A program made the position numbers and the translations under genes. Source: Branchiostoma floridae (Eukaryota; Chordata; Leptocardii; Amphioxiformes; Branchiostomatidae). Taken from it: a DNA stretch of 64,000 nt. The DNA is taken from positions 3,553,323-3,617,322 of the forward strand of contig NC_049996.1 of assembly GCF_000003815.2 (NCBI RefSeq). Direction: 5' to 3'. The notes beneath the pieces are model-generated. The model saw only the letters and a program-made list of their open reading frames with translations, was not told the DNA's origin and ran no database searches. Numbering within the stretch: position 1 is the first letter of the stretch; each line of letters opens with the position of its first letter. Of this stretch, positions 1 through 64,000 are shown one piece after another.

Positions 1-2308
1 CTAAACGTTGGCATTACGTACCCACAGCAGACAATAGCGTGGTTATGATTAAAGTTTTCCTGCTTATTTACACAAGGCAAGGGCAATTACTGCACTTATT
101 CAAGGTTGTCACAAGCATAACTAATCTTCATACAAGCAGACCTCTCCAAACAAACTGCACTACACTTTTAACTCTTTACCAAGATATGCTTATTAGCCGT
201 TTTTAGCGAAGTGCAATTTTAAAAAAAATCCAATTGGATATCATGGCTGCTCTGCAATTACATTATCATTACAAATACATATAAATGTATGCACATTGTA
301 TTCAGACAAAAAGGATCGCACTCTGTTTTTATACTTAGAGTTAATCAGCTAATACAGTATATTGATGAACAAAGCTAATTAGCGACTGTATGTTTGCACG
401 GAGTCTGTTTTGCATATCTAAATGTTTTGCATGCTTTTTGTCTGAAAAAAGGATGCAGCAATTGCAGTTATTATACGTCTGTTATAAACTTAACGTCCCA
501 TTTATTTTCCACATAAACTAATCAGTTTATGATTATCTAATTATTCTGATTAACTGTTTGTAGTACAGTGCATTACTAAATTACACAGCATATACCATGA
601 CGTGGTGTCTGAAAAGTCATAAAAACTTATTCATGTCTGTCATGAAATACAATGTTTGAACTCATGGTTGGTATAATAATATCTCTAATTGTCACTTAGT
701 TTACTAGTTACAATATTGTCCCAAATAGCCTAATCATACATAAAGCTGGTGTTTCTGTCACAGTAACGCTTCTTGTACGTGACTTTGCTATCCTCTCCTT
801 GGTGTCTGTTGATGCCACCTTTGTAGCCAGTTGACTATTGTGTTCTCTGACAGGCCAGACTTTGTGGCATTAGTTGAGTTCGAGCACCCGACCAATAATG
901 AATTTAGCACTGTCAAATTGACACCCTCTATCAAGGCACAACCCCACCTGTCTGCACAACAGTCCTGGTGGTGTATCCTCTTCCTCCAGTAGAAAATAGA
1001 ATAGAATACAATAATTAGTATTTCCTTTGTGTAATTTCATGTACTGCCACCCAGAGTAAAAGGAAGATCCTTTTTGTTTGTTGATTAGAAAAAAAGCCAC
1101 ACCTGATTACATATATTCTTGTACAACCAACCTGAATGGACAATTCACAACATAGTGTAACGTTTGTACTAGTAGATTTGCCCTTGAAAATCTGTACTAT
1201 CATATAACGTTACTATGGAAGAGAACTACTGTACACTTTTCACTGATAATTAGTAGAATCATATCATAATGTTTAATTAGTAGAATTGTAAGATATACTC
1301 TGTATTCTTTCTTTTTTCGGTGCAGTTTAAAGTTGGCCATACAAAATTGACTGTCCTTTTTGTCGTGTCAATAAAGCTTGATGATACAATACTAACGTTA
1401 GTACTGTCTCATCAGTCACTGCAAAGCGCAACAATATTCCATGCATGCGCTCCCACTTACCGCGGCATTCTGACGCTACGGTATCGCTTATCCAGACACT
1501 CTAAACGTGGGTAAATCAAACAAAAACTACACAATAACGACGACAAGTTACACAAATTTGTTACTGCGTTTGTGTATTGTTGCCAATTTTAAGATAAACA
1601 GTACAATTTTTCACTTACTTTTAACGGACTTCTTCCCGGCGACATATATGTACTCCCAGCCGCTAAGTTGAAAAACCCTTCCTCATTGGCTGTACCCGAG
1701 CTGACCAATCAGGTCATCGCTTCCGCTAAGTGTCGGGCGCATATTGGTTCCCTTCTAAATTCAATTAGCCACAATGCACAGCTGCAGGTAAACAGCTTAC
1801 GTCACGCGCGGAAACGTCCATAACCATATATGGTGCAACGGACGCACGTGCAAACGTGACCATATATGGTTACACGCGCGAAACGCGAGCTCGGTGAAAA
1901 TATGCGTAGATACCCCACCAAATTGGCTTTTAAATGATTTTGAAGTGACGATTGGCCAAAAATAATACCGGGGTCCTTTTAATAAGTATCTCACGCAGTA
2001 TCATACCAACTTTCAAGTCATCTGGACGTAATACCTGGGCACGGGAGACATGAATATACAGCCGGGCCAGAAAACGACCTTAAAACATCCCTAAAATCAT
2101 TGTAAAGGTATCTATCAAGAAAATGAGAAAAACGGGTCTGGGTATTGGCCCACTGTACCCTTGCGCCAAATTTCAGGCCATTTGGTCCAGGAACGACGGA
2201 GAGGAATCACTTTAAAGGTCGCGACAGGAGAAAGAAAGAAAGAAGAAACCGTATGAAAACAATATTTTCACTCGAAGCGTACCTACGGTACGCGGAGTGA
2301 AAATAATT
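1..2308 (-). mobile_element. 2.3 kb dispersed repeat, left copy (inverted partner at 34200-36510)
   Basis: This stretch is the reverse complement, with small differences, of 34200-36510. The match runs from the window edge to the imperfect palindrome at about 2262-2308 (TTTTCACTC ... GAGTGAAAA around a TACCTACGGTA core). Inside the palindrome lies a short GAAA-type tract near 2228-2245, preceded by a stretch of the form CCAAATTTCAGGCCATTTGG. The outer end at base 1 is cut by the window, so the true 5' end is unknown. The strand given is that on which the longer ORF of the partner copy reads; here that ORF is split by a frameshift near 1090. Hairpin end plus microsatellite resembles Helitron/Helentron-derived (HINE) elements, but this class is an inference. 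Confidence 0.8.
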
Positions 2309-2559
2309 AAGTGTTTTGCGAGATACAATAGTAAATATGCGTGTGAAATGCATACGTTTTGTTTTGAGATTTTGTTGATTGTCTGGTCTCGATATTTTAA
2401 TATTAACATTTTCACGTTGTTTACTCCACGTTGCCTTTGAATATTTTAATGCTATCATATGAGTTTTGCGGAAAAAAATCTTAGGGTATCATTCTATGTG
2501 GGGCCTGAATTTGTTTCAATCGCTCTTCTTGACACTGCGAAATAGGTTCATATACGCGT

Positions 2560-2725
2560 CACATAGTTATTCATGCGTATCACATAAAGTCCGTACGTTT
2601 TTGCATTGCACGTGATTCGTGCGGTTTTCATAAGATTCGAGCGTTTTCGCATAGTGATTCGTGCGGTTTTCATAAGATACGAGCGTTTTTGCATAGTTAT
2701 TCGTGCGCATCACATTAGATTGGTT
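2560..2725. repeat. Short tandem repeat, ~50-55 bp unit
   Basis: The phrase GTGATTCGTGCGGTTTTC followed by ATAAGATTCGAGCGTTTTCGCATA occurs twice nearly perfectly (about 2610-2660 and 2657-2705), with partial units on both sides. Short ORFs across it are by-products of the repeat. Confidence 0.7.
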
Positions 2726-3089
2726 ACGAATTGCATAAGATGCGTGCAAATGCTTAGGCACCCCTGAATAGTGCCTCCGGGCGTTAACAGAACAAGTTGG
2801 ACGGGTTTCAAGGTTTGCGCGACCTCACTTGTGCTGCCTACGTCACCTGTGACCTTTGACATTAAAGTTGTAGTGCAACTTTTCGAAAAGTGCATTATTA
2901 TAGACAGAAGTGACTCCGTGACAGGTCATCGCTACTATACGTTAAGATATGACCTTCAACGTTGTCGTCCATATTGTCTCAAAGGTGAGAGAATGTTAAC
3001 AGTACAGATTCTAGATCTAGGAATGAAGGAAGTATTCTGCCACCGTTAAAAGGGTTGGAGAAGCTACTAGACAAAGAAAGTTCTTAATC

Positions 3090-3236
3090 ATTATATATTA
3101 TATTATTATAGCCAACACAAGTATTAGAGTAGAATATTATTCATAACTGTTCATTGTCACTTGTATATCTCCTATATTTATACCATGTACTTGTAATTTG
3201 CCCTCGGGCACAAACTTACAAATAAACTTCTCTATT
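3090..3236 (+). repeat. Possible LINE 3' tail
   Basis: AT-rich stretch ending in TTTGCCCTCGGGCACAAAC and CAAATAAACTT, a layout typical of CR1/L2-type LINE 3' ends in invertebrates. No coding sequence is attached. Related CCCGWRGG-type phrases occur near 33990 and 56825. Assignment is by resemblance only. Confidence 0.35.
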
Positions 3237-3589
3237 ATAGAAAGCTTGCAGATTGGGTGTTATCGTATATCCTCCAGGGGCGCTGTAGAAACAAGAAGTG
3301 AAGGTAGAAAGCATGTGCTGATAACTATCAATGCTGTGTAAGGCTTAGGTATACGTCCTAATGGAGAATAGGGGCACTGGGCTGTTTTGTGGTGCTGTAA
3401 ATTTCGGACGTGATCCCTACGTGGCCCGTGGGACACTATTGAGGCTCTTATGGTATTTTTGGGGCCGGCCGGGCACCGAGTAGAATTTAAGTCGGACTTA
3501 AAATCAACACGGGACCCGGTAACAAATAGACGCCGTGACCTACCTGTGGGGAACACCGAGCCCCCCCCCCCCCACACGGGACAAATTTC

Positions 3590-3965
3590 TTATGTTTGTG
3601 AAAAGGAAAAAAAAATTACGTAAAAATATACATAAAATACATGTGATGCCTATTACTATTACATTATTACTATCCTTTTACGTCTTGTGTAGTTTGTGTC
3701 TTCTATATCAGACTTTTCGTTCCCGAAAGCTGCCCGGCCGGGCCCCGGTTTGGAAATGTGAAGTAGGCCTAAGGCTAACGTCACATATCCAAAACGGGGC
3801 CCGGCCGGGGATGTTTAAGAAAAGAAAAATTGAAATTTATACGTAAAAATATACAATTGTAATGTCCAAGACTATTCTCTTAACGTATTGTGTAGTGTGG
3901 TGTCTTCTTCGTTCCCGAAAGCTGTCCGGTCGGGCCCCGGTTTGGAAATGTGACGTAGGCCTAAG
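3590..3965. repeat. Two diverged tandem copies with a GC-rich inverted motif
   Basis: A unit running from TACGTAAAAATATAC to a GC-rich GGTTTGGAAATGTGA motif and AGTAGGCCTAAG appears at about 3615-3775 and again at 3838-3965. Between them (3778-3815) the GC-rich motif recurs in reverse orientation, so the first copy can fold on itself. A further diverged inverted copy lies at about 24493-24545. The block ends about 60 bp before the NXPE start codon and may lie in its promoter or 5' UTR. A run of Cs at about 3559-3572 lies just upstream. Confidence 0.6.
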
Positions 3966-4022
3966 TAGTTGTAAATCTTCTATTCTATCTAGATTACAGT
4001 ATCGACATATCCGTTGTTAGCA

Positions 4023-7000
4023 ATGAGAGCCATAACTTGGAGGAGGACTGTATCTGCAACCGGTGTGCTGATCATGATTTCCATGACGGTATGTTTATTT
4101 TCACGTTGCTATGGCTGCGTCTTAACTTTTTATTCCATGCAGTCTCGTAGAAGGCGTTTTTACTTCACAAAGAGCATGACATACTAGTATCATCATGACC
4201 TATGGTATGTAGATATTTTGTATATGTTAAATTTGATACAATCAAGTTCTTTTTTCCTTGAGCAGAATACATGCAATTTACATACCTACCTACCTGCCTA
4301 GTCCCTTGACCTAACATAATCAAGAAGAAAATTGTCTAAACCCTCTAACGTTACGTTCAATGGTAGGACTCTCAAACATGTGACATGTGTAACTGAGAAA
4401 GCAAAAACGTCGATGCTAGAATGACCATTTTGTCATGATAAGACTTTCATTGGAAAACTTCTGTGATTTGGATGGAAAATATGATCCACTGATATCATTC
4501 GTGCAAATGAGGACATACTTAGTAATTTGCATAATCAATATGTAGCCTTTGTGATACGTCAGTCGTAAAGGCCTACATCATTTGGCAAAGCCGTGAGGTC
4601 GAGGAAATGGGAACATACAGAAGTAACTGAATCACGATCATACAAGTATATCAAGTAATGGTACTGTATCGTTCTTGTAACGTTATGTCCTACAGGCGTG
4701 GTGGATTTTCTATCTACGATTTAAGCCCTGGGGCCAATACACTACATACTATCAGGGTGTTCTAAATCCACTGTTGTCGAAACGTCGCCTCGTCATGGAG
4801 CCACCAGTTCAACCTTGCCTCCTCAACCAGTCTCTTCACTTCGACCAGACCACATACCCAACCTACACGGAGGTTTTCGTCTTAAACAGGGACCGCCTGT
4901 ATCGCAAAGGAGACGTCCTTACCGTCAAGGTGGTGGCAAGAGATAAAGAAGGAAGGCCGAAGACGTACGGAGGAGACTTTTTCCGTGTCAGACTGGTCAG
5001 CAGTGACCGTTCGCTACAGGCCAGTAGTGCCGGTCACGTCACTGACCACTGTAACGGCACCTACACCGTGCAGTTCCCACTCTACTGGGTAGGGGGCGTT
5101 TCGGTGAGTCCAAATCACGGTGTTCTATGATGGAAAAGTGCATGTGGTTGCTTTTATTTCACCTTCGCCTAGAAGGTTGTGTTTTCGTGTGTGTGTGTTC
5201 GTTTGCTTGTCTGCTCTTGATGATATTTGTTGGTAAGGGGTTAGCAACTTTACCAATAGCGGCTTTCTTGTGAACTGCAGCAGAACTTCTGGCCTTGATG
5301 TCTCGTTTTCTGCTTGTTAGTTACATCTTTCCTGGCCACCGGTAATGCATTTTTGGCGACGACTCAATGGCGAGCCTAATAGTATAGTGTGCGTCCGCTT
5401 GACAAGAATTCCCAAAAATCCGTAGGCATGTGTGGAATTTTCCCCCGCATGCGTAGTAGTATAATCTAAATATTCCCCTGGAAATTTGTTTTGATGACGT
5501 TTTCTTTGCCATTGTCCCTCCCCGAATTTGAGTATTTGAGAATGTATTTTGCATTTGCTGCACAGATAGATGGCTTAATATGTGTTCTTTTGCGACGCAT
5601 ATGCTGCTGTCGTCAAATACTTCTTTTCCTGACCTTATATTACAATTGTAAGACCATATATATATCCGTGCACAAAATAAAGCGCTTACCAACAAGCTTT
5701 CGATCAGTCCTCTGATCCTTCTCAAGTTGAAATGACCCAGAGCCTAAGTCGCACATCCGGAACGGAAGCGTGACGTCAGTAAAGGGTCAAAGGTGCTTGG
5801 CAGTCGGTATCGGCCCCCGTCACTGTTGAGGGAAGGTGGATGTGCTCTGATGTAGATGGCCTCTTTTACTCCCCTGAGAAATTAATCAGAAAGTACTACT
5901 TTACCTGAACTTTTGATGTTTTTTGCTTTACAAATTTCTATGACAGGACCAATATGTAAAACGTTACAACTTTCTCTGTCTACTTCTCCTTCCTTTGACA
6001 TAGTCTGCAATTCAAACAGTATGCATCGCAAAAGCAAGCTTTTAAAAAAAAGGTACATGTTAAATTTCACACCAGATAAAGATCCAGCTTGTCCATCCTA
6101 GCGAGGCAGTGAAGGTTCTACAGAGACTGCGACAAATTCCGAACAAGAGAGTCTTCTACTGCAAATTCGAGGATCAGAAGACCAATTCTAAATCTAAACA
6201 GCAATGCTTCAGCTCTAACAACCCCAGCCTACCACCCCACCGACAGTGCGATTTCTCACAACCAGAGGCAAACGGAACCTGGATTTGTGAGAAACCGGAG
6301 AAACTACCGTGTTCCGCCATCACAAAGTGCCAATGGTACTATAAGGGCATAACAAGGGTACTGGGATTCGTGTCTGAAGCGGAAAAGAAACTTTCCAAAA
6401 AGTAAGTTTTAAATTTTGTGAAGATTTCCACCAATAACTGTATAAATTTATCAGATAATTATCTCTTTGTAATGCTTATAAAAGTATATATTGTGTTTCC
6501 GATAGCAGTAGGTAAAACAGCTTACACATGGCCCAAGTATGAAGTTCGCATACTTTACCATTAAAGTACATTTACACATTCACTGTAGCTATGTAAATTA
6601 ACCCATAATTTGCATATTTGTCGCCTGTATGCCCCACCTGTCACAAATGGTATACGTATCAGATGTGCTATTATGGAAAACAGTGGAATTATGTTTCTTC
6701 TCATTAATCATGTATGTCCATTCTTAATTTGCATAATTTATTTACGTCTGGTCCAGCATCTGTTGAATGTTGTTATCTAGTAAATATTCACGGGAGCTTA
6801 CATTGATTCTAACGTCTTGTGCCACACAGGCCATATCTTGAGACTGAACTTGACGTAGATCCCAAGGAGCCCATACGAGTCCTTGAGACAGAACTGCCCA
6901 CACCAGAACACCTTCCAGCGTGTACCGGGAACACGCGTGAGTCCGGAGCTTCGCTGGGACATTGGTCAGGCAAGGTGTGGAAGTCAGCGGTCTGTAATGT

Positions 7001-9434
7001 CCGAGTCTTCACTAAGGAAGACATCCGGCAATGCCTGGCTAACAAGACCGTGTACATGCAAGGTATATATCAGTAGTGTTCTAGTGGTCAGCAGTTCTAG
7101 AGTATCAATACTATTATAGCTACTTGTAGATAGTTGGAAGTACGTGTAAAGTCTAGGGGTACCGGTACAATACCGTTTTTTCTTAATGGACCGGTCCAGG
7201 AAAACCGGACCTGAAAAATTCTGTGGACCGGATAATGAACCTATTGGAAAATGAACACATACTATGATCAGCCATTCACACGTTTCGGGGCTTACCGGTC
7301 GAGGACAATAACAAGAACGAAGTACTTAGAGTATATATATTGAAGTTTTACAGCCAATAATACAAAGGTAGTTGTCCTTGTAGGATTTTAAAACGCCAGT
7401 TGGAGTCGAATACTCAAAAAAGACTTCTTTGTTGCGAACTGGATCATTGTTTTGAGTATCGTCCCTTCACAACTTTTCACATGCTGAATCAGGTCCAGGT
7501 CCAGGTCCAAACTGGGACCTGATCATCTGGACCTGAACCGGACCTGGACCTGAAGTTTCATTCTGTATCGGCACCTACCCCTAGCTAACGTTCACTGTGT
7601 TGACTTAACCTTCGCAGGGAAGATTCTATTGTCAGAGCTGTGTGATTGTATAACTCGGGAAGTCTTGGGTGGATGATATTCTGTACTAATATGCTCGTAC
7701 GTGTTGACAAGGGTAACAAACGCCCCCTAGTCTCTTTTAATACGGTGCTGCAGTGGAACTTCCGGTTTTGATATCTATCCATATTTGATGCCATCCATAT
7801 AATCAAATAAGCATGGCCTAACATATCGTATTCAAATTTTATAAATGTTCAACGGCAACATATTTTCATATATGTTTCAAACATGTTTCTATATCCTAGG
7901 TGACTCTACCATTAGGCAATGGTGCGAGCGTTTGCAGAAGGTTGTACCGCTGCACAACGACGACAGAACCATGGATTCTGATGGTTTGCCAATCTTTTCT
8001 TTAAGACTTACTAGGACTCTTTTGGTCAACAACACGTTTTCGAATAAGCAGCATGTACAACGGTGTCCTGGATACTTTCTTTTTCTGACAAAGCCAAAAA
8101 ATTGACATTTAACCTTATCCAGACTGGGCTTTTTGGCATTCCCTTTCCTGGGTGGGGGTGGGGCTCATTTGCCCCCCCCCCCCTTTCGTAATTTCAAAAC
8201 GGCTTACTGTACGATCATCAAATTGACAGAAAGTGATGTGCTCATTAAGGTTTTTATTTCTGAAATTTTGATATCGTTATGACGTAGCATGACGTAATTA
8301 TGACATCTTTGATTGACTTTATTTGCTAAATCTGGGAATTCCCATAATACCAAAAGAAATCACACAAAATGTTAACACTAAAGGGTTTCTTATCAATAGT
8401 TAAGTCTTCTAAGACTTTTGTTGTGAAAGGCCAACTTCATGACGTCAAAATGACGTCATGAAATGACGTCATATGTGTTTCAGCTATCACTTTCAATCCG
8501 CCATCTTGGATCATCAACCTAAAATGTCTAAGTATTGATACATGTTTGTCAACATATATCCCCAAAGCCCCACAGAAATGGATCATGGATTGAAAAACGT
8601 TCCCATGAATGTTTTTTTTGTAAGAAAATACAAAATTATAGTAAAATCCGATCAAAAATAAGCTGATTATACTTCTTATCATGATACGGTCGGCCATCTT
8701 GGATTCTGACCGATTACGTCATATCATTAGCATTAAATTCACCCCCGTGAACTACACGACAGGGCGTCTTTTCCAACTTGGGACCTAAGCCTAAACGGGA
8801 GGCTTAGATACATGCGACGATCCAAAGAATGCCTTCAATTTTCAATCGTTTGATGAATGAGACAACGCTGTAAGGAAGATGACTAACCCGTAATTGGTAC
8901 ATTTTTGTTGCAGTTTTTCAAGTAAGTCACAACCTCCAGTGGAACATCTCTGTTCGCTTCCGGTTCCATCACCTTCCAGTACAATTACGAGCTTGGGTAA
9001 ATTTTCATGGCTACCATTACACTGTTGATGAGCTAGACGCCGCCCAAGGAGGCCCAAATATGGTGATAGTCCTAAGTTTGTGGTCCCACTTTACGAAAGA
9101 GCCACTGGACATGATTCGATCTCGTCTGTACGCCATACGGGGCGCCATACATCGTCTCCTGCGCAGGAGTCCCGGCACGCGAGTTTTCGTGAGAACTGGG
9201 ACAACGCGACAACACAAGGGAGGACTGTTGGAGTACTACCTGCTAAATAGCGACTGGCTAGCTTACGAAATCACGGAGGCGATACGAGAAATATTCCGGG
9301 AGGATCCAGACGTGGTCGTGTTGGACACGTGGGACATGAGTGTTTGTCAGCCGGGGGAAGACAACGTTCACCCAGATCAAACAATGGTGGACAATCTACT
9401 TAACAGGCTGTTGTCTCATATCTGCCCAAACTAA
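4023..9434 (+). CDS. NXPE family protein (neurexophilin-like + PC-esterase domain), six exons
   Basis: Proposed exons: 4023-4088, 4696-5103, 6088-6401, 6830-7062, 7900-7983 and 8914-9434, stop TAA. Phases match at every junction and the total is 541 residues, close to the usual NXPE length. Exon 1 (MRAITWRRTV...) and the start of exon 2 (AWWIFYLRF) give an N-terminal signal-anchor. Exons 2-3 carry the neurexophilin-like region (TTYPTYTEVFVL, HCNGTYTVQFPLYWVGG, then LVHPSEAVKVLQRL). Exon 4 carries paired cysteines. Exon 5 opens with GDSTIRQW, the Ser block of the GDSL/PC-esterase fold. Exon 6 holds the Asp/His block (DTWDMSVCQPGEDNVHP). NXPE proteins are secretory-pathway proteins; PC-esterase relatives act on acylated glycans, but the substrate here is unknown. 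The exon-5 donor (GTTTGC) is weak and about ten residues seem missing there. Poly(A) signals AATAAA lie at 9564 and 9580. Confidence 0.88.
5640..5886 (-). mobile_element. Penelope-like element relic (GIY-YIG C-terminal tail)
   Basis: On the minus strand, in the NXPE intron between 5103 and 6088, a frame from about 5884 down reads RGVKEAIYIRAHPPSLNSDG followed by GRYRLPSTFDPLLTSRF. This E-A/T-I-Y-I-R...P-x-L-N-x-D-x-G-x-x-L-P pattern is the C-terminal tail of the GIY-YIG endonuclease in Penelope-like retroelements. The reading frame is stopped just upstream, so only a 3' fragment is left. It lies antisense to the host gene. Confidence 0.65.
7152..7586. mobile_element. MITE-like element in an NXPE intron
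   Basis: The ends are inverted: CTAGGGGTACCGGTACAATA at 7152 against TGTATCGGCACCTACCCCTAG at 7566-7586. The body carries many GGTCC/GGACC words, including a tandem AGGTCC run at about 7492-7510 and its inverse at 7535-7553, so it folds strongly. It has no coding capacity. Confidence 0.55.
8110..8780. other. NXPE last-intron sequence; clustered TGACGTCA palindromes
   Basis: No exon is seen. A poly-C run lies near 8170. Three TGACGTCA-type words (the CRE/ATF consensus) fall within 35 bp at about 8440-8475. Two copies of a CCATCTTGGAT phrase (8501 and 8694) flank them in direct orientation. This may be repeat sequence rather than a regulatory site. Confidence 0.35.
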
Positions 9435-9589
9435 GAGGTTTGGGCAGGTGTATGGCTATTATGATTTGCATCTTTAGTATATTTTGATGTATGTCGAAAC
9501 CCATTTCATGATTTCCCCCTGTTTATGGACTCATACCGGACTTATGCTGTCCCATGTATTTGAAATAAATAAAAAATCCAATAAAGAAA

Positions 9590-11126
9590 CAGTTCTGCTG
9601 GAGATGTTTTATTTTATATTGCAAGAGAATTGTTATGCTACCACGTACACGTACAGTACGTACCTTAGAATATATGCATTAGAATTCGAATCTTGAAAAA
9701 TGAAAATAAACAATTGTTTTGGGAGGTACAATAGTAATAAATACGGACGTGGCTTACAAAAAGCGTACGGAAAAAAGTGGTTGTCGCAGAGGAACAATTG
9801 AAGCAAATACACAACTTTGGAGAAATTTGCTCGTTCATCTTGGACGGTGCTCGATGCTGCAAATATTGTCTGATTCCTAAAGTTGCATAGTGATTGAGGG
9901 TAAAACGGCCATGTTGTTGCCAAAAATGCAATCTCAGAACTGTTTCCTTATTCATTGTCAATGACATTTAGGCAGAACTGATTAAGCTCTACAAATTCGG
10001 TGTGTCTATCAACCTATTTCTTGGTGTCCAGAGGTGACAATAAAAGCAAATGCACAAATTCAGGACCAAGGATGCTATGAACACGCGAGTTCAGAAGACA
10101 ACATGGAGTAAACAACCTGGAAAATGTAAATATTCAAATAGGCAAATTCAAACAAGAAAACCTTCTCTCATAAAGTAAGACACAATCAACGTATTTATTA
10201 ATATTGTACCTAACAAAACACTTGGTTGATCACAGTTTGAGATTAGAATTTCCATGCATAGATTTTAGGCTCATACTGTTTAGGGTCTAAACCCCATACA
10301 TGTTGTCGCAGAGCAATTCAGAGCCTAACATTTTGAAAAACAAGTCGTATTAACATTATCACAATTATACCAAAGTACATAAGTAGCGAGTATAAAGTGT
10401 CTGTCATTTAGAAAACCGTGATATTCTCTTAATCAACTATGCAGATGAAGTCCTTATTTGCTAGTCAACAAAAGATTACGTTGGTCTTCAACAACGTTAC
10501 GTACAGAAATCATCAACGTTCGTTACTGCCTTCTTGAATTATCCTGTGTCAAAGTTTGCAACTAAAAGGCCCCTGCAGTTCCAACAGAAAGCTGCTAGAG
10601 GGCCCAAGCGTATGTCACTTCACAGCATATCAAATATCAATAGCATATCAAATATCCACGACTTTTTACCTATGATGCCCATGGTTACAGATACACGTAC
10701 CCGAAACCATAACCTTTTTGTAGAAGGTAATAAATTTCCATAATCATGAAGCTTTGCTCAGACAATTAACCCCACCCTATACGTATATGACTAATCCAAT
10801 CTTGTTTGTCACATTTTGACGGAAAATCTACCCAACGTTCGCAGCTGACAGACACAAGTGCCACTAGAAGACCAAAACCTTCTTTCTGACTTGCCAGCCC
10901 GGAAAGGACGAACTGAAGCTATTAAGACTAGCTTAAAAGGTAAGTTTAAAGGTGAGTATAGTTTTGTTCAGCCATACTTCATTTTCTAAATTGCGTATCT
11001 TGTAACTTACTGTAAGTCAATGTAGGTCTGTGGCGCTTGACATGGCAAAAATCAGGAGTGTGCAGTATATTTGAGTTTGAAGCTGAAAACAATCATATAA
11101 TCTAGTAACACATTGGAAGACAGAAC
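9590..11126. other. Intergenic, no gene seen
   Basis: AT-rich sequence downstream of the NXPE poly(A) sites. The stretch at about 10550-10640 (GCAGTTCCA ... AAGCTGCTAG ... GGGCCCAA) is related to 60846-60910, so part of this is an old dispersed repeat. Confidence 0.5.
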
Positions 11127-11137
11127 GCATGTTCATT

Positions 11138-12448
11138 TTTATTTATTTATTTATTTATTCACATATATTTTGCGAGTATGAGGCGGAAAGCACAAATTGC
11201 TTATATTAAGCCTTCTACTCAAGAAACATACGCATAAAACAAGAATAGTAAACGACATTACATACATAAGTACAAAATGGATAACAGAAAAATAAATTTA
11301 AACAAGACAAGTTGGTGCTGAATCAATTAGGAGAACCTGCCTGTACAATGGATATAGGTAATGACAAGATCAAAAATGTTACAGTTCTGTTGATGTGAGA
11401 GAGATGTTGATCCTGATAACAGTAAAGTACATAAAGTAGTGTCGTTGAGGTGCTTTAGGTCTACTATAATATTTGAGACAGCCGATAACAAAGAACTTCT
11501 TTGGCTAGTATAGAGTGTGCAGTGTAGTAGATAATGTTCGGTTGTTTCACAATGATAGCCGCATTTACATGTAGGATAATCAATACAATGGTGTTGAAAT
11601 AGATGGTAGTTTAACTGACTGAAGTTTAGACGGAGCCTTGTAAGATGAACTGCGGAACGACCTTGGCCATGAGAGAAATGGGAGTATTTTGTCGACTTGT
11701 TGAATAGTGAGTCCAGCTCTTTTTTGAAAGTGTTGATCGAAAGGACGGCTTTAGCATTCGTAGGCAGTTCATTCCACAAGTGAACAGTTGAAGGTAGGAA
11801 GGATCTTTTATACTTTTCAGTTTTACAGGCAATGGAAGTAAGGTTTTGGTTTGCGCGAAGGTTGTAAGGGACCGTATCACAGATACGTGGAGGGATAATA
11901 TTATGTAAGTACAGTGGTGCGAGACCATTCATAATTTTCCAAAACTGAATCAACTGATGCTTTTTCCTTCTGTCCGCTAGTGTGTCCCATGCAACCTCGG
12001 CTAACAAGCTCTCATGTTTAGTGCCTCTCATGGCTCCGGTACAAACTCGTGCCGCGGCCATCTGGACAGACTCAAGAAGATCACAATCTTTGCCGAGAAG
12101 GCCACACCAAACAATGTCAGCATATTCAAGTAATGGACGAATCATAGTGACATACAGAGTTTCTAATGTTCCCCGAGGAACAAAATATGATATCCTCTTC
12201 AGAAGATTGATTCGCTTCATTGCCTTGGTAATCAATGTAGACACGTGATATGACCAGGACAAGTCACGTTTCAAGTTTAAGCCCAAATGCTTGTGAGAGT
12301 CAACTTCCTTAAGCACAACTCCTTTAAACACTAATGGTGGGTGATAGACTTTGACCCTTTTCATGGAGAATGTCATCAGTTCAGTTTTAAGGGGATTAAA
12401 AGTTACCAGCCACTGGTCCGACCATTCACCCACCATTCTAAGATCATG
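11138..12448 (-). mobile_element. 5'-truncated non-LTR retrotransposon (LINE)
   Basis: A minus-strand insertion bounded by an exact 11-bp direct repeat, GCATGTTCATT, at 11127-11137 and 12449-12459. Its 3' end is the (TTTA)n tract near 11138, which reads as an A-rich tail on the minus strand. The body holds the C-terminal part of a reverse-transcriptase ORF. The open frame and tidy duplication suggest a fairly recent insertion. Confidence 0.88.
11327..12436 (-). CDS. LINE reverse transcriptase, C-terminal 369 residues
   Basis: The frame starts within the end of the RT domain (WSDQWLVTFNPLKTELMTFS, then HKHLGLNLKRDLSW), runs through the thumb (RISYFVPRGTLETLYVTMIR, LLEYADIVW), and continues to a C-terminal Cys/His motif (CKCGYHCETTEHYLLHC) of the kind found at the end of CR1/Jockey-group ORF2 proteins. 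The catalytic YADD box is missing because the element is 5' truncated, so this fragment cannot reverse transcribe. The frame is open to the end with no internal stop. The exact LINE clade is uncertain. The listed start is only the first ATG; the reading in fact opens a few codons upstream (HDLRM) at the truncation point. Confidence 0.85.
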   Translation of the reverse strand: MVGEWSDQWLVTFNPLKTELMTFSMKRVKVYHPPLVFKGVVLKEVDSHKHLGLNLKRDLSWSYHVSTLITKAMKRINLLKRISYFVPRGTLETLYVTMIRPLLEYADIVWCGLLGKDCDLLESVQMAAARVCTGAMRGTKHESLLAEVAWDTLADRRKKHQLIQFWKIMNGLAPLYLHNIIPPRICDTVPYNLRANQNLTSIACKTEKYKRSFLPSTVHLWNELPTNAKAVLSINTFKKELDSLFNKSTKYSHFSHGQGRSAVHLTRLRLNFSQLNYHLFQHHCIDYPTCKCGYHCETTEHYLLHCTLYTSQRSSLLSAVSNIIVDLKHLNDTTLCTLLLSGSTSLSHQQNCNIFDLVITYIHCTGRFS

Positions 12449-12459
12449 GCATGTTCATT

Positions 12460-14440
12460 ATTGGGAGTAGTTCGTGGTGAATTTGAAATTCTACAATTTA
12501 CAGTATTACATGTGCCCCACAAGTTGGATAAGGTAAAGATACATAGCTACAGTTCTATAAAGCTGATCTACTGAATACAAGGGCGCATAGTATGGGATGA
12601 AAATAAATTGCTTTGTGCTCAAATTGTCGATTCAGGTTCAAAATTAAGTTGGAACACCGGCATTGTTATTTGACTTAATCGAATTAGATAACACATAGTC
12701 TTGGTTGTTTGTTTTTTAAATCGAAAGCTTCTACATATTGCACTCGGAAGGTTTTTGTATGCAAACGCAAGTTTGGTATTTTGCGAAAATCTGAACTAGA
12801 TAAAGTTCCAGATACCTAAGTTCTGATGATAATTTGTTTTCACTCAAACTTTAGATGTACTGAAAATATCGATTTCATTATCCCAATGCTATAGAATTTG
12901 TTTTCAGTTTCATTCAAGATTGATGTCCACATTATCAAAAATGTGAAAGAACCCAAAAGTGCGTCAAAAAGCAATGCCAAATCTTTTTCTTTCGGTTTAT
13001 GTCAGCAAATCGTAAGATTCTAAAAAAAAAGAAACACGTTACATGCAAAAGTATAATCTATCAGGGAGAAAAAGAATAACTTAAGATTGATATTCAAAAA
13101 TTTCGAATCAGACAATTAGCCAGCCATCGTTTTTATCATCATCATTACTTATTGTTAATTATTACTATTATTTGGTAGGTAAGACTACTAGGAGAGGTGT
13201 TTTTTCACCAGTTTTGTCTTTCACACCATTTGATGTTGTTTGTTTATGGTTGAATACATAAATAAATAAATAAGTAGATAAAATGTTTACATGTTAGTGT
13301 TGTTGATGTAATAGCGAAGTACGTGACAGCATCTACTGAGTGTGAAATACATATTGATCAATATTGGTATGCAAATAGGCCAAGCTCAGACTAATTTAGA
13401 ACTGTTTGTCACGCAGTGTATGAATAAATTTTAAGGTGTAAATGATCAGGGCTTGTACAGCCTTACCATACATTTATTGAATGGTCATCATAGACATTTG
13501 ACGGACCCCATTGCATGCTGGGAGACGCTGTGTTCTATGGGTAATGCAGAGGGCAAATATATCATTACCATAATGTTCTTATATAATTACAAAACACACA
13601 CACATATTACGTACATTCAAGGGGTGTACAGAAAGTGTGAAATGGAGCGAAGTGGAATGTAATTTTTTATTCCATTTCGAATCTTCTGTACATTCCATTT
13701 CGTTTCGTTTCATTCCATTTTGTGGGATTTTACGCCGAAGATGGCGTGTTACGTCGAAGGGTGGTTATAGGAGCTATATAGGTACAGATACAGATTCGAT
13801 TTCAGTTCGTTCCATTTCGTCCCATTTCGTTCCCGTTCGTCCAATTTCTTAATTTCGGTCTACCAATCTCGGGTGCGCCCATATTTTCCTGTGTCTCCTA
13901 GCATGGCATGTAGTAGGATTGGTGAAAAGCTCTTTTTTCCCTTTAAAAGCATCAATTGTAACATGGTATAAAGCAAAATGGGGAGAGTTTGTCTTCCTCT
14001 GCCATTTTTTGTTTCCATTTCAATTCCATGACAAATTGCTTTTAAAAATTTGTGATAAGCTGATAAATATACCTTCATGCTATTTAGCCATGATGGCTCG
14101 GTATGAGATATGTCAGTATAATTTATTTCCTTTTACAATAGATCAAGAAATTCTTGTTGTGATCAGATGCGGTCAAACTTTGAGGTTTCTATTTCCATAT
14201 TTATATATCAGTTCCTTTTGAATTCAAAGATATTTGTTTACATGAACTACAATTTGAAAGAACTCAGTGTAAAATATTCACACATTATATGTCTGTAGCC
14301 ACGATACCAGCCATGCTACCTAGTGCTCATAGTGTATTGTCTTGTTACAACCTGAATAAAGTAAAGTAAAGTGTAAAATATGACCCCCCCCCACCCCCCA
14401 AAAAAGAGTACAAAATGCGTCCTTTCAGTACTGTTAATTC
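12460..14440. other. Intergenic, no gene seen
   Basis: AT-rich DNA with a short tract of repeated CCATTTCGTTC-like words at about 13660-13850 and a C-rich run near 14383-14398. Short ORFs here look random. A pyrimidine stretch followed by TAG at about 14440-14460 could be an acceptor for a 5' UTR intron of the next gene. Confidence 0.45.
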
Positions 14441-14470
14441 TTCTTCCATTTTGGTGGTAGGGTTGGCAAC

Positions 14471-17400
14471 ATGGGAAGAAGGCTACGACACAAGCTGATT
14501 TTCCTCCTCCTCATCGCCAGCATGAAGCCCAACACGCCAGAAGCTAGCTGTGCATGTCGTACTTCATGTTGCAAATGTCCCCACAGAGGCCTTACCAGCA
14601 TTCCACAGATCCCAACATCTACCTATAAGATAGATTTGAGCAATAATCAGATAGCTGGCATTCCGTCCAATACATTCTCAAATCTACCCAAGCTCCAACA
14701 GTTGTGCCTGAACTATAACAAGATAACCAGTATTCAAGCTGGTACATTCTCAAATCTACCCGAGCTACAACGGTTGTACCTGAGCCTTAACAATATAACC
14801 GGTATTCAAGCCGGTGCATTCGTAGCTCTACCCACTCTCGAATTACTTCAGCTGTCCTATAACCAATTAACTCACATCCAATCGGGTACATTCGGATATC
14901 TGCCTGGGCTTGAACAGTTGCAGCTAAACTTTAACAACATAAGTAATATTCAGGTTGATACGTTCTCCAAACTACCCCATCTCCGCATTTTGGATTTGAG
15001 TTTAAACAAGCTGATTGTAATTCAGGCTGGTGTATTCTCAAATTTACCAAAGCTGCAAACTTTGAAACTTAATATCAACCAGATAATTAACATCAAGCCT
15101 GGTACGTTTTCGAATCTACCCAACCTCGAACGCTTGTTCTTGAGCTCCAACAAGATACCCAGTATTTATGCTGGTACATTCTCAAACCTACCCAAGCTTA
15201 AAAATTTGCAACTACATTTAACTCACATCCACTCTGGTATATTCTCAAATCAACCCCGACTTGAGATTATAAATCTTTCCTTTAACAATCTGACTAGAAT
15301 TCAGACGGGAGAATTCTCAAATCTACCCCAGCTAAAACGGTTGTTCCTGAATTCTAACAAGATAACCAGCATCCAAGCCGATGCATTATCAAATCTACCC
15401 AAGCTCGCATATTTAAAGCTGTCCTCCAACCAGATATCTGCCCTTCCCGAGCCATATTATGAAATATTGGGATCCATTTCTAGATTATATATCAACGAAA
15501 ACCCCTGGCAATGTGATTGTAGAATGGTGGCCATTATGAAAAAACAGATCCACTCATTAATGACACAGATAACATGTGCCCAACCTGCTAGACTCTTGGG
15601 GAAAAAACTCCAAAATGTCGATCCCAAGGATCTGATCTGCAATGACCGAACCAAATCAACTCCTACACCTATCCAAGCCCCAATCAGTACATCTACATTG
15701 TCAACATCTTCACTTGGTACTACAGAAAGGAGAACTAGCCCAACACCTAATGTTCCGGGCTCAACTGTAGCCTTTGTCACACTACCAGTTAATATGAAAA
15801 CCCCAGCCAGCGCATCTGTAGTAACAGCATCTTTGTTTAGCATATCAAATCCTCCAGACTCCGCAGTGTCCTTTGCCACACTACCAGTTGATATGAAATC
15901 CCCAATGTCATCTGTAATGTCAACATCTTCTCTTGACAAAGCAGAAAGTAAGACTAGCCCAATACCTAATTCCCCAGGTTCTATCGAGGCCTTTTCCACA
16001 CCATCTGTTGATAGAAAAGCCTCTTCAGTGTCAAAATCTTCATTTGGCAATTCAAGCCCAACGCCAAATCTTACAGGCCCTCCTTTTGCATTTGCCACAC
16101 GACCAGTCAATTGTCACAATGGCACTGTCAAATCTCACTATCATTGGTATTTCAAACGCAAAGTTGACTCGACACTCTCTGAAGATGTGCAGACAAACCT
16201 AATAGTTACGGCACCAAATTCAGACGTAATTGCTACCAAGGGTACCTCAGATGGATCCGGCACTAGTCCCATCTTTGTTGTTATCATTTCATCTGTCGTT
16301 GGTTCAGTCATAGTAACTCTCGCTGTTGTCATCCTTCTCGTGGTTTGGTACAAGAAGACAGGCAGAAATCCTCTTTCGCGCAAACGATTTAAATTTGTCT
16401 CCAACAACTTTTACAAATCCGCAGATACTGCAGTGACCAGTGGTCAGAAAGAAAAGGGTCAGTCCCAAGCCATCACTGAATCCAACACAAACACCCCAGC
16501 TGGTGTAGTGACCAGTGGTCATGATCACCAGTATGAAGACATAGACCGACATACCAACCTAAGGCAGGGTCAGTCGCAGACAATCACTGAATCCGACACA
16601 AACACCACAGTTTCTATAGTGACCAGTGGTCGTCATCAGACGGGTCAGGGCCAGGCTCAGGTCATCACTGGCTCCAACACAAACACCACATCTGCTGTAG
16701 TGACCAGTGGTAATTATCAGACAAAGATGAGCCAGTCTCGTGCCATTGTTGAAACTGGAAATCTATCTTATGGTACAGGGCAGACTGCCTCAATGCAAAG
16801 TTCTCTGTACAAAGCAATGGGGCAGTCTAAGACCATTACTAAATCCACCACCACCACAGCTGCTGTAGTGACCAGTGGTCATGAGCAGTCAGGACATGGT
16901 CAGTCTCAAGCTGTCATTGAAACTGGAAATCCATCTTATGGCACAGGGCAGACTGCCTTAGTACAAAGTTCTCTGTACAAACCCAGTGGTCATGATCAGG
17001 CAGAGCAGGGTCAGTCTCAGGCCATCACTGAATCCAACACAAACACCACAGCTACTGTAGTGACCAGTGTTCATGATCAGACGGGGCAGGGTCAGTCTCA
17101 GGCCCTCACTGAACCCAAGACAAACACCACAGCTGCTGTAGTGACCAGTGGTCAGGGTCAGACAGAGCAGGGTCAGTCTCAGGCCATCACTGAATCCAAC
17201 ACAAACACCACAGCTACTGTAGTGACCAGTGTTCATGATCAGACGGGGCAGGGTCAGTCTCAGGCCATCACTGAACCCAAGACAAACACCACAGCTGCTG
17301 TAGTGACCAGTGGTCAGGGTCAGACAGAGCAGGGTCAGTCTCAGGCCATCACTGAATCCAACGCAAACACCACAGCTACAGCAATGACCATCACTAAATC

Positions 17401-17833
17401 TAACACAAACGCCACGGCGGCTCTAGTTACCAGTGGCCATAATCAGATAGTGCAGGGTCAGTCTCAGACCATCACTGAATCCAACACAAACACCGCCAGT
17501 GGTCATGATCAGAGAAGGGCCAGTCTTAAGCTATCATTGATGCTAGAAATCCCACTTATAACACAGGACGGACTGCCTCAAAGCCAGTTGAACACAAACA
17601 CTGAAGCTGCCGTAGTGAATAGTAGTGGTCATGATGATCAGACAGGGCAGGGTCAGTCTCAGTCCATCACTGAATCTAACACAAACACCATAGTTGCAGC
17701 AGCTGTAGTGACCAGTGGTCACGATCAGTCAGGACATGGTCAGTCTCACGCTATTGTTGAAGCTGAAAATGTATCTTATGGCACAGGGCAGACTGCCTCA
17801 AAGCAAAGTTCTCTGTACAAGCCAATGGGATAG
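14471..17833 (+). CDS. LRR single-pass membrane receptor with a repetitive cytoplasmic tail (1120 aa)
   Basis: Single-exon ORF. Residues 1-26 look like a signal peptide (LIFLLLIASM). Then come an LRRNT with clustered cysteines (CACRTSCCKCPH), about twelve 24-residue LRRs of the form NLPxLxxLxLxxNxI(x)IQAGTF (about 48-335), and an LRRCT (NPWQCDCRM to KDLIC, about 345-390). A Ser/Thr/Pro-rich stalk follows, then one membrane span (about 600-625, PIFVVIISSVVGSVIVTLAV). The ~495-residue tail consists of units like GQGQSQAITESNTNTTA-VVTSGHDQT plus copies of SYGTGQTAxxQSSLYKxxG, two of which contain YKAM or YKPM, matching the YxxM pattern bound by PI3-kinase SH2 domains when phosphorylated (motif match only). 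LRR receptors of this kind are expanded in amphioxus; a role in recognition or adhesion is plausible but unshown. The TAG stop replaces a CAG of the repeat, and the region from about 17515 to 17590 is read out of its ancestral frame. Confidence 0.9.
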   Translation: MGRRLRHKLIFLLLIASMKPNTPEASCACRTSCCKCPHRGLTSIPQIPTSTYKIDLSNNQIAGIPSNTFSNLPKLQQLCLNYNKITSIQAGTFSNLPELQRLYLSLNNITGIQAGAFVALPTLELLQLSYNQLTHIQSGTFGYLPGLEQLQLNFNNISNIQVDTFSKLPHLRILDLSLNKLIVIQAGVFSNLPKLQTLKLNINQIINIKPGTFSNLPNLERLFLSSNKIPSIYAGTFSNLPKLKNLQLHLTHIHSGIFSNQPRLEIINLSFNNLTRIQTGEFSNLPQLKRLFLNSNKITSIQADALSNLPKLAYLKLSSNQISALPEPYYEILGSISRLYINENPWQCDCRMVAIMKKQIHSLMTQITCAQPARLLGKKLQNVDPKDLICNDRTKSTPTPIQAPISTSTLSTSSLGTTERRTSPTPNVPGSTVAFVTLPVNMKTPASASVVTASLFSISNPPDSAVSFATLPVDMKSPMSSVMSTSSLDKAESKTSPIPNSPGSIEAFSTPSVDRKASSVSKSSFGNSSPTPNLTGPPFAFATRPVNCHNGTVKSHYHWYFKRKVDSTLSEDVQTNLIVTAPNSDVIATKGTSDGSGTSPIFVVIISSVVGSVIVTLAVVILLVVWYKKTGRNPLSRKRFKFVSNNFYKSADTAVTSGQKEKGQSQAITESNTNTPAGVVTSGHDHQYEDIDRHTNLRQGQSQTITESDTNTTVSIVTSGRHQTGQGQAQVITGSNTNTTSAVVTSGNYQTKMSQSRAIVETGNLSYGTGQTASMQSSLYKAMGQSKTITKSTTTTAAVVTSGHEQSGHGQSQAVIETGNPSYGTGQTALVQSSLYKPSGHDQAEQGQSQAITESNTNTTATVVTSVHDQTGQGQSQALTEPKTNTTAAVVTSGQGQTEQGQSQAITESNTNTTATVVTSVHDQTGQGQSQAITEPKTNTTAAVVTSGQGQTEQGQSQAITESNANTTATAMTITKSNTNATAALVTSGHNQIVQGQSQTITESNTNTASGHDQRRASLKLSLMLEIPLITQDGLPQSQLNTNTEAAVVNSSGHDDQTGQGQSQSITESNTNTIVAAAVVTSGHDQSGHGQSHAIVEAENVSYGTGQTASKQSSLYKPMG
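17010..17350 (+). repeat. Near-perfect ~159-bp tandem duplication inside the receptor tail
   Basis: The run GGTCAGTCTCAGGCCATCAC ... ACAGCTACTGTAGTGACC ... CATGATCAGACGGGGCAG repeats at a spacing of about 159 bp with very few changes. This points to a recent unequal crossover or slippage event that lengthened the cytoplasmic tail by two units. Confidence 0.8.
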
Positions 17834-18255
17834 TCTCAGGCCATCACTGAATCCACTGATCAGACAGGGCTGGCCTCCGTTGCTCCGTTCCAGTCTTCGA
17901 ACGGGGCTGTTTTTTCATTGGGGGGGGGGGGCAGGTTCTCTTGTGCCGAGAAAGTTTTCCAAGTTTACCGAGGAAGAGATTTTGCCAAGGAAGCGAGTTT
18001 ACTGTGGAAGGGAGTTTGCAGTGGAAGGGAGTTTCACCACGAACACAAACACAATAAAAACCAGCCACGCTCTGGACTGCAAAAGAGGCTAAGACGGGGC
18101 TGGGTCAGGGTCAGACCATCACTGAATCCAATAAAATATGTACCTCTTCTGTAATTGTCAGTAGTCATGGTCAGGGCAAGTATGAGATAAATTTGTCTCA
18201 ACTTGAAAGTTCAACTGTGTTGGAAAAAATCAGTATGAATAGGGTTAAACTGTAA
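17834..18255 (+). pseudogene. Decayed C-terminal extension of the LRR receptor tail
   Basis: Repeat coding sequence continues past the TAG at 17831 (SQAITESTDQTGL). It is then interrupted by about 230 bp (roughly 17871-18100). It resumes as GQGQTITESN, SSVIVSSHGQGKYEI and ESSTVLEKISMNRVKL, and stops at TAA 18253-18255. The words GACAGGGCTGG and GACGGGGCTGG flank the interruption. Because 230 is 2 modulo 3, the resumed part is out of frame with the ORF now, but would be in frame without the insert. The last part is therefore probably the original C-terminus. Confidence 0.7.
17871..18100. mobile_element. ~230-bp insertion in the receptor tail
   Basis: This segment has no similarity to the tail repeat. 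It is flanked by near-identical 11-bp words (GACAGGGCTGG / GACGGGGCTGG), which could be a target-site duplication. It contains a G run (17920-17932) and an AATAAAAACC stretch (18052). There are no GT...AG borders at the join, so it does not look like an intron. Confidence 0.5.
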
Positions 18256-18315
18256 TTTTCAACACAGCAATATTGGACTTTTCCAAATTTTTGACTGATC
18301 GACTCCAGCCTTTTT

Positions 18316-18546
18316 TAAGGAAAGGACAATCCACTGCTTCAGTGACGTCACGTTATGAAGGTAGCACACGTGACTCCTTGAGCAGTGGATCAAACAAGCC
18401 ATCTACATTGGATATTTATAACCATCAGAAAGTGGAGACGGAGGGCGCCATAGGCTTCTGCAACTTATGACCCACTACTCGGGGAGTCCCGTGTGCTATC
18501 TACATAATGTGACGTCATTGAAGAAGTTAATTGTCCATTCTTTGAC
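18316..18546. mobile_element. MITE / hairpin with ~60-bp inverted arms
   Basis: The left arm (about 18318-18376, containing GTGACGTCACGTTATGAAGG and TAGCACACGTGACTCC) is the inverse of the right arm (about 18484-18545, GGAGTCCCGTGTGCTA ... ATGTGACGTCATTGAAG). The spacer is about 105 bp. It has no coding capacity. Confidence 0.7.
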
Positions 18547-18595
18547 AAAGTCCATCAGTCCAATATCTTGTGTTTGAAATTGCGGTTTAACTCTA

Positions 18596-18797
18596 CAGTC
18601 AAACGTGTCTATAGCGACCACTCAAGGGACTGGTCAAAATTGGCCACTATAGAGAGATGGTCACTATAGAGAAAATGCTGATTAATTGGCCGCTAAGCCT
18701 ATTTCTTAATCATTAAGAATCCAAGGGACGGACAAAAAATGGCCACTATGGCCAGGTGGCCGGTATGCAAAGGTGGCCGCTAATACAGGTTTGACTG
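18596..18797. mobile_element. Tc1/mariner-type MITE with TA target duplication
   Basis: The element starts CAGTCAAACGTGTCTATAGC and ends with the inverse GCTAATACAGGTTTGACTG, each flanked by TA. Internal GGCCACTATAG words repeat several times. The TIR and TA duplication fit a Tc1/mariner-derived MITE. Confidence 0.8.
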
Positions 18798-19429
18798 TAT
18801 TCAGAACAAATTTAACTCTGAACAAGCTCCTCCAGCAAAACATCTGTGTAACAGCTGTGTCTATAGATATGATGGCTGTTTCTTGGTGTCCGAAGATCAA
18901 TGGGAGGCAGACAAGTTTGATTAGACGACCAGTCTACCTGGCCTGCACGTGACTTTTTAAGGTGAAGGAGGGGTGTGCACTCCCTTCTCCACCCTCTCGT
19001 CTACTGGCGCACTAAGTCCTACAGGGACAGAACTGTTTGCCACATAAGACGGCCCCAGCAGATGCAGGTTTATTATTTGGAGTTTCCGTCTCCTAGGAGG
19101 ACTTCCGACCAAGGATGCAAGGGATTCCTCCTACCCCTGACTCGTGTGTCATGGCGGGTGCGTCATGCCCGAACATGCCCCTAAGGCCTACCACTGCCAC
19201 AAAGGCATGTCACTGCCACTACTACAAGAGTTACAACAACCAGTAACGCCTGTCAAAATGAAGGCCCTAAAGTATATGTTACTTATAAGCCTCTTCTATT
19301 TCTCACTTTTCGTAAAAGTCAGACAAACATTGCTGCTTAGTTGAAAAACAAGCACATGGCCACCAGAACAAACACATACGTTTATGTACTGTATAGGTAT
19401 GGACTTGAGCCTGAACATACAGGGTTCTC

Positions 19430-19780
19430 CCCAGAATTTTTTAGTATAGTGGAAAAAACCCCGAACTAACGCACTGCGCTTTCGTGAAAACGGGTTCATT
19501 TTGCAATGATAGAGGGCGTCAAATACTACAAGTATAATATATTATAGTGATTCCTTTGTTGTTAAGTGGCAAAACGACTATTGTTTTGATTAATGCCCAT
19601 TCACAAGTTTTTGCAGACAATGCCGACTGGAAAAGTGATGCTACTTGGCATAAAAATCTGTGAATTTTCATGAATTTTAGTAAAACTAACCAAGAAAATA
19701 GGGAATATTTTCTAAAGTAGTATAGTGGAGCTGGGCCAGGAGTATAGTGGAGGGCCTCTGTTATTCCGTCCTCTGGGGAG
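19430..19780. mobile_element. Possible MITE with TAGTATAGTGGA motifs
   Basis: CTCCCCAGA at about 19431 is mirrored by TCTGGGGAG at about 19771. The body repeats AGTATAGTGGA three times. The inverted ends are short, so this is tentative. Confidence 0.35.
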
Positions 19781-20291
19781 GACGCTGACATACATATTGT
19801 CAAAAAGTTTAGCCAATTATTTGAAAGTTGTTAACACTTACTAAAGCCAACTGTATGTCTTATTAAGTGGCTGATACTCATGTTGTTTTACGTATCTTAG
19901 TCTCGAAAAAAGAACATCTACAAGTTTTTATGTTACTTTCTAAGTACTGAATATGATTATCTTTGAGATTGTACTCACCTAATTGTTGTATTATGGTATA
20001 CATAGCATTCATTATTTCAGTTTGCTGAGGTGCATGCTACTGCTGCAACATAACAATCTCACGGGCAAAGGAACAACAACGTTTTCAAGTTGTACATATT
20101 TACTAAAAATAACTGTATGCCTTATTTTAAAGGTGGTAAATTGTCATTTTTGTTTACATATTTTATAAGTATTTACATACCTAAGTTTTGAAGCAAGAAT
20201 ATATATAAAGTTTTTAAAGTCATTTTCAAGAACTAAATGTCAGCATCTTCTAGATGATTAGCATGAAAGTTCATCTGTACCGGTAAATGAC

Positions 20292-20568
20292 ATTGTGGAA
20301 AAGACTAAACTTAACGTAACCAACAACAAGTTAGATTGGGACTTACCCCAAATTTTCAGCCGACTCCGTCAGCCTTGTTCACGGAATGGACCCGTCTGCT
20401 GTAGCTTCCGGACGTGACGTCAGGGACACACGACGGCAGCAGAGGGACGTGAATACCAGATAACCTGTGTCGCCCCCCCCCCCCCCGCTGTCTCTGTTCA
20501 GCGAAAAGTTGGGGCAAGTCCCAATCTAACTTGGTGTTGGTTACGTAAAGTTAAGTCTTTTCCACAAT
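20292..20568. mobile_element. MITE with ~65-bp terminal inverted repeats
   Basis: The left arm begins ATTGTGGAAAAGACTAAACT and continues through AACGTAACCAACA and AGATTGGGACTTACCCCAA. The right arm (20502-20568) is its inverse, ending AGTCTTTTCCACAAT. The centre holds a poly-C run. No ORF is present. Confidence 0.85.
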
Positions 20569-20757
20569 ATTCTAGATGAGACTTATCTATTTGTTGTAAA
20601 AGAAAAGGGTATACACAATTCATTTTTTTACAGTTACAGCCCTAAACTCTGCAGTGTGTGTTCCATCAAAGATAAATCAGAGAACAGTTGATGTTCATGA
20701 TACCTTACATTAAAATCACTTTGTGGTCACATCTTGAGATTGCCTTAGCGTAGCGTG

Positions 20758-20938
20758 CTAGCCTCCTTCACCGGCGTCTCTAGGGCCTTGGCGAAAGTTT
20801 TTTTTGTCGATTAGCGATTTTTGTCCGGGAATACGACGGTAAAGGATGATATGCCGGGAAAGGAAAAATGCCGGGAGAGGAATATATACCGGGGGGCTTG
20901 CACCGGCCCAAGCACTAGGGTCGGTGAAGGAGGCTTAG
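20758..20938. mobile_element. Small MITE, ~17-bp inverted ends
   Basis: CTAGCCTCCTTCACCGG at 20758 is mirrored by TCGGTGAAGGAGGCTTAG at 20921-20938. The interior is rich in CCGGGA words. No ORF is present. Confidence 0.65.
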
Positions 20939-20941
20939 AAG

Positions 20942-21480
20942 CGTACGTAGTACAGTGGTCAGTAATTCTAATCTCCAAGCAGATCCTATGGTAGCATAAG
21001 ACAGTATGAAAAGCTGCCAGAGGAGTGAATCTGGCTTAGGAGTGTGTTTTGCTACCATCTACATGGCAAATGTACACCTCTTAGCTGACTACACTCCTTG
21101 GTCAGTTTGGTACTATCTTATGCCATTGTAGGATCTGCTTGGAGATTAAGTAATTCAGCCTCTGAACCTAGAGGTCGTGAGTTCGAATCCCGGCTGTGTC
21201 GCTCACCCGACATGCACACTACTGGAAAAAGTTGCAGTTCTTTGGACGGAACGTTAACCTGTGGTCCACTGTTTGTTGTACTAGTGGGAGCTTCCCCCGT
21301 GCAGTGAGCCTGTAAATACTGTACATAGTGCTACTAAGTTTTTCGGACATCTTAACTGGTTCAATTTCCTTGTCTGTATTAGTTTTTCCTTTTTTTTTTC
21401 TAATTTAAAAGGTGACAGCTTGTATACCTTTTCTATTCAAATTCTTCTCAATAGAAGGTCTTAAATAAACAAGTTTGAAT
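20942..21480 (+). mobile_element. tRNA-derived SINE, interrupted by a MITE
   Basis: The head TAGTACAGTGGTCAGTAATTC (A-box side) joins, across the inserted MITE at 20969-21148, to AGCCTCTGAACCTAGAGGTC and GTGAGTTCGAATCCCGGC (B box). Downstream is a non-tRNA body ending in an A/T-rich tail near 21480. The tRNA-like fold is judged by eye. Confidence 0.6.
20969..21148. mobile_element. hAT-like MITE with 8-bp target duplication
   Basis: The ends are inverted: TAATCTCCAAGCAGATCCTA at 20969 against TAGGATCTGCTTGGAGATTA ending at 21148, with about 38 bp of arm. AGTAATTC is duplicated at 20961-20968 and 21149-21156. An 8-bp duplication is the hAT signature. Confidence 0.85.
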
Positions 21481-21931
21481 TATGAACTTTGTAAAAGATG
21501 CGTAATGTTCTATATAATTATCATAGTTTTTTTTTGCTGAAGTTTATGATACTATTTGTTTAATGCTGCTGTTGAAGTTGTTCTGTAATTGTTGTATTTC
21601 TGAACGAAAAGTCTCAGCAAATATTATCGTTGTGGTGATACAGTCATAGTACTTCTGAACTATTTTGTATCTCTTAGGTCTGTATATAAGACAAATGCAA
21701 AAAAACTTTTTCCCAATCTCATATTTTTTCCAAGTCCGTATATGCTACAAAAAGCAAGGAAGATAAGCGTAAATCAGGTCAGGAAGTATTTTTTCTGTTA
21801 CCTGTAAAGTTGAAATCTAATGAAACATTTAACTGGTTTTTTTTTTCAATCAACCATGTCGCTTTTCTTTCTTAATTACTAAAAACTAGCTTCTAGTACA
21901 TTGTACAACTGTAGTAAACTATTATGTAAAG

Positions 21932-22351
21932 ATGTACAAAACAGTTTTGGAATCTGGGTCTACAAATTGTATTGTAAAAAACGACTTGAGAAAAAAACTT
22001 GTCGGCAATTACCCTAAGATGCTACGTGCGGCTCTAAACATCTCATGGAGAACACATCCTACAAAAAACCTGTTGTATGGAGATCTACCACCGTTATCTC
22101 AAGTCATACGGGAAAGAAGGCTGAGGTTTGCTGGTCACGCATGGCGCAGTAAAGATGAGATCATCAGTGACGTTCTGCTGTGGACACCCAAACAAGGTCA
22201 TGCAAGCAGAGGTAGACCACGCAAAACATTTGTACATCAACTTTGTGAAGATACTGGTTGCTCGGCTGAAGAACTGCCCAAAGCTATGGAGGATAGGGAA
22301 GGCTGGAGGAAGAGAGTCGTGGCCATCCGTGTAACCAGCTCGCCCGGATGA
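21932..22351 (+). pseudogene. LINE ORF2 C-terminal fragment
   Basis: The frame reads LPPLSQVIRERRLRFAGHAW then SKDEIISDVLLWTP, GRPRKTFVHQLCEDTG and MEDREGWRKRVVAIR, ending in TGA followed by a (GAT)n tract. The R-x-R-x-L-R-F-x-G-H ... GRP ... DR-x-x-W pattern is the tail of RTE/CR1-type LINE proteins. The catalytic RT domain is absent. The first ~30 codons of the open frame lie in AT-rich DNA and may not belong. Confidence 0.75.
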
Positions 22352-22369
22352 TGATGATGATATCAAACT

Positions 22370-23040
22370 GTGTCATCATGAGAGAATATAACAAGAATTG
22401 CGAAATATACAAAAGAATATCCTCACAAACTAAGTGAAGTACTAATGACATAGCTTTCACTACACTGTCACTGCTGCTGGACTAACTTGTATTTCATTAT
22501 ATCAGGCTTGAATTTTCATGCTGCAAGATTTTAAATTATTGATATTTATAATTTTGTGAGTCATACCTCAATTCAGTTGTATCATAACTACTATTGAGTG
22601 TGGTTTTATGGAAATAAACAACCAGTCTTTTATTCATTCATATCTCGTCTGCAGTCCTCTTCTTTTCTGAGAATTCCGAGTTGCAGGTCGGTATTCTTTG
22701 AACGCTGCCTGTGGAGTAGGTAATTAGCTAATTATACAAATAATGGGAGCTAATTTCTTAAATCAATTTGGATGCTTCATAAACTCACTAAATTTCATGA
22801 TAGGACTCTTACACATGTCACACATGTAACTCTGATACTGACATACATCATTTATGCAAATGAAGTCATAATTCTTTTAGGAATGACCTTCCTTGCTCAG
22901 ATAATACTTTCATTTTTATGAAAAAATTGTATTGAGGAGAGGACCTTACTTTCATGATCAATAAAAACACGTTATGATACAAGTAAACATAAATATTTTT
23001 TAAAAAGGTATGAGGTCGTGCATGGAGCTCTAGTTTTGAA
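22370..23040. other. Intergenic, no gene seen
   Basis: AT-rich sequence after the LINE tail. I see no coding, RNA or structured repeat feature. Confidence 0.4.
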
Positions 23041-23048
23041 TGTTAATG

Positions 23049-23245
23049 CTAGTTCACCTTTATCCGTTGGGTAACCTTTATCCGTTGTTTTATAAAAGAA
23101 CAGGGCATTTCAAAATATCAAGTCGACGGACAGTGGTTTCAAAGTGCAGTATTTTGAAAATAAAGTTTTGCAATTTGAAACCATCGCCCGTCGACTTAAC
23201 ATCCCTAAATACCCTGTTTTAAGAACAACGTATAACTGGGGCCGC
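23049..23245. mobile_element. Fold-back MITE, related to 43550-43750
   Basis: An outer CCTTTATCCG/GGTAACC motif and an inner arm (ACAGGGCATTTCAAAATATC ... GTCGACGGACAGTGGTTTCAAA) are mirrored by TTTGAAACCATCGCCCGTCG ... AATACCCTGTTTTAAGAACAACG. The same end motif occurs at 43550-43750 and, as a fragment, at 24312-24345. ORFs over it are shadows. Confidence 0.7.
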
Positions 23246-24029
23246 CCTAAGACGGTTCCCGTCGTAAGACGGAACGGATTTTTTGCTGATCTTATTATCC
23301 ATAAGTACACCGTGTTTGTTGCCACTGACTATGCTGATTACAAAGGTAAATAAACCAAGTCCATGCACACAGCTTTAATTTGCATTCCAAGTATACTTTA
23401 ACATATTTACTTCATGTTTTAAAAAAACACAGAATTCTAACAGTAATGTTGACAGTGCTGAATCACTGCGGTCACCAGCCTCTGCGTATTGGCGGCTCGT
23501 GTCGCTAACTATACGAACTCTTTCAAGCAGTCACACAACTGCCATGATACACATAAATAAATCTCCATAAAACACTATGAATATGGGTCTTCAAATGTCT
23601 GTTGAGTAGAAAAGCAACCAAAAGGAAGCGACATAAACATTGCCACCATTGTACTCCCAAGGGAGTGTGGCCGTGAAGGTGACAGACTAGAGAACGCTCC
23701 AAAGATTCATTTGACTGTAACAAATGATTCGTGCTGTCTATGAAAATAAGACTTGATAGAGAGATGTAGATGATATTTTCATATAATCAGACCGAGTTTT
23801 GTTGATGTTAGCGGTGTCTTTTTTTCGTAATGGTTTTTTTAGTCGGGCATTCACAATCAGTGCATTCAGCCCATTGCCCGTAAAAACATGAGCTGGATTG
23901 TTCTAGGTACAGCCTTCCTCATGTGAGACAAGAAGTACATACAGTCACGATTTTACTGTCAAAAGAAAGCTAAATTATCATATTATTAATTTTTTTCTGT
24001 GTACTTAAATTTACCACTTACTTTTGAAG

Positions 24030-24700
24030 AGAGCAAAATGTAAAAAAAGCGTACCGAGTTAGGCACACTGTCCAGCGTAGCACAAAATTGGAAGGTTACA
24101 TACACGAAATTGTCTCACAGTGTTTGCCGCTTGTAACATGCAGCGCGAAAGGTTCATGAACCACATGAATGCATTTCTTATTCAAGTATGTTGTTCAAAT
24201 CCATATGTCTAAAAAATTCAGTCATCAAAATTTGACCACTCTCAGGCAACTAGCGATGGAGCGCCATGAGTTTGAGCGCAAGAAAAAGCGTACCGTGTTG
24301 GGGCACCTCCCGTTATAGGTTACCCCGCGGAGATAAGTGAATTAGCGTTTCCTGGACACATACAGGTGTGTAGGGGAAAAGCGACCCCTAAACATCAATG
24401 GTTCATAACTAGTCTGTGATTGTTTGATGTGCAGTATGATATCACCTACACAAGACATTGCCATGGTAACACCCGCCATGGCCTCTCCCTGAGGTCACAT
24501 TTCCAAACCGGGGCCCGTTCGGGATGTTTAAAGAAACGAAAAATTAATTCGGGGTTAGAACAACTCCTACTCACCTTTAATAGCACCAAACACCATGTTA
24601 ATCTCTCCAGCGGTTCTTGAGACATATTCCATACATTATCGTGACATAAAACAAAAATGAAGGTATTACCTGTTATTTAGTTAAGCGAAACAAAAAAATA
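24030..24700. repeat. Diverged repeat pieces
   Basis: AAAAAGCGTACCGAGTTAGGCAC (24045) and AAAAAGCGTACCGTGTTGGGGCAC (24291) are direct repeats. 24312-24345 carries a GGTTACCCCGCGG end motif. 24493-24545 is a copy of the GC-rich motif at 3720-3965. No gene is seen. Confidence 0.5.
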
Positions 24701-25394
24701 TCCAGAGTCTCAGAAAACGCTACAAAAGACCCACAGAAGACCCCCACCATACATCTGCTTGAAGATTAATCGTTGTCGTCATCAACTCTCTGCGACCGGA
24801 CAGACCGGTTTTCTGGCGATGACGTACTTCCGGTGCTGACATATCCACTTGCTTCCTGTTGACCTAATTCACAAATACCTGTTAACAAAGGTAAATACAC
24901 TGTTTTCTATGCAAAAGTAAGATCTCCTCAAAGTCGTGTGCTTGTCGGGAACTTTGCTACAGAATTGGGTGTGCATTTGCTGATCAACCGGCCATTTATT
25001 TCAAATTTGTCTTGTAGTCAGACAATATTTGACCCGGCTTGTTGTCGCCATAAGGCCATATCTTCCTCTGTGTGACCAACCTCCTTGGTGTGACATAGCG
25101 CTAATTAATTACTACTAATTAGTATGTACAAGGAACTCCAAACTGCACCTGCGTACCGAATTATAGTATCATTCTAGATCTGTGTAAAGCTTTGAACTAT
25201 AACGTTATATCCTCGGCGAAATTAAACTAGTAAATGCAGACTTGTCTAGAGCATAGTCGGGCTTCAAAATGGCGTCACCATTTTGAAGTGACGTCATGTA
25301 TAACGTAACCCCGTTTTTGATGACGTCACAGCTAGAGACCTGTTGTTATGCATAGTAAACGTCAGAGCGATGTACTTGGAGGTACAGTAATAAG

Positions 25395-25560
25395 GGAGGG
25401 GTGAAAAAAAACGTGAAAAGGTAATTTGCTGTTGTAAATTCTGTGACATATAGAACTATTGTAGAGTGGAATCCGTTGCCACAAAGTACTGTAGCGGAAA
25501 CCTCTCAGCTCATTAGGTAGCTTTAGACAACGCTTACATGCAAAAGTTAGGTGTGACAGG
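25395..25560 (+). pseudogene. LINE 3' coding relic
   Basis: A plus-strand frame reads RTIVEWNPLPQSTVAETSQL and, after stops and a shift, LDNAYMQ. This resembles the W-N-x-L-P tail of LINE ORF2 proteins. Broken by stops. Confidence 0.45.
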
Positions 25561-25773
25561 TTGTTCGGTGCACTAGTCATATAACCAGCTTTTGCCTGCA
25601 TATAATTGCTTTATCAAGTTAATCTATGTCTTTATAACCCTTTTATTATGTCTTTTTCAGCTATAGAAATATGAATCCACGGTAGAAGATACTCTAACTA
25701 CCATCTACCAACAAAGAACAACTGAATTCTTGCTGAAATACTCGCAATGCATGTACTCCCATAAGGCATAAAT

Positions 25774-26985
25774 ATGACAAGAAAGTCGCTATTTCGGAAT
25801 CCTAGAACACTGTTACTTGCCATTCTTCTGGTTGCATCTTCGGGTTACTTGTACTTTTCGCTGACTCTCTCATGCCTGGCATCGGAGCAAAATAAGATAC
25901 GAGATTTGCCTGAACTTGTAGTAAGTCAACCCTTGGAAAAGAAGAAATCAGTAACACCAGCGCCTCTAGCAATTCGCAAGCGAACTGCAGTCATAATCAT
26001 AGCTCCAATGCGAAGTGGCTCAACGTTCGTTGGCGAACTATTCAACCAACATCCCAACGCCTTTTACGTCTTCGAACCATTCTGGGCCCTTGAGAATTAT
26101 GCAAACAAGACTTACGACATCACTACGGAAACGAAACTCACATTCCTGGAGGGAATATCGTCATGCAAATTCCAGGGAATTCAGGGTGTTATGAGGTTCT
26201 ATCTTACTACTAAAGGCATGGGGGTTTACAAAACATGTAAAGCGATAGAAAGTATGTGTGCTCGATACAGAAACCAAACGAAGGGAAAGATCACACTAGC
26301 ACAAAGATGTCCTGTGCCACCTTCATCGCTACCAAGTGTTCTAAGATCAACTTGCGAGGCAAAACAATTCACCGCCATCAAGACGATACGTTTGGACGAC
26401 CTGACGATTCTACAACCTCTCACCCTTGTCGATGACCTTGACTTCAAGGTTATACAGCTTGTTAGAGACCCAAGGGCTGTCATCTCCTCAAGAATCGCGC
26501 TGGGTAGGAAAAACATTTCCCTCCTGTCATCTTTAAACACCAAAGTCGACAAGAAGGAAGTACGTCAACTCTGTGACCGAATGGTAAGAAATGCACAACC
26601 CTACAAAGACAACGCTAGCTGGCTACGCGAACGATACGCTTTAGTTCGCTACGAGGACGTTGGACTAAAACCTCTGGATATGATGCAGAAATTTTACAAT
26701 TTCATCGGCGTTACTCCAAATAAAAACGTCACTGATTGGATCAAAACACACACCAAGACAGCCAAAAGGAAGAAAGATAGGAACGATCCATTTGGAACTA
26801 TCAAAGACCCACTTCAGGCTTGTAACCAATGGAGAACAAGACTCACATTCGATGAAGCCAAAGTGATACAGTCGGAGTGTAAAGAGGCGATGACCATATT
26901 TGGCTACGAATATGTCACTTCCGCCAAGCAGATGAGAAACAAATCTGTGGATCTTTACGATACGAGAGCGCCTATAGTGCTCTGA
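25774..26985 (+). CDS. Carbohydrate sulfotransferase (CHST, Gal/GlcNAc/GalNAc 6-O type), paralogue 1
   Basis: A 403-residue single-exon ORF with type II Golgi topology: short basic N-terminus, membrane anchor at about 12-31 (TLLLAILLVASSGYLYFSL), short stem, then the catalytic domain. The 5'-phosphosulfate-binding loop is MRSGSTFVGELFNQHP (R80) and the 3'-phosphate-binding motif is LVRDPRAVISSR (231-240). Enzymes of this family transfer sulfate from PAPS to C6 of a sugar in glycosaminoglycan or glycoprotein chains. The acceptor cannot be told from the sequence. Several N-x-S/T sites are present. A TCTTTTTCAG acceptor-like site at 25651-25660 suggests a non-coding upstream exon. All key residues are intact. 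Confidence 0.93.
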   Translation: MTRKSLFRNPRTLLLAILLVASSGYLYFSLTLSCLASEQNKIRDLPELVVSQPLEKKKSVTPAPLAIRKRTAVIIIAPMRSGSTFVGELFNQHPNAFYVFEPFWALENYANKTYDITTETKLTFLEGISSCKFQGIQGVMRFYLTTKGMGVYKTCKAIESMCARYRNQTKGKITLAQRCPVPPSSLPSVLRSTCEAKQFTAIKTIRLDDLTILQPLTLVDDLDFKVIQLVRDPRAVISSRIALGRKNISLLSSLNTKVDKKEVRQLCDRMVRNAQPYKDNASWLRERYALVRYEDVGLKPLDMMQKFYNFIGVTPNKNVTDWIKTHTKTAKRKKDRNDPFGTIKDPLQACNQWRTRLTFDEAKVIQSECKEAMTIFGYEYVTSAKQMRNKSVDLYDTRAPIVL

Positions 26986-26989
26986 TTTC

Positions 26990-27850
26990 CATTGTTTATA
27001 TTAGCTTGGTAACCATTCTATCGGGAGGTCCGTGGTAGCTCTACGGTGCTGGCCATGGTTGCGTTGCCCGCCCACCCAGTTTATTAGTACAAGCCGGTGA
27101 ATTTTCACGGGGTTGTTTTCAATTAGTTAGCTTTATACCCAATGAATAATAACAAAAGTCCGACTCAAAAGATAGGTTGTCATAAAAAAGGACATTGCTT
27201 AGTTAGTAGGGCTTGTGCCTGTATGGAATGGTTACCAGGCAAGCACATGTATTCTTGAGGCTGTATATTTATTGAAAGACATTACAACATTAGATCAACT
27301 TTCGATATTCAACCATTTAAAAGGACTTGAAAAAAAATCCACATCATGCAAGACATGAATTCTGAAACCGGGAACTCAGAAAAGTGTGAACTAATTGTCT
27401 AGTTTTTCCACCCGGTATGATGAGGATGAAAAATTGTAATTATAGATAAAAGTACCTATTCTCTCACAGACTCCCTAGGTCACTGTGAAAAAATATTAGA
27501 AACTGGCCTAGTGGACAGATAACATACTAGAGGAGCTTAGCTGGCCTAGCAGTAGGTCGCAAACTGGAATCTTAGGCAGGCCAACTCCCTCTGGTGTGTT
27601 ATCTGTCTATTTGGTTAATTTCCACTATTATTCCAGCGACCTGTGGAGTCTGTCAGAGAACAGAAACTACGAGTAGCTAGCTATGCTGGTGTGTTGGTCG
27701 CGGCCACAGCATGCTTTGTAAGACTACACGTGTATGTACAAATTTTCGTGATTTGTAGTTCACACCCAATTGCAATTTCTGATATGTTGATGTTATACAC
27801 CTTTATTAACCGTTCTCTTCGCTTGTAATTGTTTGTACTGAATAGATATG
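26990..27850. mobile_element. 3' flank of sulfotransferase 1 with two hairpin elements
   Basis: CTTGGTAACCATTCTAT (27005) is mirrored by GGAATGGTTACCAGGCAAG (27223-27241), a ~240-bp MITE-like unit. GGACAGATAACATACTAGAGG (27514) is mirrored by CCCTCTGGTGTGTTATCTGTC (27590-27610), a ~100-bp hairpin. No further gene is seen. Confidence 0.5.
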
Positions 27851-27852
27851 GC

Positions 27853-28582
27853 AGAAGTCTGAAAACAAGACGTTTTACAGATGGGTTCTGTGATTACAAT
27901 ACATGACGGTGTCTAGTAACGTCTGTTTTGCTGGACCTTTTTTTCTGTTCGCCCTCCTGCATTAGTTTTGGGGTTCTCTAATTTTTCGTAGGTTTGGTCT
28001 GTCTTATGCCCACCTCTAGTAAGACTGCGAAAAGCAATCATCGTCAAAGCAATCATGTTTTTATTGCTATTCTTGTTGAAGAGATTCATTAGTCACGTAT
28101 GTAAAACAGTTACTAGTCTAAGAGTTTTTCATCAATCAGTGACTGGTTTTGACAGGTAAAGTACACATGGCTCCAAATTTTCGATGACTGTCAGTCCATC
28201 ATGTTCACGGAGGGACCTAGTTCTCGCGAGAGTTGCGAGAACTAGGTGGAGACTTGCATGGATCTTCTGTCACAGTCACTGATTGATGTAAAACTCTAGT
28301 AATTGCTATTCTTGTTTTAAGAGGGAAACAAGGGCGCTGTGGCCCCATGCCCTTGCCATGTGCCCCTACCCCTATCCTGGGAAGCAGATCCTCTAGCAAG
28401 CATAATTTTTTTGTTAACCAAGGATGCTATTTGGTCACATGTGGCCACAGTTTTTTTAGCGCTGATGTCATGCATAGAATTAAGCCAGTGTGGCCTTACA
28501 AAACAGACGTCAATAGGCACCATCACACGTACTGTAATCAGAGAACTCATCTGTAAAACGTCTTGTTTTCAGACTTCTACCA
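27853..28582. repeat. Composite repeat with ~80-bp inverted arms; family also at 37440-38000 and 40560-40760
   Basis: The arm GAAGTCTGAAAACAAGACG ... TTACAGATGGGTTCTGTGAT ... TAACGTCTGTTTT (27853-27930) is mirrored by AAAACAGACGTCAATAGG ... AACGTCTTGTTTTCAGACTTC (28500-28580). Further copies lie at about 37540-37620, 37700-37800 and 40660-40740. Between the arms, 28211-28246 is a small palindrome (GACCTAGTTCTCGCGAG). ORFs here are shadows. Confidence 0.7.
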
Positions 28583-29077
28583 AGATTGGTTTTGAAGTGG
28601 AGGCGTATGTACGTAAGTAAAGTTCACATCGAAGGGAAAGAAAATCACATTGTCTGTACTTATGCTTATGACTATGTATATGTATATTTTTTTGCAAATC
28701 GTGTCCCTGTTGTTGAATTGATCGTAGTTGTAAACAGTGTAAAGGCACAAACTTGAGAAACCTTTCTGATCTTGTAGCCAAATATTTGCTAACTGGCGGT
28801 ATGAAATAATTGATCTTGTAATCGTGTAGATAATACGAACTATTTCATTTCCATTTTTTTTCCATTCTAGAACCACAAAAGAACACACCAGCAAAACCAA
28901 TATGTTTTCCCTACTAGAAAAATGATGCAAAGTCATAACGATATGCATATTCATCGATGTGCCACCAAGATCGCTGCTTCAGACAGAAACCGTTTAATTT
29001 TACCGCAGCACCTACTGTTGTAGGGCGCTGTTCTGAACCAGTCTAAAACAACAACAGCAAACTTTAAAGGGTTTATT

Positions 29078-30602
29078 AGTCTGTGACCAGACCCTCTGGT
29101 CGACAGACTTTTAGTTTTGTCACGTTTACGCGCGTTCGCAGCTGTATCTGTATGTTCCCGTTGTCTGAATTCTATGTGGTTTGGCAGGTCCTTTGTACTG
29201 AGGTTGACGATGATGCACGTGAACTTTTTTTTGCGGCAGGTGGTTTTATTATGGATTTTATAAAAATAACACCCCTACAATTTGTTCGTCTTGCGGTGTT
29301 TTGGTCCAGATCCTCTGTATGTGGGTCATGGTGTCATTGGAATTTGTCAAGCAGATGCGTGGTGTTACCTGATCGTCAAAGTTATTCGCGTTCGCATCGG
29401 TATCTGCATGTTCCCGTTGTCGCATACGTACGTTGTTTGGCAGGTCATCTGCACTGATGTTGACGATGATGCACGTTGTTTTTGTTTTTTTGTTTTTGCG
29501 GCAGTTGGTTTTATTAGGGACGCAATAAAAATAACACCCCTACAAAATGTTCATCTTTCGGTGTATTAGTCCAGATCCCCTGTATATGGGTCATGCTGTA
29601 ATTGAGATATTGCAAGCAGATGCGTGATGTTCTCTGGTCGTCAATGTAACGCGCGTTCGCATCTATATCTGCATGTTCCCGTTGTCGCATACGTTTGTGG
29701 TTTGGCGGGTTCTCTACACATAGTTGGACGATGATGCAAGGTGTTTTATTTTTTCGGCAGCTGTTTTTATTATGTATGTAATAATTTCAGATATCACCCC
29801 TGCAAATTGTACGTTTCACAGTGTATTGGCCCATGTCTGCATATGGTGCCCGTTGAGGTAATTGGGTATAGTTAAGCAGATGCGCGATATGTGCAAGAAT
29901 TTTACGCGCCTTTGCTTTCTACCTCTTATTCAACAAGTTTATCCGTACTACTTTAATATGTACCAGCATCATGGACCCCGGGATTCACCCATTAACACTG
30001 TGTCATGCTACCTTATGGCTTCACACTAGTTAAACACTTATCGCACAGTTCATCATCAACAGCTGTGTGTTATCGTATGTGGGACATGGGAACCGACATC
30101 TAATGTTCCACTAATGACCCTGTCAATCAAATACCTCCTGTCGCCGTTTGCAATGAAGCGTGTAAGAATTCTCGTCCCAAATGAAGTTTAGCCATATTAT
30201 ATTCCCGGACTTCGACTAAGAAACATCAAGGTCCTATTCCGTGCTTCATACTTATTACGTCCATAACAGAAACATGTTAATACTTGGTGCGTTTGTCAGT
30301 CTGCCTGTCGGTCTTGTAGGTGTGTCTGTGTGTGAATGTGCCTGTGTATTAGAGTAGACCATCCGGTAACTTATCGTCACCATATCTTTTTGACTTTGGC
30401 CACATGTTATCTCACAATCCATACCTGTTTAGTAAGATTCACATGACACAGAAATATTAGGCAACTTTAGATACAACGATATATCTAACACCATGAAAAG
30501 AATCATATAGGATATAAGCACAACGTCACACACCAAAGAAGACAAAGCAACCAACATATACCAGACCGACGTCACAGACTATGTTACCTACGGTCACTTG
30601 TT
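29078..30602. mobile_element. ~1.5 kb insertion upstream of LRR copy A, with ~260-bp tandem repeats
   Basis: Absent at the matching point of copy B, where GGGTTTATT joins directly to TTAGTTTC. The insert opens TAGTCTGTGACC and closes GGTCACTTG, possibly short inverted ends. From 29080 to 29930 it holds three to four units of about 260 bp, marked by TCTGCATGTTCCCGTTGTCG (29404, 29668; variant at 29145) and ATAACACCCCTACAA. ORFs across it are repeat by-products. 29930-30600 shows nothing recognisable. Confidence 0.7.
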
Positions 30603-30665
30603 TTAGTTTCTATTTGAAACGAAGTCATAGAAACTGACAAAGACGGAGGACCACCTGTTAAATAT

Positions 30666-31121
30666 CGGGGCCACGTAGCACAGTGGTAGCGTATTCGGCC
30701 CGTGACCGAGAGGTCGCCGGTTCGAATCCGCCTGCCGTGTTGCCGGTCTTGTGCCCTTGGGAAAGGCACTTTACACGACTTTCCTCACTTTACTCAAGTG
30801 AAAATGAGTCGTCCCTCGGATAGGACGTTAAATGGAGGTCCCGTGTTTGGGGAGAGCCACACCCCGGGCACGTAAAAAAGAAACCGCCACATGTGCGATG
30901 GTGCGATGTGGCGGATCAAACCATTCCGGCCAAAATGGGGTAGGGAATTTCCCGAGCAGCCTCGTAACCCCTGCTTCGCCTATTGAGTCAGTGAAGTCAA
31001 GCTTGCTTAAGCTTGATGTTTCTGACTTAGGGAGAAGAGATGCTGCTAAAGTTATCGCTATGGGCCACTCTTCATCACCATGATGGTAACATCAGGCCCT
31101 ACTAACATGATTTAGAAAAAA
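30666..31121 (+). mobile_element. tRNA-derived SINE abutting the LRR start codon
   Basis: The tRNA-like head reads GTAGCACAGTGGTAGCGTAT, CGGCCCGTGACCGAGAGGTC and GGTTCGAATCC (A and B boxes), followed by a body (GGGAAAGGCACTTTACACGA) and an A-tail at 31115-31121. AAATAT is duplicated at 30660-30665 and 31122-31127. Copy B has a single AAATAT at this point, so the boundaries are known. The right-hand duplicate overlaps the first two bases of the LRR start codon (31126-31128). Confidence 0.88.
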
Positions 31122-31125
31122 AAAT

Positions 31126-32725
31126 ATGAAAGTAAGTGGACTGTTGCTGCTCGTTTTGTTTGGATGTCTGTGGTCGGGTTGTTTTTGTCTGTCGGCTAAA
31201 TGTAAAATTAAGCAGCACCAATGGTTGAGTGGGACTTCACTTGACTGTAATCGTCAAAACCTTAAAACGATTCCTGATGACATACCGCCCAACGCTGTAC
31301 GACTTACTGCCAGATCAAATAACATCAGAAACATAACCTACCAGCCACAACTACCGCAATTGGAAATATTGGACCTGGGTATGAACTGCATGGAGTGGTT
31401 TTCCTGGACGTCGTTGCGTGCTCTGCCGGCTTTGCGTCATCTAATTTTAAATAGAAACAAACTATGGCATGTGCAGCTGGACATCGTCATAGAACAGCTG
31501 CCGAAGCTTGAAATCCTTGATGTAAGTTTTAACAAACTTACGTCGTTCTCTCATAACGAACTGGGATGGCCACAAGTGAGCATGGCCTTTATCGCGGGAA
31601 ACCTCTTTCACTGTGACTGTGACCTCTCCTGGCTGATTGACAAGATGGCGTGTTTACAGGCCTGTGAGGGGGAGAGATTTAAAGCGCGCTGTTGGCTGTC
31701 GTGTGCAGCCTTTTTGCTTGTTCCCAACCGGAACCAAACATTCTGTCACAGTCCAAGTCAACTCAACGGGCTGTCTTTATCAGACGTGTCCAAGAAGCTG
31801 ACCGGTTGTGGACCACACCAGCTGACCACAAAAGCTTTTATGACCACTACGGATGAGGCTAAGATTCAATACACTAGCCAGTCACATGCTATGGTAACCA
31901 GCACCTTACGAGGGGCATTCAATAAGTAATCCACCTGACCCACTTCCAGTTGTTTGATCTAAATAAAATTTTGCATGTGTAATGAGTCATATCTCTATGG
32001 GTTATGTTGCAAAAAACAGCTCTGAACTAATTGCGGTTACTGATTTACTGGTGTTTGAACTGAGTCAGGTGTGAAATGGACCAGGTGTGAAATGGAGCAA
32101 GTTGAGTGTCGCGCAGTGATCCGGTTTTTGTATTTGAAAGGACGCACACCAAAGGGGACTTTTGATGAAATGAAAAAAAATTATGGTGATGATGCCCCAT
32201 CATATGGCCTTGTAAAACGCTGGCATCCTGAATTCAAACAAGGCCGGAAGTCTGTGGAAACAGCTCCCAGACCTGGTCGTCCCTCTTCTGCCATTAATGA
32301 GGCATCTGTCGGAGGACCAACCTGGGATGTCCTACAAGAACGGTGTCCAGAGCTACATCAAATGATGGGAGAAATGCAAAACTCTGGGTGGTTCCTATGA
32401 AGAGAAAGACTAATAACTGTGCCAAGTTTCATTAATCTCCTGCTATGGGAAACGGGTCAGGTGGATTACTTATTGAATGCCCCTCGTACATGCAACTGTT
32501 CGTTCTGACACTAAACCTAAACCAACTGGAAATAACAAGGACTTGGCTACAAATACCTGGGATCGTCCTATCGAATCAAGTGGTGACTCCACAACGGCAA
32601 AAGGAATCGCAGCCCCAACAATTGTACTCAGCGCAATGGCAGGGACGATGAGTTGCCTTACCCTGGTGATATTGTGCTATCGTCTGTACAAAAGAAAATT
32701 CTATAACTATGCCCAAGCTGACTAA
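31126..32725 (+). pseudogene. Small LRR membrane receptor, copy A, interrupted by a mariner element
   Basis: The ORF 31126-31929 (267 codons) gives a signal peptide (LLLLVLFGCLWSGCFCLS), LRRNT, about four LRRs (LPQLEILDLGMN, LPALRHLILNRN, LPKLEILDVSFN), an LRRCT (NLFHCDCDLSWLI ... CLQACEG) and a Thr-rich stalk. At TSTL the coding sequence is broken by the element at 31909-32486, which adds RGAFNK and a stop. The rest of the gene (HATVRSDTKPKPT ... membrane span SAMAGTMSCLTLVILCYRLY, stop 32723-32725) follows in the same sense at 32489. As it stands the product would lack its membrane anchor and could be secreted, unless the element is spliced out. The intact paralogue is at 39028-39996. Confidence 0.88.
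31909..32486 (+). mobile_element. Internally deleted mariner element in LRR copy A
   Basis: 578 bp, flanked by TA (31907-31908 and 32487-32488). The ends are inverted: CGAGGGGCATTCAATAAGTA against TACTTATTGAATGCCCCTCG, with about 34 bp of arm. Coding from 32092 reads MEQVECRAVIRFLYLKGRTP, then YGDDAPSYGLVKRWHPEFK and TAPRPGRPSS, the N-terminal DNA-binding part of a mariner transposase. The catalytic DD(34)D part has been deleted, so it cannot move itself. Confidence 0.92.
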
Positions 32726-32849
32726 GGTTGCTTAAGACAATGCAGTAGAAAAAGCGATCAACTAAAGACACTGACTTCAGACCTGAACCTGTAATATTGC
32801 AGAGTCAAAACATTATATATCCCTTTAAACTTCAGCTGTGTACCTTATG

Positions 32850-33250
32850 ATAATGAACGAAGACCTTTATTGTACAGTTTTGCCCAACCGAGCTAAGTAC
32901 AGGTTACAACAAGACAACATATATACATATAAAAGTATCACAAATCTAGTCTAACACAAAAGTTCGGCTTCTTCTCGCTTCTTGGTAATGGTGAAAATGT
33001 AGGACTGTATGGGTTTCGCTATTGTCGGTTTGTCAAAACGCATGAGAAATATAAACTTGTCAGTGCTACTCATGTGTCTAAAATGAGGGAATCTACTTTC
33101 TATATAACTAAATAGAGTATTTCTATCATTGATGACATACATATCGCAATCAACAGTGAAGTACACTTCATCTTCTACCATTTTAGAGGTACAAAATTGG
33201 CAGACTCTTTGTTCTAGAGGAGTGCGGTAACCGTTGTGCCTTCCTGATAA
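32850..33250 (-). pseudogene. LINE ORF2 C-terminal relic
   Basis: The minus strand reads RVCQFCTSKMVEDEVYFTV, DCDMYVINDRNTLFSYIES and a KFIFLMRFDKPTIAK stretch, the Cys/His C-terminal region of CR1-type LINE proteins. The 3' flank at about 32850-32890 (AATAAAGGTCTTCGTTC on the minus strand) fits a LINE tail. The RT domain is absent. Confidence 0.6.
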
Positions 33251-33789
33251 TGTGAATCAAGCGTATGCGGAAAACAGTCCTTACTTGCTGTAGCAGATGC
33301 CTGCTTTAGTTGTAATGTTATATGGAACTAAAGAGGCAACATTTTCGAGAAATAGTTTTCATGTTTAGATACTGTTTGAATTTGTCTCTAATAAGAATAT
33401 CTGGTTTTTAAGTGTTCCTACTTTTAAAGTGTTGCTACATGCACTTGATTTGGTTTTATCAATGTCAGAATTTGAACGTTATTTTAATAAATGTTTGATG
33501 AATAATTGATGATATAGATGTTTAATATTTCTAGAATTAGTTCTGGCTAGAAAACAAACATCAAATCCGCAATTCAGCCAACAGGCTGTGAGAGATATTT
33601 TACCCTAATAAACTATTCATCATCATCATCATCATATTATACTTGCTTTAGACAGTACTTAAAGTATTTTTAGTTTATCTGGATATTCAGCATTGCATTG
33701 GTCATTGCCGACAAAACCGCATTTTCCATTGGGGGAATGTTCAAATTTGTATATTTCCTGGTATCTCCATGACGTATAGTAGAAATTGT

Positions 33790-34199
33790 GAGTCATACAG
33801 TGTATTACAGCACAGTTGAGGTGGTATACCCTTTCCCGATGACGAAGGGCTATTTATCTAAAGATTAGTACTGGGGTATGTTGTTGATTTGGAATTATCA
33901 TTTCTAAATGTTTGAACAGATAAATGCAGTAATGACTATTCGGTTCTCATATATTTGTACATAAACATAAAAAAAGTTTACTGAAAATTCTTGCCCGTGG
34001 GCTAATTGCAGGTAACATAAGAGACTCAAACAGTGTAAAAACAATGTCACAAGTGTCTACTCTAGTCCAAAGCTAGTAAAAGCTAACTCTAGATCCTGGG
34101 TTATTGGGTCCGACTCCTTTTTCGAAGACAGTGGAAGCCGGAAGATCTCACCTTTTCTATTATGTGTTGGTTTTGTGATGTCAGAAGGAGAACTGCTTT
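33790..34199. other. Spacer of the inverted duplication, no gene seen
   Basis: AT-rich sequence between copy A and the 2.3 kb repeat. A CCCGTGGGCTAATTGCAGG phrase near 33995 resembles LINE tails. A (CAT)n tract lies at 33617-33635. Confidence 0.35.
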
Positions 34200-34260
34200 A
34201 TTATTTTCACTCCGCGTACCGTAGGTACGCTTCGAGTGAAAATATTTTCATACGGTTTCT

Positions 34261-34291
<31 letters not shown>

Positions 34292-36510
34292 CCCGTCGCG
34301 ACCTTTAAAGTGATTCCTCTCCGTCGTTCCTGGACCAAATGGCCTGAAATTTGGCACAAGGGTACAGTGGGCAAATACCCAGACCCGTTTTTCTCATTTT
34401 TTTGATAGATACCTTTACAATGATTTTAGGGATGTTTTAAGGTCATTTTCTGGCCCGGCTGTATATTCATGTCTCCCGTGCCCAGGTATTACGTCCAGAT
34501 GACTTGAAAGTTGGTATGATACTGCGTGAGATACTTATTAATAGGACCCCGGTATTATTTTTGGCCAAACGTCACTTCAAAATCATTTAAAAGCCAATTT
34601 GGCGGGGTATCTACGCATATTTTCACCGAGCTCGCGTTTCGCGCGTGTAACCATATATGGTCACGTTTGCACGTGCGTCCGTTGCACCATATATGGTTAT
34701 GGACGTTTCCGCGCGTGACGTAAGCTGTTTACCTGCAGCTATGCATTGTGGCTAATTGAATTTAGAAGGGAACCAATATGCGCCCGACACTTAGCGGAAG
34801 CGATGACCTGATTGGTCAGCTCGGGTACAGCCAATGAGGAAGGGTTTTTCAACTTAGCGGGAGTACATATATGTCGCCGGGAAGAAGTCCGTTAAAAGTA
34901 AGTGAAAAATTGTACTGTTTATCTTAAAATTGACAACAATACACAAATGCAGTAACAAGTTTGGGTAACTTGTCGTCGTTATTGTGCAGTTTTTGTTTGA
35001 TTTACCCACGTTTAGAGTGTCTGGATAAGCGATACCGTAGCGTCAGAATGCCGCGGTAAGTGGGAGCGCATGCATGGAATATTGTTGCGCTTTGCAGTGA
35101 CTGATGAGACAGTACTAGTATTGTATCATCAAGCTTTATTGACACGACAAAAAGTACAGTCAATTTTGTATGGCCAACTTTAAACTGCAACGAAAAAAAG
35201 AAAGAATACAGAGTATATCTTACAATTCTACTAATTAAACATTATGATATGATTCTACTAATAATCGGTGAAAAGTGTACAGTAGTTCTCTTCCATAGTA
35301 ACGTTATATGATAGTACAGATTTTCAAGGGCAAATCTACTAGTACAAACGTTACACTATTTTGTGAATTGTCCATTCAGGTTGGTTGTACAAGAATATAT
35401 GTAATCAGGTGTGGCTTTTTTCTAATCAACAAACAAAAAGGATCTTCCTTTTACTCTGGGTGGCAGTACATGAAATTACACAAAGGAAATACTAATTATT
35501 GTATTCTATTCTATTTTCTACTGGAGGAAGAGGATACACCACCAGGACTGTTGTACAGACAGGTGGGGTTGTGCCTTGATAGAGGGTGTCAATTTGACAG
35601 TGCTAAATTCATTATTGGTCGGGTGCTCGAACTCAACTAATTCCACAAAGTCTGGCCTGTCAGAGAACACAATAGTCAACTGGCTACAAAGGTGGCATCA
35701 ACAGACACCAAGGAGAGGATAGCAAAGTCACGTACAAGAAGTGTTACTGTGACAGAAACACCAGCTTTATGTTTGATTAGGCTATTTGGGACAATATTGT
35801 AACTATTAAACTAAGTGACAATTAGAGATATTATTATACCAACCATGAGTTCAAACATTGTATTTCATGACAGACATGAATACGTTTTTATGACTTTTCA
35901 GACACCACGTCATGGTATATGCTGTGTAATTTAGTAATGCACTGTAGTACAAACAGTTAATCAGAATAATTAGATAATCATAAACTGATTAGTTTATGTG
36001 GAAAATAAATGGGACGTTAAGTTTATAACAGACGTATAATAACTGCAATTGCTGCATCCTTTTTTCAGACAAAAGGCATGCAAAACATTTAGATATGCAA
36101 AACAGACTCCGTGCAAACATACAGTCGCTAATTAGCTTTGTTCATCAATATAATGTATTAGCTGATTAACTCTTAGTATAAAAACAGAATGCGATCCTTT
36201 TTGTCTGAATACAATGTGCATACATCTATATGTATTTGTAATGATAATGTAATTGCAGTGCAGCCATGATATCCAATTGGATTTTTTTTTAAATTGCACT
36301 TCGCTTAAAACGGCTAATAAGCATATCTTGGTAAAGAGTTAAAAGTGTAGTGCAGTTTGGTGATGTCTGCTTGTATGAAGATTAGTTATGCTTGTGACAA
36401 CCTTGAATAAGTGCAGTAATTGCCCTTGCCTTGTGTAAATAAGCAGGAAAACTTTAATCATAACCACGCTATTGTCTGCTGTGGGTACGTAATACCAACG
36501 TTTAGGGTCG
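34200..36510 (+). mobile_element. 2.3 kb dispersed repeat, right copy (inverted partner at 1-2308)
   Basis: Second copy of the repeat at 1-2308, in opposite orientation. It begins with the palindrome at about 34200-34240 followed by a longer (TTTC)n tract (34258-34290) and ends near 36510 at a GTACGTAATACCAACGTTTAG stretch. It contains a 110-codon ORF at 35308-35640 that is unbroken here but frameshifted in the left copy. I do not recognise its product. Just downstream, in another frame near 35651-35700, the reading SGLSENTIVNWLQRW looks like the helix-turn-helix of Merlin/ISXO2-type transposases, which is only a weak hint. Two ATATATGGT-type palindromes lie at 34649-34694. The element sits in the spacer between the two small LRR genes. 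Confidence 0.8.
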
Positions 36511-37430
36511 CATAACGTGTTGCATCAGTAGAAAATTTCCGTTTGTGACATTATTTTTTTTTTCTTGAAGTAAAACGGTGCTTGCTTTGTTAATGTGTGA
36601 AACATTAGCATGCTGTGTGCGTGTTGTAATAAAGAAATAAAAGTTTGATTACCGTACAGTACTCACATTGGATTTTTCAAGTTCAATTTTGGAAAAGTCC
36701 ATTTTTGCATAAAGGGGAGAGCGGAGTGAAAATAGCTGAATTTGCTCCTAAGCAAATACCGGCCTTTCTAGTTTTTGTCAGTGAATGTGAGAAAGTTTGG
36801 GTGGAATTTGGTGGCCTCTTTAAACAGCTCTTTTCTTTCGTGATCGTAGAAAGAGCAGTTTGACATGAAATGTGTTTCGTCTTCCACCACGTTTGACATG
36901 CACTGAAACGTTTAGGGTGCTTGGTTTCTACATTAGCTTATCAGAAACTACAAACCAGTTCGATTACTATTTCTGAGCCGTGCTTATTCAACTTATACAA
37001 TGCTTATCATAATAACATATAATACAAGGTGCCTCAATATGATAACAGCAGGATTGCAGTTACAGGTGTAGGGATAAGATATGTCTATTACCAGGTCCAA
37101 TTGCATTTCAGAAGAAGCGAGTCTAAATGATACAGAGGGAGTTAGTCTAACCAACTAGTAGGAAATCCAACAGATGGGCTAGCTCTCAAGCGTCCTTACC
37201 TCAGTCCCGTGGATACCGACTGATCAATATCGTCATACAATCTCTAAGGTCAACTAACATAACAAAAGCTTGTCTAACTTTTATTAGGTCACACTGACTT
37301 AATTTTATATGAATGACATCCTCTTGAGACCACAAAAGTATGCAGAAGGACGAACAGAAAAAAATTCCAGTAAAAGAATTCTGCCTTTATACTTTTTACA
37401 ACTACCATCAATTCATGAACACTGACAATA
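36511..37430. other. Spacer of the inverted duplication, no gene seen
   Basis: A 72-codon ORF at 36645-36863 has no recognisable motif and is probably chance. Nothing else is supported before the repeat block at 37440. Confidence 0.35.
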
Positions 37431-37439
37431 TTTGCAAAG

Positions 37440-38470
37440 AAAAATATGCATAGACACGTAAGCAGAAGAACAGACAATGTGGTTTTCTCTCCCTTCCACG
37501 TGAACTTTACTTACGCATCCACCTCAACACTAATCTAGGTAGAAGTCTGAAAAGATGACATTTTTACAGATGGGTTCTCTGATTGCAGTACGTGACGGTG
37601 TCTAGTGACGTCTGTTTTGTAACCAGTCTACAGCTTAGAATATGAAAAGACCTAGGTAAGAGTTTAGATCCATGGGAACTTTATTTACGCCTCCACTTCA
37701 AGACCAATCTGGGTACAAGTATGAAAACAAGACGTTTTACAGATGAGTTCTGTGATTACAGTACGTGTTGGTGTCTAGTGACGTCTGTTTTGTAACGCCA
37801 CACTGACTTATTTCTATGCATGACATTCGCGCGTGCATTAGTTTTAGCCTGTTCTAAAAATCAGTGGCCACATGTGACTCAATAGCATCCCTGGTCAATC
37901 AGAAATTTATGCTTACCAGAGGATCTGTTTTCTATGGCAAGGTAGCACGTGGTCAGGGCATGAGGCCACAGCACCTTTGTTTCCCTCTTTAAACAAGAAT
38001 GGCAATAAAAACAATATTTCTATGACGATGATTGTATCTTACAGTCTTGCTAGAAGTGAACATAAGAGAAAACAAGCAAGCGAAAAAATTGGACTGAATG
38101 TTTAGTCTTGTGGTTTTAGTTACATTTTTTGCTGGACGTTTTTTCTGTTCGCCCTCCCGCATTAGTTTTATGGTCTCCAGAGGATGTCATCCATAAAATA
38201 AAGGCAGTATGGCCTAATAAAAATAAGATGCATGTCTATGTACAAACTTATGTTTATATGATGTACAATTATATGAGAACGAAATAGTTATCACTTCATT
38301 TATCTTTTCAATGTAGCATAATCAATTTATGATAGATGTCTCTATACAATCTTATGTTTATGTACAATTATATGAGAACGAAATAGTCATCACTACATTC
38401 ATCTTTTCAAACATCTAGAAATGATAATTGTCAATGAACTACATACACCAGTGCTAATCTTCAGATAGAT
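37440..38470. repeat. Tandem copies of the GAAGTCTGAAAACAAGACG repeat family
   Basis: Two direct copies (about 37450-37640 and 37670-37810) share CAGATGRGTTCTSTGATT and GTGTCTAGTGACGTCTGTTTT. They belong to the family at 27853-28582 and 40560-40760. 37840-38000 is the inverse of 28310-28450. Two near-identical ~65-bp direct repeats (CAATTATATGAGAACGAAAT) lie at 38264 and 38356. Confidence 0.6.
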
Positions 38471-38784
38471 AGTACTTTCTACAGGTAATATATAGATTTG
38501 AACATTCCTCCAATGGAAAATGCTGTTTTGTTTGGAATGTCCAATGCAATGTTAGTATCCAAATAAACTAATAAAATACTTGAAGTACTGTCTAATGCAA
38601 GTATAATACAGTGTTTAAACATTGATACTATACTTTGTTTTCTAAAAAATGTTGCCCTTCTAGTTCCATACAACATTGCAACTAAAGTAGACCTCTGCTA
38701 CAGCATGTAAGCACTGTTTTGATTTTGCAATGTTACAGGTTCAGTTTTGAGCTGAGTGTCTTTAGTCAATCTCCTTTTCTACTA

Positions 38785-39013
38785 CACTTCTTGCGTCACG
38801 CTTGCGTCATTGCGGGGTTCGAAAGATACTCAACGAATTTCGTAGATTCAGAGATAAAGAACGAATTTTCTTACTTTTTGACGTGTGTATTTTGTCGTCT
38901 TCCAAGTCATACTTTTACGTGTTACGCAAATTATTAAAAAAATCGGATAAAATATAAAAAAACAGTAGCGCAGTGAACGAACCCCGCAGTAACGCAAACT
39001 TGACGCAAGTGCG
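38785..39013. mobile_element. MITE at the 3' end of LRR copy B
   Basis: ACTTCTTGCGTCACGCTTGC ... TTGCGGGGTTCG at about 38786-38821 is mirrored by CGAACCCCGCAGTAACGCAA ... TTGACGCAAGTGCG at about 38978-39013. It ends 15 bp from the LRR stop codon and so may lie in the 3' UTR. Confidence 0.75.
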
Positions 39014-39027
39014 TTGAGAGTGCAAGT

Positions 39028-39996
39028 TTAGTCAGCTTGGATATACATGTAGCATTTTATTTTGTACAGACGATAGCACAATATCACAATAGTAAGGCAA
39101 CTCATAGTACCCGCCATTGCACTGACTACAATGTTTTGGGCTGCGATTCCTTTTGCTGTTGTGGTGTTATTTTTAGTTGGTTTAGGTTTAGTGTCAGAAC
39201 GAGCAGTTGCATTCAAGGTGCTGGTTACCATAGCCTGTGTCTGGCTAGTGGACTGAATCTTAGCCTCCTTTGTAGTGGTCATAGCAGCTTTTGTGGTCAG
39301 CTGGTGTGGTCCACGACCGGTCAGTTTGTTGGACACGTCTGATAAAGACAGCCCGTTCAGTTGACTTGGACTGTGACAGAAAGTACGATTCCGGTTGGGA
39401 AAAAGAAAATAGGCTGCGCAAGACTGCCAACAGCGCGCTTTAAATATCTCCCCCTCACAGGCTTGTAAACACGCCATCTTGTCAATCAGCCAGGAGAGGT
39501 CACAGTCACAGTGAAAGGGGTTTCCCGCGATCAAGGCCATGCTCACTTGTGGCCATCCCAGTTCGTACTGAGAGAACGACGTAAGTTTGTTAAATCTTAC
39601 ATCAAGGATTTCAAGCTTCGGCAGCTGTTCTATGACGATGTCCAGCTGCACATGCCATAGTTTGTTTCTATTTAAAACTAGATGACGCAAAGCCGGCAGA
39701 GCACGCAACGACGTCCAGGAAAACCACTCCATGTAGTTCCAACTAAGGTCCAAAGTTTCCAATAGCGGTAGTTGTGGCAGGTGAGTTACGTTTCTGATGT
39801 TATTGTACCTGGCAGTAAGTCTTACAACGTTGGACGGTATGTCATCAGGAATCGTTTTAAGGTTTCGGAGATCACAATCAAGTGAATTCCCATTCAACAA
39901 TTGGTGCTGTTGTATTTTACATTTAGCCGACAGACAAAAACAACTCGACCACAGACATCCAAACAAAACGAGCAGCAACAGACCACTTACTTTCAT
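39028..39996 (-). CDS. Small LRR single-pass membrane receptor, copy B (intact, 322 aa)
   Basis: Single-exon ORF. The signal peptide is at about 1-22 (LLLLVLFGCLWSSCFCLS). An LRRNT-like Cys pair and IPDDIPSNVVRL follow. About four LRRs then read LPLLETLDLSWN, LPALRHLVLNRN and LPKLEILDVRFN. The LRRCT is NPFHCDCDLSWLI with cysteines to HSPSQLNG. A Thr-rich stalk precedes one membrane span (about 288-310, VVSAMAGTMSCLTIVILCY) and a tail of about a dozen residues. Roughly nine residues in ten match copy A. The short tail has no signalling motif, so it may act as a co-receptor, decoy or adhesion molecule; that is inference. The start ATG directly follows AAAT, the untouched version of the site where the SINE entered copy A. 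Confidence 0.9.
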   Translation of the reverse strand: MKVSGLLLLVLFGCLWSSCFCLSAKCKIQQHQLLNGNSLDCDLRNLKTIPDDIPSNVVRLTARYNNIRNVTHLPQLPLLETLDLSWNYMEWFSWTSLRALPALRHLVLNRNKLWHVQLDIVIEQLPKLEILDVRFNKLTSFSQYELGWPQVSMALIAGNPFHCDCDLSWLIDKMACLQACEGEIFKARCWQSCAAYFLFPNRNRTFCHSPSQLNGLSLSDVSNKLTGRGPHQLTTKAAMTTTKEAKIQSTSQTQAMVTSTLNATARSDTKPKPTKNNTTTAKGIAAQNIVVSAMAGTMSCLTIVILCYRLYKIKCYMYIQAD

Positions 39997-40799
39997 ATTT
40001 AACAGGTGGTCGTCCGTCTCTGTCAGTTTCTATGACTTCGTTTCAAATAGAAACTAAAATAAACCCTTTAAAGTTTGCCTGTTGTCGTTTTAGACTGGTT
40101 CGGAACAGCGCCCTACAACAGTAGGTGCTGCGGTGAAATTAAACGGCTTCTGTCTGTTGCAGCAATCTTGGTGACATGTCGATGAATATGCATACCGTTA
40201 TGACGTTTCGTTATGTAACATATTGTTTTTGTTGGTGTGGTCTTCTTCTTTTTCTTACTTCTTTCTTCATTCTTCTGTCATTTTTGGCGACGCCTCAGGG
40301 TTGAGCCTATTTTTCTTTCAGTAATTTCCCTTTTACGAATTTTGCTTTCGCAAACCTGTAATTGCTCATCTTTGCTGTACCGGATAAAATTTGGTTCACT
40401 CTCTTGCTATAACAGCTAATATTTTGTTTATATTTGCTATACCAACTAATATTTTGCATTTGATGTAACAGCTAATATAGTAATGTCACTGGCAGTTCTA
40501 ATTATAAGCTCTGATTGGTTCATGAGAGTAGAAGAAGAAAGAAGATGAACACACTACAAAAACAACATGTTTTCCCTTCGGAAAAAAATATACATAGCCA
40601 TAAGTAGAAGAACAGACAATGTGATTTGACTTACGCCCCCACAACAAGACCAATCTAAGTAGAAGCCTGAAAACATGAGTTTTACAGATGAGTTTTCTGA
40701 TTACAGTACGTGATGGTATTTTTTGACGTCTGTTTTGTAACCAGTCTACAAATTAGAATATGAAAAGACCTAGGTAAGATATCATCGAATGTCATGAAC

Positions 40800-41850
40800 A
40801 TTTCTGCATTTACAGTATACACCTGGTCAGAATAGACTCGGGTGTATGGTTGCTACTGTAAATGTAGAAATTTTCGCATTGGTTTTATGTCCACATCCTC
40901 TGGCAACTTCTACGGCATTGCTATTCGTTTTCCGATATGTTGTTTCAACCTACAACCATCATTGGAAAACAGAGATCACACACCACCAGAAATTATTCAC
41001 ATTTCACTTTTGATAATACAAAAAGGAGACATAGACGACCAGAATTTCAGAAACAATAATAAACATGCAGGACACACGGGTATAAGTTTTATGTGTTTGA
41101 CTTACAGAAGTATTTTACATATGGGCGATCACAAACAACACAGCCTTTCAATGCACAATCAGACTACACTCCTTTTTTGCCTTGGGGTATTTTAGCATGT
41201 AGTTGTACGAAAACAAGCAAAAAAACATAAATAAGTGAGTGAGTATCTATACTGGGTCGCGCTAGCTTGAGACAAATTTTTGTGGTATCAAACTTTGCGA
41301 ATTTTTCGCCAGTTTTCCCTTCCCGTCACACTGACGTCTGACACACGGGTAAAATACGTGACCTCTAAAAACAAAATGGCCGCCCCCGGAATATCACATT
41401 CCTCAGTTTCGGCACCAAAATTAGATACAAGATAATTCTATTGGAAATATGGTAGTTTTACCGCTGAACTACAAACCTATGTACAATGATTTGCGAGGAC
41501 CCTTTCGCAAACAATCGCAAACAGACTTTCAATACCACAACAAATGTATTTGGGAAGCAATGTCTAATACATTTTACTCTTTTATCATGAGCAAGAGCTA
41601 TTACACAAAGGTTATGGAATATAATGTGATATGGAATACAAGTTACGAATAAGAATTACAGTAGAGAAAATACTGAAAGTTTCAAGTTATGGATTAATTT
41701 CAGTACATAGATTTCGTGAAAAATATAAGTCATACATGTGCTACCATCAGACGAAAATGCCTATATTTTTGGCGACGCTCCAAGGACGGAGGCATTTTTG
41801 AAACTAGTGTTGGACCACGATTTTTTAGAACCGAAAACACGACATTTTCT
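40800..41850. other. Intergenic, no gene seen
   Basis: TTTTTGGCGACG words occur at 40284 and 41767 and also at 5350, followed in two cases by CTCA...GAGCC, so a small dispersed repeat is likely. 41330-41420 is weakly similar to 45600-45680. Short ORFs lack motifs. Confidence 0.4.
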
Positions 41851-41860
41851 TCCTTATGCC

Positions 41861-43057
41861 TTAGGGAATAATAGAATACCGTTTACCGTAAAGGTTAAGA
41901 GAGGTATTTCTCAGCTCTTCTTTTGTCTCAACTATTTGATAATGGAATAACTCCATGGCCTTCTTACAAACGGACTGAATGGTGTTTACTTGACGAATAC
42001 TAAGTCTGGTTCTCCACTCGTTGGACGTTTTCATAGGATCTTTTTTTGTTCCGAACGGATTTTCTCTGTCTTTTCTTCTCTTCGCTGCATGAATGTGATT
42101 TTCTAGCCATTTAGAGACTTCTGTTTTTGGAGAAACGCCGATAAATTTATACAGTTTCTCCATAGAATGTATTGGTTCCATTCCGACATCCTCGTATCGA
42201 ATTACGGCGAAGCGTCCGCTTAGCCAATCAGCTTTGTTTCTGTAAAGTTCCGCGTTTCTAATCATCCAATCACAGAGCTCCTGCACTTCTGCCTTGTTGA
42301 CCTTGTCGTGAAGAACAGTCATAACGGAAACGTTCTTTTTGCTGAGATTGAGGCGTGACGCAATAACGGCTCGCGGGTCTCTCACCAACTGAATTATTTT
42401 CAAATTCAAATCGTCCTCTTCTGCCATTGGCTGGAGTAGTTTTATATCGTCCAATCGGATCGTCTTAATCGCTGTGAACTGTTTTCCTTCGCAAGTTGAT
42501 TGCAAAACGGTTGGAAGTGTATTTTCTGGAATCGGACATCTTTTTGGCCAGGTGGCGTTCGCACTTTTGTCTCTGAAACCGTCGCACATTTTGTCGACTG
42601 CATGGCATGTTGTCATCACCCCTAAACCTTTCGTGGTGAGATAAAATTTCATAACGTCCTTTATTTGCTCAAATCTACAGCCAGAAACTCCTCTCAAAAG
42701 CTCTAGCTGCATGCCTGGATTGTTGTAGGTTTTGTTCTTGTGGTTTTCGAGGGCCCAAAGCGGCTCAAATATGTAGAAGGCATTTGGGTGCTGATTAAAT
42801 ATTTCACCAACGAACGTGAAACCACTCCTCATTTGAGTGACGATTATAACTGCAGTTCGTCTTTGAGTTGCTAGGGGCGTTACTGTACTGTACTTACCGA
42901 TTTCCGTACCTTGAACGTTACGTGTCAATTTTACTGCAGCTGGTCCCATGTGTTGAATAGTCGACAAGGCATACAGGTAGGCGACACACCCAAATAAAAG
43001 AGTGATGATAAGCGCGATTCTGAGATTCAGAAATAAAAGTGCTTTACAAAAGTGCAT
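41861..43057 (-). CDS. Carbohydrate sulfotransferase, paralogue 2, with altered PAPS loop
   Basis: A 398-residue single-exon ORF, type II: anchor at about 10-31 (LNLRIALIITLLFGCVAYLY), short stem, catalytic domain. The 3'-phosphate motif LVRDPRAVIASR (225-235) is intact. The 5'-phosphosulfate loop reads RSGFTFVGEIFNQHP (R77-F82), where the other two paralogues have RSGSTF. The codon is TTC, one change from TCC. That serine belongs to the conserved loop that binds the sulfate donor, so activity may be reduced or lost; the rest of the frame is clean. Paralogue 3 lies 5.3 kb away on the same strand. Confidence 0.92.
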   Translation of the reverse strand: MHFCKALLFLNLRIALIITLLFGCVAYLYALSTIQHMGPAAVKLTRNVQGTEIGKYSTVTPLATQRRTAVIIVTQMRSGFTFVGEIFNQHPNAFYIFEPLWALENHKNKTYNNPGMQLELLRGVSGCRFEQIKDVMKFYLTTKGLGVMTTCHAVDKMCDGFRDKSANATWPKRCPIPENTLPTVLQSTCEGKQFTAIKTIRLDDIKLLQPMAEEDDLNLKIIQLVRDPRAVIASRLNLSKKNVSVMTVLHDKVNKAEVQELCDWMIRNAELYRNKADWLSGRFAVIRYEDVGMEPIHSMEKLYKFIGVSPKTEVSKWLENHIHAAKRRKDRENPFGTKKDPMKTSNEWRTRLSIRQVNTIQSVCKKAMELFHYQIVETKEELRNTSLNLYGKRYSIIP

Positions 43058-43264
43058 TTTTCACCAACTAGCTTGACACGTGTGTCTTACACAATCTCTC
43101 ACTGTCGGCGGTTGATTGGCCAGATGGATCTGACCAATGGGAGAGCTGCTAGAAGACTTGATTATGTCCGTCTAATTTTTCATCCAATCAAAACTATTAA
43201 CCTCCTCCAGACGGTTTTGTTTTGGTGGAGTGGCTGTAGATGCATGTGTCAATCAAGAGTATAA

Positions 43265-43340
43265 CTCGAGAATCTGTGAATGGATGTTCATAATATTTGG
43301 TAGGTAGGTAGATGTCGGCAAGTTTGAAAATATGGCGGTT
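43265..43340. repeat. Dispersed repeat fragment, related to 51990-52170
   Basis: ATAACTCGAGAATC ... GGATG ... TTTGGTAGGTAGGTAG ... AAGTTTGAAAATATGG resembles the stretch at 51990-52170 (ATAACTCGAGAATCCTTGGATG). Confidence 0.45.
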
Positions 43341-43549
43341 TACTACGGTTCTACAGCGGAACTTGTATGTATGTTTCCAATTGAAACATACGGGAAAACA
43401 ACACAGAATGGAGTACAGTTTCGCTACAGTAATGGCTTCACAAGTTGTTACTCCTGTCTGCTGGTCTTTGTAGATTCCTATAAAGACAAGGAAGAACTTA
43501 ATTGTTTAAAAATTATGTTTGGCAATACAGATTGCAAAGTAACGCCAGT

Positions 43550-43750
43550 TCTCCTTTATCCGCGGGGTAACCTATGTCAATTTTTATGAAAGACGTACTT
43601 TGATAACAAGTAGACAGACTGTGGTTTCAAACTAGAATATTATGAAAATTTTGTAATGTAAAAACACTGACTTGGGGTCCCTAAAGACCCTGTTTTTTTA
43701 AATACAACGGATATAGGTTACCCCGGCGGATAAAGGTGAAGTAGCGTTGA
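43550..43750. mobile_element. Fold-back MITE, sister of 23049-23245
   Basis: TCTCCTTTATCCGCGGGGTAACC (43550) is mirrored by GGTTACCCCGGCGGATAAAGGTG (43715-43738). It shares CAGACTGTGGTTTCAAA and AGACCCTGTTTTTTT with the element near 23.1 kb. Confidence 0.7.
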
Positions 43751-44404
43751 TCAACAATTTGCCTCTATTTCCCCATACGGCTACAATGAGGTGCGAATCC
43801 TTTGCTTATTAAGCCCGGGTGAGCAGATTATTGGAAATCGCAATGTTTTAACTGCTTGAAAAAAACAACAACCAACAAAATAATGATGTAAATGTGGGAA
43901 TACAGTACAGTAGATGTCAATATTATACTGATTGCCTTATCCAAAATATTTCCATTTTTAACGCTATAATATTGCTTAGGTTGTCTTCAAAACGCCACTT
44001 TATTTAGTAGAGTTACGTGAAGAGTTATTGACAAGCGTTTTTTGTGTTTTCACCCAGGGGTAACTTAGAAAGGTCACAGCGATATGGAATGTATTCGCCT
44101 GGCTTAACAATAAACTTCACAAAAGCCGTTCTCCAATATACAATAATTGTGTCCGGTACACGCGTGGGTGCCATGACATTGCTAGAGGGTTCGTTTGACC
44201 TTATGCATTTCTAGATGCCGCCTTATGGGGGTGATGCAACAACATCAAGGATTTAAACCGTTGAAAATCATTTCTTGTAGGATTTTGTGTGAAATCTGAG
44301 CATTTTGGAGTGGCTGCGGTGGGAAAGAGAAGAATTTCAATGTACCTTCGATACGGTACATGTATTCAGCTAATAATATCCCCTCACATGTAGCGAAAAT
44401 CGAT

Positions 44405-44530
44405 CAGACGACGAGTCTGCGAGCTCTAAATTACAAGGAGACATGACTATGACGGGAAGAGGGGGAACTCTGCCATTTCTTCGTCGGCATCAAGATCATG
44501 CCTCCTCGTAATTTAGAGCTCGCTGACAAC
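44405..44530. mobile_element. Small hairpin repeat beside the assembly gap
   Basis: GCGAGCTCTAAATTACAAGG (44420) is mirrored by CCTCGTAATTTAGAGCTCGC (44504-44523), with GACGGG/GTCGGC words inside. Such a hairpin could have contributed to the adjacent assembly gap. Confidence 0.55.
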
Positions 44531-44643
44531 TCGGCCGAGCTAAATTCTTGATTTGTATACGGGGCTTAAGCACACCGGGTAACCCATACCCGTCTTGAAC
44601 AGATTAACAACTAGTGGTGCATAGTGTCAGTACGGGCTGTACA

Positions 44644-45152
44644 NNNNNNNNNNNNNNNNNNNNNNNNNNNNNNNNNNNNNNNNNNNNNNNNNNNNNNNNN
44701 NNNNNNNNNNNNNNNNNNNNNNNNNNNNNNNNNNNNNNNNNNNNNNNNNNNNNNNNNNNNNNNNNNNNNNNNNNNNNNNNNNNNNNNNNNNNNNNNNNNN
44801 NNNNNNNNNNNNNNNNNNNNNNNNNNNNNNNNNNNNNNNNNNNNNNNNNNNNNNNNNNNNNNNNNNNNNNNNNNNNNNNNNNNNNNNNNNNNNNNNNNNN
44901 NNNNNNNNNNNNNNNNNNNNNNNNNNNNNNNNNNNNNNNNNNNNNNNNNNNNNNNNNNNNNNNNNNNNNNNNNNNNNNNNNNNNNNNNNNNNNNNNNNNN
45001 NNNNNNNNNNNNNNNNNNNNNNNNNNNNNNNNNNNNNNNNNNNNNNNNNNNNNNNNNNNNNNNNNNNNNNNNNNNNNNNNNNNNNNNNNNNNNNNNNNNN
45101 NNNNNNNNNNNNNNNNNNNNNNNNNNNNNNNNNNNNNNNNNNNNNNNNNNNN
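44644..45152. other. Assembly gap (509 N)
   Basis: Unresolved bases. ORFs that run across it are artefacts. Confidence 0.99.
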
Positions 45153-46180
45153 GGTGCTGTGAGTGTACTTCAGGACTACAGACCTTATACCCCCTTCACA
45201 CGGGAAGGAATGAGCCGAAATTCCACCAGAATAACTATTCTTTGTCTATTATTGGGTATTAGTAGCTGGGTACCATCCGGAAAGTAGTTCGCTCCGGCGT
45301 TTATTATACATTGTATACAGTCGCTTCTTGCTCTGACATTCATTATACACTATACATAACGTTATAGTCGCTTCTCTGCATTCTAGGCATTCTCACTGCA
45401 TCATATATTCTTTTGGCCACATTCTGGCAGGATTTGAAGTGGCATGCCGTATATTTATCCACTTCAAATATACCTCGTAAGTTTTGACAAAAAAATTCGT
45501 GCAGAAATGTCTGGAACGCAATGAGAATTTCAAGAATGCAATAAAGATACCTAGGAATATACAAAGAATAGTAATTCTGACAAATTTAGGGCTGATTCCG
45601 CTTCTAGGGTGGCTTAAAAGTACGCGACCTCCACAAAACAAATGGTCTCTTCCGAAATGTCATATCATCAATTTCGTCCCAATACATGTACGCCTACGGG
45701 CATGCTAGTAGTGTCAATAGTAAGTCAACACAAAACTCCTTACCTGTAAGATTGATATAGTGAGGGCACAAGACACACAAGTCCTCATCCAAAACAATTG
45801 TAAAGAATGTGAAACGTCTTACCAGCAAAGAATCTAAAACTTCTTGGCAGACAATTTTTGAGACCGCTCCTTTCACTGAATAACCAAGTAGTGACACATG
45901 ACGCAAATAAACCGGTTTTGGCATAAACGCAAGCAAGCAAGCCCTGAAGTCAACAAGCGTACAAAAACACGCTAAGAAAACAACGTCTCTTTTATGTATT
46001 CAAAAACACACACACAATCATATATATGGAAAATTTGGATGAAATTCACGATGTCAATTACAAGAAGAACTAGAAAGGCCGACATTTGCTTGAGAGCAAA
46101 TACAGCATATTTCAGCCATCTCCCTCATGCAACAATAGGCCTTGAGGTCGTTACGTTGACCCCTTTGGACATTGGAAAAT
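45153..46180. other. Intergenic, no gene seen
   Basis: CATTATACA...ACTATAC phrases near 45300-45360 repeat imperfectly. No coding motif is found in the short ORFs. Confidence 0.4.
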
Positions 46181-46189
46181 GACCAAAAA

Positions 46190-47210
46190 AATCCCAAATA
46201 TATCATTTTAAAGTGATCCATGCCAAAAATTATACATGGGTCATTTGAATAGATATCTAGAGCACCCCTTTACCAATTTACGGGTCATTAGGTTGTAAAT
46301 CGAGGGAACAGGAGCCAAAAATGTCCAAATTTTGTCAAAAATGGCCATAAAATCGCAAAATTAAGTATTTTGTTGTACCGTATGGGAAAACTTTTATTGA
46401 ATTTATGTGCACATAATTGAAGGGCACTTTTATACCAAATTTCAGATCATTTGGTTGTAAAACGAGGCTACAGGAGCCAAAAATGTCCTTTTCTGGTCAA
46501 AAAAATGCCCAAAAATCGCAAAATTAAGTATTTTGTTGTACCGTATGGGAAAACTTTTATTAAATTTATGTGCACATAATTGAAGGGCACTTTTATATCA
46601 AATTTCAGATCATTTGGTTGTAAAACGAGGCTACAGGAGCCACAAATGTCCTTTTTTGGTCAAAAAATGGCCCAAAATCGCAAAATTAAGCATTTTGTTG
46701 TACCGTATGGGAAAAATTTTATTGAATTTATGTGCACATAATTGAAGGGCACTTTTATACCAAATTTCAGATCATTTGGTTGTAAAACGAGGCTACAGGA
46801 GCCACAAATGTCCTTTTTTGGTCAAAAAATGGCAAAAAATCGCAAAATTAAGCATTTTGTTGTACCGTATGCCAAAACTGTTATTGAATCTAGGTGAGCA
46901 TATGATCAAGGCACCTCTGTACCAAATTTCATGTCATTCGGCTGTAATACCAGGGTACAGGAGCCCGAAATATACATAAAAATTGACAAAAACCTCAATA
47001 AAATCATTTTAAAGGCAGATATGAAAAAAATGAAAAAAACACCTAGGGGTATTGGCTTACTCTACCTTTGTGCCAAATTTCAAGTCAATCGGTCAAAAAA
47101 TGGCGGAGTTGATTCGATTTGAAGATTTGACAGGAGAAAGAAAGAAAGAAAGAAACATTACGAATACAATATATTTCACCATACCTATGGTATGGCTGAA
47201 ATATAATGAT
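46190..47210 (+). mobile_element. Element built of ~162-bp tandem repeats, with GAAA tract and palindromic end
   Basis: Five units, marked by ATCGCAAAATTAAG at about 46352, 46515, 46677 and 46839 (spacing 162-163 bp), with a degenerate last unit. Each carries CCAAATTTCAGATCATTTGG and GGCTACAGGAGCCA. A (GAAA)n tract at 47133-47154 and a palindrome at 47166-47208 (ATATTTCACCATACC-TAT-GGTATGGCTGAAATAT) close the element. The last unit, GAAA tract and palindrome match the end module of the 2.3 kb repeats in order and style. This layout is like pearl/HINE (Helentron-derived) elements of marine invertebrates. Confidence 0.8.
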
Positions 47211-47534
47211 AAGACACAGGGTTTTTGTGTACATATTGTCAACGCTTTACATTACATTTCAAGGACAGACAACAAGAGTTGAAGATTTAAGGGTGAACAA
47301 ATAGTTTACGGGTCAAAAAGCTTAAGTTTAATTAAGTGTGCATGATGTGTGTATAGGCATCATTCTAGCCCAGATAACAAAGGATTTGAGATAATTACTG
47401 ACGACATACGTCAGCCCAGCTTTAAAGAGCATGCTGGTAGACTTCTATAGAAAATGTTGCACATATATAAAAAACAATACTCACAAGACAGAAAAAATAC
47501 CATGTTGATGTTAGGGAATCAAATAATTAAACAT

Positions 47535-47660
47535 AACGCACACACACACACAGGCACACACACAGGCACACACACACACACAGGTTCACACAGGCTCACA
47601 CACACACACACACACACACACAGAGGCATACACCCCCCCCCACACACACACACACAAATT
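47535..47660. repeat. (CA)n microsatellite with a C run
   Basis: Interrupted CA repeat with GGCACA and GGTTCACA variants and a poly-C stretch at about 47632-47640. Confidence 0.95.
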
Positions 47661-47952
47661 GGAAAACCGAGGTGATATAACAAATACAGTGATACGATGT
47701 CAATTTTGTGAAAATGTGTTATTTCACATGACCTATACATGGATAACCAATAGTATATCGAACACATTGTTTTCTCTATTTTTAACCTTTCTTATCGTAT
47801 ACATACTGAGTCTACATGCACATAAATACAAAACTCCTAATTAAAAAAAAACTATTCTTACAGCATAACTTGTTCCTCTATCAAATCAGGTATAAAGATA
47901 TAAAATTGGATAATTATGTATACGATACATGAGAGATTTTACCTTACTTGCT

Positions 47953-48170
47953 ATGAAGTTTAACTTTCAACGACTCCTAACAGTTTCAATGTCATCTACA
48001 ACGTTTGAGGTAAAATCGTACTTTAAATAACATCATTCTTTGTATGAAACTAAGTGCTATATTTAACAAGTTTGGTTACCGTCTGTCATCTTTTTCAGGG
48101 CAATTCTGACTGGTTCAAAATGTACTGCAGCATAGGAGTCGCTGCTTACAGATGCGGTCCCAAACGTAAA
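47953..48170 (+). CDS. Possible two-exon start of an unknown small protein (tentative)
   Basis: An ATG at 47953 opens MKFNFQRLLTVSMSSTTFE, ending at a GTAAAA donor (48010). A TCTTTTTCAG acceptor (48089-48098) then opens a phase-0 exon reading GNSDWFKMYCSIGVAAYRCG followed by PK and a GTAAAG donor near 48168. The second exon looks protein-like (aromatic, two Cys), but I recognise no family and found no further exon before the convergent sulfotransferase at 48349. Could well be chance. Confidence 0.25.
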
Positions 48171-48348
48171 GTATCTACATAAAATTTATATACATAGCTA
48201 TCTAATGCGGTGTTTACAGACGATCAACAAAACGTTGATTTTGTTTTGCAGTGACTTATTACCAACCTAATGAAAATATTCACTTAAGAAAAGTCTACAA
48301 TTTCTTTATTTTTTACTTATCCAACATTTAATTGAAGAAAAAAAATTA

Positions 48349-49737
48349 CTAGAAAAGCTGAGGCGGTCTTTTCTGGTACAGACTGACATCAATGTTCTTT
48401 AGTTCTTCATGAGACTCGACAAATTTGTAATGGAACAACGTCATAGCTTCTTTGCATTCTGATTGGATGATTTGAACCTGTTTGAAACTCAACCTCGTCC
48501 GCCATTCGTTGGCGGTTTTCTCTGGGTCTTTTTTGGTTCCGAAGGGGTCTTTCCTGTCTTTCATCCTTTTTGCCTTTTTTGTGTGACTTCCAAGCCATTT
48601 GGAAACGTCCCTAGACATTGGTATGTTAATTAGCTTGTAGAATCTCGCCATGGTTGTCATGGGGTCCAGACCAACGTCCTCGTACCGTACTAGAGCGTAC
48701 CGTTTGCGTAACCACTCGCTCTGGTCGCGGTAAGGTTGCATGTTTGTCGTCATCCAGTCGCAGACCGTTCGTACTTCGCTTCTGTCTACATCGTTGTGAA
48801 GATGGTTTGTGACGGACACGTTATTCTTTACCAAAGCAAGTCGTGAAGCAATGATCGCTCTAGGATCTCTCACCAACTGAACAATCTTGAAATTCAGTTC
48901 TTCATCTTCCGTTAACGGCTTAAAAAGTGTTATATCGTTTAGTCGTATTGTCTTGATGGCAGTGAATTTGTTCTTGAGGCAGTTCGTTTGCAGAACTTCT
49001 GTGAATTTGTCGTCAGGGATCGGACATCTTCCGGGCCATTTTCTAGTCTTGTTTCTGTATCTGTCGCACATGCTGTCTATCGCTCTGCAAGTTTTCATGA
49101 CACCGAGTTCCTTGGTAGTCAGGTAAAATTGCATGATGTCACGAATTGGTTCAAATTTGCATTTTGAAAGTCCCTCTAGTAGCTTTAGTTGCCATGCCGT
49201 ACTGTTGTACGCTTTGTTTTTGTTGTATTCCAGTGCCCAAATCGGTTCGAAGAAGTAGAAGGCGTCAGGGTGTTGGTTGAATATCTCCCCCACGAAAGTT
49301 GATCCACTCCGCATTTGAGTCATGACTATGACTGCAGTTCGTTTAGTTGCCACTTCAGTTTGTTTAGATACCGCTAGGGGCGCTGCTTTCTTCTTTGTCC
49401 TTGGTTGGGGTGTTGTAGTTACTGACTTGTCTTCGAAACCGCCAAAGATGAACTCAAGTGGGTCAATTTCTTCAGGCTGCTCGGGACGTATGACCAGCTT
49501 TGAAGGAGATTCTTGGTCTTGAAGTCGCTCTAAGTTGTAGCCAGCGTCTTCGAGTTTCTCCAAGGGGCTTCTGACGTCTTGGAGCATCCTTAGCATCTTA
49601 CCATCGTTTGGTTCCTCGTAGGGGAAAGTGAATGCCAAATACGTGTACGTGGAAGTCCCCACGAAGAGTACAAGGAGTAGTATCTTCCTCAAGTTGAGGA
49701 GAAGCAGTTTCCTGCACATATGCATTGTTCTACACAT
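48349..49737 (-). CDS. Carbohydrate sulfotransferase, paralogue 3 (long stem)
   Basis: A 462-residue single-exon ORF, type II: anchor at about 11-36 (LLLLNLRKILLLVLFVGTST). It has a long, charged stem (about 40-130, with KLEDAGYNLERLQDQE and PEQPEEIDPLEFIFGG) that the other two paralogues lack. The catalytic domain follows: 5'-phosphosulfate loop MRSGSTFVGEIFNQHP (R143) and 3'-phosphate motif LVRDPRAIIASR (290-299), both intact. It should transfer sulfate from PAPS to a 6-hydroxyl of a Golgi glycan; the acceptor is unknown. Other Met codons at residues 5 and 7 could also serve as starts without changing topology. Confidence 0.93.
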   Translation of the reverse strand: MCRTMHMCRKLLLLNLRKILLLVLFVGTSTYTYLAFTFPYEEPNDGKMLRMLQDVRSPLEKLEDAGYNLERLQDQESPSKLVIRPEQPEEIDPLEFIFGGFEDKSVTTTPQPRTKKKAAPLAVSKQTEVATKRTAVIVMTQMRSGSTFVGEIFNQHPDAFYFFEPIWALEYNKNKAYNSTAWQLKLLEGLSKCKFEPIRDIMQFYLTTKELGVMKTCRAIDSMCDRYRNKTRKWPGRCPIPDDKFTEVLQTNCLKNKFTAIKTIRLNDITLFKPLTEDEELNFKIVQLVRDPRAIIASRLALVKNNVSVTNHLHNDVDRSEVRTVCDWMTTNMQPYRDQSEWLRKRYALVRYEDVGLDPMTTMARFYKLINIPMSRDVSKWLGSHTKKAKRMKDRKDPFGTKKDPEKTANEWRTRLSFKQVQIIQSECKEAMTLFHYKFVESHEELKNIDVSLYQKRPPQLF

Positions 49738-49744
49738 TGTAAAT

Positions 49745-50975
49745 TAAGCGTAGGCAGAGATGGTACGTTATGAAGAATTCTAGTTGCGCTATAACAGTGG
49801 ATGTGGGAAATGCACGATTTAGTTCAACAGTCGAAAGCTTTCTTCAAGTAAAAGACGACTTGTTCATCCGTCGGAATTCACGTTTCTTATGTAGATGTCA
49901 CTCCCAGCCTGTAAAAAATAATACAAAAGTTTATTTTAAAATTCGTCTCCGTATAGACTAAATGCAGTAGACATTGCATGAAATATTCAAGGTAAATATC
50001 ATTCGCTGTCATTTTGCTAGCAAACGATAGGAGAAAAACAACAGTAAAAGCAATGCTAGTACTAAATCTATAGTTAACAATATAATTAACAACCAAAACA
50101 ACCAGTTTGCGACGATTCCACTATCTTATGGGGGTGGGGAAACCCCAAGAGGGAGAAATGACATTTTATACAGCTAAATGAACAAATATAGAGTCTTTCC
50201 TACCGTAAGAATCTAAACTTCCCATATTTCATGTACAATTTCACCCGATAAAGGGTTCTCAATGCCCCCCTCCCCATAAGAAGTTCGCATGCTATCACAC
50301 AAGTATGGACAATACGTTGTCCAAGCGTAACGAATGACTTGCGAGTTTTGCTCCAGGCATTTTTACGTTTGCTGACGTCACTGTGTGGCCATGTTCCCAC
50401 ATAAAACATCATTAAGTGACCTAGATGACGTAAACGAGCTGAACCATATACTGGGACTTTCATGTTTTGTCTTGTTTTGTTTTTGTTTGGTTTGTATCTC
50501 CACTAGTGACTGATACGTCAATACTCTAACTTTGTCCATGGGCCAGGACCCCATATTTCACATATCGGTACCCTCTAGGGCCCGGGGCAAATTCTCCTTG
50601 TTATTTTTGAATAGTAGAAGGTATATATTTTGATGTGATAGCCATTCTGGTATGGTAACTTTATACCGGCTATCAGCCTTCAAACCTATAACCATCAAAA
50701 TGATCTGGAAATCCGTAACTTAAACAAGGGGGAGGGGCAAACAATTGAACTTTCCAAGAATGGCAAGCACTTACATCGAAATAAAACATCAACATACAAA
50801 AAAAAAAAAAAATCGATCCGTTAACTTTTTGTTAGGTTTTCAATATTTTTAGCATAAATGCAGCTCAAATATGTCTTACTTCTTCCCGTGCATAGAAGCT
50901 ATCTGCCACTCCAAAACACTGGCTCTAGCTATTCAGATCAAAAGATACTGAAACTGGAAGTTGCTACAGAGCCCA
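49745..50975. other. Upstream flank of sulfotransferase 3, no gene seen
   Basis: An acceptor-like pyrimidine stretch is not obvious. GTTTGGTTTGTATCTCCACTAG at 50488 resembles a LINE 3' tail on the minus strand. An 87-codon ORF at 50200-50463 has no motif. Confidence 0.35.
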
Positions 50976-50980
50976 AAATA

Positions 50981-51171
50981 TATACTCTGCAAGTAGAGGT
51001 TCGGCTCCGACTGTTTTTGACTTGTTTTAGGCGTTTTTTTTACATGTTTAAGGCATTTCTGTCAGACTTTCTATTTCTTTCCAAAGAAAACGGTACAGAA
51101 TGGAAAACCAGACAAAAATGCCTAAAAAATTTTTGAAAATAGCCGGAGCCGAACCTCTGCTTAGAGAGTAC
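50981..51171. mobile_element. MITE with ~60-bp terminal inverted repeats
   Basis: TACTCTGCAAGTAGAGGTTC then GGCTCCGACTGTTTTTGA at the left is mirrored by AATAGCCGGAGCCGAACC and TCTGCTTAGAGAGTA at the right. The central part is T/A rich and the element has no real ORF. Confidence 0.8.
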
Positions 51172-51288
51172 AAAATCTAATCATTTCAAGGTCTCATCAA
51201 GACTTACTCGCATTCTAAGTCTGAAGACAATGTGCCAAGGTCTTCTCGAGTTATAAAGGAAGATTAGTAAATAGCAAGGATTCCTTAA

Positions 51289-51610
51289 GGTAAGGGCACA
51301 ACCCGCCGAACGTGCAATTTGCCCGTACGTTTTTTTTTTTTTGGGGGGGGGGGGAGGCCACGTCCGCCACGTATTTCTGAAAATGTGGGGAACGACTGGC
51401 AAGAGTAGGGAAGGAGTACGTCAGCGCACGGCACACAAAGTTTTGCCTGCACGTAAAGTTCTACGGCGTGTCTGCGTGCTCCAAAATCCGTTGGATCCCC
51501 TACGAGTTCGTACGTAGGCGGTACTTACCACTTACGGATCCCAAAAGATTGCCCACGTTTAGGCACGTAGACAGCACATATTTGCACGTTCGGCGGGTTA
51601 TGCCTTTAGC
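51289..51610. mobile_element. piggyBac-type MITE flanked by TTAA
   Basis: TTAA occurs at 51285-51288 and 51611-51614. The ends GGTAAGGGCACAACCCGCCG and CGGCGGGTTATGCCTTTAGC are inverted over about 30 bp (AACCCGCCGAACGTGCAA exact). TTAA duplication is the piggyBac signature. Poly-T and poly-G runs lie at about 51330-51353. Confidence 0.82.
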
Positions 51611-51989
51611 TTAAGCTTTCAATAGAAATTCTGATGTAGTGATCTCTTATCTTTTTCCCCCCCTCATTTGCATATTTGCGTGCGGTAACCTAGTTTAAAT
51701 GTGTACAAAATTGCGTCACACAAAAGAAGCAAAATTGTCTTCTGGCAAAAGCGATTAGATCTAAAATTTGCATGAAAAAGGCGGCGATCATCTAATCAAA
51801 TCAAATTAAAGTCACATCTAAAAAAAAAATCCTTGACATTCTGAATTTGTGGTGACATTCTTCAAGAAGGTTATGTTTTCATAATATTTGTTATTTGAGT
51901 AGCAAGTGTAGTAACGAATGTCAAATTAAAAAAAAAGCGTTTTCCGACGGTACTGTAGCGGGCTGTGAATGAATTTTTTTTGAGCAACA

Positions 51990-52170
51990 TAACTCAAGAA
52001 GCTGTATATGGATCTTAAAGAAATTCGGTAGGTGAGTAGCGATTATGAAAAGGAAGGTCAAGTTTGAAAATGGTTTACCTGGCATTTTCCGTCGTTACTT
52101 TATGTCTGTGACAATATAACTCGAGAATCCTTGGATGGATACTGATATTTATTATGTGGCTCGTAGATTT
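51990..52170. repeat. Two direct repeat units, related to 43265-43340
   Basis: ACATAACTCAAGAAGCTGTATATGGAT and ATATAACTCGAGAATCCTTGGATGGAT are about 120 bp apart, each followed by similar sequence. Confidence 0.45.
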
Positions 52171-52424
52171 CATGAAGAACACGACCTACATTGCTCTGAT
52201 CACGTACTGATCACAGTTCAACCTTGTTTTTCTCGCCACTTACATGTACGTACCTACTGAACATCAACTGGAAAGTACTGACTACAACGACTTGAAAATT
52301 GGTAAATGTTAACTTTATATGCGCATGCAATTGTGCCCCAAAATTTGAGCTGTGAATCTTATTTCTGGTTAAGGCCTCTGGTTTGGGACTAGCCAAAACT
52401 ATCATGCAAGTAACCTTCCAGGGA

Positions 52425-52590
52425 GGAAGAAAGAAGGATAGGCAACCAAAAAGATGGGCGAATAATATCAGAGAATAGGCAGACACGACACTAAGTAATA
52501 CACTAAGAAGGACACAAAACTGAGAGGGGTTGGGAAAAACTGATTGTCAGGTCCTCTATGGTGCCCTCACGGTCAATAGTTAGTCTAAGA
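52425..52590 (+). pseudogene. RTE-like LINE 3' end relic
   Basis: The DNA encodes a broken version of the GRxRxRxxKRWxDNIxE ... DRxxWRxLV tail of RTE LINEs: GAAGAAAGAAGGATAGGCAA ... AGATGGGCGAATAATATCAG, with several frame breaks, ending near GGTGCCCTCACGGTC. Only the 3' tip is present. Confidence 0.5.
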
Positions 52591-52964
52591 GATAGATGAG
52601 ATAAGATTAACGTTTTGTTTATTGTTCACCCCACACCCATCCCCTAGAATAATTTTATCATCCTGGATACGTATGGTTTGTATCTGTTTGGGTTTCAAAA
52701 AGACACCCACACAACACAGAAAAAAAGCCACAATCACACCACTCTACAATTATGGGTTATTTTCTTCCTTGCTCTCACGCCCAACCTATCCCTTTATCTA
52801 GCCGCCCTGTCTCTGTGACCACAACCCCAATATCACCGACAATGATCGCATTCTACTGTACTTAGACCAAGGACAAACTTGCTTAGACGGACAATAAGGG
52901 ACAAATTCTGCGTAAAATGCAAGTTGAGTCATCTAAGGTCACCCAGATTGGCGACTGGCAGCAC

Positions 52965-53446
52965 AGGGTTGGACAAGTCCACTAACCCGATTGTTTGGTT
53001 TGGTTTATTTAGATCTCCATTAGTGAAATACACTAGTCTTCCTGGAGTCCACATTAAAACAATACAGAAATAATAGCAACAGAAAAGTACAAATAATACA
53101 TAACTCTGAAATAACAGAAAGCAAACATATTGTCCAGGACATATTTTCCAGGACAAGTGAAAGTGCTGTTCGGGCAAGCATGTCCTACCCCACTTGTTCG
53201 ACCGGGCAAGTCAGATTTCTCAATGACAGAGATTTTGATATACTTCTTCTTACCTTTCACAGCCCAAGCATTGCTTAACACAGTAAAAATAGAGCTAGCA
53301 ATAAATGAATTCCATGGATGGTATTGTAACTACTTAGACTAATGTCATTTAAATGTCCGCACAAGTGAAAAGTTAGTTCGGGCAAGTAAATTTTCTACGT
53401 ACTTGCCCGATACGACAGGTGAATTTTAGAAAACCTGTCCAACCCT
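52965..53446. mobile_element. MITE carrying a LINE 3' tail
   Basis: AGGGTTGGACAAGT at the left is mirrored by ACCTGTCCAACCCT at the right, with GGGCAAGT/ACTTGCCC words inside. About 52995-53110 reads, on the minus strand, as a CR1-like LINE 3' tail (AATGGAGATCTAAATAAACC), so a LINE end seems to have jumped into the MITE or been captured by it. Confidence 0.6.
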
Positions 53447-56380
53447 AGAGGTATTGTATCGTTCAACATTCAAATCCACTACAACCGTTAGCACCATGGT
53501 TGTCTACTGAAAGGAAACAAGAAAAAAACAAACCTTTTTCCACAAGAAACCAAGACCATAGCAAGCACAAGTCAAAATATACAAGAAACAGAAGTTCTAC
53601 TGCAGTACCAAGGTCACATACCAGGGAGCCAAAAATTAAAAAGACCTTCGTCTTTTCAACACCTACTCACATACCAAATATCATCGTAATCCATCTAGTG
53701 GTTCTTGAGTTATGCTGATGACAAAAGTCCGGAAACTCAAACAGACACACCCAGAACTATATCTCCACTATTAACATGGAGACAAAAACCTTATTCTTTA
53801 CTTTGAGGCGTGCCAACTAGGGCAGATTAATTGTATTCTTAAAAGGGACTTTATGTAAGATTTTGGCCCTATGACCGAAAGAACATATTCCTGAGAACAA
53901 AATCTTCAGGTGAATGACATATATGAACACTGTGTAGCATGTGGGAATCATCATCTGGTATCTATGATATTAGTTAAAGTGTGAAAAAGGAAGCTGCACA
54001 AGCTTAAGTTCTACTGTCCATTGAGTTTCTCCAACCACCTCAAAATAGACCACCCAACAACATACCGTACACTGGAAGTTTTCTTGGGGTGGTCTTATGT
54101 ATTATCATATGATTATTATTTAGCAGTACACCATTGGAAATTACGGTTTAATCGATTATAAAATCATTGACCTAGATTATAAGTCAGACAACTGGAATTT
54201 CATATTCTTAAAAGGAAAATTATGAATTAAACCTTTTGTTGCGTAGCCACAACACACTGTTGACTTGTTGTGATTTTTTGTACGGTTGATTTACCTAAAA
54301 GGTCGTCTTTTACGTGACATTTAACTGTCATTATCTGCTGTTATGTCGAGGTCACTTTTCATAGATCACAGGAAAAAAGTATTAATTCTTTTCTAGATCT
54401 TATCTCCTTTATGAAGACAGACAAAGACAATGTGGCACTGTTTTCAAGTTATCCACTTACTTTAACATTGCTACAGACAAAGAAAAGACAGAGGTAAAGG
54501 GCAGTGGGTTGTTATCTACTGTGTCTAGGGTATGGTATTGGGAGTAGAAGCCCAAATTAACCCTCTCATTCTACCACCTTTTACCTCCCCAACTGAAGTC
54601 AGGTAACCATTTTATACCTTTCTGGAGTAAGGAATAAAAAAAGTCCAGTCATAATGCTGCAATAATGTGGATATCATATTAGATCGTCAAAGTAACAAAC
54701 CCAAAACAAATAATGCTCAGAAAAATAAGCTTAGCATAGTTCGAAACGCATGTTCGCGATTGTCAACGTCAGCTTTGATACTATCTCGAAGGCAACGTAG
54801 GGTCTACGCTTGGAGACTAGCTAATGGGACCCTAACTGCCCCCTACTTTGCCCCTGATGGGGTTATCTGGGGATAGTGACAATGTAGATGTAGATATAGA
54901 TAAAAACCGAAGAACTCCGCTCTACTCCACTCAACTTTACTCTAAAGAAGTGAGCTTCATATACTGATACCACACTTCAAACCTTGTCTACTTTTCAATA
55001 AAAGTTCTATTAAAATCATGAATGGTCTAAAAACTAGAGAAGAAAACAACAGTTTCAGAAAGCAACTAGTTGTACTGTAAAGCGTAACTTCGTTGACTAA
55101 TGAATAATAAATCATCATTAATTGACATCTAATTGTTACCCACCCTCCCCTCGAGAAATTTGCGAAGAGCAGTTCGGTTGCAAAATTTGTGTGTCCGGAA
55201 GTGTCTTTCACACAACTTTGGCGAAGATTTTTCCTTTTTCATAGTTATAGGAGAAAATAGAATCTCGTATTCTTTTGTTATATGTTATATCGTCAACTAT
55301 AGGACATTTAGACAACACTTAAAGTACCCAAGCTAATCGTCAATACCTAGTATACAATTCCCCAAGCGACAAGAATGCTGTAAACCCACGAGCAAAATGT
55401 TTCTTTCTGTCTCTCTAAATAACCGAGCAAATTAAACCTTTTTCGTCAGTAGCCTAACGTTAACTCAACTACAACATATTCCTTATAATCACAGAACTTA
55501 TCAAGAACAAGCAGTTCGAAGAACATGACATTTCTCTTCACCAGTGTAACTTCCTGTGTTACTAATAATCTATTCTCCAACCAGAGGTTATCAATTTCCG
55601 GTTGCTTTTGAACGTTTTTATCTTTCTATTTCGTCAGGTTTCGGTTTAACTGAAAAATATTCCGACAAAATAGAAAACCTGGAGAAAAGTCATAAAAGAC
55701 ACACACGTCCCAAAAGTAAACACATTCAGTGCCTAGCCACTGCTTGTACAAGTACTAAATCTCTTGTGAGTTCAGATTTTTTTAATCACGATTTCTTAGC
55801 TCACCGATTGTTTACTAATGTATAGCTTATAAAGTACGTACCTTTATGGTAAGGCTTTCCACACAGAGAGACTTGAAGAATAGAAGAACACCGGATTTCC
55901 CTCAAAAGAACACCGTACAACAAAGACTGTATACCGAAGTGAGTAAGATTTGCACCCGCTGTCGTCAATATGCGTTGGCCGCATGCGCCTTACTCGAACA
56001 GAAAAACCGGTTTATCAAGTTACCTTCTCAAAAGAATGACCCCAGATAATGTCTACAAACTGTTTCTTTGTGATTGTTCGCTCCAAAAATAAAACCACCT
56101 CTATAGGAAGACTGTACAGTAGTCTTCGTTCTCCCTTGTTGTTGTCTTATAAGTCGGTTGTATTAGTCTTTGGATGGTAAGAATGGGATGGCTGTAGAAG
56201 TGTATAGAAAAGTTGACCCCTGTAAAAGTTAATTATTGTACGTCAAGAATGGCAGAGGGGGACAAAAGGATAGCCCAAGGGTTGGATGTTATCTGCGGTC
56301 ATACAGCATGCGAAATTGTCCACCATTCATTTAATTGTGTGGTGATATTTTGGTTCTCAAGGCTATTTAGTCGAGCGGTA
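53447..56380. other. Gene-poor repeat DNA
   Basis: 53590-53715 (CCAAGGTCACATACC ... CATACCAAATATCATCGTAA ... GTGGTTCTTGAGTTATG) is one of several diverged copies of a unit also seen near 24570 and 61190-61270. 54700-54900 ends in a (GTAGAT)n-like tail and may be a LINE/SINE end. No gene is supported. Confidence 0.4.
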
Positions 56381-56389
56381 GTTGACCCC

Positions 56390-57610
56390 TTGTCCGTACA
56401 AGTCAAAGGGGGACACAAAACGGGTTTCTTTTTGGACTGTGGCATTCACAAAGTTGTGCCAACCAGTGCCAACCGGTTTGCACACAAAAAAGTTCGCAAT
56501 TTGCAAAATGGTGGTATGAATGGAAATATTTTGTGATGGATCTACATGTAGGTCTTAGTTCACTGGTTTTTAATTATATGGCAACCTTGCAATTTCCCAG
56601 ACAATTATCTTGTATCTATTTTGGGGTCGAAATTGAGTTTGTGACATTTCGGGCGAGGTCATTTGGTATGCAGTGGTCACGTATTTTAGTCAGATCCAAC
56701 CTGTTTGTACAAAACAAAGTTCGAAATTGGCAAAATGGTAGAATCACTACAAATCTATTTGCGATGAATTTCTAACAGTCACTGTACATTTTTAATTATT
56801 ATAATAATTGATTGCAAATTCATGCCCGAAGGTTAATTGTAAGTATACATGAGAATAGAATTATAGTGGTCAAAATAATGATAGGGTATAGCATGCAGTA
56901 ATGAAATGAACGTAGCCCCAAATACAAGTCATCATCTAGTGCTACTACTAATCTAAAACGGAAGCTATTGGGCTTGATTGGTAACCGGTCGTTTCGTTAC
57001 ATCGCCTTTTCGTTACAGTCGATTCGTTACATCACGAAGTCATTTCGTTACACATGGCATTTGATTTCTTCCCTGTATATGCAGTGGAGAATAAAACACA
57101 GACATCTGGGGAAATATATGTAATTAATTTTGTTGTGTTAACTTTTTTTTAGTTCGGTGCGATGCGCAAAGTTGGGAACATTTCAGTGGCAATTAGTTAA
57201 GTGGCAACCTGGCGATTTGCAAGACAATTATCTTGTATATATTTTGGGGCCAAAATTGAGGTTGTGACATTTCGGGCGAGGTCCTTTGATTTGTAGACTG
57301 GTCACGTATTTTACCCCCCCCCCCCTACACACAGGCACACACACACACATACACAAACACACACATAAACAAACACACAAACACAAACATACATACAGAC
57401 AGAGAGAGAGAAAGAGAGAGTGAAAGAGACCATATACCTTTCTTTAGAGAAAATTAAAGAAATCACCATTCGTAAAATAATGGCGTCAGTGCAAATCACT
57501 TTTAGATGAAATTTAACAATTGTACATTTTTAATTCGTTACTCACGCTGCAATTTCCAAGAAGTCTACTTTTGGGTCAAAATTGATGATGTGGTCATGTA
57601 TTTTTTAACT
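56390..57610. repeat. Three diverged copies of a ~150-bp repeat
   Basis: The unit GGCAACCTTGCAATTTCCCAG ... TTTTGGGGTCGAAATTGAG ... GTCACGTATTTTA occurs at about 56580-56690, 57205-57315 and, shorter, 57545-57605. AGTTCGCAATTTGCAAAATGG variants accompany it (56490, 56720). (CA)n and GAGA microsatellites lie at 57330-57430. Confidence 0.6.
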
Positions 57611-57619
57611 TTGTGTCGC

Positions 57620-57960
57620 ACGTCAAACACACACACAAATACACACACGAAATACACACGCACACACACACACACTCACGCACACATACACACACACAAA
57701 CACACACACACACACGCACAAACGAACCCTGCTAAAACACAAACTCCTTTTTTTTAAATGGAGATCTGACACAAGTTAGCAACATCCAATTACTAAGGGG
57801 TTGTGCATTCCCATTCGAGGTTCTACATAGAAGTCTGTCAAGTCTTAAAGATTATAGTCTGCAGTCATTTCTCAAACTGTCTGGCCCTTGCCAAACGAAG
57901 TACAGGTCACGAAGAACTCTGACACGCTTTTAGAGACTCTTGAAGTAAAAGTAATGCCCC
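57620..57960 (+). repeat. Direct repeat, copy 1 ((CA)n plus ~240 bp)
   Basis: A CA microsatellite (57625-57720) runs into CAAACGAACCCTGCTAAAACAC, then TCTGTCAAGTCTTAAAGATTATA and GTCTGGCCCTTGCCAAACG. The same order of blocks recurs at 59230-59560. Confidence 0.7.
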
Positions 57961-57999
57961 AAACCCTGAACTTTCGCTCTACTATACTTTTATACCATG

Positions 58000-58930
58000 T
58001 ATATGTAACAATATATATTGATAGATTTATTAGAACTTGATGTAATCTGTTGCTCTGATATATTCTATCTGACCCTTACCTCCCTCATGACCTAAATGAA
58101 AAGCGGCCTGTAGGCTGATTTGAGCTTTTCACGAATAAAAGAAAAGTTCATGCAAACAAGGAGCAAAGGCTATAGGAAGTGAGCAGCAAAACAAAGGTTA
58201 ATGTTTAACAAGATGCAACAGACCAGTGTGAGGGGTCAACCACCGCTCATTTAGTAACCTTGAAAACTGAAATATCACTACACATTGACAAGACTGTCGG
58301 AAAATTTCGCATTAGGCCACAACAAGTAGATTTTATGGATGACATCAGCGAACTCATTAACTTTTGCCTGATTTCAGAAAAAAAACAAGATTTTTTTCCT
58401 CTTGGGGGATGATCAGATAGACCAAAAAATTGGCAAAGGTGTTGTAGCCTAATAATCATACTTGTAGAAGTGACACAAGGGAGGTAGCCATGACTATAGT
58501 TGCAGAAGTGAAACTAGTTGGATAGTTGTTAATAGTGCAACCAATATTGAAGCCATGAAATTGCCAGCTTAGCTTGGCAGGTGATACCAGTCTACTACGA
58601 TAGTGTCACTTTTACTACACTAGTTTACTTATTTGATGCATTGTTAGTTGTGATGCCACGTTTTGTCATTTCAAATCTTCGTTCATCGTGTCTATTTTGA
58701 ATATTTTGGCCATCTTGTTTTTTTTGCGCTATTTCATTATTTTTGCACTCTTACTTGCTGTGGCCTTACTGTATGGTTGTAGGTAGAATCCATGCCTTGG
58801 GCTATCCCATTATCCCGTTGCCATTCTTGACGTAAAGTAATTAATTTTAACTGCCGGGGTCACCTTTTCTATACAGCCATCCCATACTTACTATCAAAAG
58901 ACTATTTCAACCGACTTATAAGACAACAAT
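58000..58930. other. Intergenic, no gene seen
   Basis: AT-rich DNA between the two direct repeats. Nothing recognisable. Confidence 0.4.
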
Positions 58931-59229
58931 GGCGGAGACTACTTTGGAACCTTCCTATATAGAGAGGTGTTCCAAGATTTGCACTGCTGATGCCATTTTG
59001 CTAACTGCGAACTTGTAAAAATTCGCTCCCCCCCCCCAAATCGTAATTTCACGCGGCGATTTCCAGAACTTTGCGAAATGTAGGCTCGAAGGTTCTTTTC
59101 TGGACTGTCGCAACTTGTGAAAGGCATTCGCATTCAGATACACACTCAGATACCGTATGATTTTCTTAGAAAATGAAAAAAAAATCGCAATTTGTAAAAT
59201 GGTGGAATTGGATGAATCTTAATCGTTGT

Positions 59230-59238
59230 ACACGTTGT

Positions 59239-59269
<31 letters not shown>

Positions 59270-59560
59270 CAAACGAAACCTGCCAAACCATAAGTTATAC
59301 CTCCATTCTTCATGAGGGTGGGGGGGATTGGACAACAAGCACATCTTGGGATTTGGCACAAGTACAGTAATAAATGAAAGTCCATTGTATGCATGCTTAT
59401 TTTCAAGATTGATATCTGTCAAGTCGTAAAGATTATAATCATAGTGTACAGTCAAACTGCAGTAATATAGTACTCGGTGCTCTGAAGTCTGGCCCTTCGC
59501 CAAACGCACGACAGGACTATTAATAACTAGAGTTCCTCGAACACACATCTTCGCCAAATA
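59230..59560 (+). repeat. Direct repeat, copy 2
   Basis: (CA)n at 59238-59272, then CAAACGAAACCTGCCAAACC, ATCTGTCAAGTCGTAAAGATTATAA and GTCTGGCCCTTCGCCAAACG, matching 57620-57960. The preceding 59050-59220 also resembles 56420-56530, so the duplicated block may be larger. Confidence 0.7.
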
Positions 59561-59569
59561 AACATTCTT

Positions 59570-60760
59570 TATCGAAGGTCGTTGTTTTTGAATGATTAAT
59601 GTATGTAATTATGGCTATAATGGGCCGGATAAGCACCAAATACAGCTTAATACGAGATGTTAATATAGCAAAGCTGGATGTAAGGTCTTTAGTTAGGCTA
59701 GGTTAGGCTAGGTCTTTAGTTTTATATAAGATTTCACTCTACAAAATGTACATTGCAGTCTTTTCGTAAAAAAAGAAATAATAAACAAACTTTGAGTGAC
59801 TGGCCTATATATTAGATAATAGGTCATCTAAGGGTTACCTAAGGGTCATACGTAAGGATTGTTACGGCCCCGCCTTGGTGAATGTTTGTGTCCATCTCAT
59901 GAAAATAGTAAGTAAAGTTTTGCAATCGCGAGTTAAGTCAGAGGTATTTTACACAGTCTACCTGGCCTGGCTATCACGTCAGGCTACTCAGATCCCCCCA
60001 TTCATAGCCCCGCAAAGACAAAATAGCTGATTGACATGACAGGCATAGTAATTGCTAATCTCCAAGTATTAGTATATTCATAAGCCTTACTTAGATCCTC
60101 CTCTACAACCTAGCACAAACCGAGACAAGATACGATACCACCCGCGTTCTATGACCGCACTCGTACAACCCGGAAGTATATGATATTGTCGTAATCGGTT
60201 GCACGGAAACCCCCATGCAGTGTGAAATCGAGGCCAAAATCAGGCAAAAAGAGCCAGTTTGAAGGCCAACTTTGACTCTTCAAATCTCATCCCGAAATAG
60301 TATTTGAATCATTAAGCGTGCTGTATGCGATCGAACAACTCATGAGGATTACGTTGGCACCTTTGACAGCCTGATTTGGCCCACCGCGATGTTTTAATCT
60401 TTTTTTACGTGACCATGTCTTATGCCTCAAACGGGCGGGCGTGTAACACCCTGCCATGGCATGACGATTAGTTCTGCTCCACCTTTGATTTGTCTGTGCT
60501 AAGACCTGGAGACTGAGGGCAGGGGGTTAATTTGGTGTGACTGGCCCTTGTCAGGGAAAGGAGATCAGGCTTCTGCTTCTGTCTGAAGGGCTTGAATGAT
60601 AAATGAAGATTGATGGTCCACACATTAGTGCTGGACTAGGGTGACAATGGTGCCAGTGTCATGTTGCACTGCACACCACTTTTGTAAGGGATGTGGTTCT
60701 CTCCATGATAAGAATCCCAAAGTAATTATATTAAGTAGATCGCAATTTACATAATTAGCA
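59570..60760. other. Intergenic, no gene seen
   Basis: A short (TTAGGCTAGG)n tract lies at 59692-59716. No ORF with a recognisable motif. Confidence 0.4.
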
Positions 60761-60839
60761 TCTCATTATGTTGATAATCACCCTAAGTACCTACCTACCA
60801 AAAGCAAAGAATATCCATCAATCCCCTCTGCAGTTATCC

Positions 60840-61460
60840 TTTTTAAAAGTTACAAACTATAAGACCCACTGCAGTTCCAAACAAGCTGCTAGGGGGCCCA
60901 AAATTACACCATTCACTCCTAGTCCCAACAGCTATCCACCACTTAAAAATCATGAACATGGCACTTCTGGAAAATTTAGGCGCAAGCTTTGACGCTCACT
61001 TGCAGTACCAAAACAAGTCGCTAGGAGGCCCATTATCGAACTTGACCTTCCTTTCTGTGTCCCCTACCTATCAACAAAATATCATTAGCATCCATGTAGA
61101 ACATCTCGAGTTATCGTGTTAACAGACAAACGCAATTACATACAAAGCCAGCTACAGCACCATAGGTAAAAGCTAGCTAAACCATTCTCGCACATGACAA
61201 TCCTTTACACAACCGCTACACACCTGCCAAATATCGTAGAAATCGCCCAGCTGCATTTTGAGTTATGCTTCTCGAAACAAACCTCGAAAAAATACAAAGG
61301 TCGCTGCTGTACCGTAGGAAAACGCCAGGTAAACCATTTTCAAACTAGGCATGCCTTTCGACAACCGCTACACACCTACAAAAAATCAAAAAGTTCCATC
61401 CACAATTTCTCGACTTATAAGCTGTTGACCTACATACAGACCCAAGTAAGCAATCTTATA
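60840..61460. repeat. Degenerate tandem units of ~130-160 bp
   Basis: Units share (C)TGCAGTTCCAAACAAGCTGC or GCTGTACCGTAGG near the start, then AACCATT.TC, GACAATCCTTTACACAACCG / CGACAACCGCTACACACCT, and a closing TCGAGTTAT-type phrase. Related single units are at 10550-10640, 53590-53715 and 62835-62900. ORFs here are by-products. Confidence 0.55.
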
Positions 61461-61529
61461 ATCTTCGCTGGCGAAGATAATAATAAATCAAATATGGGTT
61501 CTATAGGAGGTGGTTAACCTGGCAAACGT

Positions 61530-62340
61530 CAAGGTTCAAACAAGAAGCAAAGTTGAAAGACAACAATTCATTGCGATGTTTATGTTCATCTATTTTACTT
61601 AGGAACGATACATTGCGGCACAACTTCATGTATTGCAGTTTTAGCATTTTATGTTGTGAATCTATATGTCCAACAATTCATAATGATAATAATAAAATTT
61701 CTTAACACATTTGCCCTTTGCCCTGTCCCATCACCATCATCATCATCATAAGTTTAATTAATTTAACCCTTGTGGTGCTGACAAATTTTCACTATATATT
61801 TTCCAATTCTGGGCGTTGTAGACTCTTTGATGCTTGAAAAGTAGAGACCTTAAGCTTTGTAATGATGTATAACTTTATAGGCTTATTTGGAAGGAAAGTA
61901 ACAAAAAAGTAGCATAGTGAAAACAGTACCAGCATATGCTTCCCAACATATGTTGGGTCAAGCACTTCAACGGCTCTAGTCACACATTCTACACACATGA
62001 CATAACTATACGTCTATAGCTATGGCAAATTTCGGGATGTACAGAATATTTTAAAAATGACTAATAAAGGTTCCAAGGCGTACCAACTACAAGGCATCCA
62101 ATACTCGTTCAGAAAAGAACAAGACATAGACTGTCATGCCTTCGAGTATACTAGCAATAGAGTTATAATATCAACATAGAATCGATGTGTACAAAAATCG
62201 TTTTCCCAAGAAAACTATCGTAGAGTGGAGTGAAGTTCTCGCTACAAAGTGCTAAAGGAGTATCCTCAATAAGAAAACTTTAAATGCTTAACTACCACTA
62301 AATGTGCGAAGTTTAGATGTGACAAGTACTTCCATAGTAC
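61530..62340. other. Intergenic, no gene seen
   Basis: A (CAT)n tract lies at 61732-61748. Nothing else is supported. Confidence 0.4.
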
Positions 62341-62347
62341 GCCAAAC

Positions 62348-62830
62348 GGCAGTTATACCAGCTATATACAGAATATGACACAGATGATGGTGTGTTTCAC
62401 AGAAGGGAGGTTATACCGACTATATAGATACAAATACAGAAACTGTTGTGTTACACCGAAGGGCAGTTATACCGGACATACGGATACACATACAGAAGCT
62501 AGTGTGTTACACCGAAGGGCATTTATACGGATACACAGATAAAGATACAGAAGCTGGACAGATGTGTTACGCTGAAGGGCATCTATACGGATATACAGAT
62601 AAAGATACTGTATCAGAAGCTGGTGTGTTACACTGAAGGGCAGTTATAATGATATACAGATAAAGATACAGAAGCTGGTGTGTTACACTGAAGGGCAGTT
62701 ATACCGACTATACAAGTACAGAAGCTGGTGTGTTACGCCGAAAGGTCGTTATACCATCTATATTAGATACAGAAACTGTTGTGTTACACCGAAGGAGAGT
62801 TATCAGCTATGTAGATACAGATACATAACT
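62348..62830. repeat. Minisatellite, eight units of ~50-61 bp
   Basis: Each unit runs GAAGGGCAGTTATACCGACT ... AGATACAGAAGCTGGTGTGT and TACACC. Units vary in length by small indels (for example GGACAGAT and TGTATC insertions at about 62555 and 62615). The apparent ORFs are repeat translations. Confidence 0.9.
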
Positions 62831-62971
62831 TATTTACACGACCCCAACCCACATACCAAATCAACATAGAGATCCATCCACAGCTTCTCAAGTTACTCAG
62901 TATACTTTCCAAAAAACCTAGCCTTCTTGGGAAAGATGAATATTGGAATATTGCTTTATACGACAGGTTTG

Positions 62972-64000
62972 TTAACGTGTCTTCCACCACGTGAGCATGT
63001 CGTCCAGCTTGCCCATCCACCACGGCACGCCATCTACCTCCTCCGGGGCGCACAGCAGCCTGAACAGGCGGGGGAAGGTGCGATGTAGCCAGCCGAGAGG
63101 GAGGAGAAGACCGTGCGCTAACTTCAGCGGCAACTTGTCCGTATAGCACGAGACATACACACCGTTTACGATCATGTAGCCACTGTACGTGTGTGGACAG
63201 TACTGACCGCTTTTCAACACATAGCGAACGTTTACTACCTTTTCGGGTACCAGGGATTCTGTAGACTCTACGACGGTGAAAATCTTGTCGCCTTCTGCGA
63301 TGTCTTTGGCGGCAACAGTGACGTTCTTTTCACCTTTGATGATCGCGATGAGATGGCTCTTCGAGAGTGCGACCGTCTTGCCCGTTTCTGTGGTCACGGC
63401 AATGAACGTTGATAGGACGTCTTCAACAGCATGGCTGTAGAGGAACACTGGCTCAAATATGGCTGCAGATACTTTCACCTTGTCATCTACATGAAGAGAG
63501 CAGAGAGGAACTTCTGTAACCTCACTGTCAGAACCTGTCATCACCAAGACAGACGACGACGATGGAAGGCAGTCCTTTTTGGCGTCTTTCTCCACTTCTT
63601 TCTGCAGCTTCTGCATGATTTCCTTTCCCTGTCCCTCGTTCTCTTGTACTAAGGTCACCAGTTCCTCATACTTACGATGTATCTCTGCTAAATTGGTGTG
63701 CCGTATCGTCGTTGGGATGTTGTTCCTCTGCTTGCGAGGATGGTGTTTGGTTGTTGACGTCCAGAGGAAGTGCTGCTGCAGCGCCTTGCTCATCGTTTTC
63801 AAGTTCACGGGCAGCGGCATCCTTCGTGCGCTGATCAACAGATATTCCCGTGGCCTTGAACGCTGGCATTGAAGATGAACGTTTGGTACGGTCACCTCTG
63901 CGATTGCTCCTTCTAGATCGAGCTTGCGCATTCTGTCCACTGGCTTGCTGGTTCATCGTCTTCATAGCCTTGACAGCTACAGTTTTCCCGCTGTTGTCTT
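62972..64000 (-). CDS. Hint-domain (Hedgehog/intein-type) protein, 3' part, runs off the window
   Basis: The C-terminal half reads a short coiled coil (HRKYEELVTLVQENEGQGKE ... KLQKEVEKDAKKD), then a Hint domain. It starts at a catalytic-type Cys (DCLPSSSSVLVMTG, codon near 63570), continues with FIAVTTETGKTVALSKSHLI (the TxxH-like block reads SKSH), and ends YSGYMIVNGVYVSCYTD, the counterpart of the Hedgehog VVDGVVASCY block. Hint domains cleave their own chain at the Cys. A mature N-terminal signalling domain is not visible here. Upstream, the protein-like reading is in a different frame (open from 64000 to about 63672: KTVAVKAMKTMNQQ, RSRRSNRRGDRTKRSSS, ENDEQGAAAALPLDVNNQ). The switch lies near 63670-63700, where a GTAAGT donor-like word also sits, so either splicing or an indel joins them. 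The gene begins beyond the right edge. Confidence 0.8.

What the first reader, a model, noticed from the sequence alone, without database searches (positions are those of the whole stretch)
31907..32488. A mariner element turns one of two duplicate LRR receptors into a probable secreted form
The TA duplication, ~34-bp inverted ends and N-terminal transposase remnant are visible. The intact inverted duplicate (39028-39996) shows the uninterrupted sequence at the same codon. The break falls exactly between the LRR ectodomain and the membrane span, adding six residues and a stop. The result would be a soluble ectodomain beside an anchored twin, a possible decoy pair. If splicing removes the element, both forms could be made.
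Basis: partly seen in the sequence, partly recalled or inferred. Interest (0 to 1): 0.75.

Follow-up and report, generated by a model that had tools for sequence, protein, structure and literature searches.

The report
Young mariner MITE truncating a receptor
In what looks like a lancelet genome, a recently jumped DNA transposon has cut short one of two duplicate cell-surface receptor genes; because two other mobile elements also sit in that gene's start region, it is more likely a decaying copy than a purpose-made secreted decoy.

Summary
A 578-bp internally deleted mariner (31909-32486), flanked by TA duplications and with 33-bp perfect inverted ends, interrupts an LRR receptor frame, adds RGAFNK and a stop, and is absent from the inverted twin (39028-39996). 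It belongs to a very young high-copy family: the 40 genomic copies scored, its own included, are 97-100% identical to it, and it differs from its subfamily majority at 3 bases, 1 of them private.

The insertion looks younger than typical allelic divergence in lancelets, so it may well be polymorphic, and selection on a "soluble form" cannot be read from the sequence. The break lies mid-stalk, as do 14 of 50 TA sites of the coding pieces. No good acceptor follows the element, so splicing it out is unlikely. A soluble ectodomain remains possible (in-frame stop, then a poly(A)-type hexamer), but no call shows that it is made.

The parts
31909..32486 (+). 578-bp non-autonomous, internally deleted mariner (MITE), + orientation of the transposase remnant
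31907..31908 (.). TA target-site duplication, left
32487..32488 (.). TA target-site duplication, right
31909..31941 (.). left terminal inverted repeat, 33 bp perfect
32454..32486 (.). right terminal inverted repeat, 33 bp perfect
32092..32307 (+). N-terminal transposase remnant (HTH_48, Mos1 type)
   Evidence: E 5.8e-8; 86-88% identical to the open mariner frames of L092/L093
32330..32413 (+). C-terminal transposase remnant with an in-frame stop
   Evidence: frame 1
31927..31929 (+). stop codon TAA supplied by the TIR after RGAFNK
31962..31967 (+). AATAAA poly(A)-type hexamer 33 bases after the stop codon; present in 20 of 21 copies of this subfamily and 1 of 19 others
31126..31908 (+). copy A: hydrophobic N-terminus, LRRs, LRRCT and about half of the stalk, 261 codons
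32489..32725 (+). copy A, downstream piece: rest of stalk, membrane span and short tail, frame still open (78 codons)
39028..39996 (-). twin (copy B), uninterrupted 322-aa LRR receptor
30666..31121 (+). SINE-like repeat inserted against the start codon (6-bp duplication AAATAT at 30660-30665 and 31122-31127), 12 upstream ATGs
29078..30597 (+). 1520-bp high-copy repeat of undetermined class, splitting the conserved upstream block (ends good to a few bases)
28879..29077 (+). distal part of the split upstream block (twin 40244-40058, 83.5%)
30598..30665 (+). proximal leader part of the split block (twin 40062-39995, 95.6%)

Best explanation
A non-autonomous mariner (MITE) of a recently active family jumped into a TA in the stalk region of copy A, one member of a large LRR receptor family (126 matched places in the genome) (shown). 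Its TIR supplies a stop after six residues, and an AATAAA typical of its subfamily begins 33 bases later (shown). Copy A also carries a 1520-bp repeat and a SINE-like repeat that separate its conserved upstream block from the coding region and put 12 ATGs before the start codon (shown; the order of the insertions is not known). The most likely outcome is a copy with little or no normal expression: a young, probably still segregating loss-of-function allele, or a pseudogene in the making within a birth-and-death receptor family (inferred). If it is transcribed and translated, the product would be an ectodomain with a hydrophobic N-terminus and no membrane anchor (inferred).
For: Element family: 40 scored copies, own included, 97-100% identical, of 1071 candidates. 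TA at both ends in 39 of 40; the exception (L051) lacks its first bases. The window copy differs from its subfamily majority at 3 of 582 bases, 1 of them private among 21 copies. Internal deletion relative to the open mariner frames of L092 and L093, about 88% identical on both sides of the gap. Copies A and B: dS 0.136, dN 0.071 over 261 codons, so the duplication is far older than the insertion. The block before the start codon is contiguous in the twin and matched in 5 of 8 paralogs compared, but in A it is displaced to -2247..-2049 and -528..-463. The intervening sequences are high-copy repeats: 40 scored matches at 99-100%; 40 of 41 matches at 94-100%, the 41st a 75% partial; both counts include the window's own. 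12 upstream ATGs; 5 in the last 100 bp before the start in A, 0 in B. Lancelet heterozygosity 3.2-4.2% (PMC12500494, abstract and passages) exceeds the element's 0.2-0.5%.
Against: Apart from the insertions, the two coding pieces of A show no other stop or frameshift. A/B omega is 0.53 before the break (261 codons) and 0.57 after it (61 codons), so the pair was under some constraint for most of its history. Outgroup assignment shows no faster decay in A than in B. Upstream ATGs are not unique to A: 6 of the 13 paralogs counted have 1-2 in the last 100 bp and B has 5 in its last 300 bp; no transcription start is known. Three insertions in A against none in the compared stretches of B is not significant by itself. 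A repeat could supply a new promoter. No expression data were available.
Confidence: 0.8

Rival explanations
1. Soluble decoy: the MITE's stop and AATAAA end the transcript early, copy A is secreted as an anchor-less LRR ectodomain and competes with, or complements, the anchored twin.
For: Hydrophobic N-terminus and LRRCT cysteines kept in A; in-frame stop with AATAAA beginning 33 bases later; the frame is read without introns, so no downstream splice junction is expected. Transposon-derived truncated or decoy receptors exist in mammals (PMC13232192, abstract; PMC7617988, start of abstract in the search listing).
Against: Upstream block split by two repeats and 12 upstream ATGs; too young for selection to show; A carries P160L and the twin C228R at near-invariant LRRCT positions; ligand unknown; no signal-peptide predictor was run.
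Confidence: 0.1
2. The element is spliced out of the pre-mRNA, so both anchored and soluble forms are made from copy A.
For: The downstream frame is open and keeps the membrane span.
Against: In 41 of 49 family loci read, twin included, one frame without introns reaches the membrane span; best acceptor after the element 0.8 against a shuffle median of 3.4, best donor 4.3 against 4.2 (weights hand-set from recalled consensus).
Confidence: 0.03
3. Assembly artefact.
For: Three repeats in one gene in a highly heterozygous genome; a switched haplotype could bring them together.
Against: Clean TA duplication, full-length element with one private base, 6-bp duplication around the SINE-like repeat, and coding flanks that match the twin up to the break.
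Confidence: 0.05

Closest known systems
mariner elements and their MITEs (Tc1/mariner superfamily)
   Same: TA duplication, about 30-bp TIR, HTH_48 N-terminus, internal deletion relative to an open DD34D-type element (34 residues between the last two D, counted by eye on the translation; the DD34D label is recalled)
   Different: No feature seen that sets it apart; the window copy is one of at least 40 near-identical ones
Transposon-derived truncated or decoy receptors (IL18R1-Short, PMC13232192, abstract; IL13RA1-LOR1a, PMC7617988, listing)
   Same: A transposon supplies early termination or an alternative end, and the encoded receptor lacks downstream parts
   Different: IL18R1-Short comes from an intronic poly(A) signal, both isoforms come from one gene, and dampening of signalling was measured (abstract); here it is an exonic break in a duplicate, without expression data
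Amphioxus VLR-like protein Bf66946 (PMC4731796, passages; PDB 4xsq)
   Same: LRRNT, few LRRs and LRRCT; phmmer E 1.6e-9
   Different: Not the closest solved relative (TLR7/8, LRRC32 and GPIb-alpha entries score higher); the window family has a stalk, a membrane span and variable tails
Amphioxus BbLcLRR (PMC8211107, abstract and section 24 read)
   Same: Lancelet LRR membrane receptor; some window-family paralogs also have long Tyr-rich tails
   Different: 699 aa with a WSC domain; the window twin is 322 aa with a very short tail

Membership tests
mariner (Tc1/mariner) | TA target-site duplication | tested here: met
   window copy and 39 of 40 copies in all; L051 lacks its first bases
mariner (Tc1/mariner) | short terminal inverted repeats of about 30 bp | tested here: met
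   33 bp perfect
mariner (Tc1/mariner) | Mos1-type HTH and DDE transposase | tested here: inconclusive
   HTH_48 present, catalytic part deleted in the window copy; relatives L092/L093 lie at PF01359 matches with open 354-aa frames
MITE | short, non-autonomous, high copy number, uniform length | tested here: met
   40 scored copies of 578-590 bp, flanking TAs included
LRR receptor family (LRRNT-LRR-LRRCT-stalk-TM) | hydrophobic N-terminus, LRRs, cysteine-rich caps | tested here: met
   Pfam LRR_8 8.3e-10; LRRNT 0.03, below its cut-off; no Pfam LRRCT hit, LRRCT assigned from the cysteine pattern
LRR receptor family (LRRNT-LRR-LRRCT-stalk-TM) | membrane span | tested here: not met
   the copy A frame stops before it; present in the twin at 289-307 (hydropathy)
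soluble decoy receptor | secreted ectodomain is expressed | not testable with these tools
   no RNA data held; the split upstream block argues against it
soluble decoy receptor | competes with the anchored form for a ligand | not testable with these tools
   ligand unknown

The most novel reading that the evidence does not exclude
The AATAAA-bearing subfamily of this MITE is a portable secretion switch: read in the + orientation it gives a stop within 6-17 codons in all three phases, two of them inside the TIR that is identical at both ends, and an AATAAA that begins 33 bases after the stop used here. Insertion into the stalk of a single-exon receptor would then yield a stable mRNA for a soluble ectodomain, and copy A would be a segregating soluble allele next to an anchored twin.
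Probability: 0.08. Interest if true: 0.5.

Novelty: new member of a known kind. Interest (0 to 1): 0.2.

Why it matters
If a soluble allele were really expressed, it would be a natural, possibly polymorphic case of a DNA transposon converting a lancelet receptor into a secreted one. As it stands it shows how young transposons erode copies in a fast-turning receptor family, and that a neat-looking truncation needs its upstream region checked first.

Tried and rejected
Decay test on the downstream piece: open over 78 codons, but uninformative because the insertion is too young. Branch assignment of A/B differences with six outgroup paralogs: A-derived 12 nonsynonymous and 4 synonymous, B-derived 10 and 1, ambiguous 16 and 12; no sign that A decays faster. 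A regular-expression count of the last LRRCT cysteine misfired on the signal peptide and is not used; near-invariance rests on the 15-sequence alignment. Exon search among MITE copies: 5 of 40 have a stop-free run of 95 or more codons into the element (flanks of 500 bp in 32 copies, 1500 bp in 8); by eye two look retrotransposon-derived (L008, L059), one kinase-like (L056), one (L039) is unassigned, and the fifth is the window copy. Loci without a membrane span: 1 of 29 among the top-ranked (L027), 8 of 49 when 20 further loci, chosen partly for short frames, are added. ARAGORN finds no tRNA in the SINE-like repeat and Rfam has no hit at gathering score; its tRNA-like A and B boxes are read by eye. 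The class of the 1520-bp repeat was not resolved.

Literature: searches; no title or abstract start listed there reports this insertion, and the unlisted hits were not seen. The L1-derived soluble attractin and the IFNAR2 decoy are recalled; one search listed no useful attractin paper, and the listings were not opened.

Full report
What is there. The window is G000:C18:3553323-3617322 of a 513.4-Mb, 431-contig assembly. Size, long chromosome-like contigs and gene content suggest the lancelet Branchiostoma floridae; this is recalled knowledge plus the general figures of about 500 Mb and 18-20 chromosomes in PMC12500494 (passages), not a test.

The element. TA duplications at 31907-31908 and 32487-32488 enclose 578 bp whose ends are perfect inverted repeats of 33 bp. 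Two transposase remnants remain: an HTH_48 N-terminus and a C-terminal end. A search for PF01359 gave 7 matches over the cut-off; the three with open frames of 350-354 aa were fetched. Two of them, L092 and L093, align to both halves of the window element at about 88% with the middle missing in the window copy; the third (L091) has no DNA match to it. So the element is an internally deleted derivative of a mariner lineage that still has open frames in this genome.

Its age. Of 1071 first-look candidates the tool scored 40, own included, and these match at 97-100%. I read all 40: TA at both ends in 39, one copy (L051) lacking its first bases. They form two subfamilies whose majorities differ at 12 positions. 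In the subfamily of 21 that holds the window copy, copies differ from the majority at 0-6 bases, the window copy at 3, only 1 of them private. Lancelet heterozygosity is 3.2-4.2% (PMC12500494), that is about 1.6-2.1% per lineage. An insertion with 0.2-0.5% change is therefore younger than a typical pair of alleles and may well be polymorphic (inference). The two gene copies are far older: dS 0.136 and dN 0.071.

The break. Copy A reads ...VTSTL|RGAFNK*. The twin reads through the same Leu codon with TTG instead of TTA, and the two further paralogs compared (L017, L018) have GTG there, so among these four the TA target is seen only in copy A. The break is mid-stalk. Of 50 TA sites in the two coding pieces 14 lie in the stalk, and reading into the left TIR meets a stop in all three phases, within 6-17 codons. 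A truncation before the span needs no special explanation. An AATAAA begins 33 bases after the stop codon; it occurs in 20 of the 21 copies of this subfamily and in 1 of the 19 others.

In the twin and in five paralogs (L011, L012, L014, L015, L016) a block of about 210 bp directly before the start codon is conserved at 75-86%, in one piece in four of the five and in two pieces in L016; the three others compared (L017, L018, L020) show no match there. In copy A this block is split: its distal part lies at -2247 to -2049 and its last 66 bp at -528 to -463. The first gap is a 1520-bp sequence with 40 scored matches at 99-100%, own included, one of them covering only 1-1435. The second is a SINE-like sequence of about 455 bp with 40 of 41 matches at 94-100%, own included, a few missing some end bases, and the 41st a 75% partial match. 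It is flanked by a 6-bp duplication AAATAT that overlaps the start codon and brings 12 ATGs, the longest reading 83 codons. This suggests that copy A's own promoter and leader no longer work as in its relatives. Against this: 6 of 13 paralogs counted also have 1-2 ATGs in the last 100 bp, the twin has 5 in its last 300 bp, no transcription start is known, three insertions against none is not significant between two copies, and a repeat might bring a promoter.

The family. The twin's protein finds 126 matched places in the genome, a count of similarity hits rather than of genes. Of 49 loci read, twin included, 41 have a membrane span after residue 230, with short, medium or long Tyr-rich tails. 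Among the 29 top-ranked loci 1 lacks the span. With 20 more loci, chosen partly for short frames, it is 8 of 49; by eye these look mostly like frameshifts, breaks or assembly gaps. Loss of the anchor by damage therefore also happens here without this MITE. Each twin departs from the family at a near-invariant LRRCT position: P160L in A and C228R in B.

Mechanism and rivals. The best-supported account is a young MITE insertion in a duplicate that is also disrupted by two other transposon-like repeats, giving a probably segregating null or a pseudogene. The soluble-decoy reading is encoded in principle and has mammalian precedents in kind (PMC13232192, abstract; PMC7617988, listing), but expression, secretion and competition are undemonstrated. 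Splicing out the element lacks a credible acceptor (with hand-set weights).

Noticed in passing
window 29078-30597: 1520-bp repeat, 40 scored matches at 99-100% genome-wide (own included), with an internal 265-bp tandem array; class unresolved.
   Followed up: partly
window 30666-31121: SINE-like repeat abutting the start codon of copy A, with 3735 first-look candidates in the genome, 40 scored.
   Followed up: partly
window 39028-39996: The 'intact' twin has Arg where the last LRRCT cysteine is near-invariant in the family alignment.
   Followed up: partly
L009-L038, L071-L090: LRR family with a shared ectodomain but at least three kinds of stalk and tail, suggesting exchange of 3' ends.
   Followed up: no
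L092, L093: Mariner copies with open 354-aa frames, relatives (about 88%) of the MITE.
   Followed up: partly
L056:217-501: Another copy of this MITE borders a stop-free run that looks kinase-like by eye.
   Followed up: no
window 25774-26985, 41861-43057, 48349-49737: Three related ORFs (65-67% DNA identity) that look like carbohydrate sulfotransferases by eye; not searched.
   Followed up: no
window 1-2311 and 34196-36505: Inverted repeat pair, 97% identical over 2.3 kb.
   Followed up: no
window 62972-63931: ORF that looks like a Hint-type module by eye; not searched.
   Followed up: no
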